DNA from: a virus
Reading direction: 5' to 3' (one strand)
Length of the DNA stretch: 40,732 nucleotides
Virus record (IMG/VR): IMGVR_UViG_3300017963_000436
Span: 1 to 40,732 of that record
Shown: in pieces, positions 1 through 40,732 of the stretch
Layout of the letters: each line of letters opens with the position of its first letter
Position numbering within the stretch: the first letter of the stretch is position 1
Notes under the pieces: generated by a model
Database searches by the model: none
What the model saw: the letters and a program-made list of their open reading frames with translations, nothing else
Told to the model about the DNA's origin: nothing
Position numbers and translations under genes: made by a program

Positions 1-244
1 GTGCCCGTACCCCTGCAAACGCAATGCCCCAGAAGGACCCAGAAGATCCGCCAATAGATAGCGTCTTCAGCGTTTGGGTTTGAAAAGTGGACAGAACCCG
101 TCGGTCAGTTTTGTGCGGCACTCCTCACGTCTACACTGTCGCCCGTCCGGGCTGTCCACTTCTCGCTCGCCTTTTGTTTATAAGGTGAGCGGTGGCTCAC
201 TGAGTCGCTGCTCACTTGCTGTTTACTTGTTGTTTACTTGTCTG
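1..244. other. Left edge, no gene assigned
   Basis: I see no convincing gene here. One minus-strand frame beginning with GTG near position 117 stays open to the left edge (about 40 residues) and could be the start of a gene continuing outside, but it has no good ribosome binding site and no family I recognise. Positions 210-242 hold three imperfect 11-base units (gctcacttgct, gtttacttgtt, gtttacttgtc) directly after the stop of the last early gene. They may be small binding sites or remnants. Confidence 0.3.
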
Positions 245-430
245 TCAGATCAATTCCCTATCCTGCGCCAACCATTCCGGGATCTCGATGGTGATCGTTT
301 CGGCATCCTCCTGAGATATCACCTCAACCTGACTTTTCGGTAACCAGGCCTCGACGTCCCCATCGAATACCAGATAGGCCTTGGGGGTTTCCGCTCTGAC
401 CTGTACCGTTATTTCGACCTTATCGCTCAT
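245..430 (-). CDS. Small hypothetical early protein (61 aa)
   Basis: A short acidic protein with alternating beta-type segments (KVEITVQVRAET, AYLVFDGDVEAWLPKS) and no cysteines, signal or membrane segment. The ATG at 430 is chosen because it overlaps the stop of the upstream gene as ATGA and lies behind a GGTGAGG sequence; an in-frame GTG two codons earlier is the alternative. Many phages have such small beta-rich proteins near recombination genes, but I do not recognise a named family and assign no function. It is the last gene of the early minus-strand operon visible here. Confidence 0.65.
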   Translation of the reverse strand: MSDKVEITVQVRAETPKAYLVFDGDVEAWLPKSQVEVISQEDAETITIEIPEWLAQDRELI

Positions 431-819
431 ATCCACCTCACCTTCCCCAGGGGCGCACCGCTCCCCGACTGCACAGGTCGCTCCTGAGATGCAGGTGCAG
501 TCTTGAATACGACCTCGACCGCCTTATCGATGTCCACCGCTCCCGCTAATCGCAAGAACTCGACGGACGCCGCTATCCCTATATCGATCGCCTGGCATAT
601 CGCCGGGGATAGAAAGCCGTTGGGAAAAGCCCCCTGGCATTGGGCCTCCGCCACTGCGTAAGTCAGCAGGCGCAACACGTCAGCATGGGGCATGCCGTTC
701 CGATGAGCTACTATAAGGGTGTGATCCCCTGCTGGCTGAATTTTGTATAAAGCTCCCCCCTTAGGTACTGGGTTGTCTGAAATTTGAAATCTGTACTTTT
801 TGCCTTGGATTGTGATCAT
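427..819 (-). CDS. Hypothetical early protein (130 aa)
   Basis: The first 45 residues look beta-rich and the middle is helical (residues about 50-105, rich in Ala and Leu). No catalytic motif, signal or membrane segment is visible. The ATG overlaps the stop of the upstream zinc-ribbon gene as ATGA, and its own stop overlaps the next gene the same way, so the three are probably translationally coupled. Codon structure and packing support a real gene. The function is unknown. Confidence 0.7.
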   Translation of the reverse strand: MITIQGKKYRFQISDNPVPKGGALYKIQPAGDHTLIVAHRNGMPHADVLRLLTYAVAEAQCQGAFPNGFLSPAICQAIDIGIAASVEFLRLAGAVDIDKAVEVVFKTAPASQERPVQSGSGAPLGKVRWI

Positions 820-953
820 TTTTCTGGACCTTTCCTTGAAATCGTCGCCGATATGCTATATCGGCATTCTGGATTGACGCAAACCTCCCCTATCCGGTTA
901 CCGTTCGAAAATGGCGCCATTGCCGACCCGCATTGCGGGCATTTGTTTTTCAT
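816..953 (-). CDS. Zinc-ribbon microprotein (45 aa)
   Basis: A 45-codon gene with a strong ribosome binding site (GGAGGTGCT then ATG). The protein begins MKNKCPQCGS and later has CVNPEC, a CxxC...CxxxxC arrangement typical of small zinc-ribbon folds. It ends by overlapping the next gene as ATGA. Such microproteins are common in phage early operons and may bind nucleic acid or protein. The zinc-ribbon fold is inferred from the cysteine spacing only; the role is unknown. Confidence 0.7.
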   Translation of the reverse strand: MKNKCPQCGSAMAPFSNGNRIGEVCVNPECRYSISATISRKGPEK

Positions 954-968
954 AGCACCTCCTATCTC

Positions 969-1043
969 CTACAGGCCGCGCATATCTGGTAGTCGGCCTG
1001 AATCTTTCCCACCACTAAAACTTACTATGTTCTTTTTGCATGG
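969..1043 (-). pseudogene. Remnant of a PAPS-reductase/PP-loop protein N-terminus
   Basis: One minus-strand frame here encodes KKNIVSFSGGKDS followed by nine unrelated residues and a stop. SGGKDS preceded by a hydrophobic strand is the ATP-pyrophosphatase (PP-loop) signature that opens phage PAPS-reductase/adenine-nucleotide alpha-hydrolase proteins. An ATG lies just upstream but is out of frame. Removing one base from the run of five A's after it would give MQKNIVSFSGGKDS, the classic start of such proteins. The rest of the gene (normally about 200 residues or more) is absent, so this looks like a frameshifted and deleted remnant. Confidence 0.5.
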
Positions 1044-1048
1044 CTACC

Positions 1049-1174
1049 CTATTCCACGTTTATGATAATTATTCCCATCCGCCGTGCCATCGCTTCCAAC
1101 CGCTCCACCTCCGCCATGATTTGCGACATCATGATGGAAATCAGCGCTTTTTCCTCGTTTTTCACTTTTTGCAT
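1049..1174 (-). CDS. Hypothetical microprotein (41 aa)
   Basis: A 41-codon ORF whose ATG overlaps the stop of the SNF2 helicase gene (TAATG), so it is probably translationally coupled. The product is Met-rich and likely one helix (KALISIMMSQIMAEVERLEAMARRMG). It has no cysteines or clear motif. Its position just before the PP-loop remnant suggests a small accessory gene of the early operon. Function unknown. Confidence 0.55.
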   Translation of the reverse strand: MQKVKNEEKALISIMMSQIMAEVERLEAMARRMGIIIINVE

Positions 1175-2499
1175 TATCCTCTCATCCTTTCCACGATCTC
1201 TTTTTGTGTCAAAGCTTTGTCCCTCAAGCTGTCCCGGATCCGCTCGTCAATCGTTCCCTCTGCAATCAACCTATAGACGATGACGGGTTTGGTTTGCCCT
1301 TGCCTATGCAGTCTGCCCGGCATCTGCTCGTCAAGTTCGCCGCTCCATGTCTGCCCGAAAACAATCATAAGGCACCCGCCTACCTGCAGATTCAGCCCGT
1401 GGCCGGCGCTGGCGGGATGACAGCATAGGATAGGCAGCTTTCCGGCATTCCATTTTTTCAGATTTGGAACGGCCCTGATATCCACAGCTTTCGGGAATCG
1501 CTCTTGTATCCGCTCCAAATCGTGTTGAAACTGATACACGACAACGACCGGAGCGCCGGCTGCTTCGATTAAATCCTCCAGGGCGTCGAGTTTGGCATCA
1601 TGAATATGGTGCACGCCCCGCTCTTCGTCATATATGGCACCTTGCGCCGCTTGTTGCAGTTTTCCGCACAGCACGGCGGCGTTTAAAGCGGTTATCTCTT
1701 CTCCTTGGATTTCCGCTATCAACTCCTTTTCCAGCTCATGATAGAAACTCATAGCGAATGACGGAAGGTGCACCACGTGCTCCCGCTCGATTTTCTCGGG
1801 CAACGTCAAATAGTCCTCGGTCCTCATCACCAGCATGTACGGCTTTACCCCCTCCTCGATCTTTTCGGCCGCTCCGGGCTTCGGGTCCCAATTGTAGCCC
1901 ATATAATCCGAATCGAAATACCGAGTTCGATATCCGGAAAAAGTTCGGCCCAAGGCCTCCCCCTGATCGATTAGATACATTTGGGCCCATAGCTCCAATA
2001 ACGAGTTCGGGATCGGAGTGGCAGTCAAAAGGATTATCCGCTCGATCTGCCCTCGAATCTTTTTTAGCGCTTTGAACCTGGCGGAGGAGGAAGATTTGAA
2101 AGATGTCGACTCATCTATGATCAACATATCGAACGGCCATTTTTTTCTTTTTTCGGCGACAAGCCACGGAACGTTTTCCCGATTAATCACTGTGATATCT
2201 GCCACTTTATCGAGAGCCCGTCTGCGCTGCTTCGCTGTCCCAATCGCCACCGCCATAGACAAACCTGATAAATGCTCCCACTTTTTCAGCTCATCAGGCC
2301 AGGTGTGCAGGCCTACACGTTTCGGCGCGACTACTAAAGACCTGGAAACCATGAACTGATCTATTAAATCACTGATAGCTGTCAGCGTCGAAACCGTCTT
2401 CCCCAGGCCGAGGCCCATCACCCCGAAAACCGCCGGATCGCTCGTCATGCGCTCGACGGCTCGATGCTGATAGCCGTGAAAATCGTTTCTGTTCATCAT
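1174..2499 (-). CDS. SNF2-family DEAD-like helicase
   Basis: A 441-residue superfamily 2 ATPase of the Snf2 type found in many phage replication modules. It has an N-terminal Q-like region (FHGYQHRAVERM), Walker A VMGLGLGKT near residues 27-35, a DEST Walker B box (IIDEST) near 129, motif III LLTATP, and a C-terminal RecA lobe with motif VI (PGRLHRQGQT) near 391-400. It is therefore a double-strand DNA translocase or helicase rather than an unwinding replicative helicase. The start overlaps the VRR-NUC stop (ATGA). Together with that nuclease it probably acts in recombination or replication restart. Its length is normal for phage homologues. Confidence 0.93.
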   Translation of the reverse strand: MMNRNDFHGYQHRAVERMTSDPAVFGVMGLGLGKTVSTLTAISDLIDQFMVSRSLVVAPKRVGLHTWPDELKKWEHLSGLSMAVAIGTAKQRRRALDKVADITVINRENVPWLVAEKRKKWPFDMLIIDESTSFKSSSSARFKALKKIRGQIERIILLTATPIPNSLLELWAQMYLIDQGEALGRTFSGYRTRYFDSDYMGYNWDPKPGAAEKIEEGVKPYMLVMRTEDYLTLPEKIEREHVVHLPSFAMSFYHELEKELIAEIQGEEITALNAAVLCGKLQQAAQGAIYDEERGVHHIHDAKLDALEDLIEAAGAPVVVVYQFQHDLERIQERFPKAVDIRAVPNLKKWNAGKLPILCCHPASAGHGLNLQVGGCLMIVFGQTWSGELDEQMPGRLHRQGQTKPVIVYRLIAEGTIDERIRDSLRDKALTQKEIVERMRG

Positions 2500-2777
2500 G
2501 TGGATTCTTTCGGGAAAAACATATCGATCTTTTCTATAGAATCAATCACGATTACGGAAAATCCTAACTTACTGATTTTGCTCTGCTCCACCGCCTGTAG
2601 CTTCGTGGATCGCTTCCCGGGCGCTTTCAGCTCAACAAAAACAATCTCGCCGCCCGGCAGCAAAACAATTCGGTCGGGTACGCTCCGGCGTGCCGGTGAT
2701 GTAAATTTATAAGCGATGCCTCCCAAACTTTTCGCCCGCTCCCGCAATCTCTTTTCTATCCTCGCTTCTGGTCCCAT
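2496..2777 (-). CDS. VRR-NUC domain nuclease
   Basis: A 93-residue stand-alone VRR-NUC protein of the PD-(D/E)XK superfamily. Visible motifs are an N-terminal EARIEKRL helix, the PDRIVLLPGG strand with the metal-binding Asp, and VFVELKAPGK with the ExK pair, followed by a Q-rich helix (LQAVEQ). Family members cut branched or Holliday-type DNA and are typically next to an SNF2 helicase in phages, as here. The ATG at 2777 follows AGGGGGAG and fits the family's N-terminus. An upstream in-frame GTG at 2882 would add 35 residues encoded mainly by the repeat region and is less likely. Confidence 0.9.
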   Translation of the reverse strand: MGPEARIEKRLRERAKSLGGIAYKFTSPARRSVPDRIVLLPGGEIVFVELKAPGKRSTKLQAVEQSKISKLGFSVIVIDSIEKIDMFFPKEST

Positions 2778-3110
2778 ATCTCCCCCTGTGGCGACCGAGT
2801 GGCAACCGACTTTTCGGACTCGGTTGCCACTCGGTTGCCACCTTAACCAGTTAAAATGATTAGCAATACGCCCCGGTGTCACTGCGGCAACCGAAAAAAG
2901 TGCCTTTTTTATACTTTATGTCGTTTTAGGGGACGTATTTTCATATCTGCCTTTTTATGCTCCCTGTATTTTCTCTAATATTATATACACAATAGTGACA
3001 CTAGTGACAGTATATACGTATATAACATAAATTCAAGGGTTTATGGTGGCAACCGAGGTGGCAACTGACTTTTAAAAACCGGGTTGCCACAGTTGCCGCC
3101 TCGGTTGCCG
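2778..3110. other. Candidate replication origin: repeats plus AT-rich core
   Basis: This 333-base stretch lies between the primase-helicase and the VRR-NUC/SNF2 genes. Both ends carry clustered inverted and direct copies of a GTGGCAACCG unit, often spaced about 11 bases apart (one helical turn). Between them is an AT-rich core (about 2895-3045) with TATATAC runs and a repeated GTCACTA. On the minus strand TTGAAT-16-TATACT resembles a promoter. Iteron-like repeats flanking an AT-rich segment beside a primase gene are typical of origins, but no initiator is identified, so this is inference. Confidence 0.45.
2788..2841. repeat. Long inverted repeat, left cluster
   Basis: A 22-base arm (2788-2809) pairs with 2820-2841 with one mismatch and a 10-base loop. 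Each arm contains two copies of GTGGCAACCGA-type units 11 bases apart. The structure could form a strong hairpin in single-stranded DNA or RNA, or display paired protein-binding sites. No T-run follows it on the minus strand, so it is not a classic terminator. Confidence 0.75.
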
Positions 3111-3111
3111 C
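3046..3111. repeat. Long inverted repeat, right cluster
   Basis: Bases 3046-3066 pair with 3091-3111 (21 bases, two wobble positions). Another copy of the GGTTGCCAC unit lies in the loop. The units are the same GTGGCAACCG family as the left cluster 200 bases away, which argues for a shared binding protein or shared origin function. Confidence 0.7.
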
Positions 3112-3182
3112 TAATCGACAGCCTGGAAGATCTCAGCCGCTTCCCCAACTTCTAAAAAAAGCTCGCATTGTATTTGCCTCAT
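3111..3182 (-). CDS. Possible 23-aa peptide after the primase gene
   Basis: A 23-codon ORF (MRQIQCELFLEV, then an acidic helix) begins 17 bases after the primase-helicase stop behind GGGAGGAG. Spacing and ribosome binding site are plausible, and it stops at the edge of the repeat cluster. It may be a real microprotein or the eroded end of a longer gene replaced by repeats. Confidence is low because of its length. Confidence 0.35.
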   Translation of the reverse strand: MRQIQCELFLEVGEAAEIFQAVD

Positions 3183-3199
3183 CCCCGTCTCTCCTCCCT

Positions 3200-5566
3200 T
3201 TAAAAAGGTGTTATAGGCTCGAACGCCTTTTGGCGCCCGTACTTCCCAAATCGGCGTGTGCCTGTCATCTTCCACCCGACGGCCCGGAGACAATCCGCCA
3301 AGCGCCGCCGTGATTTGTTGTCTATCCGAACGATGTCCCCGCCAAAACATTCCGCCCATATCTCCGGGATGCACACTCGATTCCGGTCCTCCGTGTCGGT
3401 CGAAAACTCGCCCCCCTCTTTGTATCTGTCGATTATAGCCGGGCGGGAAAGCCACAGGTCGATTTTTCCCTCCCACTCATCAGCGAACAGCCTGGCCCGT
3501 TGCTCGTCTTCTGCTGTCACACGGTCGGAGTTGTCGAGGTACAGCGGCTCCCGTTCCGGTGCCAATATGGCCACTTCCGCCCAGATCTGGTCCACTTCCG
3601 CCCTTAATTTTTCCATGTCGATAGGGTCGTCCTCTGTTCGGGTGCATCTGATCGGCCAATATCGACGATTCCCGGTCCTGTCGGACAGATACTCATCATC
3701 GTTTGTGGATCCCACAAAGATGCATTGTCGCGGGCGACTCTGAGCCCTGGTTGCGTATGCCTCCCGATACCGGTCTGCTGTTTTTGAGAAAAAAGCTTTC
3801 AACTGTCTTTGATCGAAACGAGAAAATCCATCCAATTCGGCGACTTCCACGAATTGGACGCCTTGAACAATCTCCCCGGCTACTTTTGGGTCAAAGCTGC
3901 TCAGCTCCGTGGATCGGTTCTTCGATAAAACGTTCCAGAATGTCGATTTCTGGATGCCCTGGGCGCCCTCGAGGATGACCACATAATCGAATTTCGTGCC
4001 TGGCTCGAAAATCCGCCAATACGCCGCCAGAAGCATTTTCCGGCAGACGGCTCGAGCATACCGGGAATCAGCCGCCCCGAGATAATCAATGAACAGCGTC
4101 TCCGCCCGGGGGACGCCGTCCCACTCCAGCCCTGTAAACCAGTCTCGCACTGGATGATACGCTTTTTTGACTGCATATCCTTTCAGGGCGTCGTTGATTG
4201 TCCCCGCTGGAAAGACGATCCGATATTCCCGCTCGAAGAACTCCCGGAGAAAACCGTCGGCAGCCTCCCCCCACTCCCCGTCCCCTTCCCGCGCTACTCC
4301 GGGAAGAGGCCCGCGCTGGTCCACTGCTCCAGTAAAAAGGTTTTTGCCAGCGCAACCTGAAAGTCTGGGGTCGTTTTCGAGGATCAACACGCAATTGAGA
4401 TATGTAGGTCGTGGGTGGCCGGTCTTGTCGATCGTCAACTTTTCCAGCCAGTTATCGTCCCATTCCGGGGCGTCCTGGAATTCTGACAGGCTTTCCGCAA
4501 GTCGCTCTTTATGCATCTCCCTGCGGACTTCCGGATCGCCTCGGCACAGCTCCGCCATAGCCAGGAAAGATGGCAGCCGGTTGCTCGGTGTCCCGGGCGA
4601 CGCTTTTACATCCCGGCCGGAAAACTTATGGATCCGAACCAGGTCGAAGGCATTCACCAGGCGCCCGTGTATTGGGTCGGATCCGTGGTGAGAGTATAGC
4701 CACAGGCCGCCCCCGTATACGATGGCGCCGTTGACCGTCGAGCCCTCGGCGTAGGTGAACCGGTCCTCATCGTCCCCGGCTGCGTATGCATCAGGCAGGA
4801 AGCGTTCCAGCGCTCCCCGAATATCATACGCTCGGCAGAACGCTCCCACGAGCCCCTTTTTTTCCGTCGGATCCTCGCTTTTTCCGGCCTTTTTCCCGAT
4901 ATTGAGGGTTTCCCCGGCTAAAATCGGCCAGGTTTGCCGGTCAGTCCAATCGGGATTTTTTGCAAAAATTTTGTCGGGGTCTATCTTAAGGAGACCTGCC
5001 GATGAGGTCTCAAACAAAAAAGCGCCATCACAGGAGACAGACGGCCAGAACATAGGCTGCGTAGGTCGAAAGCCCGACGGATCAAACCATTTTTCGCCGA
5101 TGCCGGCTGCCACAACTCGGATGATATAAGCATGCTCTGCCTGCGTGATCTTTCGGGAGCATGGCACGATCACTCGTACACGAGGGGCGGATTCTCGGTG
5201 TGAGTGGGTCGTGTAAGCGATCCACTCATAGTCTTTTTTCATCAAGGACTCGAGCCATTTCACCGGCGCCTTGTCGGCGTCCAGGGATAAAAACTCGAGC
5301 AGTGGGATGGATTTGGCCGACCGGCCGCCATCGATAGAGGCGCCTCCGATGAAATACCCGACATCTTTTATCCGTCCACGATCTTTCGGGCTCATCGCTC
5401 GATACTCTTCCACTGTTTCCGGTGTCCGAATTGGGGCGGATAGCTTCCCCAATAACTCCGGCCATGTATAATTTCGATTTGTCACTCGGCCGGACCCCGC
5501 CGAAGTCCCGCATGATATCGTGATTTTTTCATAGTCGGATATTGGGACAACTTTATTTTTCGACAT
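3200..5566 (-). CDS. Primase-helicase, VapE/D5-like
   Basis: A 788-residue replication protein. The N-terminal part (to about residue 200) resembles archaeo-eukaryotic primases, with a strand carrying LSLDAD and a following THSHRES...RVRVIVP block. The C-terminal half is a virulence-associated-E (VapE) type superfamily 3 helicase: Walker [11 protein letters not shown] near residue 540, Walker B-like VEVAELDGF about 40 residues on, then a sensor-type VGSTND and an arginine-rich segment. It likely primes and unwinds DNA for the family A polymerase. The ATG at 5566 follows GGGAG at good spacing and overlaps the release-factor gene by 14 bases; an ATG six codons upstream is less likely. Confidence 0.9.
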
Positions 5567-5906
5567 AAGGCTCCCACTTTCCATCTTTTTTTGATTCGAT
5601 TTTCAGGTTTTCATGGTGGAAAGATTCCTCCACACGTTCTTCAATCGTTTTTCCGGTTGATATTTCGTGTATTTTTCGTGATAGCCATAGTTTGAACTTA
5701 GGGTTGTTGGGTAATTTGTGGAAAGCTTTTTTTCGGTTTTGATGCTGGCTTTTTTCGGTTTTACTTTCGGAGACTGCCCCGGATTCAGTGTGTGTTATTC
5801 GGACAGCGCTGTCAGTTTTGTTTCGGTGCTGTCCTCCGGGGCCGCTGCCTCGAAAAGTATCAACTCTGAAATCTTTTCGACTGAGCGTGAGGATTTTTTT
5901 CCGCAT
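5553..5906 (-). CDS. Class I peptide release factor-like protein (GGQ)
   Basis: A 117-residue protein consisting only of the catalytic RF-1 domain: [21 protein letters not shown], with the GGQ tripeptide at residues 24-26, followed by a basic segment ([11 protein letters not shown]). GGQ is the invariant motif that hydrolyses peptidyl-tRNA in the ribosome. The stop-codon recognition domains of RF1/RF2 are missing, as in ArfB-type rescue factors and the small RF-like proteins annotated in several phages, yet the strongly basic ArfB tail is not obvious. It lies between polymerase and primase in the same operon. Whether it rescues stalled ribosomes or alters termination is unknown. Confidence 0.88.
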
Positions 5907-5912
5907 TATAAA

Positions 5913-7805
5913 TCAATCCTTTCGGTAAAAAGTGCTTTCATACCCCTCCGCTTTAATGGGAGCGTCAAGGCACCAATCCGGCGGGGTGGTCATTGCCTTT
6001 ATTAGCTGCGGAAGGTGTGCGCCCTCGACCATTACCTCGTCGTGTACATGGCCAAAGATCTCCAGTCCCGCTTTGTTTGCGTGTGCCATACCGCACGCAA
6101 GCACATCACGGGAGACGGCCTGCACGATATTCTCGAACATTCGAGCGCCGAATGTCCTGATCCATCCTCTATAGGCATCCTTGTATGCCACTTCCGGGCC
6201 ATAGCTTCCCTGCACTTTTTGGGCGTCTCGATAGCACAAGCGTCTGTTGCAGGGCAGGCCGACGATCAGGAAAACCGGGTCTCTATGAAACGTGCATCTG
6301 CAGGCCTCAAAATTTTTTCCAGGGGACTCGATAGCATTCAAACAAGCGTCTTGAATGTCTTTCCAAGCTGCTATTATTTCCCCGTGATTTTGATTCCAGA
6401 TTTTTATATGCTCTTTTGCAGTTTGTTCCGGTAAAAGTATCCCCATTGCTTCGGCGTATCGGGACAATCCGGCCGCCCCCATGCCGTATTGACGCCCAAG
6501 CACGCATGGTTTCATCATGTTTCTTTGTTTTTTTGTTATTTTATCGTAAGGGGTATCGTAGATTTTAGATGCGAAATCTTTGTAAGGATCTCGGCCTGAT
6601 CGGAAGAGCTCCAATAAATATTCAGACCCGGCAATCCAGGCCGCCATTACGCTTTCGATGGATGACAGATCCGCTACCGATATCAAGCCGGTTTTTGGAG
6701 CGATGACCGACCGAACTAGGGAGGACAAAGCCCCCATTGGGTCGTCGTACAAGATAGCCCAGGTCTCGGCGTCGGTCTCTTGCACGATCTCCCGCGCCGC
6801 CGGGATCTCCGACTGTTTGATAATCGGCCTGGGTAGGTTCTGCGGCTGAAACAATTTCCCAACCCACCGGCCGGTGTTTGCTCCATGAAAGAGAAAAGCG
6901 CCTTTCATCCGCCCGTCGACTTCCGCCCTTTCCAGGGCTGCCAGTTTCGCCAGCGATGACCGCGCAAGTTGCTGCCGGGCTTTCAATACTTCCCGGATCT
7001 CCCCCTCTTCTGTAGGGCCTGAAAGTAAGTTTTGCACTGTGGCCGCCGTCAGATCCGGGGCGCTGACACATTGGGATTCGAGCCAGGCGCGCAACTGATC
7101 CCGGGAGTTGGGGTTCGATACTCCGGTGATTTTCTTGATACGCTTTTCCAGCAGTTCCCTGAGATCGTGTTCGATGTTTTGAATTTGGCGGGACAGTCCC
7201 GTATCGACTGGGATTCCTCGATCGTTTATGCGCTGGTCTAAGGCCCACAGCTCCCATTCAGAGGCGGGGAGAGGGTATCGGGAAAGATAATCGAAAACCG
7301 CTTTTTCGGCGGTTATATCTTGACGACAATATTCGATAAAATCGAGCCAGGCCTCGCTGAACAGGTCTGTCTGTTTTCGGCCTGGCGTACAGAATTTCCT
7401 TATTAATTTCGTGCCTTTTTTATCTTTTGCAGCGTCGAGCGGGAGGCCTAAAACTTCCCCCAGTTTCCCGAGGCTGCCGGGGAGAGCTAAAGAGCGAGCC
7501 CACGCCGCCGTGCATCTCCATTCTTCCGCCGGCACGGGCTCTCCGAAGTGACGGGAAAGACAGACTCGCTCAAAGTTCGCATTATGGGCGACTTTTTGGA
7601 TTCTCGGGTTGCATACGGCATCACGCACAACACGGGGGAGCTGTTCTCCGTGCTCCATATCAATGACGTTTACTGACTTTTCATCTTGCCACGAATACCC
7701 GAAAAGCAGAACCCGAAAAGAAGGGTCGGCGGCGTATCGGTAGCCGCCTGCCTTTTTCAAGTCAGTTCCTGAATAAGTTTCCAGGTCTATGTGTAATATC
7801 TTCAA
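5913..7805 (-). CDS. DNA polymerase family A with 3'-5' exonuclease
   Basis: A 630-residue phage replicative polymerase. The N-terminal DnaQ-like exonuclease has HIDLET near residue 5 and YCRQD near 185. In the polymerase part, motif A is DLSSIE near 375, a motif B-like KPCVLGRQYGMG lies near 430-440, and motif C HDEV lies near 590. The start is TTG, overlapping the methyltransferase stop as TTGA behind GGGGGTGA. Motif B lacks the usual spacing of the textbook O-helix but matches the divergent phage branch. It probably works with the primase-helicase and the DUF2815 protein. Confidence 0.94.
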   Translation of the reverse strand: MKILHIDLETYSGTDLKKAGGYRYAADPSFRVLLFGYSWQDEKSVNVIDMEHGEQLPRVVRDAVCNPRIQKVAHNANFERVCLSRHFGEPVPAEEWRCTAAWARSLALPGSLGKLGEVLGLPLDAAKDKKGTKLIRKFCTPGRKQTDLFSEAWLDFIEYCRQDITAEKAVFDYLSRYPLPASEWELWALDQRINDRGIPVDTGLSRQIQNIEHDLRELLEKRIKKITGVSNPNSRDQLRAWLESQCVSAPDLTAATVQNLLSGPTEEGEIREVLKARQQLARSSLAKLAALERAEVDGRMKGAFLFHGANTGRWVGKLFQPQNLPRPIIKQSEIPAAREIVQETDAETWAILYDDPMGALSSLVRSVIAPKTGLISVADLSSIESVMAAWIAGSEYLLELFRSGRDPYKDFASKIYDTPYDKITKKQRNMMKPCVLGRQYGMGAAGLSRYAEAMGILLPEQTAKEHIKIWNQNHGEIIAAWKDIQDACLNAIESPGKNFEACRCTFHRDPVFLIVGLPCNRRLCYRDAQKVQGSYGPEVAYKDAYRGWIRTFGARMFENIVQAVSRDVLACGMAHANKAGLEIFGHVHDEVMVEGAHLPQLIKAMTTPPDWCLDAPIKAEGYESTFYRKD

Positions 7806-8791
7806 CTATCACCCCCGATTGATTCCATAAAACATTCAATGAAAACCGCCGCCAGTTGCGGCACAATTGCGTTACCATAAGCAGCTATTTGACGTCTTCT
7901 TTCATAGGGGCGCATGTAGCCCACGGCTCCGGGTATCCCATTAACCACTGGCATAATTCCGGGTTTAATGCGCCTGTCTTTTTTGCCCCGAAGCTCGTCG
8001 AATTCGACGGTTTCGAAGTCGCCCCACGGGCCTGACCCAGCAAGGATAAAATCTTCGTCTTGTCCCGGTTGTATTGGTAGGCCCTGCCCTCGGCGTCTTG
8101 CACCGTTACCGTTGCCCAACCCGCAAGAGTATTCAACCCCGGCGTTTTTCTTTCGTCCTGACTTGGCCCGCCGTTGTTTTTCGAATCGTTCACGGTTGGC
8201 GTCGGGTATCCTGATAGCTTGCAGATTGTGTTCAGACCCTTTCCCTTCGGCGCGCCCCCATTTTGATCCGAAACTTTCGGCGTCGGATATCCTGACAGCC
8301 CCCCAGAACAACCGCTGCCGGATATGCGGGGCACCGACGCCCGGAGCGCACAGATCGGCGCCCCCGACAACATATCCCAAGTTTTCCAGGTCAATACGTA
8401 CTCTGGACAGCCATTGACGGCCAGCCGGGCTTGCAACCTGCTCCCCAAAGACGATTGTAGGTTTTCCGAATTTAATGAGTTCCCGGAAGTACGGCCACAG
8501 ATGCCGCTCGTCTGCCTCGCCTTTTCCTTTCCCGCTGACTGAAAACGGCTGACATGGGCATGATCCGGTCCAAATAGATTTGACTGTCTCAAATCCTGCA
8601 AGCTTAAGCGCATATGGCCATCCCCCGATCCCGTTGAAAAAATGGCATTGATCGTATTCCCGGATCATTGCCGGGTTGATCTTCCGGATGTCCATTCGGG
8701 AAACCGTACCAGGCGGAAGATGGCCGGCGGCAATAAGCTTTTCCGTCCATCTTGCCGGGTACGGTTCGATTTCGTTGTAAAAATCCATCAT
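7802..8791 (-). CDS. DNA (cytosine-5) methyltransferase
   Basis: A 329-residue C5 methyltransferase of the common phage type. Motif I is CHFFNGIGGW (residues 49-58), motif IV PCQPFS has the catalytic Cys80, the ENV box is replaced by GEQV (116-119), motif VIII is IRQRLF (157-162), and the C-terminal motif IX/X segment is YGNAIVPQLAA. The region between motif VIII and the C-terminus, which usually holds target recognition, is Gly/Arg-rich. It may protect phage DNA from host restriction. It starts ATGATG and overlaps the coiled-coil gene (ATGA). A second long frame overlaps it almost entirely (separate entry). Confidence 0.93.
   Translation of the reverse strand: MMDFYNEIEPYPARWTEKLIAAGHLPPGTVSRMDIRKINPAMIREYDQCHFFNGIGGWPYALKLAGFETVKSIWTGSCPCQPFSVSGKGKGEADERHLWPYFRELIKFGKPTIVFGEQVASPAGRQWLSRVRIDLENLGYVVGGADLCAPGVGAPHIRQRLFWGAVRISDAESFGSKWGRAEGKGSEHNLQAIRIPDANRERFEKQRRAKSGRKKNAGVEYSCGLGNGNGARRRGQGLPIQPGQDEDFILAGSGPWGDFETVEFDELRGKKDRRIKPGIMPVVNGIPGAVGYMRPYERRRQIAAYGNAIVPQLAAVFIECFMESIGGDS
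7885..8613 (-). CDS. Long ORF nested in the methyltransferase gene
   Basis: A 242-codon frame on the same strand as the methyltransferase but out of phase. Its translation looks protein-like. It has YVLTWKTWD, three spaced repeats of an aromatic/Pro-Thr motif (GYPTPKVSD, GYPTPTVND, GWATVTVQD), and an ending ALNPELCQWLMGYPEPW. From memory, proteins with LTWK, W-x-TP-x-x-x-D repeats and a LNP...WLMGYP end are widespread beside or within phage methyltransferase genes, usually called hypothetical. The start is uncertain. It could also be a by-product of a conserved DNA repeat read in the other frame. Confidence 0.45.
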   Translation of the reverse strand: MRLSLQDLRQSNLFGPDHAHVSRFQSAGKEKARQTSGICGRTSGNSLNSENLQSSLGSRLQARLAVNGCPEYVLTWKTWDMLSGAPICALRASVPRISGSGCSGGLSGYPTPKVSDQNGGAPKGKGLNTICKLSGYPTPTVNDSKNNGGPSQDERKTPGLNTLAGWATVTVQDAEGRAYQYNRDKTKILSLLGQARGATSKPSNSTSFGAKKTGALNPELCQWLMGYPEPWATCAPMKEDVK

Positions 8792-9081
8792 CTGATCTGA
8801 TGTTCGGCCTCTGTGTTTATCTCTGTTTTTAGATCTCTGATCTCCGCTCCGATTTCTGCGGAAAACTCCTTTTTTTCCTTTTCCAGCTCTCGAATGTCGT
8901 CGGTTTTCAATTGTTCAATTTTTTCCGTGAACTCGGCGGACGCTTCCCGTCGGCGCTGTTCCAGATCAATCAATCCGCTTGGTTTGATTCGTTGCAGCAC
9001 ATCTTGATATGTTTTCAGCGTATTCTTTTTTTCATCTTCCAGTCTTTTCAACTCTATGACTTTTCCAGCTAATGTTTCCAC
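8788..9081 (-). CDS. Coiled-coil protein (97 aa)
   Basis: Almost wholly charged heptad-like helix (LEQRRREASAEF, KIEQLKTDDIRELEK and similar), so a coiled coil over nearly the full length. The start is GTG behind AAAAGGAGGG; the stop overlaps the methyltransferase start as ATGA. No enzyme motif is present. It may be a structural partner of the neighbouring ssDNA-binding protein or methyltransferase, but only its position suggests this. Confidence 0.75.
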   Translation of the reverse strand: METLAGKVIELKRLEDEKKNTLKTYQDVLQRIKPSGLIDLEQRRREASAEFTEKIEQLKTDDIRELEKEKKEFSAEIGAEIRDLKTEINTEAEHQIR

Positions 9082-9135
9082 GGTTTTCCCTCCTTTTCGC
9101 CGGGCCCCAAAAGCCCGGCGTTTGGTGGTTACAGT

Positions 9136-9654
9136 CTACAGCAAATCGTCAGCATCTTCCTCCGTGTAAGTGCCGAACTCGTCCTCCGCTCTGGCCCTGC
9201 CCAGCGGCTCGCCTTTTCCGAGTACTTGCACGTTGTTCAGGGCGAAAGAGACGCCTTTACCTTCGCCCTCGTAGGTGAAGGAATTTAGCGACACCCGACA
9301 GTAGTCGCCGGACACAAACTCCATGGGATCAATGATCGGATTGAGATTCCTGTCAACCACTTGCGGTTTGTCTCTGGAGGAAACGTTCATAAAATAATGA
9401 CCTCGAGCTTCGGGCCCCATGTCCTCGGCGTCGCCATCCCTTAGTGTCTTTTTCAGATTTGCCGGTGGTTTCGCTCCCCAGCGTTTTTCTATTGCGTCCT
9501 GTTGAGCGGCTTTCAGGTCTGCGAGTGTTTTTTTGTCGCTTTTCGGGATGAGCAGCATCATAGAATATTTCTCAGTTTCCCCGGCCTTTCTGGCAGGCCT
9601 CGGAGCAAAAACATTCACGTACGACCCTCTGACTTTTCCTGTTATCACTACCAT
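9136..9654 (-). CDS. DUF2815 family, probable ssDNA-binding protein
   Basis: A 172-residue protein with the DUF2815 layout: an N-terminal strand pattern, the conserved YSMMLLIPKSD segment near residue 31, a middle RGHYFMNVSS strand with DKPQVVD, a FVSGDYCRVSLNSF strand, and an acidic C-terminal tail (EDEFGTYTEEDADDLL). The acidic tail resembles that of bacterial SSB, which recruits partners. The family is generally annotated as phage single-strand DNA-binding and is usually next to DUF2800, as here. AAGGAG precedes the ATG. Confidence 0.85.
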   Translation of the reverse strand: MVVITGKVRGSYVNVFAPRPARKAGETEKYSMMLLIPKSDKKTLADLKAAQQDAIEKRWGAKPPANLKKTLRDGDAEDMGPEARGHYFMNVSSRDKPQVVDRNLNPIIDPMEFVSGDYCRVSLNSFTYEGEGKGVSFALNNVQVLGKGEPLGRARAEDEFGTYTEEDADDLL

Positions 9655-9683
9655 TTTTTTCTCCTTCTTGTTTTGGTTTTTGA

Positions 9684-9755
9684 TGGACCGGACGGGATTC
9701 GAATCCGCAATGTCCTTTGGAGGATTAAGGCGGCCGCCTCTGCCCGTATCGGCCC
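9684..9755 (-). tRNA. Degenerate tRNA-like element, possible tRNA-Arg(CCT)
   Basis: 72 bases on the minus strand fold as a cloverleaf. The acceptor GGGCCGA/CCGGTCC pairs at six of seven positions. There is TA at 8-9, a D arm with a GG loop, an anticodon arm CCTTA/AAAGG whose loop ATCCTCC has U at 33 and reads CCT, and a T arm with TTCGAAT. Discriminator A is followed by TCA instead of CCA. Mismatches occur at the base of the acceptor stem and in the D, anticodon and T stems, and position 37 is a pyrimidine. It may therefore be a decayed tRNA or a processing/attachment-like relic. It begins six bases after the DUF2800 stop. Confidence 0.45.
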
Positions 9756-9761
9756 GTTTGT

Positions 9762-10853
9762 CTATTTGAAATCTTCCGCTGCCGTGCTTCTCGGCGTGAT
9801 TTCTTTTCGCCTATCCGAAACAGGGACCAGCGTCGGTTTTGCTGGAGGCTTATGGCAGCATGCCTCGAAAACCGGGTGCTTTTTCCCGAGCAGCTTTTCA
9901 GCTGCTCCTATGCCTAAAATCTTTTTTTCAACGAGTTGATCGCTTTCCGGCAGGGTCTCTATAGTTTCCGCGGCATCGGCTTTCCACCGCCGATACGAGC
10001 GACCTTTCACGAGTTTATACCCCGGGACTTTTTCGCCGGACACGGCCTCTTTCAGCGCGTACTTTTGCAAGTCGCCCGTCCAGGCCTTTATATCGTCCAG
10101 CTTCGGGAGTAATCTGCCTATATCTTCCAGGCTTAGCGTATCCCCGGCAGGCAAAGGGCCGAACTCTTCCATCGCTGCTTTCAGGTTTGCCTCTGCCCGA
10201 GCTTTACAGATCGCTTTTGCCAGGCACCACTGACACTGCTTTTTACCGGGTATCAGTGGAGCGTTTGGGTTGACTGCTGCCGCTTGACCCGAGAGCCATT
10301 TCCCGGCGTCAATCAAATCCTCTGTCAAGAGGCTCGCCTCGTCAATATGATCGAGTCTCGGTTGTACAACGATCATCCGCACGGACTGAATATCATAAGC
10401 CAAGTCGAACAAATGGAGCGCCCCGAGAGCGTAGAGAAGCAGCTGTCGATTATCCTCGGCGTATATTTTAAGCCCTTGGCCGTATTTCAAGTCCACGATT
10501 ATCAGCTCTTCACCTGCTACGGCCACGAAATCCGCCGTTCCGAAGCATCCCGGGATCAGAGGGGATATGTTGAGCCATTGCTCGATCCAGTGCGGGCCGC
10601 CTGTCCACTGCCGGACGAAATCAAGATATGTCTGAACGCTTTCCTGCATTTCCAGCGGGTATTCAATTTCGCCGTTTGCTGGTTTCGGGTCTATACCCTC
10701 CCGCAAACATATTTCCGCCAGCTTATGCGCTCTGCTGCCTTCTTCAGCGTATTCCGAGGTTTCATCCGGCATGCTGGCAGTAAGCGCTACCGATCCGGGG
10801 CAACGCGTCCACCGCTCGGCAGATGAGGGTGATAGCTTCGCATGGACGCCCAT
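9762..10853 (-). CDS. DUF2800 family, PD-(D/E)XK (Cas4/RecB-like) nuclease
   Basis: A 363-residue protein. The nuclease core is visible as GTADFVAVAGE followed by LIIVDLKYGQG, giving the Asp and DxK of the PD-(D/E)XK fold. An N-terminal WTRCPGS cysteine and a C-terminal CQWCLAKAIC cluster together resemble the Fe-S cysteines of Cas4/AddB. The ATG at 10853 starts MGVHAKLSPSSAERW, the family's usual N-terminus, and lies one base after the preceding stop with GGAGG inside that gene. It is probably a recombination or end-processing exonuclease paired with the DUF2815 ssDNA-binding protein. Confidence 0.86.
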   Translation of the reverse strand: MGVHAKLSPSSAERWTRCPGSVALTASMPDETSEYAEEGSRAHKLAEICLREGIDPKPANGEIEYPLEMQESVQTYLDFVRQWTGGPHWIEQWLNISPLIPGCFGTADFVAVAGEELIIVDLKYGQGLKIYAEDNRQLLLYALGALHLFDLAYDIQSVRMIVVQPRLDHIDEASLLTEDLIDAGKWLSGQAAAVNPNAPLIPGKKQCQWCLAKAICKARAEANLKAAMEEFGPLPAGDTLSLEDIGRLLPKLDDIKAWTGDLQKYALKEAVSGEKVPGYKLVKGRSYRRWKADAAETIETLPESDQLVEKKILGIGAAEKLLGKKHPVFEACCHKPPAKPTLVPVSDRRKEITPRSTAAEDFK

Positions 10854-10854
10854 T

Positions 10855-11355
10855 TTACAGAGCCTCCAGGCGAGTCTTGAACTCTGTATACACGTTTTCG
10901 GGGATCTGTGATAGGCGGGCGGCGGCATATTCCTCGAGCAATGTTTTCACGTTCTCTTTTTTTCCAGCCTTCACTTTCGCCTGTAGGAGGATCCGTAGAT
11001 CGTCCATTGACGGCACGTGCACGCCCGAATCTGGCGGGGAACAGACAGCCCACGGCGTTTCGGTTTGTACCGGTTTCTGCGTTTCGACCGGTTCCGGTTT
11101 TCCGAGCTCCGGCTTTCCAGCCTTCACTTTCGCCTGTAGGAGGATCCGTAGATCGTCCATTGACGGCACGTCCGGTTTCTGCGTTTCGACCGGTTCCGGT
11201 TTTCCCACGCCGTCTCGCTGCTCCATTCGTTCCATGATTTTGTACACGGAATTTGTCAATTCGGCGAACGCTGTGGCAATGTAGGCGGCATCGAGGCCGC
11301 ACCCGTGCGTGTCGTTCAATTCGTGTGCCTCATTAACCAGTTTTTCAATGTCCAC
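10855..11355 (-). CDS. Hypothetical early protein with an internal duplication
   Basis: A 166-residue protein started at GTG 11355, which has an excellent AAGGAGG six bases upstream; an ATG at 11382 would place that Shine-Dalgarno inside the gene. The segment PSMDDLRILLQAKVKAGK occurs twice, each with a nearby GKPEPVETQKP, so the gene has undergone internal duplication. The C-terminal helix pair (KTLLEEYAAARLSQIPENVY) matches a small domain I associate with phage recombination-module proteins of unknown function. No enzyme motif is visible. Confidence 0.75.
   Translation of the reverse strand: MDIEKLVNEAHELNDTHGCGLDAAYIATAFAELTNSVYKIMERMEQRDGVGKPEPVETQKPDVPSMDDLRILLQAKVKAGKPELGKPEPVETQKPVQTETPWAVCSPPDSGVHVPSMDDLRILLQAKVKAGKKENVKTLLEEYAAARLSQIPENVYTEFKTRLEAL
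10961..11205. repeat. Direct repeats inside the preceding gene
   Basis: A perfect 58-base repeat (10961-11018 and 11114-11171) and a perfect 34-base repeat (11070-11103 and 11172-11205). The offsets are 153 and 102 bases, both multiples of three, so the reading frame is kept. A 51-base segment separates the units in one copy and is missing in the other. This indicates a recent duplication followed by a deletion or insertion. Confidence 0.9.
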
Positions 11356-11385
11356 TTTTTTCCTCCTTCTTTTTTGTGTCATTCC

Positions 11386-11694
11386 CTAAAAACATCTAAG
11401 ATAATCAACATCAGATCGGTAATTGTTGCACTTTTCGCAATCTATTTCCCTGTTTTTCCGAGCTCCGGCGTCCAGGCATGCGGAATAACTTTGGCAGTCG
11501 TATTTCCGCCACGCCTCACCATCCCTTGATTTCGGCCAACCCCCTTCCGGGATATAGTTTTCCAGGTCTTTCGAGCGGATCTTTATTCGCCCTTTTATCA
11601 GATAATGTTTCAGCCATCCTTTTTTTACATGGTATCTGAGGGTTTGTTCCGATACGCCCCGAATCTTCGCCGCATCTCTAACTGAAAGTTTCAC
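11386..11694 (-). CDS. HTH DNA-binding protein with Cys-rich C-terminus
   Basis: A 102-residue protein whose first 50 residues form an excisionase/MerR-type winged helix (VRDAAKIRGVSEQTLRYHVKKGWL, then IRSKDLENY). The rest has five cysteines (YDCQSYSAC, IDCEKCNNY, LRCF), possibly a metal site. The start is GTG behind AAGGAAACG. It could be a transcription regulator or DNA-bending protein of the early operon. Confidence 0.75.
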   Translation of the reverse strand: MKLSVRDAAKIRGVSEQTLRYHVKKGWLKHYLIKGRIKIRSKDLENYIPEGGWPKSRDGEAWRKYDCQSYSACLDAGARKNREIDCEKCNNYRSDVDYLRCF

Positions 11695-11718
11695 GACGTT
11701 TCCTTTCCTTTCCTTTCT

Positions 11719-11955
11719 TTAGCGATTCCGATCGGCCCGTAGATCAATAAAGTCCAGGTTAGCCCGCCGCAGATTAGCAGCGTGTTCCCGGTTCGCCCGC
11801 TCCAGCTCGGCGAGTTCCGGATTGATCCGTTGCAGATTAGCAGCGTGTTCCCGGTTCGCCCGCCCCGTATCCAAGTTGATCCGCTGCAGGTCTGTATATT
11901 CTAGATTTGCCTTGATTATCAGTATCTTTGTCACGTCTTCAATCGATAGTTCCAC
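11719..11955 (-). CDS. Repeat-containing small protein (78 aa)
   Basis: GTG start behind AAAAAGGGGG. The protein contains a 21-residue repeat: ANREHAANLQR and ANREHAANLRR are separated by exactly 63 bases of DNA, with partial extra copies (LQRINLD, LQRINPE, LRRANLD). The Asn/Leu/Arg-rich pattern with A-x-L-x-x-A/I-N-L-x spacing resembles a helical or pentapeptide-like repeat, but it is too short to assign. Function unknown. Confidence 0.65.
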   Translation of the reverse strand: MELSIEDVTKILIIKANLEYTDLQRINLDTGRANREHAANLQRINPELAELERANREHAANLRRANLDFIDLRADRNR

Positions 11956-12064
11956 GGCGCCCCCTTTTTATGCTTTTTAGAGATTCCGGGTTTTTACGAA
12001 TACGGCCTTACCCCGTTTTCTGGTAAATGTGCAACCGAAAAACGGCATCTGAACGAGGCTTGGT

Positions 12065-12505
12065 TTACTCCGACGGACCGGGCGCCGGTATGAGGCTGCC
12101 GTTAATCGGCTCAAGGTATTCTTTTATAGCGGGTTTCCAAGCCGTGACTGTGTCGCAAAATAGCACTGTCACGGCTTGAAACCAGATAGGGCACTCGCCG
12201 AACTCCACGAGCATTGGGTGCGTACGTCTTTTCAGATCATATTCGCCTTTTCGCCATCCGGCCTTTCGGCATAGCCTGGCCCACTCTGAGTGCTCCTTTA
12301 TTGGGCAAGGCTTATCGTCTACAGTGGCCCACGCCATCACGCGTGACAGGCAAATGATTTTAGAGTCTTCGGGTCTTTCGTCCCATGGCGGGAGTCGAAA
12401 CTTTTGGATCTGTGCCTGATAGTTTCTGTTTTCCAGCCAATAATCTCTTGCTGCGAGCTCTACAGGCGATATGATTTGTCGAGGAATCTTTCTTGCGTTG
12501 CTCAT
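12065..12505 (-). CDS. Hypothetical early protein (146 aa)
   Basis: A moderately basic protein with several Trp residues (RDYWLENRNY, PPWDERP, SEWARLCRKAGWRKGEY) and no signal or membrane segment. The C-terminus is Pro-rich. It has an ATG start and a reasonable position after the lipoprotein gene. I do not recognise a family. A gap of about 110 bases before the next gene (11956-12064) shows no gene. Confidence 0.65.
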   Translation of the reverse strand: MSNARKIPRQIISPVELAARDYWLENRNYQAQIQKFRLPPWDERPEDSKIICLSRVMAWATVDDKPCPIKEHSEWARLCRKAGWRKGEYDLKRRTHPMLVEFGECPIWFQAVTVLFCDTVTAWKPAIKEYLEPINGSLIPAPGPSE

Positions 12506-12526
12506 TTTCTGCCTCCGTTTATAGGT

Positions 12527-12655
12527 TTATGGCTCTAAAGGTATGTCATGCCGCGGCCGATGGTGTGGAGGCCTGTCATCGTATTTTGGCGGTTTTGGCT
12601 CTGGTTCTAGGCACCCGATCAAAGCTATAATGATGATGAAAACTATTCTCTTCAT
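12527..12655 (-). CDS. Small lipoprotein (42 aa)
   Basis: The protein starts MKRIVFIIIIALIGC: a basic n-region, a hydrophobic core and a lipobox (LIGC) with the lipidated Cys at 15. The rest is a short, Pro/His/Asp-rich tail (PEPKPPKYDDRPPHHRP). It overlaps the upstream gene as ATGA. A tiny Pro-rich lipoprotein recalls Rz1-type spanins, but it is in the early operon with no Rz partner, so superinfection exclusion or another envelope role is equally possible. Confidence 0.7.
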   Translation of the reverse strand: MKRIVFIIIIALIGCLEPEPKPPKYDDRPPHHRPRHDIPLEP

Positions 12656-13002
12656 AAAAACCAGCTCTCCCCGCAAGCGGTACAACTGGCCACCATGCGC
12701 CCGTCGGGGTGATGCTCGACAGATATAGCATCTCCGCCGCACGCCGGGCATGTCCCATAGGACACGGCACCCGCTTTCGCTGCTTTTTTTCCGGGAAACG
12801 ACTCGAGGATGCAATCGACAATGTCCCCGACACATTCGATCATCCGGGCAACAGTTATCCCGTGGTCATCTAATAGACGGACCATCCTCAGAACTTGCCG
12901 GAGGAAGTCGGCCTGCGTCATCTCCTCTCTTTTTATAATGGAGTGCAGGTGCTCAGCGTGGATCGGAGCCCGGACCACTGTTTGAAATTTTCTCGATATC
13001 AT
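12652..13002 (-). CDS. Protein with C-terminal zinc ribbon (116 aa)
   Basis: The N-terminal 70 residues are helical (HLHSIIKREEMTQADFLRQVLRMVRLL). The C-terminus has CPACGGD and CTACGESW, a CxxC-16-CxxC zinc ribbon. Both ends overlap neighbours (ATGA), so it is coupled to the HTH gene upstream and the lipoprotein gene downstream. The N-terminal part with TQADFLRQVL could be a ribbon-helix-helix-like or adaptor helix. The role is unknown, possibly DNA-binding. Confidence 0.72.
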   Translation of the reverse strand: MISRKFQTVVRAPIHAEHLHSIIKREEMTQADFLRQVLRMVRLLDDHGITVARMIECVGDIVDCILESFPGKKAAKAGAVSYGTCPACGGDAISVEHHPDGRMVASCTACGESWFL

Positions 13003-13205
13003 ATCTCCAAGTCCGTTTTGAGTTTGGGTTTAATAACGATTTCCCCTCCCCAGTGATCCGCCATAGCTTGCAGGCTCGACCCGCTGGGGATACGCTCCGC
13101 CGCTGCCCACTGCCGAACGGTTTCCGGGGAGCGCTTCAGCTTTCGAGCTATGGCACGGAGGGAGTAAACCTCCAAATCAGCATTCAGTTTTTTCAAATAA
13201 TCCAT
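12999..13205 (-). CDS. Small HTH regulator, Cro/YdaS-like
   Basis: A 68-residue protein that is almost only a helix-turn-helix: YSLRAIARKLKRSPETVRQW followed by AAAERIPSGSSLQAMADHWG. It is the first gene after the early promoter (13235-13263), the usual position of a Cro-like repressor. The ATG at 13205 follows AAAGG; a longer start 11 codons upstream would begin inside the leader. It probably binds operators in the divergent region 13206-13418 and tunes the early operon. Confidence 0.78.
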   Translation of the reverse strand: MDYLKKLNADLEVYSLRAIARKLKRSPETVRQWAAAERIPSGSSLQAMADHWGGEIVIKPKLKTDLEI

Positions 13206-13234
13206 AAATTGGCCTTTCTTGTTGATTCTGAGCA

Positions 13235-13263
13235 ACACTAACAGATCGGAAACAGGCTGTCAA
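13235..13263 (-). promoter_or_regulatory. Early minus-strand promoter
   Basis: TTGACA (13258-13263) and TAGTGT (13235-13240) with a 17-base spacer, preceded by an A/T-rich tract. It reads into the Cro-like gene and the whole replication operon. Confidence 0.75.
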
Positions 13264-13342
13264 CAAAAATTAGCTTTTCTGATCAAATCCAACCAAATAA
13301 AATCGATGTGATCTGATTTTTTTAATGTTTTCGGGCACTTAC
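13264..13342. promoter_or_regulatory. Possible operator between divergent promoters
   Basis: This spacer between the two divergent promoters is AT-rich. It contains partly symmetric sequences: TCTGATCAAATCC on one side, and AATCGATGTGATCTGATTT on the other. It is the natural place for the small HTH regulator to bind. No perfect palindrome is present, so the operator is inference. Confidence 0.35.
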
Positions 13343-13371
13343 TTGACCAGCTTCCTCTTGTTTGATACTCT
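13343..13371 (+). promoter_or_regulatory. Plus-strand promoter for the short divergent operon
   Basis: TTGACC (13343-13348), a 17-base spacer, then TACTCT (13366-13371). It lies 48 bases upstream of the first plus-strand gene. Confidence 0.6.
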
Positions 13372-13418
13372 TGTCCCGGGAATTACCCCAAAAAACAGAT
13401 ACCAAAGGAGAGAAAATC

Positions 13419-14012
13419 ATGGATGGAAATGTCGATGCAGGCAGCGCTGCAACGTTGGCACTTTTGGCGGATACCGCGAGAGCGGGCCGTGGCGGTGGAT
13501 ACTGGGGAGGCGGTGAGGGAGGCTTCTACGGCGGACCGTACGCAAATCTTTCCAGTCTGCAGCATGGTATTCATCACACAGACGAGAACGTCAAATGCGA
13601 AGGCGACAAAACCCGCATCAATACGGATGCAAAAGCTGAACGTGTTTTCGCCGGGATCGAGAATATAGAGAGAACCTTCTCGTTCAATCGGATTTGCGAT
13701 CGACTTACAGACGTTGACCAGCGAAATACCGACAATCAGTTTCGGGCAGAGCTCCGGACGAACGATCAGATCGCCTCTATTCGGGAACAGATGACTAAAG
13801 ACGCAGCCGCCGCAGCTCTTTGTTGCTGCAAGCTGGAAGCGCAAGCTGCAAAAGATCACGGAGAGACACAGGCGGCAATCGCTGCAATCAATGCTAAGAT
13901 TGACGCGAACAAGGAAATTTCCGAACTTCGGGCTCAGTTGGAGACACAGCGAATTCTGACTCAATGCGGTTGTGGCTGCGGCGGCGGAGTGCGTCCCTGC
14001 CCCCCTCAGTAG
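13419..14012 (+). CDS. Gly/Cys-rich coiled-coil protein of unknown function
   Basis: A 197-residue protein begun at ATG 13419 behind AAAGGAG. The N-terminus has a Gly-rich stretch (GRGGGYWGGGEGGFYGG). The middle is helical and charged (LTDVDQRNTDNQFRAELR and following), with a CCCKLEAQ patch, then a coiled coil (ANKEISELRAQLETQ), and it ends in CGCGCGGGVRPCPPQ. The clustered cysteines suggest metal binding or disulfides. It is the first gene of the short plus-strand operon. I do not recognise a family. Confidence 0.8.
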   Translation: MDGNVDAGSAATLALLADTARAGRGGGYWGGGEGGFYGGPYANLSSLQHGIHHTDENVKCEGDKTRINTDAKAERVFAGIENIERTFSFNRICDRLTDVDQRNTDNQFRAELRTNDQIASIREQMTKDAAAAALCCCKLEAQAAKDHGETQAAIAAINAKIDANKEISELRAQLETQRILTQCGCGCGGGVRPCPPQ

Positions 14013-14023
14013 GCCCTGACACC

Positions 14024-14218
14024 GTGACGATTTGCCATCGGCCCGGGACGCCGGCGCAACAAACCATGGAGATTCCGGTTTCTGCGCTGCCCGGGCATCT
14101 CGGCCACGGTGATACTTTAGGGCCATGCCAGGCGCCCCCGCCACCGGACCCTCCGGGGCCTCCGCCGACAGACTTGGAAATCCCGAGCTCGGATCCGGAG
14201 GCGGCCGAAGGACTGTAG
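14024..14218 (+). CDS. VTICH...HGD domain, possibly a frameshifted extension
   Basis: The frame encodes VTICHRPGTPAQQ...VSALPGHLGHGDTLGPC and then a Pro-rich tail. This matches a small motif (TICH-x-PG...AHLxHGDxxGxC) that I know from the ends of secreted bacterial proteins. A free start would need the GTG at 14024 without a ribosome binding site. The frame is also open upstream through the end of the previous gene, where C-CCC-CCT (14000-14006) could allow a -1 shift joining both products. So it is either a separate 64-residue protein or a Cys-rich extension of the preceding one. Confidence 0.5.
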   Translation: MTICHRPGTPAQQTMEIPVSALPGHLGHGDTLGPCQAPPPPDPPGPPPTDLEIPSSDPEAAEGL

Positions 14219-14286
14219 CGGACAAGTTGAACACGAAAGCGCCCGTAAACGGGCTATGGCTCACTGACACACTGGAGGATTAAGCC

Positions 14287-14337
14287 ATGAAAAGATTTAT
14301 GATCCCCCGAATCGCCCATTGCTGCGGCGGATCCTAG
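14287..14337 (+). CDS. Possible leader peptide (16 aa)
   Basis: A 16-codon ORF (MKRFMIPRIAHCCGGS) with GGAGG eight bases upstream. It is followed 12 bases later by an intrinsic terminator and then the ferritin-like gene. The arrangement resembles a translated leader controlling a terminator, although no competing antiterminator stem is obvious to me. Confidence 0.4.
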   Translation: MKRFMIPRIAHCCGGS

Positions 14338-14349
14338 CCTCACCCTCGC

Positions 14350-14386
14350 AATACCCGGTCGACGTTTGGCCGGGTATTTATCTTTT
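14350..14386 (+). terminator. Intrinsic terminator or attenuator
   Basis: Perfect 9-bp stem AATACCCGG/CCGGGTATT (14350-14358 with 14370-14378), 11-base loop, followed by TATCTTTT. It lies only 20 bases before the ferritin-like start codon, so it would stop most transcripts coming from the upstream plus genes unless antiterminated. Confidence 0.75.
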
Positions 14387-14405
14387 ACAGAAAGGAAAGA
14401 TAGAA

Positions 14406-14897
14406 ATGATACCCGAAGCAATTGCAAAAGCTTTTAATGATCTCATGCACAAAATGTATGTGGAATCGTACATTTTCAAAGGCATTGCTGCCGCTTTTCG
14501 GAAAGCAGGTTACCCCGGATTTGCTGAATTCGCTAAACATGAAGGCCGTGAAAGGTGGATGTACGGCGGGAAAGTTCGAACTTGTTTGGAAAAGTTCGGG
14601 ATGCCTGTCGCTCTGGCCGCTATACCCGCAGCAAAAACGGACTATGCAAACCCGGCGGAAGCCTTGACCGCTATGTCGAATCAAGATTTCGCTATTTTGA
14701 AATCTATCAAAGCTGGCACGAAAGCCTCAGCGGATGCCGGGGAGCACTACTCCGCCAGTCTGATGAACGACTTCTACGGGAAAATGCTCCACGAATACAA
14801 TGAAGTTGCCGGAGTTTTGAAAAAAGTCCAGGGCGGCAAGGATCTTTCGAGCCTCGACGCCTGGCTTTATGAGCATTATAGCGAAGAAAAGGATTAA
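14406..14897 (+). CDS. Ferritin-like domain protein
   Basis: A 163-residue, mostly helical protein that aligns by eye with bacterial ferritins: an N-terminal helix (AIAKAFNDLMHKMYVESYIFKG), a second helix (GFAEFAKHEGRERWMY), a PAEALTAM loop, and a last helix (NDFYGKMLHEYNEVAGVLKKV). The usual ExxH iron-ligand pair appears as HEGRERWMY, so metal ligands are altered or incomplete. It may be an iron store, a Dps-like DNA protector or a non-catalytic relative. AAAGGAAAG precedes the ATG. Its stop overlaps the stop of the convergent RCC1 gene. It sits behind a terminator and a possible leader peptide. Confidence 0.7.
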   Translation: MIPEAIAKAFNDLMHKMYVESYIFKGIAAAFRKAGYPGFAEFAKHEGRERWMYGGKVRTCLEKFGMPVALAAIPAAKTDYANPAEALTAMSNQDFAILKSIKAGTKASADAGEHYSASLMNDFYGKMLHEYNEVAGVLKKVQGGKDLSSLDAWLYEHYSEEKD

Positions 14898-16468
14898 ATA
14901 GTGAGAATGGTCTCCAAGCTTGTTAGAGGCGAGTCTGTTGTGCCTGGATTCGCCTTTTGATAGTCGTTTTCCCCCCAAGCATAATATCGTCCAAAAACAT
15001 CCACTGCAAAGATAGTATTCTCGCCGCATTCTATTCGAGAGATGCCAGAGATTACAGGAGAGCTCGTGTCCAGCCAAGGATCGGTAGCGCTGTCGGGCCG
15101 ACATTGTTTGAGCACGTTGCTGCCGTAGCAGATCACGCCGCCATTTTTTAGTATGGCGGAAAACAACGACCCGCAGGCGACAGCAGACACGCCGGAAAAA
15201 AGTACACGCGTGACGTCGATATTCTCGGCGCCGTCTGTGCTGTCTTTGTCGCATGCCGGATTATTACCAAGCCCTACCACGTCCCCGTTTTCCTTCAGAA
15301 AAAGCGTGTGATTGGCGCCGATGCCGACGCTTTGGACGGATCCGGTGATTACGTTTGTCGTATCTATCCAAGGAGATGTTTCCGACGGGTCGATTTGTTT
15401 GCTGGCGTTATAGCCCCATCCGATCACGTCTCCGTTTGTTTTTATCCCGAAACCCACCCGATCACCCGCAAATATGGCCTTACATCCGCTTATTATCACA
15501 TTCGTCGGGTCTACCCAGGGGGTGGTAGCGCTTGCCGGGTTAGCCTGCCGCAGCGTATTTCGGCCCCACCCGATTACGTCTCCGTTACTTTTCAACGCCA
15601 TGGAATGGCCTCCGCCCGCTGCAATATCTATACAGCCGGTCGCTATCACGTTTGCCTCATCTATCCACGGGGACGTCAGGTCCGCCGGGTTTGCCTGTCC
15701 ATATTGATTCCAGCCAAACCCGTAAACATTGCCGGAAGCGTCCAGTAGCAAAGTGTGAAACAGACCCCGAGACACTTTGACATAGGGCCCGGCTAATATG
15801 ATGTTTGTGTCTGTCCATGGAGTCGAGGGTTCGCCCGGGTTGGTCTCCGAATCTGCGTTAAGCCCCCACCCGTGATAGGCCCCCTCCGAGTCCAAATAAG
15901 AAAATCCGAGCACACTATCAGAGAGACTCGCTATCTCTCCGGTAAACACGTCCCCGAAATTAAGCAATCCGGTGGAGTCATCCACGCCGCCGTAGACTGT
16001 CACAATATTTGATGTCGAAAGAGCTGTGATCAGAAAAGCTACCCCCACGCCCGCAGGGATGTCCCACGACAAAAAAGCGCTATGGTAGGCGGATCCCTCC
16101 GCTATTCCCAAAGATGTTGAAGTCTGCGGCGATAGCACCCCGATCGGGACGCCCATCCCAGCGGAATCGGCGAATAGGACGGGCGTGATCTCGCAAGTTC
16201 CCGCTGCTTCAGAGTGCGTGGCATGCGCAAAAATTTTTGAGGCCGCTGGCCCGAATTCTATAATATTTTCAGTCAAATCGGCGGGCAGGTTTGCCGCGCC
16301 AATGTCCAGGCTATCCACTGCAGACCTGGCGGATCTCACCGCCCCCATGGTGGCTATTGGATTGTAGATTCGGTTCACCTGGCCATATTGCTGCGGCGTG
16401 GCCGTTCCAATCGGGAACAGTGCGATATCTACCCCCGATAACGCCTCTTTTACTTTTATATCATCCAT
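14894..16468 (-). CDS. RCC1-repeat beta-propeller protein, probable tail/receptor protein
   Basis: A 524-residue protein. Residues 1-220 are a non-repetitive virion-type region (QYGQVNRIYNPIATMGAV, then beta-rich). Residues about 220-520 carry at least six RCC1-type blades of about 50 residues with GDVIGWGxN, AAGGGHSMALKSNG, GANHTLFLKENG and similar motifs. RCC1 propellers bind proteins or DNA in eukaryotes; in phage tails such domains probably act in receptor binding. It is the last gene of the late operon, 10 bases after the preceding tail gene. No signal peptide is present. Confidence 0.8.
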   Translation of the reverse strand: MDDIKVKEALSGVDIALFPIGTATPQQYGQVNRIYNPIATMGAVRSARSAVDSLDIGAANLPADLTENIIEFGPAASKIFAHATHSEAAGTCEITPVLFADSAGMGVPIGVLSPQTSTSLGIAEGSAYHSAFLSWDIPAGVGVAFLITALSTSNIVTVYGGVDDSTGLLNFGDVFTGEIASLSDSVLGFSYLDSEGAYHGWGLNADSETNPGEPSTPWTDTNIILAGPYVKVSRGLFHTLLLDASGNVYGFGWNQYGQANPADLTSPWIDEANVIATGCIDIAAGGGHSMALKSNGDVIGWGRNTLRQANPASATTPWVDPTNVIISGCKAIFAGDRVGFGIKTNGDVIGWGYNASKQIDPSETSPWIDTTNVITGSVQSVGIGANHTLFLKENGDVVGLGNNPACDKDSTDGAENIDVTRVLFSGVSAVACGSLFSAILKNGGVICYGSNVLKQCRPDSATDPWLDTSSPVISGISRIECGENTIFAVDVFGRYYAWGENDYQKANPGTTDSPLTSLETILTI

Positions 16469-16478
16469 TTTAAGTCCT

Positions 16479-17801
16479 TTACTCTACGGTGATCCAATCA
16501 TTGTTACCGAGGGAATCCTCGTCTGTACGTTTGTACCCATCTTTTACCATTAATATTTTATGAGTACCGGCAGGGACTTCCGGGATAGTCAGCTTTCCGA
16601 GTTCATCTGTCAGCCCTTTGAACTCATACGCTCCGCCATCGATACCGAGCGACACGCTGCCCCCCTCCACCGGTTCCTGTGTGTCTCTGTCGAGCCATGT
16701 CACCATAATGGCCGCAGGCGGGGCGTCTCCTATCACTTCGACGGGTAGAATCTGTTCCCGATCCTCACAGGCGGTAAACTTGATCGACAGCGGGAACTCC
16801 TCGCTGTACCACGTCGCTGGTACCGTGATCTCCCAGATAGTCGCCAGCGTTTTATAGCTGATGTCCACCGGCAGGCCGTTGCCTTTTGTCCCGAGGTCTT
16901 CGAATTTTTGCACGAAAACTTTTTTGGCGTTCGCCTCCCAGGCGGCAAAGGGCTCCATACTGTGAGCCCCTATGTCTTGTATAAGGGCGTTGCCAGCGGT
17001 GACCGGGAACTCGTCTATCGGGACAGAGATCAGCACGCCACCGGAGCTCAGATCTTTAATCGGATATCGTTTGTCGGGGCGGTCATCCCATATCGGGTGC
17101 AACACGTCGGCCCATCCCTCCACGAACGGCGCCCGCTCTTCGTGTGGCTCGATCAGGCTGACGAGCTTTTTCGCCGTATCCCCCGAAAAACTCGATACTG
17201 ACGTCGGGACCGGCCCGTATGTCCGGAATTTGACATTGTCCCCCGGTTTTATGGTGGCCGGCTCATCGATGGAAAATGAAAAATTGCTGCAGACGTTCCA
17301 CGGATCCTCTGGAGTGCTGACCGGGTACCTGACAGACAGGGAAGCGATTTGGCCGTCGTCATTTTTTCCGGTGATCAGAAACTCGGCGACATCCTCATCA
17401 ATAGTGAGCTCGACCAAGTCCGCAAAAGTAACCGTCTGGTAATTATAGAGGGCTGCCGGGGATTCCTGGGAGATGTCCAGGGAATCGCCGTCAAACGCCG
17501 GTTGTAAAACGGTATGCGGCGGCGTCCCGATCTGTTCTCCCTCGAGCTCATCCGGCCAGTTCGACACTGACTCCGAATCAGAGAAAACGTATGCCGCCTG
17601 ACCGGAACCCGGCACCGGATGCAGTGTAGCCGCTCGTCGTGTGGAGCCTTTACAGGACAGATAAAGCTGATAGGGGGAAGGTGAGAACACGTAAATCAAG
17701 ATCAGCTCTCCCGGGGTCGGTTCCTCCCCTTCGTGCAGCTCTATTCGTAGATAGGATGAATCCGCTTTTTCGGAAAAAGGTATTTCATGAAATTGTGTCA
17801 T
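16479..17801 (-). CDS. Tail-associated protein with CarboxypepD-like C-terminal domain
   Basis: A 440-residue beta-rich protein. The C-terminal 70 residues (TWLDRDTQEPVEGGSVSLG, TDELGKLTIPEVPAGTHKI) fit a carboxypeptidase-regulatory/PEGA-like Ig fold that is common in surface and virion proteins. The N-terminus (MTQFHEIPFSEKADSSYLRI) starts at 17801, overlapping the lysozyme stop as ATGA; a longer start 17 codons upstream inside lysozyme is unlikely. The middle is unrecognised. Its position between lysozyme and the RCC1 protein suggests a tail fibre or tip component. Confidence 0.7.
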   Translation of the reverse strand: MTQFHEIPFSEKADSSYLRIELHEGEEPTPGELILIYVFSPSPYQLYLSCKGSTRRAATLHPVPGSGQAAYVFSDSESVSNWPDELEGEQIGTPPHTVLQPAFDGDSLDISQESPAALYNYQTVTFADLVELTIDEDVAEFLITGKNDDGQIASLSVRYPVSTPEDPWNVCSNFSFSIDEPATIKPGDNVKFRTYGPVPTSVSSFSGDTAKKLVSLIEPHEERAPFVEGWADVLHPIWDDRPDKRYPIKDLSSGGVLISVPIDEFPVTAGNALIQDIGAHSMEPFAAWEANAKKVFVQKFEDLGTKGNGLPVDISYKTLATIWEITVPATWYSEEFPLSIKFTACEDREQILPVEVIGDAPPAAIMVTWLDRDTQEPVEGGSVSLGIDGGAYEFKGLTDELGKLTIPEVPAGTHKILMVKDGYKRTDEDSLGNNDWITVE

Positions 17802-18202
17802 CGCATCAGTCCAGAAATGTATACAGCCCGGCGCCCGACTTGTCGGGCCCACTTGGAAGCTATTGCTTCATCCGCTGCCCGGCTCCAGTCATTTTCTTTT
17901 ATCGCGTCGATCATCTTCTGAAACTGGCGGAATCCACAAGGCCCCAAATTGAAGCGCATATCCATTAAAGCGTGATGTCGATCGTCGGAAAATGAATCCC
18001 ATTCGGGAAAAAGCTTGCTTAAATCCCGGTAGCATTCATCAATGTCATTTTTTAGCAGGGTCATAATCTCGAGCCGTGAGAGGCCTTTATCCTCGAGATT
18101 CCGGCCGACGCCGATAGTCAGTTTCCCCGCGTTGCAGGTATAAGGGAATTGCCGTATCCCTTCGTGTCGTATAAGCTGGCCTATTAATCTATCGATATCC
18201 AT
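17798..18202 (-). CDS. Phage lysozyme, GH24 (T4-like)
   Basis: A 134-residue endolysin that cleaves peptidoglycan between MurNAc and GlcNAc. The triad follows the E-8-C/D-5-T pattern: HEG with Glu14, Cys23 in place of T4's Asp20, and Thr29 in LTIGVGRNL. A C-terminal ALMDMRFNLGPCGFRQF and EAIASKWARQVGRRA match the family. No signal peptide is seen, so it needs a holin. The ATG at 18202 gives the family's N-terminus; the gene begins one base after the upstream stop. Confidence 0.92.
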   Translation of the reverse strand: MDIDRLIGQLIRHEGIRQFPYTCNAGKLTIGVGRNLEDKGLSRLEIMTLLKNDIDECYRDLSKLFPEWDSFSDDRHHALMDMRFNLGPCGFRQFQKMIDAIKENDWSRAADEAIASKWARQVGRRAVYISGLMR

Positions 18203-18203
18203 A

Positions 18204-19415
18204 TCAATCCTCTTTCGGTTGGTAAATGGTGACTTCATAGCTTTTGTATGGGTCTGTCGGATTGAAGTTCCCTCCGTTGAGTATGCCCGTTTTGTCAATA
18301 TTCAGGCGGGCGCAGTACGCCTCCAGCATTTCCACAAGTTTAGCAGCTAGAGCGCTGTTTTCCGGCTGCTCTCTGGGGTCGCCCGAATACATACCAGCTC
18401 TAGCCGTGGCCCAGTCCACCCGCGGGCCGTTCGTCCTGTATGAGTAATACGGCGGGCAACATCGGTCGAAGTCATAATCCTTGAAAATCGACTGACCGAA
18501 ATCGATCTGCACCATATATAAATCTGTTTTTATGAAGCCCTGCTGCTCCCGCCGCTGCCCGTATTCCGGATGCGAAAAAGTGTAGAGCTCTCGTAAGGGC
18601 AAGGTGAATACCGGCTGTCTTTCTTGCTCCTCGGCGTTAAAATGAGCGTCAGGCATCGGCGGCGTGCCGTCCGGACAGGTCGGGCCGCATAGACCGTAAT
18701 CCCATTTGAAAGCGTGCCATAGATAATCTTTTTCTACGGAGGGCTGTTCCAGGGCGGCCAGGACCTCTTCCGGCGTGCTATCCGGATAAGTCGGATGTTC
18801 GATTCCCTCCACCCATATCCGTTTGTCGGTGTAAAAGGGATCGATATCTTGATAGGTGGTTTCGTATTCCGTCGTGATCTGCTCAAAGTCCTCATCTCCG
18901 GGAAGCAGCTCGGCGGGGATTATTTTTATAGTGTCGGTCGTGTAGGCCCGCACGCTTTTGTTTGCTGTCGTCTGGTTCCCCGGATAGTCGTAATCCTGCC
19001 GAACATCCGTCGTCAATACCTGGTATTGTTCCCAGATTGGATAGTTTTTACACATGCTGCCGGTGTACACGCTGCCGGTAAACTCCGGGTTCGGGTCGAC
19101 AACTTCCAGATCGGCAAGGATGCCGTTTAAGAGGGCCATGTCGCCGGCGTCGAACGGATCATAAAAATATAGGTCATGCTCGACGATATTCGAGCTCAGG
19201 TTCCAGAAAAACCACATGTACCCGAGCCTTACAGCGAGGATTTGATTCGCTCTCTCCGCCTGAAGGCAAAAGCGATCGTCGGGCCCCAGTGTCTCGGCAA
19301 AAAGCTTGAAATCTCGCCCGGTGGTCACGGGAGTTGGTTCCGGGCATTTTCCGGCGGCCAGGCACTCTTGATCGTCCGCGCACAGTCGGATCGCTGTCAG
19401 CTTGAATTCATCCAT
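18204..19415 (-). CDS. Unrecognised 403-aa protein behind a consensus promoter
   Basis: The ATG at 19415 gives a 403-residue acidic, Tyr/Pro-rich protein (DEFKLTAIRLC...). It has many Cys (QECLAAGKC, GLCGPTC, DRCCPPYY) and no signal or membrane segment. It is the first gene of the lysozyme/tail-tip operon and may be a virion or lysis-accessory protein. An alternative start 13 codons upstream would translate the promoter itself and is rejected. With the promoter so close, the mRNA would begin at or beside the ATG. Confidence 0.72.
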   Translation of the reverse strand: MDEFKLTAIRLCADDQECLAAGKCPEPTPVTTGRDFKLFAETLGPDDRFCLQAERANQILAVRLGYMWFFWNLSSNIVEHDLYFYDPFDAGDMALLNGILADLEVVDPNPEFTGSVYTGSMCKNYPIWEQYQVLTTDVRQDYDYPGNQTTANKSVRAYTTDTIKIIPAELLPGDEDFEQITTEYETTYQDIDPFYTDKRIWVEGIEHPTYPDSTPEEVLAALEQPSVEKDYLWHAFKWDYGLCGPTCPDGTPPMPDAHFNAEEQERQPVFTLPLRELYTFSHPEYGQRREQQGFIKTDLYMVQIDFGQSIFKDYDFDRCCPPYYSYRTNGPRVDWATARAGMYSGDPREQPENSALAAKLVEMLEAYCARLNIDKTGILNGGNFNPTDPYKSYEVTIYQPKED

Positions 19416-19421
19416 GTATCT

Positions 19422-19450
19422 ATTATATAGGGATTTTCTCCACCTGTCAA
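19422..19450 (-). promoter_or_regulatory. Perfect consensus sigma70 promoter, leaderless
   Basis: TTGACA (19445-19450), a 17-base spacer, then TATAAT (19422-19427). The ATG at 19415 begins seven bases after the -10 box, where transcription should start. Confidence 0.85.
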
Positions 19451-19456
19451 TCATGT

Positions 19457-19523
19457 CGGTTTTCGCCTGAAAGTGGTGAAAAGTGACTTTATTCGATTTT
19501 TATTGTTAAAAAGTCGATTTTTT
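19457..19523. repeat. 67-bp duplicated element, copy 1
   Basis: 64 of 67 bases match 40266-40332. It contains TTCGATTTTTATTG and TTAAAAAGTCGA, which form an imperfect inverted repeat, and a GGTGAAAAGTGAC core. It lies six bases upstream of the -35 box of the 19.4-kb promoter. It is probably an activator or repressor site shared by late promoters. Confidence 0.85.
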
Positions 19524-19644
19524 CGAACGGCTTAGGATGGCAGCCGATTCATTTTCGCCCCGATTATTCGGGCATAGAATGTGGATGCCCGACATACTCA
19601 AACCCAGGTGGCGGAGGACTCCACCGGCTACCGGTACGACTACC
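19524..19644. other. Short spacer, possible 3' extension of the 82-aa gene
   Basis: I see no independent gene. In the frame of the 82-residue gene, the TGA at 19645-19647 is followed by 26 open codons ending in TAA at 19564. These encode a Pro/aromatic-rich end (SPPPPGFEYVGHPHSMPE). Confidence 0.4.
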
Positions 19645-19893
19645 TCAACCCGGAATCTTAACGCGAGTCACGATCGCCCGGTAAACGCCGGGATTCTGGC
19701 CTACGACATGGTAGGCGCCTCCGTCAAACTGTAATTGCACGGAGGCGCCTACCTGGAGGCCTTCTCCCCTGACAACGGCGGAGGCCTCGCCCAGACCCAC
19801 GACGTACCTGCCGTCGACCTGCCGGGCTTGTACCTGCCCCGACAGGGTAGTCGGGCGGTCGTCTGTTTTAATGTAATTTGATAATCTATCCAT
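19645..19893 (-). CDS. Small beta-barrel tail protein (82 aa)
   Basis: A compact, beta-rich protein (LSGQVQARQVDGRYVVGLG, VQLQFDGGAYHVVG) with spaced Gly. It resembles OB-like or SH3-like small baseplate and tail-tip proteins, though no family is certain. It lies just downstream of its own promoter (19901-19929), again with almost no leader. A readthrough of the TGA stop would add a Pro-rich tail. Confidence 0.65.
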   Translation of the reverse strand: MDRLSNYIKTDDRPTTLSGQVQARQVDGRYVVGLGEASAVVRGEGLQVGASVQLQFDGGAYHVVGQNPGVYRAIVTRVKIPG

Positions 19894-19900
19894 ATGACAG

Positions 19901-19929
19901 ATGATACCGGAATTCTATCCGCCTGTCAA
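19901..19929 (-). promoter_or_regulatory. Sigma70 promoter, near-leaderless
   Basis: TTGACA (19924-19929), a 17-base spacer, then TATCAT (19901-19906). The ATG of the 82-residue gene at 19893 starts seven bases beyond. The spacer shares GG(T/C)GGA and AAT(C/T)CC with the 19.4-kb promoter. Confidence 0.78.
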
Positions 19930-20038
19930 TTATCATCAAGGAGGTTTCTTTGAACCTTTGGAAAAAGAAATATCCGTTGAGGATATGCAGAAGATTGTGG
20001 ACGCAAACATGAAGAAGAATTATCTGAAGATATTATGA
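19901..20038 (+). CDS. Possible plus-strand 45-aa peptide
   Basis: An ORF (MIPEFYPPVNYH, then EISVEDMQKIVDANMKKNY) opposite the promoter of the 82-residue gene. Its sequence looks protein-like, but no ribosome binding site precedes the ATG. The AAGGAGG at 19938-19944 is inside the ORF and better placed for a 20-codon TTG-started peptide in another frame. It is probably accidental. Confidence 0.2.
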   Translation: MIPEFYPPVNYHQGGFFEPLEKEISVEDMQKIVDANMKKNYLKIL

Positions 20039-21649
20039 AAATCCAAACCGAACGGCCTGCAGGGAGGCCTTGACCTGCGGGCCGTTAAAAGTGTAGCTTC
20101 CCGCTTCGATCAGATAGTTTCCGGCGGTGTCGTTTTCAGGATGCCCGAGATATACGACTGCCCCGTCCCACAGATCCGGGTGGTAATCCGCTTCGAAGCT
20201 GATTTCGTGCCGGGCATATCGGATCTTGTCGAGCTCCGCCGTTCCCCGGGCAACTGCCACAGCGACGGATGGGATCCGGGTTTCGGTGACGGCAGGCGCC
20301 GCCGGGTCGGACTCGTCAATAATCAGGTCAACGGATGTGTCAAGGCCCGTGAGCATGTCCAGGGCGAGAAGGAGACGCGCCACTTCATGCCCACGGGCCA
20401 CGAGCCGTTGAAACCTGGCCCGGTACTTCACCCGACCGACTGCCGGGATGTTCTCCGCTGTCAATTCCTTGCTGTATCTTTCCCAGGATAAAGCGCCGCC
20501 GTCGGCCCCTATCCATTCAAATCCTATCAAGTTTTCAATCGGTTTCCCGACAGTGACTGGCCCCTCTTGGAAAGTGATGTCTTCCTCGATCACGATCGAT
20601 TCGAAGCCTGCAGGGATCACCGTTCCATCGGATGTCCACGCCGAAAGGTCGGGTGGGTTGTCTGTTTCCCACCAGATTCGGGCGTGCACGTCGGATCCTA
20701 TCGGCAGCCCGGTTTCCTCGATGTCTGAATCAGGTTCGTTACCGAACGAATACCCGTAAACAAACACCCGGCCCTCTCCGGTCCCTGCTTTCCACTCCCC
20801 GGCGGGATTGCCTATGATCTCCCAGTTGTCCAGCCGGATGGCGGGAGTCGCCGCCGGCTGGACAACTGGCCGAACCGGCATTCGCTTTCGAACTCGAACA
20901 GCTCCGTCGGGATCGGATCGAACGACGCTGGCGGTTATCCCTGCCAGGTCTGCCAGGCCGTCGAACGGGTTTCCGGCGAATCCATACTCATCCGGAAGAA
21001 GGTAGTCGATTTCATTCCAGGCGCACCCGTCTATCAGGGCGGCGGCAACACTGCTCGCCAAGCCGGGCGTGACGGTCGTTTCGCCTTTGTCTTTCAGGGC
21101 GGATATTGACCGACCGGAATAGGATTGCTTTACCTGGTCGCCGCTGTCCCGCTCTATTACAAAACTGTAATTTTCAGAAAAGTCCCCAGATACGACGACA
21201 TCAAACAGGGCCCCTCGATAGATCATCCGCCGGAGATCTGCGGAGATGGAGGAAAAAGAGACCTCGTTATGAACCCGGTCCCCGGCAAATGCTATCGAAA
21301 GACCGTTTTCAATCAGGCCGGTGACATCGTCCCCATTTAAAAAATACCGATAGGTGTAGGCGGCTGGCTGCCAAGAAGTAAACCCGATCCGACATCTCCG
21401 GATTGTAGCGCCATCGAGAGGCACTGTCAAAAGGATTTCAGACTTTCGGGCGGTCGCTCCTGTCCACCAGGCGCCCCGCACGTTTGAGCGTCGGACGGCT
21501 GCCCCGGTAATCGCTGCCCGGATCTCGCTTGGCCGGGCAGTCGCAAGCCCGAACATGATTCGAGACTTTCGGATGGTAACGGCCCCGAAGGATACCCGAG
21601 AACGGCGGACGGTCAGACCGTCAAACTCTTCCGATAAGAAGAGTATCAT
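20033..21649 (-). CDS. Baseplate/tail-hub-like protein with N-terminal repeats
   Basis: A 538-residue protein of the distal tail region. Residues 10-90 contain about six short repeats built around A-T-x-R-(R/K)-(S/C)-x-(I/V) (LTVRRSRVSFG, VTIRKSRIMFG, AAVRRSNVRG, ATARKSEILL, ATIRRCRIGF). The remainder looks like a hub domain, with a fold-rich region (NGLSIAFAGDRVHNEVSF, SFVIERDSGDQVKQSYSGRS) and a C-terminal DLWDGAVVYLGHPEN. Similar proteins with a SGRS motif occur as phage tail proteins between the tape measure and fibres. Function inferred as tail-tip assembly. Confidence 0.65.
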   Translation of the reverse strand: MILFLSEEFDGLTVRRSRVSFGAVTIRKSRIMFGLATARPSEIRAAITGAAVRRSNVRGAWWTGATARKSEILLTVPLDGATIRRCRIGFTSWQPAAYTYRYFLNGDDVTGLIENGLSIAFAGDRVHNEVSFSSISADLRRMIYRGALFDVVVSGDFSENYSFVIERDSGDQVKQSYSGRSISALKDKGETTVTPGLASSVAAALIDGCAWNEIDYLLPDEYGFAGNPFDGLADLAGITASVVRSDPDGAVRVRKRMPVRPVVQPAATPAIRLDNWEIIGNPAGEWKAGTGEGRVFVYGYSFGNEPDSDIEETGLPIGSDVHARIWWETDNPPDLSAWTSDGTVIPAGFESIVIEEDITFQEGPVTVGKPIENLIGFEWIGADGGALSWERYSKELTAENIPAVGRVKYRARFQRLVARGHEVARLLLALDMLTGLDTSVDLIIDESDPAAPAVTETRIPSVAVAVARGTAELDKIRYARHEISFEADYHPDLWDGAVVYLGHPENDTAGNYLIEAGSYTFNGPQVKASLQAVRFGFS

Positions 21650-21650
21650 T

Positions 21651-21767
21651 TTATTTTTGGGCCTTCTTCAGGAAAACGCTATACAGACACTTATCGCAGT
21701 GGTACTCGGTACCATCTGGCCGCCTCACCGGGCGGAGTTCTCCTCCGCATTGTTTACAGGCTATCAT
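21651..21767 (-). CDS. Zinc-ribbon microprotein (38 aa)
   Basis: A 38-codon gene starting two bases after the upstream stop. The product has CKQCGGELR...YHCDKCLY, a CxxC-16-CxxC zinc ribbon with a basic tail. It ends one base before the hub-like gene's ATG. Small zinc ribbons embedded in tail operons are unusual. It could be a minor virion part or an assembly factor. Confidence 0.7.
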   Translation of the reverse strand: MIACKQCGGELRPVRRPDGTEYHCDKCLYSVFLKKAQK

Positions 21768-21769
21768 TT

Positions 21770-23113
21770 TTACGCGTAGTATCCATCGATGAAGAACTCA
21801 TACCCCGCCGACGCCCCTGCATCCACTATCTGTCGATAGTTGAGGCGTTCAGCGGCGGCGCTCGTTGTCAGTGTTATGGTGTCAGCCGGTGCGAACGTCC
21901 CGCCAAAACTAGCAGCGGGCAAAGTGAAAAGCGTTCTGCCGGTTTCCGGGTCGATCCCGGAAAAATCCGAAGTTATCGGCCCGGTGCCCACCACAGCGCC
22001 GCTGCTTCTGGCTGTGGCCTGAATTGTCGTTTCAGTCTGAAAAGCGATATCATAGATATCGTTCAAAGCTCCGTGATTTGTCACGGTAGCGCCTGACAGC
22101 GTTCCGGCGGTCGATGTGATGTCGATGTCATCGACTGCCGCTTGGATGTCCGCCGTCAAGACTCCGCTCACGATCGACCCGGCGGCGAAAACTGCGGCCG
22201 CTGTGTCCTCTGTTTCTACCGTATACAAACTCCCGACTTTTGAAAAAGGGTTGGTTTGGTAGGTGATCGTGATATCGGCGTCCATGTCCGGCGGGGCGAT
22301 CCATGTGATGTCTGTGATCCACACGCCCGTCTCGAGATTGAGCTGACCGGCGGAACAATACCCGGAGGCGTAGCCGTTTTCGTCGATGGTAGCAGCTCGG
22401 GCCACTCCGGAAACCAGGGTTGAAACTACCGGGAAAAACCCGGTCTTCGAAAAAACTCCATTGCCCGGAGCTGACAGGGTGGACAGCTCGACCGTGGCAT
22501 TCCCGTCACCGGTCCCGATCGATTCATCGGAATTCAGGTTTTCCGGCAACTTTAAAAACTCGATATTGCTCGTCGGTTGAGCGGTGAAAACCACCCCGGC
22601 GCCAATAAAGATGCCCGCCGGATACGTGTAATCCGAAGTCGGCGAAACAAGGGACCAGGCATCCACGGAAAAAGATACCGAGTCCCCAGGTTTTGCCGCA
22701 CTGTCAACCGTTTGACCGGTCGACAGTTGATCATGGATCATCAGATACCCGCCAGGTACGAAAAGCGATTCGTCGCCCGCCATCTGGACATCGAAAGACG
22801 TTGCCCCTATGGCTGTTTCAGAATCGAGGATTCCCGCTGCAATTTGTGGCGTCGAGTTTTCGTCGAAAGACTCCCCGAGGCCCAAAAGCACCCGGTACCC
22901 GCCGGTCGATGGGTGCCGCAAGAAAAACCGAACGTCGGACAAAATGTCATTATCTGCCGATTCAACGGCGAAATAAAGAGCTTTCACCCGGTCAAGCCCC
23001 GCTGTAGCCTCGTCGGGCGTCACGTTCGGGAAGATCTGGTCCGGTGCGGTCACTCGCGAGACATCCCCGGAGGTCGGATTGACTTTTCGATAATAGATAT
23101 CTGATGATTGCAT
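21770..23113 (-). CDS. Distal tail protein, unrecognised (447 aa)
   Basis: A beta-rich, Gly/Thr/Ser/Asp-rich acidic protein with few charged basic residues. It has an N-terminal MQSSDIYYRKVNPTSGD and a central RFFLRHPSTGGYRVLLG segment. The composition and location between the tail protein cluster and the hub-like gene fit a virion protein. From memory, similar sequences (DIYYRK...FPNV...) lie in tail-tip regions of siphoviruses, but I cannot name a family. Confidence 0.65.
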   Translation of the reverse strand: MQSSDIYYRKVNPTSGDVSRVTAPDQIFPNVTPDEATAGLDRVKALYFAVESADNDILSDVRFFLRHPSTGGYRVLLGLGESFDENSTPQIAAGILDSETAIGATSFDVQMAGDESLFVPGGYLMIHDQLSTGQTVDSAAKPGDSVSFSVDAWSLVSPTSDYTYPAGIFIGAGVVFTAQPTSNIEFLKLPENLNSDESIGTGDGNATVELSTLSAPGNGVFSKTGFFPVVSTLVSGVARAATIDENGYASGYCSAGQLNLETGVWITDITWIAPPDMDADITITYQTNPFSKVGSLYTVETEDTAAAVFAAGSIVSGVLTADIQAAVDDIDITSTAGTLSGATVTNHGALNDIYDIAFQTETTIQATARSSGAVVGTGPITSDFSGIDPETGRTLFTLPAASFGGTFAPADTITLTTSAAAERLNYRQIVDAGASAGYEFFIDGYYA

Positions 23114-23125
23114 GCTTTTTCCTGC

Positions 23126-23410
23126 CTACCCGGTTGTGATTGCGTCAATAAGATCGGACAGCACAGGAATCGTGCCGCCGTTGTAGGCCGCCAGAAGAGC
23201 GGCAATTCGATCCGAAAGTGCTTGCGCCTCAGCGTCGTTTTCCACGCCGAAGTTGCTCGCCATTACTGCCGGGCTCTCGGCGATCGATTGCGCTCTCAAT
23301 CCGTCCATCCTTTCCAGTTTTGCCAAGCCGTTCCGAAGCAGGTCGATCGCTTGCGCAATCTGGCCCGCTGCATGCGAGGCGTTTCGGTCTAATGTTACGA
23401 TTTCCGCCAT
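23126..23410 (-). CDS. Small helical tail-region protein (94 aa)
   Basis: An Ala-rich helical protein (AAGQIAQAIDLLRNGLAKLERMDGLRAQ), with a second helix (AQALSDRIAALLAAYN). No cysteine or motif is present. It lies among virion genes; a chaperone or small structural role is possible. Function unknown. Confidence 0.7.
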   Translation of the reverse strand: MAEIVTLDRNASHAAGQIAQAIDLLRNGLAKLERMDGLRAQSIAESPAVMASNFGVENDAEAQALSDRIAALLAAYNGGTIPVLSDLIDAITTG

Positions 23411-23411
23411 G

Positions 23412-23534
23412 TTAGTCTCCTAAGTCTTCTTCGTTAATGATTTTAGCTCCCGGCGGTAGCCTCAAAGAGTCACCGGTGGCCACTTCGAACTCTCTCACCT
23501 CTCCATTTTCATACTCGATTGTTATTTTTCTCAT
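23412..23534 (-). CDS. Microprotein (40 aa) in the tail operon
   Basis: A 40-codon gene with start MRKITIEYENGEVREF and end LPPGAKIINEEDLGD, fitting a small beta-hairpin protein. It ends one base before the ATG of the 94-residue gene. An AGG-containing weak ribosome binding site precedes it. Function unknown. Confidence 0.55.
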   Translation of the reverse strand: MRKITIEYENGEVREFEVATGDSLRLPPGAKIINEEDLGD

Positions 23535-23543
23535 ACTTCAATC

Positions 23544-25004
23544 CTAACTATAATCGAAAGACCACCCGAAATTATTTTCCAGGTCATAGATTTTTTCTTT
23601 GCCCGTAGTGGGCGGGCTCGCTGCCTGATACGTTCCGGACGGCGCTGCATTCGTGCCGCCTATGTTGCAGGCTGGCGTCGCATATGTGAAATCGTTCCGG
23701 GCCTGCCATATATTATCGATCTGGGCGTCGATCTCGGCCGCTGACATCCCATTTCCTCCAGCCCCGTTATCCTGCAGCGTTATCGATCTGATTTTGGTAG
23801 CTGCCGAAAAATCTACAGCGGTCAACTCGTTCCCGTATCCATAAAAACCGATCAGTTTTGTATTCGATGAGAGATCCACGTCGTCGAACCCGGTCTCATA
23901 GCACCAGAACTGCAGCAAATTCGTCAGAGCTGAAAGGCCTGTGAAAGTGATTCCATCGTTGTTTCCGATGTGCAAATTCAACATGGCCGTCAAAGTTGTC
24001 ACGTCCAAACTGTCCAAATAGTTTCCGTACACAAACAGCTTGTCGAGCCAGTCAAGGCCCTCGAGGCTGCCCCCCGCCGCCCCGGTCAAATTGTTGCCGG
24101 TCAAATTGAGCTCGGCCACATGCCCGGTTTCCAATGTCACACCGTACCAGGTCGACACATCCGTCGATGTCACCCACCCGGTTCTGTTGGTCCAGTTTGG
24201 GCCGCCAGAGGCGTAGAAGAACTCTATCAGGGCGTCGACTTCCGCTTCCGTCGCTCCCGTGTAGGCAGGTTTGGTGTACTCAATCGTCCACTTGACGTGA
24301 CCGTCGCCGTCGGGATCATAGACGAGTTTTTCGATATACCCGATCCCGGTAGCGGATGGCACTGCATTCGATCCCCCGATATTAAGAAAAGGCGTCGGGT
24401 CTGTGTAGTTCATCCGGCTCGTGTAGACACTGAGCAGCGCCGCATCCACCGCCGCCTCTGTCAAATCATTGTCATCGATCCGGATGATAGAGGCTTTCGT
24501 GTTGCTGGACAAGTCGAAATTTGTGAGCCCTGTGTCCTGGCTGTATAGATTGATCACGTTCGGAATTTCGGACCAATCTACCATCGTTATTCCGGTATTT
24601 GCTATATTGACGTTCGATATCACGGAACTCGGGAACGTGAGCGCTCCTGTCAAGCCTGTGTTGCCATTGACCCGAAAAGTCAATAAGGTCGTCAGACCCG
24701 CCAGACTGTTTCCGATCTCCCCAGATAAATTGTTCAGCGCAGGCGTCAAGCCCACTACATCTGGAATCGGGTTGACCGTGACTTCGTACCAGTCTTTTAT
24801 TCTAGGCGCTTCCATCCATCCCGTGTTGTCGGTCCAGTTATCGCCGTTGGTGGCTGTATAAAAAGCTTCCAAGGCGTCAATCTGAGCTTGTGGCGGGTTG
24901 TTCAGGGCCTTCGGCGTCAGAGCGGAAAACCGTAAGCCGTTTGGTCGGGGCCTCATGCCTCGCCCGCCTATCCGTAGCGGTCTTGGTTCGGGTGCGAATT
25001 TCAT
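23544..25004 (-). CDS. Twin leucine-rich-repeat protein, probable tail/receptor protein
   Basis: A 486-residue protein made of two LRR modules. Each opens with the classic LRR cap: ALEAFYTATNGDNWTDNTGW with DWYEVTV near residues 44-77, and ALIEFFYASGGPNWTNRTGW with TWYGVTL about 215 residues later. These precede repeats such as LNLTGNNLTG, LDWLDKLFVYGNYL and DLSSNTKL. Caps of this kind occur in plant and bacterial LRR proteins that bind partners. Each module ends in a similar NIGGxNAxPS segment, so one module was duplicated. It overlaps the upstream gene as ATGA and probably forms part of the tail tip or fibre. Confidence 0.82.
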   Translation of the reverse strand: MKFAPEPRPLRIGGRGMRPRPNGLRFSALTPKALNNPPQAQIDALEAFYTATNGDNWTDNTGWMEAPRIKDWYEVTVNPIPDVVGLTPALNNLSGEIGNSLAGLTTLLTFRVNGNTGLTGALTFPSSVISNVNIANTGITMVDWSEIPNVINLYSQDTGLTNFDLSSNTKASIIRIDDNDLTEAAVDAALLSVYTSRMNYTDPTPFLNIGGSNAVPSATGIGYIEKLVYDPDGDGHVKWTIEYTKPAYTGATEAEVDALIEFFYASGGPNWTNRTGWVTSTDVSTWYGVTLETGHVAELNLTGNNLTGAAGGSLEGLDWLDKLFVYGNYLDSLDVTTLTAMLNLHIGNNDGITFTGLSALTNLLQFWCYETGFDDVDLSSNTKLIGFYGYGNELTAVDFSAATKIRSITLQDNGAGGNGMSAAEIDAQIDNIWQARNDFTYATPACNIGGTNAAPSGTYQAASPPTTGKEKIYDLENNFGWSFDYS

Positions 25005-25450
25005 ACAAGATCCATATCGTCTTTCGATTCCAGGACTGCGCAGGCGAACCCCGCCGTCTCTACGAATTCGATATCCGTAAAACGCCGCCGATTAGCGCTG
25101 TCAAACACCCAGTCCTGCACTTTTCCGGAGGCCTCGGAAAGCGGCGTCCCCTCCGTATCTGCCGTGGCGCTCTGCCGGTGATACGTTCCGGTTCCTTCAA
25201 TAGTCACGATAACAAACGACCGAGTGCCGGGCTGCAGCTCGATGACCTGATTGCCGGAAACAGTGGTCGCCTTGAGCCACGGGACTACGATAGGGGCGTC
25301 GGACTCCAGAGACAGGCCCGGATAGTCGTCTAGATCCTTGAGGAAAAAGTTCGTTTCCACGCTCTCCCCGGGGCCCACTTTTTCCGGCGTGCCGCTCAAC
25401 CCGACAACATCGATTGTCCCTAATGTGTTGTTGTTCTTATATGTCGGCAT
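25001..25450 (-). CDS. Tail-region structural protein (149 aa)
   Basis: A beta-rich protein with an N-terminal PTYKNNNTLGTIDVVGLSG, a central RSFVIVTIEGTGTY and one cysteine near the end (GFACAVLE). It is coupled to the LRR gene (ATGA). It may be a small tail adaptor or fibre-attachment protein. No family is recognised. Confidence 0.65.
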   Translation of the reverse strand: MPTYKNNNTLGTIDVVGLSGTPEKVGPGESVETNFFLKDLDDYPGLSLESDAPIVVPWLKATTVSGNQVIELQPGTRSFVIVTIEGTGTYHRQSATADTEGTPLSEASGKVQDWVFDSANRRRFTDIEFVETAGFACAVLESKDDMDLV

Positions 25451-25451
25451 A

Positions 25452-25850
25452 TTACCTCTCTATAATTTTTATTTTCAGATTGCGGTACAGATCCGTGTCG
25501 GCCGCATTCGGTCTTGGCACCAGCGGAGATGCCGAAACCGGGCTGCCGTCTGCATAGTCAAATTCGAAAGCTATTGTATCACCGATATAGGATAATAGCA
25601 AGATGCCTGGCACGGAAGCTGCCAGAGCCACGAGTTCTGCCAATGTAGACCTGTCTATGAATGCCGTATTCGGGCCGCCTATAAGAGCGTTTCGGCGGTA
25701 TTGTCTCCGCCGCTTCCATTCCATCAGGCCGCCATCGGCGCTTTTTTCCTGGATCGCTTCAATTCCGGCGTCGAACTCGAACTCGATCTCCAGCCTCGTG
25801 TCCTTCGGCAGATCGATCCGGGGCGATACTATGAAAATATCTGTAGCCAT
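25452..25850 (-). CDS. Tail-region protein (132 aa)
   Basis: This protein follows the tape measure by one base. The N-terminus MATDIFIVSPRIDLPKDTRLEI and a basic KRRRQYRRN segment are visible, then a beta-rich part (GILLLSYIGDTIAFEFDYADG). The position is that of a distal-tail or tape-measure-adjacent protein. No family is assigned. Confidence 0.65.
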   Translation of the reverse strand: MATDIFIVSPRIDLPKDTRLEIEFEFDAGIEAIQEKSADGGLMEWKRRRQYRRNALIGGPNTAFIDRSTLAELVALAASVPGILLLSYIGDTIAFEFDYADGSPVSASPLVPRPNAADTDLYRNLKIKIIER

Positions 25851-25851
25851 T

Positions 25852-28800
25852 TTATTGAGTCCTCAACCATTTAGACTTTTCGGCCTCATCTATAAAGGCC
25901 TGCACCGCATCTCTCGGCCCGAACCCTTGGACAGGGCCTCCCGGGCCTTGCATAGTAAAGCTGCCCATGTTCGCCATGCTGGGGAAAGCCACGTTGACGC
26001 TGCTAGCGCCTCCGACTGGCCCTCCAGCCGCAAAAGCGGGAATCGCCATTGCTTCCTGCAGTTTTCGGCCCATCTCTGAAAATGGCCGATTGATCCCGTC
26101 CATGATCCGAGCGCCCCAGAACCCGGCGGCCTCATTGTGGATGAACCACTCACCGAACCGGGCTTTCACTCCGATTTCATCCCGCCCGGTATCCGTTCCG
26201 GGCAGTCGGCCAGACGGGTATCGCCGGAAAGTCCCGCCGCTCGCCATACCAAAACCGCCAAAACCGAAACCACCGGTCGCCGCTCCCATGGCCCCCTGTA
26301 ATCTCTCGGCCTGATTGACGGCCGCCTGGATTGAGCTGCCGAACTGCACCATCCAATTCGTGTTTGTCTGGATGGACTCCTGAATCCCCTGCTGTGATTG
26401 CAACAGGGTCGCCTGATATTGCGTCAACGAGTCCTCAGCGGCCGCCCTGGCTTGCTCCATCAGGCGGATGGATAGCTCGGTGTTTTCCCCCATCGTTGAA
26501 ACAGTTTCGCCGGTTTCGTCCCTGACAACCTGCTGTAGGCCAGACGCCAGGTCAATGGCTTTTTGGAACTTCTTGGCCGACTCTTCGGCAAGGCCCTCAT
26601 TCTGCAATCTCACGGCCTCGGCGTAGACCTCCTCGTACTCGAGGCGCCGGTCCTGCCACTCCTCTGCCTCTGTCATCGTTTGCCGCCTGGCCTGCCGGAT
26701 CTTTTCTTCGACCGACAGATTAAGGGCCAGTATCTGATTCTGGATAGCCTCGACTTTGTCAGCGTAATCCTGCCACTCGCCTTTCAGTTGCTCGATATAC
26801 TCGGCGGCTCTGTTGTAGATATCCTCATACGTCTCGACAATCCCGTCGGCCATTTCCTGAGCGGTCGAGAGGTCGCCAGTCCCGAAAGCCTGATTCATTT
26901 CTATGATCTTGTTCCCGAGGCCGTCCGCTTCCTGTGCTGCCGAAAGGAATTTATCCCGGGCGACGTCAATTTCTTCGATGCCCTCGAATTTCACAACTAC
27001 TGATGCGAATTGCTTTTTTAGAGCTATAATTTCTTCTTTAAATCCTCGGTATGCTTCCGTTCGTGCCGCCACGTCTTCGGCAGCCTGCTCCAGAGTCATG
27101 TCGAGGAGATTGACAGAGAGCCCGGCCTCTTCCGCTGATTTCGCTATCTCCCGGAAAGAGTCTATCATCTCTGATATCTGTTGGTTTTGTTCTCCGGCCA
27201 CGTTGGCGTAAGCGCTGGCCATAGTGGCGGAAAATTTTGTTATAGTATTATAGTTTTCCTCCATTATTTTTCCGAGGTCCGATAAGGAGGTTTTCGCAGT
27301 GTCCACAGCGAAACTCGCCGTCGTTCCAAACTTCCGGGCCGATTCGATTACCCGGTCGATCTGCTGGCCGGTTGCCGTGAAAGAGACGGTGAATTTTTCT
27401 GCGGCGGCTGCTGCGGTCTCCCCGGTTTCCTCGGTAGTCTCCCCGAGGCTTTCAATAGCCTGCTCGAGTTCGGCGAGCTGCGCCTGTGCCTGTAGTTTGC
27501 TTTCGACTGCGCTCTGGTATTCGGCAGACTCCCGACCATACTCGGCCGCCGCTTTATCTGCTACAGCTATCAAAGAGCGGATCCGGTATTCCGTAAAAAG
27601 CTTTTCTGCCTCCATCTTTTGCGCTGTCGCCTCTTCTACCGCCACCGTCCCCCGGGCTTCCTCCAGCTCGATGGCGGCAATCTGTTTGCTATACTCCGCC
27701 GCCCGGAAGTCGGTTTCCGCTTTTATCGCAGCCTCTTTTCGCTCTTTAGCGGATTCCGTCGCTTCGATCTGAATGTCGGCGAGCTCTTTTGACTTGGCCG
27801 CCTGGAAAGCCACGAGCTCGGACTCGAGCTCCTGAATTTTTTTCACCGCCGCCGCTCGCTCTTCGGATCCGGCCGCCGTGTTTTTTGCCATCTCTGCAGC
27901 GTAGCTTTTCGCCTGCTCGATCTGTTTGTTCAGGAATTCCTCTTCGATGTTCAAACGGTTTTCGGCGGCCTCCCGGACAGCGGTTTCCCGGATCCTGTCG
28001 GCCTCTTCAGATATCCCGAGTCGTTTGTCGGATTCGCTTTTATAGAAAGCGGTCTGGATGGCTGCCAGGTCTTCAGCGTTCAAGAGTGCCTGAGATTCCA
28101 GCCGGTCGACTTCTGCTATCGCTGCCGCTTTTATGGCAAGCAATTCTTTTTCGCCCGCCTCTTGAATCTCTATCCGTCTCTGGATTTCTTCCTTTGATTT
28201 TTTATAGAGGCTTTGAGTCTGACTCTCGAGCCTCGCCGCTGTATCTGTTTTCAGTTTTTCAACGGCTTTCTGATAGTCTTCTTCTATTTTTATTTTTTCC
28301 AGCGATAGCTCGAATTTTGATTGTATCTCTTTTTCAGCTTCCTCTATCGCCCTATTCCGCTGCATCTCCAGGACTTCCGTCTGGGACTCGATCTCCGCCG
28401 CCGCCACATCTTTCAGGACTTTCAATCTCTCCGCCTCAATCTGAGGGGCGTATTTTTCTATAATCTCTATCCGCTTTTTCTCAGCGTCCTCCAGCAGAAT
28501 AGCTTTGTTCTGGACTTGCTTCTCCAGGGCGTCAAGTTCCGCTTGCTGATTTTTCTTGATCTGGTCTATCTGATAATTCCCCAGATCCTGAAGAAGTTTG
28601 ACCAGGGATCCCTGGGCATTCTTTGCCGCTGTAATCTGCTTTTCGAACCCGGAATCCAGGTCCGACAATTTAGAGACTTCCCCTCGAATTTCTTTCAGTT
28701 TGGCGTTTGTTTTGGATAGCTCCTCTCTCCACTTTTGAGCTTCTTCCGAACTTCTCCCGAAAGATTCGATGGCGGATTGCAAGGAAAGTTCCTGCTCTTG

Positions 28801-30585
28801 TTTCAAGAGCGTCCAGTATCCTCTGGATTGCGCAAGCATCCCGTTCAATTTGGCGAGTTCTTCCGTTGTTCTCGTTGCCAGATCGTCTGGAAGTTTGAAG
28901 TCCTTAAACTCCTCAAACCGACCTTTCAGCTCGTCCAGCTTTGCTTCGAGTTTTCCGGGATCCGGCGGACCGAAAATTATAGCATAGAGATCCTGGACTT
29001 TCTGGCCCACTGTGACAGTCCCGTCACCGAAAACCTGGAGCTGATTGATCAGTTTCCCGATTTCCCAACCTGCCCAAGCTGCCGCCGCAACTGCCGCAAT
29101 TTTAAGCAGTGCAAGCCGCAACTCAGCCAGCACGCCCCCCAGGAAAGACGCCGCCGCTGCCGCTTTCTGTGCGCTCAGCGTATATTTCACGTTCCCGATA
29201 GTGGCCGCCGTAATAGCGTTCAGAACGTCTTTACCCATAACAAAGGCAAGTAGTTTCCCGGTAGTCGCTGCCAAGGCTTGCGCCTTACTCAGGATCACCC
29301 AGGCAGACGCCAGAGCGACCACCTCTGGAGCAATTCCAACGAGCATCATGATCAAGGGCTCCAATTTCATAAGCCCGCTGATAAAAATCTTTGTGTACTC
29401 CCACCCTTCTTTCATGGCGTCCACGAAAGCTGTGGCCCATTCCTCAATCTTTCCGGTAGCTCTCAGTTTCTGTATTGTCGCTGTGGCTTCTTTGATCTCT
29501 TCCCGGAAAAATCGTATAGCCTCAACAGCTACACCCTCGAAACCTTCTGCGAGCTCGATTTTCAATCCTTCGAAAGCGGATATCATCGACCGAGTGGCGC
29601 CCCCGATCCCCGCCTCCATCTGTTTGGCTATTTTTTCCGCAGTGCCGCCCGACTGCCGGAGCTTTTCATCTAATTCCGCCAGCGCTTCCGAGCCCTGACC
29701 GAGTAGCGCTTGCATACCTGGCCCCGCCCGTTGTCCGAAAAGCCTCAGCGCTTCCGCCGCCGTAAAATTGGCGGTTTCGAGCTGTTTCACTATTTCCGTG
29801 AATCCGACAAAGTCCCCGGAGGCATCCTGTATCTGAAGGCCCGCCCCCCCGATCCGGCTCGAAAGCTCCGCCATCAGCTCGGCTTCCTCTTTCGTCGGGT
29901 TGAAAAGGGCGTCCAGGGTTCCCCGGAGAGTGGTCCCGGCCATAGATCCTTTGATGCCGGCGGAGTGCAGGGCGCCGAGCGTCCCCACCAGGTTTTCGAA
30001 CTCGCCGCCCACGCCTTTGGCGATCGGCCCGACATAAGTAAAAGCCGTTCCAAGCTCCTCAAGCGTGGCGTTGGTGGATGTAAAAGCTTTTGTCAGGACA
30101 TCGTTGGCCCTGCCCAAGTCATCGGTTGACATGCCGTAAGCGGCCATAACATTGGTGGTGATGTCGGCAGCGGTGCCTAGCTCCACGGCGCCGGCGGCCG
30201 CAAGTTGCAGAGTTTTCGGGAGAGCTTCGATAGCCTGATTGACATCGAAGCCAGCTCGGGCCAAATAATTGAGCCCGTCGGAAGCCTGCACGGCTGAAAA
30301 AGCTGTCTCGGCCCCCATCTTTTTGGCGGCGTCAGTGAGCGCCACCAGCTCCTGTTCAGTGGCACCCGCCACGGCGCCCACCTGCCGGATGGAATCGTCG
30401 AACTCAGTGAAAGCGCTCGTCACTTCCGTCAGTGCTGCCACCAGTCCCAGGCCTACAAAAGCGTTCTTCAGATTGAAAGCAGAAGAAACCAGACCGTCCA
30501 TGGACTTCCGGACGGTCCCGAGTTGTTTCGAGGCCTGGTCCTTGAGCTTTAAAACTAGTTGCAATGTGGCGGAGCTTGTGGCCAT
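25852..30585 (-). CDS. Tail tape measure protein (1577 aa)
   Basis: It has an N-terminal TP901-type tape measure domain (KQLGTVRKSMDGLV, then the conserved AFSAVQASDGLNYLARAGFD and ADITTNVMAAYGMS). Hydrophobic segments follow near residues 410-510. Very long coiled coils rich in Glu/Lys/Ala (about 540-1150) and a Gly-rich C-terminus (GGFGFGGFGMASGG) come next. Tape measures set tail length at about 0.15 nm per residue, which predicts a tail near 240 nm. Its start overlaps the stop of the chaperone frame. Confidence 0.95.
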   Translation of the reverse strand: MATSSATLQLVLKLKDQASKQLGTVRKSMDGLVSSAFNLKNAFVGLGLVAALTEVTSAFTEFDDSIRQVGAVAGATEQELVALTDAAKKMGAETAFSAVQASDGLNYLARAGFDVNQAIEALPKTLQLAAAGAVELGTAADITTNVMAAYGMSTDDLGRANDVLTKAFTSTNATLEELGTAFTYVGPIAKGVGGEFENLVGTLGALHSAGIKGSMAGTTLRGTLDALFNPTKEEAELMAELSSRIGGAGLQIQDASGDFVGFTEIVKQLETANFTAAEALRLFGQRAGPGMQALLGQGSEALAELDEKLRQSGGTAEKIAKQMEAGIGGATRSMISAFEGLKIELAEGFEGVAVEAIRFFREEIKEATATIQKLRATGKIEEWATAFVDAMKEGWEYTKIFISGLMKLEPLIMMLVGIAPEVVALASAWVILSKAQALAATTGKLLAFVMGKDVLNAITAATIGNVKYTLSAQKAAAAASFLGGVLAELRLALLKIAAVAAAAWAGWEIGKLINQLQVFGDGTVTVGQKVQDLYAIIFGPPDPGKLEAKLDELKGRFEEFKDFKLPDDLATRTTEELAKLNGMLAQSRGYWTLLKQEQELSLQSAIESFGRSSEEAQKWREELSKTNAKLKEIRGEVSKLSDLDSGFEKQITAAKNAQGSLVKLLQDLGNYQIDQIKKNQQAELDALEKQVQNKAILLEDAEKKRIEIIEKYAPQIEAERLKVLKDVAAAEIESQTEVLEMQRNRAIEEAEKEIQSKFELSLEKIKIEEDYQKAVEKLKTDTAARLESQTQSLYKKSKEEIQRRIEIQEAGEKELLAIKAAAIAEVDRLESQALLNAEDLAAIQTAFYKSESDKRLGISEEADRIRETAVREAAENRLNIEEEFLNKQIEQAKSYAAEMAKNTAAGSEERAAAVKKIQELESELVAFQAAKSKELADIQIEATESAKERKEAAIKAETDFRAAEYSKQIAAIELEEARGTVAVEEATAQKMEAEKLFTEYRIRSLIAVADKAAAEYGRESAEYQSAVESKLQAQAQLAELEQAIESLGETTEETGETAAAAAEKFTVSFTATGQQIDRVIESARKFGTTASFAVDTAKTSLSDLGKIMEENYNTITKFSATMASAYANVAGEQNQQISEMIDSFREIAKSAEEAGLSVNLLDMTLEQAAEDVAARTEAYRGFKEEIIALKKQFASVVVKFEGIEEIDVARDKFLSAAQEADGLGNKIIEMNQAFGTGDLSTAQEMADGIVETYEDIYNRAAEYIEQLKGEWQDYADKVEAIQNQILALNLSVEEKIRQARRQTMTEAEEWQDRRLEYEEVYAEAVRLQNEGLAEESAKKFQKAIDLASGLQQVVRDETGETVSTMGENTELSIRLMEQARAAAEDSLTQYQATLLQSQQGIQESIQTNTNWMVQFGSSIQAAVNQAERLQGAMGAATGGFGFGGFGMASGGTFRRYPSGRLPGTDTGRDEIGVKARFGEWFIHNEAAGFWGARIMDGINRPFSEMGRKLQEAMAIPAFAAGGPVGGASSVNVAFPSMANMGSFTMQGPGGPVQGFGPRDAVQAFIDEAEKSKWLRTQ

Positions 30586-30896
30586 TATCTACCCTTTAAG
30601 TACTTCACCCGCTCTTCCGGTGGCGCCCAAACAGCGAGAAAAACGTCACGCACGAACCGGCGACTGTCCCGGGCTTCGGACTCTTCCAGCTCTTCCGAAG
30701 CGATAAGGAAAAACTCTAGCCCGTAGCTCCAGGCGTCACCGTGCCCCGCTCGAATAATTCGGGCGATACTGCTCTTAAGTCCATGAGCAGTCGGGGCCCG
30801 GCTTTCCGCATCAGATCTTTTATGGCCTGCCCGTCGATCCCGAACATTTTCGGCAGGCCCGCGAGAGGGCGGTTGACTTCGATAAACGCCTCCCAC
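30585..30896 (-). CDS. Tail chaperone T-part, reached by -1 frameshift
   Basis: This frame is -1 to the G-like gene and has no usable start or ribosome binding site. Its useful part (DAWSYGLEFFLIASEELEESE...FVRDVFLAVWAPPEERVKYL) runs straight to the tape measure start. Lambda and many siphoviruses make G and G-T chaperones this way. The frame is open from 30896, so the slip site is between there and the G stop at 30716. No perfect X-XXY-YYZ is visible; CATAAAAG near 30820 and GCGGGGC near 30748 are candidates. Confidence 0.65.
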   Translation of the reverse strand: MGGVYRSQPPSRGPAENVRDRRAGHKRSDAESRAPTAHGLKSSIARIIRAGHGDAWSYGLEFFLIASEELEESEARDSRRFVRDVFLAVWAPPEERVKYLKGR

Positions 30897-31162
30897 AACT
30901 CGATCATGCCGGAAGGCGTCCAGCCCTCACGAAAACACTCGTTGATCAGGTTTTCCAGGGATCGCCCGACACATGCCTTGCAAAAGAAATCCAGCTTTTC
31001 CCGGAAACTGTCCCCGGAGATGTCAGGCGTTTTGACCTCCCCGCCGCCGAAGATCATGGACAAAATGTCCTTTTCATCAGCGTCGAGCAGGTTCGCTATT
31101 TCCTTAACCGTCAATTCCTTGACAGTCACCCCCAAAGACTCAATCGTTTTTTCTTTTCTCAT
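30716..31162 (-). CDS. Tail assembly chaperone, G-like
   Basis: A 148-residue helical, acidic protein (TVKEIANLLDADEKDILSMIF, ELWEAFIEVNRPLAGLPKMFG) directly between the tail tube gene and the tape measure. That is the conserved place of gpG-type chaperones that coat the tape measure before the tail tube polymerises. A second frame downstream extends it by frameshift (separate entry). It is preceded by the parS-like palindrome. Confidence 0.7.
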   Translation of the reverse strand: MRKEKTIESLGVTVKELTVKEIANLLDADEKDILSMIFGGGEVKTPDISGDSFREKLDFFCKACVGRSLENLINECFREGWTPSGMIELWEAFIEVNRPLAGLPKMFGIDGQAIKDLMRKAGPRLLMDLRAVSPELFERGTVTPGATG

Positions 31163-31175
31163 GGTCCCCTTCCGG

Positions 31176-31195
31176 ATTGTTCCACGTGGAACAAT
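31176..31195. other. parS-like 20-bp perfect palindrome
   Basis: ATTGTTCCACGTGGAACAAT is a perfect palindrome. Its inner 16 bases, TGTTCCACGTGGAACA (31178-31193), are the same as the ParB-binding parS site used in many bacterial chromosomes. It lies in the 34-base gap between the tail tube and G-like genes. The lack of a loop makes it a poor terminator. Confidence 0.8.
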
Positions 31196-31196
31196 T

Positions 31197-32183
31197 TTAC
31201 GCGACAGCTATTTCAGTGATGTCACAAAACTCCGAATCCGGGTGGTTTTCCAGATCGGAGAGCACCTCCACATTCAACGAAACCGGCGTGATAGCGTCTG
31301 AAATCAAACCGATCGCACTGGTAGCGGTCAAGTTGCACTTCCAGGCCTCCACCCGGTACCGAGGCCCAATGTCGGACGTCCCAATAAACAAGATTTTTCC
31401 CTGGGTCTTTGATCCGGAAAGGACGGCAATCGTATTTTCCACGGTAGTCGGGTAGTCGGCGGAGATATCCACGTCCCCGGTAATACTGCCCGCAGACAGC
31501 GCCCGAAACAGGCCGCCTATGGTGTCGACGTTGTAGTCGGTTCCCAGCACGTACCGTGCGGTCGGCGCTGCGGCGTCATCCACGACGACAACATCCGAAA
31601 CGACCGACGCCCGGGTACTGGTCGCTGTGGCGGTCGATGTTCCGCCGGTCAGCACCTCCCCGGCTTCGAAAGTGCCGGACACGTTGACGAGCTCCATATA
31701 TTTTGTGGCGGCATCCATCCAAGCGATAACGCCGGTGGCGGAAGAAGAGCCGCCGGTGACGGTCTCCCCTATCTCGAAAGGGCCGCCCGTGATGGCCCCG
31801 TGCAGAGCTTTGACGGTTGTGAGGTTGTTTTTCCCCAAATCGACGAACCGATCATCGACCGGTGTCACCGTCTCGCCGTCCAGAAATCCGGCGGTTTGCG
31901 CTCCGGCCACGATATCCGTGCTGTTGAAAGCAATCTTCATGTTTTCGACGGAATACTCCTCGAAGTCCAGGGCGATGGCCAGAGATTTTTCCGTATTGAT
32001 CACTCGGTCTTTTGTTTTGAAGCCCGCCAGACTCGAGTAGTGATCCTCTGTCTCGATTGTCGGCGTCGCTTCGAATTTGGGGACATTCCCCAGATGCAAA
32101 AGACCGGACTCCCCGTCCTCCTGAAAGTACACCCCGCCCTTTCCGTAACTCAGATTTAAGTCGATGTTCGGTGCAAGTGCCAT
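31197..32183 (-). CDS. Major tail (tube) protein
   Basis: A 328-residue beta-rich protein. The tube core is split by a middle insertion holding two copies of a GETVTGGSSSATGVIAW-type repeat (positions about 135-200), a domain I associate with phage surface and tail proteins. The C-terminal part (GPRYRVEAWKCNLTATSAIGLI, SLNVEVLSDLENHPDSEF) fits the tail-tube family of lambda-like siphoviruses. Its position before the chaperones and tape measure is canonical. Confidence 0.8.
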   Translation of the reverse strand: MALAPNIDLNLSYGKGGVYFQEDGESGLLHLGNVPKFEATPTIETEDHYSSLAGFKTKDRVINTEKSLAIALDFEEYSVENMKIAFNSTDIVAGAQTAGFLDGETVTPVDDRFVDLGKNNLTTVKALHGAITGGPFEIGETVTGGSSSATGVIAWMDAATKYMELVNVSGTFEAGEVLTGGTSTATATSTRASVVSDVVVVDDAAAPTARYVLGTDYNVDTIGGLFRALSAGSITGDVDISADYPTTVENTIAVLSGSKTQGKILFIGTSDIGPRYRVEAWKCNLTATSAIGLISDAITPVSLNVEVLSDLENHPDSEFCDITEIAVA

Positions 32184-32197
32184 TTCGTGTTTCTCCT

Positions 32198-32707
32198 TTA
32201 TAAGTTGTTATTTTTATCATCTATCAATCCGAGTGTCATCTCGGTGTAAGCTATGTGGCGCGGAAAAAAGGTTTCTGTCCCGTTTCCTGCCGAAAAGTCC
32301 ACGCCGGGAAAAAGCTTCCGAGTGGTCCCCGCTATCTGTGCTTCCCGGATCGCCTCCTGTACTACTCCCAAGAACTCGATGGACTCCGTCAAACCTGGCA
32401 GCGTCTCGGCGTTTGTCGTGTTGGCTTCGTTCCGGACCAACTCGTTCCCGTCGGCATCTAAGATCTTGTCGTTTTTAACGCCGACCGCGAAAGCTATAAA
32501 AACAGAACCGGAGAGCGGTCTCTCTCCGGCGATCCATTTGATTTCCGTTAATGTGATGACCGGATAGTTCAGCGATTCGATCGGGTAGTGATTGTTTACA
32601 CCCTCATAGACCGTCTGCGCTTTTTCGTATTTTTCTTGACACCATGCGGTGATCGAATAGTCATTTATCAAAACGTCTTTTAATTTGTTGATAGTTTCAA
32701 TTATCAT
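32198..32707 (-). CDS. Tail completion/terminator-like protein
   Basis: A 169-residue protein (MIIETINKLKDVLINDYSIT, LNYPVITLTEIKW, GSVFIAFAVGVK) located between the gp10-like gene and the tube gene, where gpU/Z-type tail terminators lie. The mixed alpha/beta pattern with an N-terminal helix fits that fold. No signature is strong enough to be certain. Confidence 0.6.
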   Translation of the reverse strand: MIIETINKLKDVLINDYSITAWCQEKYEKAQTVYEGVNNHYPIESLNYPVITLTEIKWIAGERPLSGSVFIAFAVGVKNDKILDADGNELVRNEANTTNAETLPGLTESIEFLGVVQEAIREAQIAGTTRKLFPGVDFSAGNGTETFFPRHIAYTEMTLGLIDDKNNNL

Positions 32708-33330
32708 TTTGTTGCTCTTTTCAAATTTCTTTCAAACGATGCCCAGAACTTTTCCGCAAAAAATTTCGGCATCTCCGGCATAATCTTTTTCTCGACCGGC
32801 GACACGAGCTGCCGCTCTGGAATCGTGATGTATTTCGTCGATGCCTTCAGCGGGAAGTAGTCCACGCCTACTTTCGATCGCTTTTTCCGTGTTGCCCCGA
32901 ATTTCCGCCGCATTGATTTCGTGACCTGGACTTTCCGCTCTTTCGCTGCCGCCCCAACTGCCGGGGCGATCTGCGGATCAAGTATTCCCGGCGTGCCTTT
33001 TCGGCCTTTTCCGAAATCCGCCGACATGATAAGGCCATCTTTTCCGATCCGGTACCGGGCCCACTTTGCGAGCCAGAAAAGCGGGATTTTTGGGTCTCGC
33101 CTTTTCGTCCACTTGCCTTTTTTCGTTTTTTGGAGCCGGGAAGCGAAAGGCGATAAAGGCGCCTCGTCTTCTGTGCCGCCGTATTCAATATGATTTCTGA
33201 GGGCTTCGTAAAATCGGAAGCCCGCGGAAGATAAAGCAGACTTCCGCGCTTGGGCGAAGACTTTCGGCATCTCCCTGGCTAAGCGCTCCCACTCTTTGCC
33301 GCCTATGACTCGCAGATCAACTTCGGCCAT
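32704..33330 (-). CDS. HK97 gp10-like minor tail/neck protein
   Basis: A 208-residue basic protein. Its N-terminus (DLRVIGGKEWERLAREMPKVFAQARKSAL) is the amphipathic start typical of the gp10/gpG-like or virion-morphogenesis proteins of head-tail junctions. The rest is Lys/Arg-rich (KTKKGKWTKRRDPKIPL). It overlaps both neighbours slightly. Probably a neck or tail-completion protein. Confidence 0.65.
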   Translation of the reverse strand: MAEVDLRVIGGKEWERLAREMPKVFAQARKSALSSAGFRFYEALRNHIEYGGTEDEAPLSPFASRLQKTKKGKWTKRRDPKIPLFWLAKWARYRIGKDGLIMSADFGKGRKGTPGILDPQIAPAVGAAAKERKVQVTKSMRRKFGATRKKRSKVGVDYFPLKASTKYITIPERQLVSPVEKKIMPEMPKFFAEKFWASFERNLKRATK

Positions 33331-33598
33331 AGTTCCTCCTCTGGTACGCCGGCATGGGCATCAGCTCGAGCGTATGCGTCTCGCCATTCGTCGGTTGGTC
33401 GGCGTGCCCACGTACGTAAGCCGTGGACCCGTTGACTGTGACTTGATCTTGAGGCGAGGGCGTAGGGACGTCGGACGCTTTTATTGTAATCATGTTGATA
33501 CCCCCTCCCAGCGACACAAACGCCCGGATAGTGCTGCCGTTGTAGCTTACATCCTGCGCCAGTTCATCTTCGAACATGTCCAGATCGATTTGTGTCAT
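33317..33598 (-). CDS. Head-tail joining protein (93 aa)
   Basis: The ATG at 33598 begins MTQIDLDMFEDELAQDVSYNG and overlaps the lipoprotein stop as ATGA. The small beta-rich protein ends in THTLELMPMPAYQRRNYGRS. Its size and place, two genes before the tail tube gene, match lambda gpFII-like head-tail joining proteins. It overlaps the gp10-like gene by 14 bases. Confidence 0.6.
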   Translation of the reverse strand: MTQIDLDMFEDELAQDVSYNGSTIRAFVSLGGGINMITIKASDVPTPSPQDQVTVNGSTAYVRGHADQPTNGETHTLELMPMPAYQRRNYGRS

Positions 33599-34104
33599 GG
33601 CTTCAGAATCGCCTTTGTGTACCATTTCAGAACGACCAAACGTCTGGAGTCCTCCCGATTTATCTCTCGTTTTGTGTGTCTGCTCAATAATCCGGTCCCG
33701 ATCTTGATCGCTGTAGCTATCGACGTGCTGATCGGCGTTCCAGCCGCCATGTCGATGACGGGCGCTGCAACCTGAAGGATCTCCACGAGGACGGCGAGCG
33801 TATTTTTCCAGTCGTAGCCCGGGTCATAGATGTCGTTGACATTTATCACAGTCTCTGACAATTTTTCCGAAAAAAAGCTGTCGACTTCCTGCAGGTACGC
33901 CCAAGTCGCTCCGCCTATCTCCCCGGCCTCGTAGCGCTTTTTCAGTGTCTCCCTGGCCTGATCGTAATAGGCCGCCATCTCGTTGAGTTTTGTATGGATC
34001 TCTGAAAAAGCGTATGGCGATTCCGGAAAAGTCGGTTTTTCCGGGGATGCCAGGCACCCAAAAAGCGATAGAGCGACGATAAAAATGATCAGGGATTTAC
34101 GCAT
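33595..34104 (-). CDS. Lipoprotein (169 aa) in the head-tail region
   Basis: Starts MRKSLIIFIVALSLFGC with a lipobox Cys at residue 17, then a helical, acidic domain (AAYYDQARETLKKRYEAGEIGG), a hydrophobic stretch (AAPVIDMAAGTPISTSIATAIKIGTGL) and a basic end. It is presumably anchored in the host inner or outer membrane. An envelope lipoprotein inside a head/tail operon suggests superinfection exclusion or a lysis helper. It overlaps the second lipoprotein gene by eight bases. Confidence 0.8.
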   Translation of the reverse strand: MRKSLIIFIVALSLFGCLASPEKPTFPESPYAFSEIHTKLNEMAAYYDQARETLKKRYEAGEIGGATWAYLQEVDSFFSEKLSETVINVNDIYDPGYDWKNTLAVLVEILQVAAPVIDMAAGTPISTSIATAIKIGTGLLSRHTKREINREDSRRLVVLKWYTKAILKP

Positions 34105-34501
34105 TTATACACCCTCCCTGACATTTGTAGACGATTTCAGACATTGTTTTGATGAACCAATACTCCACGTCTTCGGGCTCCTCGCCTAAATTCAACGCCC
34201 GCATAGCCGCGCCATATATCCAAAGGATGTCAGAGTAGTCCTTACACTCTTTATTCGCTGCGGTTGCACTCTCGTACATCCACTCCGCCAGGGCAAGCGG
34301 CCGCATGTCCGGAAGTCGGTGAATAACTGATGGATTGTACTTGATTTCCGCAAGTACCGGGTTGCTGCACCCCTCCACGCTGGTTTCGCTGGTTTCGATG
34401 TCTCCGATCCCCCGATCATTGTAGTTATTATCGACATCGTCCCCGCATCCAATGGCGAAAACCACCGCCAGAGCCAAGAATACCGCCATGAATTTCCGCA
34501 T
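34097..34501 (-). CDS. Lipoprotein (134 aa)
   Basis: Starts MRKFMAVFLALAVVFAIGC, with lipobox Cys19 followed by an acidic linker (GDDVDNNYNDRG). The mature part has four further cysteines (VEGCSN, NKECKD, YKCQGGC), likely disulfide-bonded in the periplasm. AGAGGGAGAG precedes the ATG. Together with the neighbouring lipoprotein and membrane genes it forms a membrane cluster within the late operon. Confidence 0.8.
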   Translation of the reverse strand: MRKFMAVFLALAVVFAIGCGDDVDNNYNDRGIGDIETSETSVEGCSNPVLAEIKYNPSVIHRLPDMRPLALAEWMYESATAANKECKDYSDILWIYGAAMRALNLGEEPEDVEYWFIKTMSEIVYKCQGGCINA

Positions 34502-34516
34502 AGTCTCTCCCTCTTT

Positions 34517-34594
34517 TTACATGCAATAGTAAGACAAAAATAACAACGATAGACCTACAACCAAATCGAAAGTCTTATTCCTGGGAATCATCAT
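34517..34594 (-). CDS. Tiny membrane peptide (25 aa)
   Basis: A 25-codon ORF with an excellent ribosome binding site (AGGAGGAAGGATA before ATG). The product is MMIPRNKTFDLVVGLSLLFL plus SYYCM, a single membrane-spanning helix with a short basic N-terminus. It starts inside the upstream gene's end and precedes the lipoprotein gene. Such peptides can be holin-like or regulators of membrane proteins. Confidence 0.55.
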   Translation of the reverse strand: MMIPRNKTFDLVVGLSLLFLSYYCM

Positions 34595-35111
34595 TATCCT
34601 TCCTCCTGTCCTCCCAGGCTTCAATCAATTGGCTTTTTTTCGTTCGGTCCAGAGCGAAATTCATCAAATCCACCATGTGCCCTTTCGCCTTTGAGTGCCT
34701 GGGGAAAATGATTTGAATAGATAAATTGTCGTTGACTGCCAGCGTGTCAACGAACTGCCGCAATCCTTTGAAGGCCGCCTCGGTGATTCGCTCGACCTTT
34801 ACCAAATTGAATACAACGGGCTCTGGTTTAGTCTTCAATTGATCCATCTGAAACATTAGCCGGGCGAAAAACGATTTGCAATCTGTCACCGGCAACACTT
34901 CATCCGCTATAAAAATATGTTTCCGGGTGAAGTATTTCAAATCGTAGTCACTTTTGACTTTGATGCTCGAAATCTTTTTACCCCGGAACATAACAGCGAA
35001 AATGTCAGGTGCATAATCACGTAGCTCCGGAAAAAGCCTGACAGCCAGGAAGAGCACTATCAGGCCTTGATCCCAGTGCTGTGAAAGATATTTGGCGACT
35101 GTTTCCGGCAT
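34575..35111 (-). CDS. Membrane-anchored protein, weakly STAS-like
   Basis: A 178-residue protein with a possible N-terminal membrane helix (QGLIVLFLAVRLFPEL, residues 15-30). The cytoplasmic part (PVVFNLVKVERITEAAFKGLRQF, then LSIQIIFPRHSKAKG) has the strand-helix pattern of STAS/anti-sigma-antagonist folds, though identity is weak. The ATG follows the decoration gene by six bases. Possibly an envelope or host-interaction protein. Confidence 0.5.
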   Translation of the reverse strand: MPETVAKYLSQHWDQGLIVLFLAVRLFPELRDYAPDIFAVMFRGKKISSIKVKSDYDLKYFTRKHIFIADEVLPVTDCKSFFARLMFQMDQLKTKPEPVVFNLVKVERITEAAFKGLRQFVDTLAVNDNLSIQIIFPRHSKAKGHMVDLMNFALDRTKKSQLIEAWEDRRKDNDDSQE

Positions 35112-35117
35112 AAACGC

Positions 35118-36185
35118 TTACCCCAAATTGACGTGGTATTCCTGCCAGGTGATAGCGCCCGGCGTTGTCGTCGCGTGAATGTGCTGCCAGAATGGGATAA
35201 TTACGTCGCCGTCGTCAAATGTAAAATCGACAGCTGGCGCCACTGTGGGCGCTACTCCGTCTATCGAGTAACTCACCACCCCGGCGGCCGATACCCGTAC
35301 CTCCAGGGTATGCACTTCTCCGTCTGTCCACGCATCCGATGTATCGGTAATCACTTCCGACCCTGACCCGTTGAGGTCGGTCATCGTTGTGATCGCTCCA
35401 GAAATGGGCCCGATCACGGCGAAATCCGTATAGGCTGTTACATCATCATTCCGGGCCGCGAGCTTTCGCCAACCGAGATAACAGCCATCGAGTCCGGAAA
35501 CATCAGCAACCTTGAATTTGATTCTCAAAGCTGCCGCGACTTCCCCAACAGTGACAGCGGATTTACAAAGTGCCGTGATCCCCTGATCGATGTTCGCCCC
35601 CTCGTCGTCTGTCAGATCCAGAGAGATGACAAGTCCATCAGCCGAAAGAACCGGGCCCAAAAGCGTCTGCGTCCCGTTGTTCTGGATTTCGAAGGTTTCA
35701 TCGTTTACCCGGAAAACATTGACAGCGTTATCGGTCCCGACCGACGCCCCGCCGCCGACTCCGGTGGTAATGGGGTTTTCGGTGAAAATGACGTGTGTTT
35801 CCACGCCGTATCCGGTAACCTCGCCGCCATGTGCGGCCATCAACTTGATGTCCACTGTCTCGTCTGTCGCCAGGGCAGCTTCCCACGCAATACCTGCAAA
35901 TTGATTCCCGACAGATACGAGCGTCAGGCATCCGGTATCACCTCCGACGGATGTCCCACCCAGGTTCCAGAAAAGTGCGGCGCCCTTCGGGGGCGCGCTA
36001 CTATCCTTCCGGACCTTGTGGACTTTTACCACTTCCAGCGCTCCCTCTTCTCCCGGGAGGATTTCATCAGCCGCTACCCCCAGTACCGCCTCCACCATTA
36101 TGGGCGTCCCTGCGGGAATGGTGGCTGTCGCTGATGGATTTGTATACCGGATACTTTCTCCATCTTCAACCAAAGTCATCGTCAT
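35118..36185 (-). CDS. DUF2190-type head decoration protein with lectin-like extension
   Basis: A 355-residue protein. Residues 1-110 match the DUF2190 capsid-decoration/head-fibre base (AGTPIMVEAVLGVAADEILPG...KGAALFWN). Residues about 150-355 form a beta-rich concanavalin-like domain (DGLVISLDLTDDEG, GEVHTLEVRVSAAGVVSYSIDG), a likely capsid surface module. It is next to the protease-capsid gene. Its leader holds four Shine-Dalgarno-like repeats. Confidence 0.75.
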   Translation of the reverse strand: MTMTLVEDGESIRYTNPSATATIPAGTPIMVEAVLGVAADEILPGEEGALEVVKVHKVRKDSSAPPKGAALFWNLGGTSVGGDTGCLTLVSVGNQFAGIAWEAALATDETVDIKLMAAHGGEVTGYGVETHVIFTENPITTGVGGGASVGTDNAVNVFRVNDETFEIQNNGTQTLLGPVLSADGLVISLDLTDDEGANIDQGITALCKSAVTVGEVAAALRIKFKVADVSGLDGCYLGWRKLAARNDDVTAYTDFAVIGPISGAITTMTDLNGSGSEVITDTSDAWTDGEVHTLEVRVSAAGVVSYSIDGVAPTVAPAVDFTFDDGDVIIPFWQHIHATTTPGAITWQEYHVNLG

Positions 36186-36195
36186 GATATAATCT

Positions 36196-36253
36196 CCTTT
36201 TTCAGTGTTTCCTTTTTCAGTGTTTCCTTTTTCAGTGTTTCCTTTTTCAGTGT
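36196..36253. repeat. Four tandem 15-bp repeats in the decoration gene leader
   Basis: Unit CCTTTTTCAGTGTTT on the plus strand: three full copies and one of 13/15 bases. On the minus strand each unit contains AAAAAGGA, so the mRNA leader carries four Shine-Dalgarno-like sites in a row; the last becomes GGAGATTATATC-ATG. Confidence 0.9.
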
Positions 36254-36275
36254 CCGGTTTTACCGATCAGACTCG

Positions 36276-38513
36276 TTACGCTCCGGCGTTATACACCAGC
36301 GGCCTGTGGTCCATAGTTGTTTTGCCAACACAGATCCGGCATTTGACGGTAACACCGTCGACGTTTTGGTTCTCGGTCCGTATAACAGTCGGATTCTCTT
36401 CTCCGTTCAACCATCCGATGGTGACTCCTCCTGTGTACATGGGATCCGCCCCCATGTACCAGGCCGTCGATGTTTTGTCGACTCCGTCGAGTATCGGGTC
36501 GATGATCGGCGTCGCCAAATCTCTGACCGGGTTTTTCAGGTCCGAATTTGTGTTTTTCGCTCCAGCGGAATCCGTTACCGCCGTTTCATTCGTCAGATTC
36601 TCCATCAGGATTTCCTGATTATTGTAGCCCGCAAGCACGAAAGAGGGCGAAAGCCCCATCACGTTGACCTCGGCCTTTTTTCCGTCGACCGTTTGGTCGG
36701 CAGGCTGCCAGGCGAGAAGGCGTGCGCCCTCCAAAAGTGCCGCCCGGTCAGGTGGACCGGGTGTCCCGATATTTTTGTGCGTAGAATGGAAAGTCACCAC
36801 ACCATCCGGCGTTTTGGCGTTGCCGGTCAACTGGCCGTACGCCAAGCCGTTGACCAAACGGTCGGAGGCAAACCCGAATTTTCTGGGAATGGTGGTCAAT
36901 ATCGAATATTCATCATTGACGATCATCTCCCAAGAAAAAGTAATCCGTTTCCCGTATTTGTAAATTCTCCACCCGCCGGAGCGTTCGGACAGTCTGAATT
37001 CCTTGTACTCTCCGCCGGGCGGAATCTTATCGAGAGACGGAATGCCCTCGATCTCCCCCCAGTTTTTGACGCGGAAGTCGGTGAACTGCTCGGTCTGTGT
37101 CCACGCTCTAAATGTACCAGGCGCTCCGTAGTAGGCCTCCTTCAAGACCTGGTCGACGGTGTTTTGGAAGGCAATAGGGAGGTCAGACGGTTGCAGGCCT
37201 GCACTGTTCGAGATCGGCATCCCTTGAACGTACATTCCGAGCGCTGCCCGAGCGATGTTCTCGTCGGTCATCCTGTGCGTATCGATACCGTTTTCCCGGC
37301 ATACCATGTCAGCGATCCGCATCAAAGACATGCCGCGAAAGTCGGCCGCCCCGGGCGCCGGGTTGTCGATTCGGACTTTCACCCGCATTTTGAGGCCGTC
37401 GGTCAAAGCCATCTGCATCTTGTCCCGGCTATCCCGTACAACAGTGGCCGGTCCAGTGCTGGCCGGTTGAGCGTTTGCCAGGTGATTTATGATCTCATCC
37501 CGGACAGTCTCCGGGGAAGCTTTTTCGGCGATCATACGAGCGGCCCACCCTTTCGGCATATTGTGGAGCTCGGATAGATTGCTTATCTCGGCATGTCGGC
37601 CGGTCAAGTCCTCCACCGGCATCGGCGCCGGCGGAGTCGCTGGCGGTGGCGGCGGTGCGACCGGCGTTTGCGCCCGCATAACCGGTGCGGGTGGTTCTGT
37701 TCTGTTTTCAGGGGAAACTGATTCGGCGCAACAACTCAAAGCCAGGTCGGCCGATTCATGCTTTTTCCCGCATTTCGTGCAAGTGTGCATGATACTCTCC
37801 TTTTTTGTCTGGTTTTTACCGGCCATTCCCGGCGTGCATAAAATAGGCCCTTTTATAGGCTGCGTGCCTCCTCTAATGCTTTCAGGCACTGCGTTGTAAA
37901 CAGCCTCTAGGGCAAATTTATTTTCGATTTCCAATCCGTTAAAAATCCCATCTACGAAACCCATCTCGAGGGCTTCGTTGGCGTTGAGCCACGTCTCGGC
38001 GCTCATCAGCTCGGATAATTCGTCCGCCGGTTTACCGGTTTTATCCCTGTAAACGCTCACGGCTATCTCTTTGAATTTATCCATCACGTCCGCGGCGTGC
38101 CTCAAGGCCTCAGCGTCCCCGCCTACAACTGTGTAGGGATCGTGAATCATGAAAGTACCTGTCTCGGCAATTTCCACCCGGTCACCGGCAAGGGCGATCA
38201 ACGAAGCAATGGAGGCCGCTACAGAGTCAATGAAGACGTTTACTTTTGCCGGATGCGAACGTAGAATATTGTAAATTGCGATCCCGTCATACATAGACCC
38301 GCCAGGCGAGTTGATGTGGACGTCTATCTCCAGGGCTGTGATATCCCGGATCTCGGCGGAAAAGCTTTCGGCGGAGATCCCCCAAAAAGGGTCAATCTCG
38401 TCATAGATATACACCTCCGGATTTCCGGAAGCGCTATTCTTTATCTGATACCACGGCTCAGACGGCCTGGAGTTTCGGCTCTTTGTCGTCTGTCGGCTCG
38501 AATTTTTTATCAT
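36276..38513 (-). CDS. Fused ClpP-like prohead protease and major capsid protein
   Basis: A 745-residue protein. Residues 1-215 are an S14 (ClpP-type) prohead protease: catalytic Ser101 in DSVAASIASL, His124 in FMIHDPYT. Residues 235-340 include a CTKCGKK...LSCC zinc-like motif and a Pro-rich linker. From about 360 on is a Mu gpT-like major head subunit (VNDEYSILTTIPRKFGFASD, GGVTIGWLNGEENPTVIRT). Protease and capsid are separate genes in most phages; this fusion is known in some. GAGGGG precedes the ATG, which overlaps the portal end by 56 bases. Confidence 0.88.
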   Translation of the reverse strand: MIKNSSRQTTKSRNSRPSEPWYQIKNSASGNPEVYIYDEIDPFWGISAESFSAEIRDITALEIDVHINSPGGSMYDGIAIYNILRSHPAKVNVFIDSVAASIASLIALAGDRVEIAETGTFMIHDPYTVVGGDAEALRHAADVMDKFKEIAVSVYRDKTGKPADELSELMSAETWLNANEALEMGFVDGIFNGLEIENKFALEAVYNAVPESIRGGTQPIKGPILCTPGMAGKNQTKKESIMHTCTKCGKKHESADLALSCCAESVSPENRTEPPAPVMRAQTPVAPPPPPATPPAPMPVEDLTGRHAEISNLSELHNMPKGWAARMIAEKASPETVRDEIINHLANAQPASTGPATVVRDSRDKMQMALTDGLKMRVKVRIDNPAPGAADFRGMSLMRIADMVCRENGIDTHRMTDENIARAALGMYVQGMPISNSAGLQPSDLPIAFQNTVDQVLKEAYYGAPGTFRAWTQTEQFTDFRVKNWGEIEGIPSLDKIPPGGEYKEFRLSERSGGWRIYKYGKRITFSWEMIVNDEYSILTTIPRKFGFASDRLVNGLAYGQLTGNAKTPDGVVTFHSTHKNIGTPGPPDRAALLEGARLLAWQPADQTVDGKKAEVNVMGLSPSFVLAGYNNQEILMENLTNETAVTDSAGAKNTNSDLKNPVRDLATPIIDPILDGVDKTSTAWYMGADPMYTGGVTIGWLNGEENPTVIRTENQNVDGVTVKCRICVGKTTMDHRPLVYNAGA

Positions 38514-39954
38514 TGTTCCCCTCGTTGAGAAAAGCGAAGTCTTCTGCTTCTTTTTCCCGCTGTGTTTTTGTTTCCTGATAGTCCCGGCCGTGGGCCGCCA
38601 TGATGTTTTTAAGCGTGTTCGAACCCATGCCCCATTCCATCGCCGCTGCCTCTACATCTTTCTTCGGGTCAATCCAAGGCCACCCGTCGGACTGCATCTC
38701 CAGAGAAAAAGCATGCTCCCCGGCGGAAACTGGGTAGCCTTTAATCTGTAGGGCTTCAACTATCCATTCCCACAAGCGAAAATTGAATTTTTCGTTCAGG
38801 AACCCCTGCTGCCACTGAAATCCGAAACGCTCTTCAATCGTCCCGGAGCGCTCCGCAGAATAAGAGGATTTCGCTCGGTTGTTCGAATAATTACCGTATG
38901 ACAGCCCTACACCTGCCGCTTGCCCCTGGAGGGATCCGTCCATCCATGGCGCAAAAGATGTTGATGGCCGGTCGGACTTGGCGACATCGATGCCGACGCC
39001 CCACGGCAATTTTTGCATCGTTCCGGGCTGAACGTATTTCGGTATCGGTGAGGAAGCGTTCCAAATGTCGGGCACTTCTGCCTCTGGGAATTCCTGTTTC
39101 AGGAATATGGCGAACGCTGCCGCCGTGCGGGCCGCTATGGACTCGTACCGGCGGAACTCTTTCAGCTCGAAGGCCTCCATGACTATGGCCACAATCCAGG
39201 GGACGCCCTGCGTTTGGTCCTCCACTTCCTCTCGATTCCATACGTGTATGATGTCTTTCGCATCGTACCGGACGGAATCATACCTGAACGAATAGCTGTT
39301 TTGCAGGATTGTTTGAACAAAATGATAGCCGGCGGGCTCCATGGAATCCGGAAAAAACTCAATGCCCCCGATGCTGACGTTCCCGTTCGGCATCGGTCCG
39401 GACTTCGAGTCATCCAGGCGGTCCGACTTCAGTAATTTCAGCTTGAATCCGAAATGAGATCCCGGAACCCACACTCGCCGGATAAAAACTTGCCCGTCAA
39501 TCCAGCATGATCGTAGAATGAGCCTTTGCAGCGCATAAATGGAATCGTGCCCTGTGATGTCCAGGGCAGCACCCTTCACTGCAGGAGTCAACTCGGATTC
39601 TATTTTTTCGTTGAGCGTGTCGGCGGGTTTGCCGTTTCTTCGGAGGATATTAGCCTGAAATTTTTGGCCGTTTCTGACGACGTTCGTACATATCTTATTT
39701 ATAGCTCCTGACACAAACATATCATTTTTAGCTGTATCTCGGCAACGATTTATTATTCGCTGTTTGTCTGGCAGATAGTCTTCGTCAGCTGTTTTCGTCG
39801 TTGGGTACCATTGAGCGTTTGCGCCGTCCATCTTCCCGGCGGCGTAATTTCGGAGGGCTATACGTTGCGCTCGGTACGTCATCGCCTTTTGAGGCGAAAA
39901 GATACCGATGACGGTCGAGATCACTTTTGTCAAGATGTCAGGAGTCGCTGTCAC
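38458..39954 (-). CDS. Portal protein, lambda gpB family
   Basis: A 498-residue portal. The GTG at 39954 overlaps the gpW-like stop (GTGA) and follows GGGAGG. Family features include the N-terminal KAMTYRAQRIALRNYAAGKMDG, LLKSDRLDD, DIIHVWNREEVEDQTQGVPW, SYGNYSNNRAKSSY near 385 and a C-terminal ETKTQREKEAEDF. It forms the dodecameric ring through which DNA enters the head. Confidence 0.93.
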   Translation of the reverse strand: MTATPDILTKVISTVIGIFSPQKAMTYRAQRIALRNYAAGKMDGANAQWYPTTKTADEDYLPDKQRIINRCRDTAKNDMFVSGAINKICTNVVRNGQKFQANILRRNGKPADTLNEKIESELTPAVKGAALDITGHDSIYALQRLILRSCWIDGQVFIRRVWVPGSHFGFKLKLLKSDRLDDSKSGPMPNGNVSIGGIEFFPDSMEPAGYHFVQTILQNSYSFRYDSVRYDAKDIIHVWNREEVEDQTQGVPWIVAIVMEAFELKEFRRYESIAARTAAAFAIFLKQEFPEAEVPDIWNASSPIPKYVQPGTMQKLPWGVGIDVAKSDRPSTSFAPWMDGSLQGQAAGVGLSYGNYSNNRAKSSYSAERSGTIEERFGFQWQQGFLNEKFNFRLWEWIVEALQIKGYPVSAGEHAFSLEMQSDGWPWIDPKKDVEAAAMEWGMGSNTLKNIMAAHGRDYQETKTQREKEAEDFAFLNEGNNDKKFEPTDDKEPKLQAV

Positions 39955-40196
39955 GTCGTGGGCCTCCCGAAAACGACGGTGTGCCCCTGAGAGTCCCCGG
40001 ACATGTTCGCCTCTATCGCGGAGATCTGCGACTCCATGGCCGCTATCGCTTTCTGTATCCACTCCAGGCGTCCCCGATCCTTGCTGATGTCGTGTACTGA
40101 GTACGATTGACCGAGTGTCAATATCTTCAACTCCGCCGCCCTGTACGCATCCAGACGTGTATTCAGACTTTTCAGTTTTTCCGCATTTGTTGCCAT
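39951..40196 (-). CDS. gpW-like head-tail joining protein
   Basis: An 81-residue protein (MATNAEKLKSLNTRLDAYRA, then ELKILTLGQSYSVHD, RLEWIQKAIAAME), the pattern of small gpW/DUF6148 proteins that lie before the portal in lambda-like operons. The ATG at 40196 follows GGTGAGG. It is the first gene after the late promoter at 40205-40233; the terminase genes that usually precede it are not here. Confidence 0.75.
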   Translation of the reverse strand: MATNAEKLKSLNTRLDAYRAAELKILTLGQSYSVHDISKDRGRLEWIQKAIAAMESQISAIEANMSGDSQGHTVVFGRPTT

Positions 40197-40204
40197 AGCC
40201 TCAC

Positions 40205-40233
40205 CAGTTATCACGTTTATGTAACAGTGTCAA
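40205..40233 (-). promoter_or_regulatory. Late-operon promoter
   Basis: TTGACA (40228-40233), a 17-base spacer, then TAACTG (40205-40210). It starts the head operon. Confidence 0.65.
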
Positions 40234-40240
40234 TCATATG

Positions 40241-40254
40241 TTACGTTTTCGTAA
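40241..40254. promoter_or_regulatory. Short inverted repeat, possible operator
   Basis: TTACGTTTTCGTAA, a 5-bp inverted repeat with a 4-base spacer eight bases upstream of the late -35 box. A half-similar TTATGTAAC lies inside the spacer of that promoter. Confidence 0.4.
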
Positions 40255-40265
40255 TAATAGAGCGG

Positions 40266-40332
40266 CGGTTTTCGCATGAAAGAGGTGAAAAGTGACTTTG
40301 TTCGATTTTTATTGTTAAAAAGTCGATTTTTT
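40266..40332. repeat. 67-bp duplicated element, copy 2
   Basis: 64 of 67 bases match 19457-19523. Here it lies between the divergent late promoter (minus) and the plus-strand promoter at 40334, ending right at its -35 box. Confidence 0.85.
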
Positions 40333-40333
40333 G

Positions 40334-40362
40334 TTGACAGCTCTATTCGAATTTGATATATA
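40334..40362 (+). promoter_or_regulatory. Plus-strand promoter at the right edge
   Basis: TTGACA (40334-40339), a 17-base spacer, then TATATA (40357-40362). It shares TTTTTGTTGACAGC with the early promoter at 13.26 kb. Confidence 0.8.
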
Positions 40363-40414
40363 TTTTCTCAACAGTGAGGGAAAACACCGCCTCGCAAAAA
40401 AAGGAGGAAAAATC

Positions 40415-40732
40415 ATGACAGGAAGCAAAAAGCAAATCGAATGGGCGGAAAACATCAAGGCCGGAATCGATTTTTCTGAAATTTCAAAACAGTTTTCGGG
40501 TAATGAGGCTGCCTTGAAGGTCGTTGAGTATATCGAAAACATAGAGTCAGCGAATTTCTGGATCGATCATAGAGATTGCTCAGCTATGGACTTGCTCCGT
40601 AAAATATCTGGGACAGGTCTCCAGGTCAAGGGCTTCGGATTCTCGAACTTGGTAAAAGCGGATGCCAATGCAAAAATGACCGAAACATGGGTAGAGATAG
40701 TTGCAGACGGTAGAGGCGGCTATAAAAAAGAA
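40415..40732 (+). CDS. Hypothetical protein, cut by the right edge
   Basis: The ATG at 40415 follows AAGGAGG. The 106 visible residues begin MTGSKKQIEWAENIKAGIDF and include ESANFWIDHRDCSAMDLLRKI. This matches a family of phage hypotheticals that I know only by its GSxKQIxWAExI opening and W-I-D-x-R-D motif. It is transcribed away from the late operon, so early or regulatory expression is likely. The end is outside the window. Confidence 0.75.
   Translation, partial: MTGSKKQIEWAENIKAGIDFSEISKQFSGNEAALKVVEYIENIESANFWIDHRDCSAMDLLRKISGTGLQVKGFGFSNLVKADANAKMTETWVEIVADGRGGYKKE

Follow-up and report, generated by a model that had tools for sequence, protein, structure and literature searches.

A putative chromosomal-type parS site between tail genes of a phage contig in which no ParA or ParB was found

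Introduction

Why would a phage with no recognisable partition proteins carry, in the gap between two of its tail genes, what appears to be a centromere site of a bacterial chromosome? The question is raised by the viral record IMGVR_UViG_3300017963_000436, whose 40,732 nucleotides were analysed in full and are referred to here as the window. An earlier note on this DNA had drawn attention to a perfect 20-bp palindrome with the parS 16-mer at its centre, and had proposed a parS of host type in a phage lacking parA and parB. Phage-plasmids, such as P1 and the extrachromosomal mycobacterial prophages, carry a partition site and encode their own ParABS system. On balance, the palindrome in the window is probably a bacterial chromosomal-type parS kept by a phage that has neither ParB nor ParA, a reading reached from sequence comparison.

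Features of the site and its neighbours

The palindrome and its inner parS 16-mer are present as the earlier note had described them (Table 1). ATTGTTCCACGTGGAACAAT exceeds every other palindrome of the window in length, the runner-up being 14 bp, and palindromes of 20 bp or more were found in 3 of 200 shuffled windows. The core, TGTTCCACGTGGAACA, is the sole parS-like site of the window, even allowing up to three mismatches; in a window of equal size and composition about 9e-6 exact copies of the 16-mer would be expected. The core is a 16-bp inverted repeat that matches the chromosomal-type parS pattern TGTTYCACGTGRAACA exactly. It is identical to parS2 and parS3 of P. aeruginosa (PMC4368675) and to parS of P. 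putida (PMC7022226). parS2 and parS3 are the sites best bound by P. aeruginosa ParB (PMC4368675).

The site occupies the 34 bp that separate the genes for the major tail protein and the putative chaperone, 1 base away from the stop codon of the tail protein. The tail protein assignment of the earlier note is borne out by the match to PHROG 807, whereas that of the chaperone is by synteny only, family searches with its product giving no match. As the note had stated, parA and parB are absent from the window: a six-frame search of the contig for ParB_N (PF02195) and the ParA-type AAA_31 domain (PF13614) was negative. A self-encoded parABS system, with parA and parB on the element, was thus not found in this contig, which, being linear and without a terminase among the genes recognised, is probably incomplete. 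An RCC1-repeat protein (14894-16468) is encoded in or near the tail region, and a small HTH protein (11386-11694) has a weak excisionase match. No integrase was seen among the window proteins examined.

Table 1. Position of the palindrome and of the surrounding genes in the window
Feature	Position	Strand	Remarks
Perfect 20-bp palindrome ATTGTTCCACGTGGAACAAT	31176..31195	.	
16-bp parS core TGTTCCACGTGGAACA	31178..31193	.	Within the 20-bp palindrome
Major tail protein, Ig-like domain	31197..32183	-	PHROG 807 (phrog_807), E 5.8e-37
Putative tail assembly chaperone	30716..31162	-	Label by synteny only; between tail protein and tape measure genes
Overlapping ORF in another frame	30585..30896	-	Inferred; may be the chaperone's frameshift partner
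Tail tape measure protein	25852..30585	-	

Search for relatives of the window phage

The tail protein, the head protease/capsid protein and the DUF2800 protein were used in pattern scans of viral and genome contigs, and all matches, where there were any, were distant. In the phage collection there was no DNA match to the window, and the protein matches were all below 60% identity. Three distant loci (L132-L134), which match part of the tail protein only, lack the site. As these searches found neither a close relative nor a host of the window phage, and the distant loci are without the site, the window copy is a predicted parS, the prediction relying on its perfect identity to known sites, its location between genes and the way the class as a whole behaves. 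One parS-bearing IMG/VR contig (L013), whose parS is placed inside a DNA polymerase-like gene, has five replication-type genes in common with the window (23-36% identity).

Distribution of the site in IMG/VR

At least 120 stretches of IMG/VR contain the exact 16-mer, the parS counts being lower bounds. Palindromic controls occur in 10 (half-site shuffled), 29 (one symmetric change) and 54 stretches (same arms); in the last, the parS arms are unchanged and the centre ACGT is replaced by AGCT. When similar flanks are merged, at least 100 remain for parS versus 6, 19 and 39 for the controls. The other canonical parS, TGTTTCACGTGAAACA, is represented by at least 145 sites among the matches listed.

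Intergenic positions were called with a simple, crude ORF caller at three ORF-length cut-offs. Among the matches listed, 39 of 127 exact 16-mers (31%) and 48 of 145 TGTTTCACGTGAAACA sites (33%) are intergenic; for positions drawn at random from these loci the share is about 6%. For the controls the figures are 2/10, 1/29 and 1/54, which is 2-3% for the two larger ones. Whichever of the three cut-offs is used, the parS share clearly exceeds that of random positions, and also that of the controls.

The genes nearest the site in several loci belong to the terminase large subunit, major head protein, head protease and tail tube families. That viral parS might stem from mis-called host DNA was considered; for many loci the viral genes beside the site contradict this. 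ParB_N was found in none of the 50 larger parS-bearing viral records, and a clear ParA-type ATPase in one of the 50. Among 30 records of the TGTTTCACGTGAAACA set, the same search detected ParB_N in 4, so it does work on viral contigs.

Hairpin and chance

In the tail transcript the palindrome comes directly after the tail protein stop codon and ahead of a ribosome-binding site, a location in which an mRNA hairpin could protect or separate the message of an abundant tail protein. In the predicted fold, the minus-strand RNA forms a stem of 8 bp closed by the tetraloop ACGU. We regard a role as hairpin as highly improbable. The fold is no better than that of shuffled sequences (z -0.9), the palindrome has no T-run, terminator prediction is negative and an Rfam search of the palindrome gave no match. 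Neither a stem with a T-run nor an unusually stable fold, by which an intrinsic terminator or hairpin would be recognised, is present. Moreover, a 16-bp palindrome would match parS by accident in only about 1 in 65,000 cases. The same-arm control bears on the class: a hairpin should care little about its loop, and the near-absence of intergenic sites in this control, when compared with parS, therefore argues against a hairpin. Across the viral sites complementarity stops at the 16-mer; beyond it, flank complementarity is close to background. The earlier note had held that action only as an mRNA hairpin would speak against parS; for the class, the hairpin-matched control contradicts such a hairpin-only action.

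The window has one site and no close relative that could show conservation, and the control palindromes also turn up in IMG/VR (10-54 stretches), as would be expected if the match were due to chance and had no function. This is the least probable of the readings considered, given the small expectation per window. With at least 39 intergenic exact sites for the parS 16-mer as opposed to 2, 1 and 1 for the controls, chance is an unlikely origin for a copy that lies between genes. Taken together, the viral excess, the intergenic placement and the pattern of the sites argue against both chance and an mRNA hairpin.

Cultured phages

Among the annotated phages returned in a search with the 20-mer are Pseudomonas phages that have two or more sites apiece, for the most part where no gene is annotated; a control 20-mer matches one Synechococcus phage lineage only, within a gene. 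In enterobacterial phages single matches turn up now and then, the majority of them within genes, and some parS occurrences are thus attributable to chance.

The Pseudomonas phages without ParB carry between one and six parS sites each. Using TGTTYCACGTGGAACA with up to one mismatch, there are 3 sites in NoPa, 6 in SYP, 5 in Ep020 and 4 in UAVern; the reversed pattern has 0 sites in these four genomes and ParB_N was not found in them. For NoPa and SYP, 300 shuffled palindromes gave 0 sites with up to one mismatch. Relatives were chosen by homology to a region of NoPa, blind to parS, and contain 11 sites in 154 kb, whereas 500 shuffled palindromes gave 0.008 on average and at most 2. No site was present in the stretch read of VCM, Kremar and Psxphi15, which indicates that sites are gained and lost. 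The P. aeruginosa phage XD2 has two sites. Changes in 50 Pseudomonas phage half-sites fall at positions 1 and 5, save one at position 8. Half-site position 1 is variable in P. aeruginosa parS; a T at position 5 gives GTTTCAC, a half-site listed in PMC7022226. The changes in the phage sites are, with one exception, confined to positions that are variable in chromosomal parS. Most of the Pseudomonas phage sites are located among small genes of unknown function, outside structural operons.

Sequence identity, viral enrichment and recurrence in phages without ParB support the proposal of the earlier note that a host-type parS can reside in a phage without parAB. Extending it, we lean slightly towards the view that many ParB-less phages, including large tailed Pseudomonas phages with clusters of sites, keep host centromere sites and recruit host ParB, with ParA or SMC.

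Possible roles

If the site is a chromosomal-type parS, host ParB is quite likely to bind it. Once phage DNA has entered the cell, or as long as it persists there, the ParB-CTP clamp of the host would load at parS and slide onto the adjoining phage DNA. Most probably, the phage genome would then be handled as a piece of the host chromosome: host ParA, perhaps together with SMC, would hold it, position it or share it out. This would require that the window host uses this parS and that the phage benefits from the bound protein. Given binding, a role in positioning or retention is evenly balanced against the alternatives, with silencing of late genes and titration of ParB accounting for most of the rest. 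The single site in the window counts against the preferred explanation, whereas Pseudomonas phages often have several.

Titration would turn the site into a decoy: once replicated, many phage copies, each with parS, would outnumber the few chromosomal sites, draw ParB away and disturb host segregation to the advantage of the phage. Such competition is known for SGI1, whose parS copies destabilise the IncC plasmid (PMC10954446), and the several copies in Pseudomonas phages would suit it. We consider a decoy unlikely for the window phage. ParB is non-essential in Pseudomonas (PMC7022226), so the gain is not obvious, and a lone site would be a weak sink until late infection, for which reason a role in cis, in positioning or retention, is favoured.

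Host ParB could also serve as a ready-made repressor that keeps the late tail and head genes silent until the late stage. The location of the window site in the middle of the structural operon would fit, and parS-bound P. aeruginosa ParB reduces the expression of adjacent genes on test plasmids (PMC7022226). However, the Pseudomonas phage sites are mostly outside structural operons, and B. subtilis genes beside native parS are unchanged upon loss of ParB (PMC7022226). Silencing appears very unlikely.

Comparison with known systems

A partition site on phage DNA is common to the window and to phage-plasmids like P1. The latter encode the partition proteins, whereas the window contig and all 50 of the parS-bearing viral records searched are without ParB_N. 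The window site shares with chromosomal parS of the Pseudomonas ParABS system the same 16-mer and the perfect palindrome; it differs in being single, in a phage structural operon and on an element without parA or parB.

The nearest precedent is the hijack of the IncC parABS system by SGI1. This island bears copies of the parS of the IncC plasmid, binds the plasmid ParB, gains stability and destabilises the plasmid (PMC10954446). Like SGI1, the window, although probably incomplete, represents a mobile element without parAB that carries the parS of another replicon, and it would work likewise if our reading is right. SGI1 is, however, an integrative island whose target is a helper plasmid and for which binding and stability have been demonstrated; the phage would exploit the system of the chromosome and is known from sequence alone. 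In an engineered system, lambda with an artificial parS, supplied CFP-ParB forms foci on the injected DNA minutes after infection (PMC13190303). ParB gathering on infecting, parS-bearing phage DNA would be common to both; in lambda the site is an artificial tag and ParB is supplied, whereas the window has a natural site for which the host's own protein is proposed. In the open-licence literature we found no earlier description of a host-type parS occurring naturally in a phage genome, which is weak evidence of novelty.

If many ParB-less phages do recruit host ParB, there would be a general viral route to exploit bacterial chromosome segregation, with the window as one case. Loading of host ParB on phage DNA would make chromosome segregation a phage-host interface, in which a host clamp, possibly with SMC and ParA, acts on the genomes of infecting viruses. 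The location of the near-universal parS between the genes of many unrelated viral contigs without parB would also be explained.

Location of the site in individual loci

In four related IMG/VR contigs (L049, L071, L108 and L109) an exact parS lies about 60 bases from a large ORF, which in L049 is the terminase large subunit. One viral contig (L105, 4324-10457) has five exact parS sites within about 6 kb, four of them intergenic. Clusters of three to five TGTTTCACGTGAAACA sites are seen in the viral contigs L180, L207, L216 and L226; the ParB_N search of the L226 record gave no match.

In SYP (OQ183418, vB_PpS_SYP; L286/L288) identical parS sites with identical short flanks are located at 294 and 107116, one close to each end of the record, so that parS may be inside a terminal repeat. 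In several related Pseudomonas phages, one and the same gene is followed, soon after its stop codon, by a parS variant (L285, 11670; L304, 11599; L308, 11600; L305, 11608; L286, 7655). This gene is annotated as a DNA sulfur modification protein in some of the records, and the flanks of the site differ.
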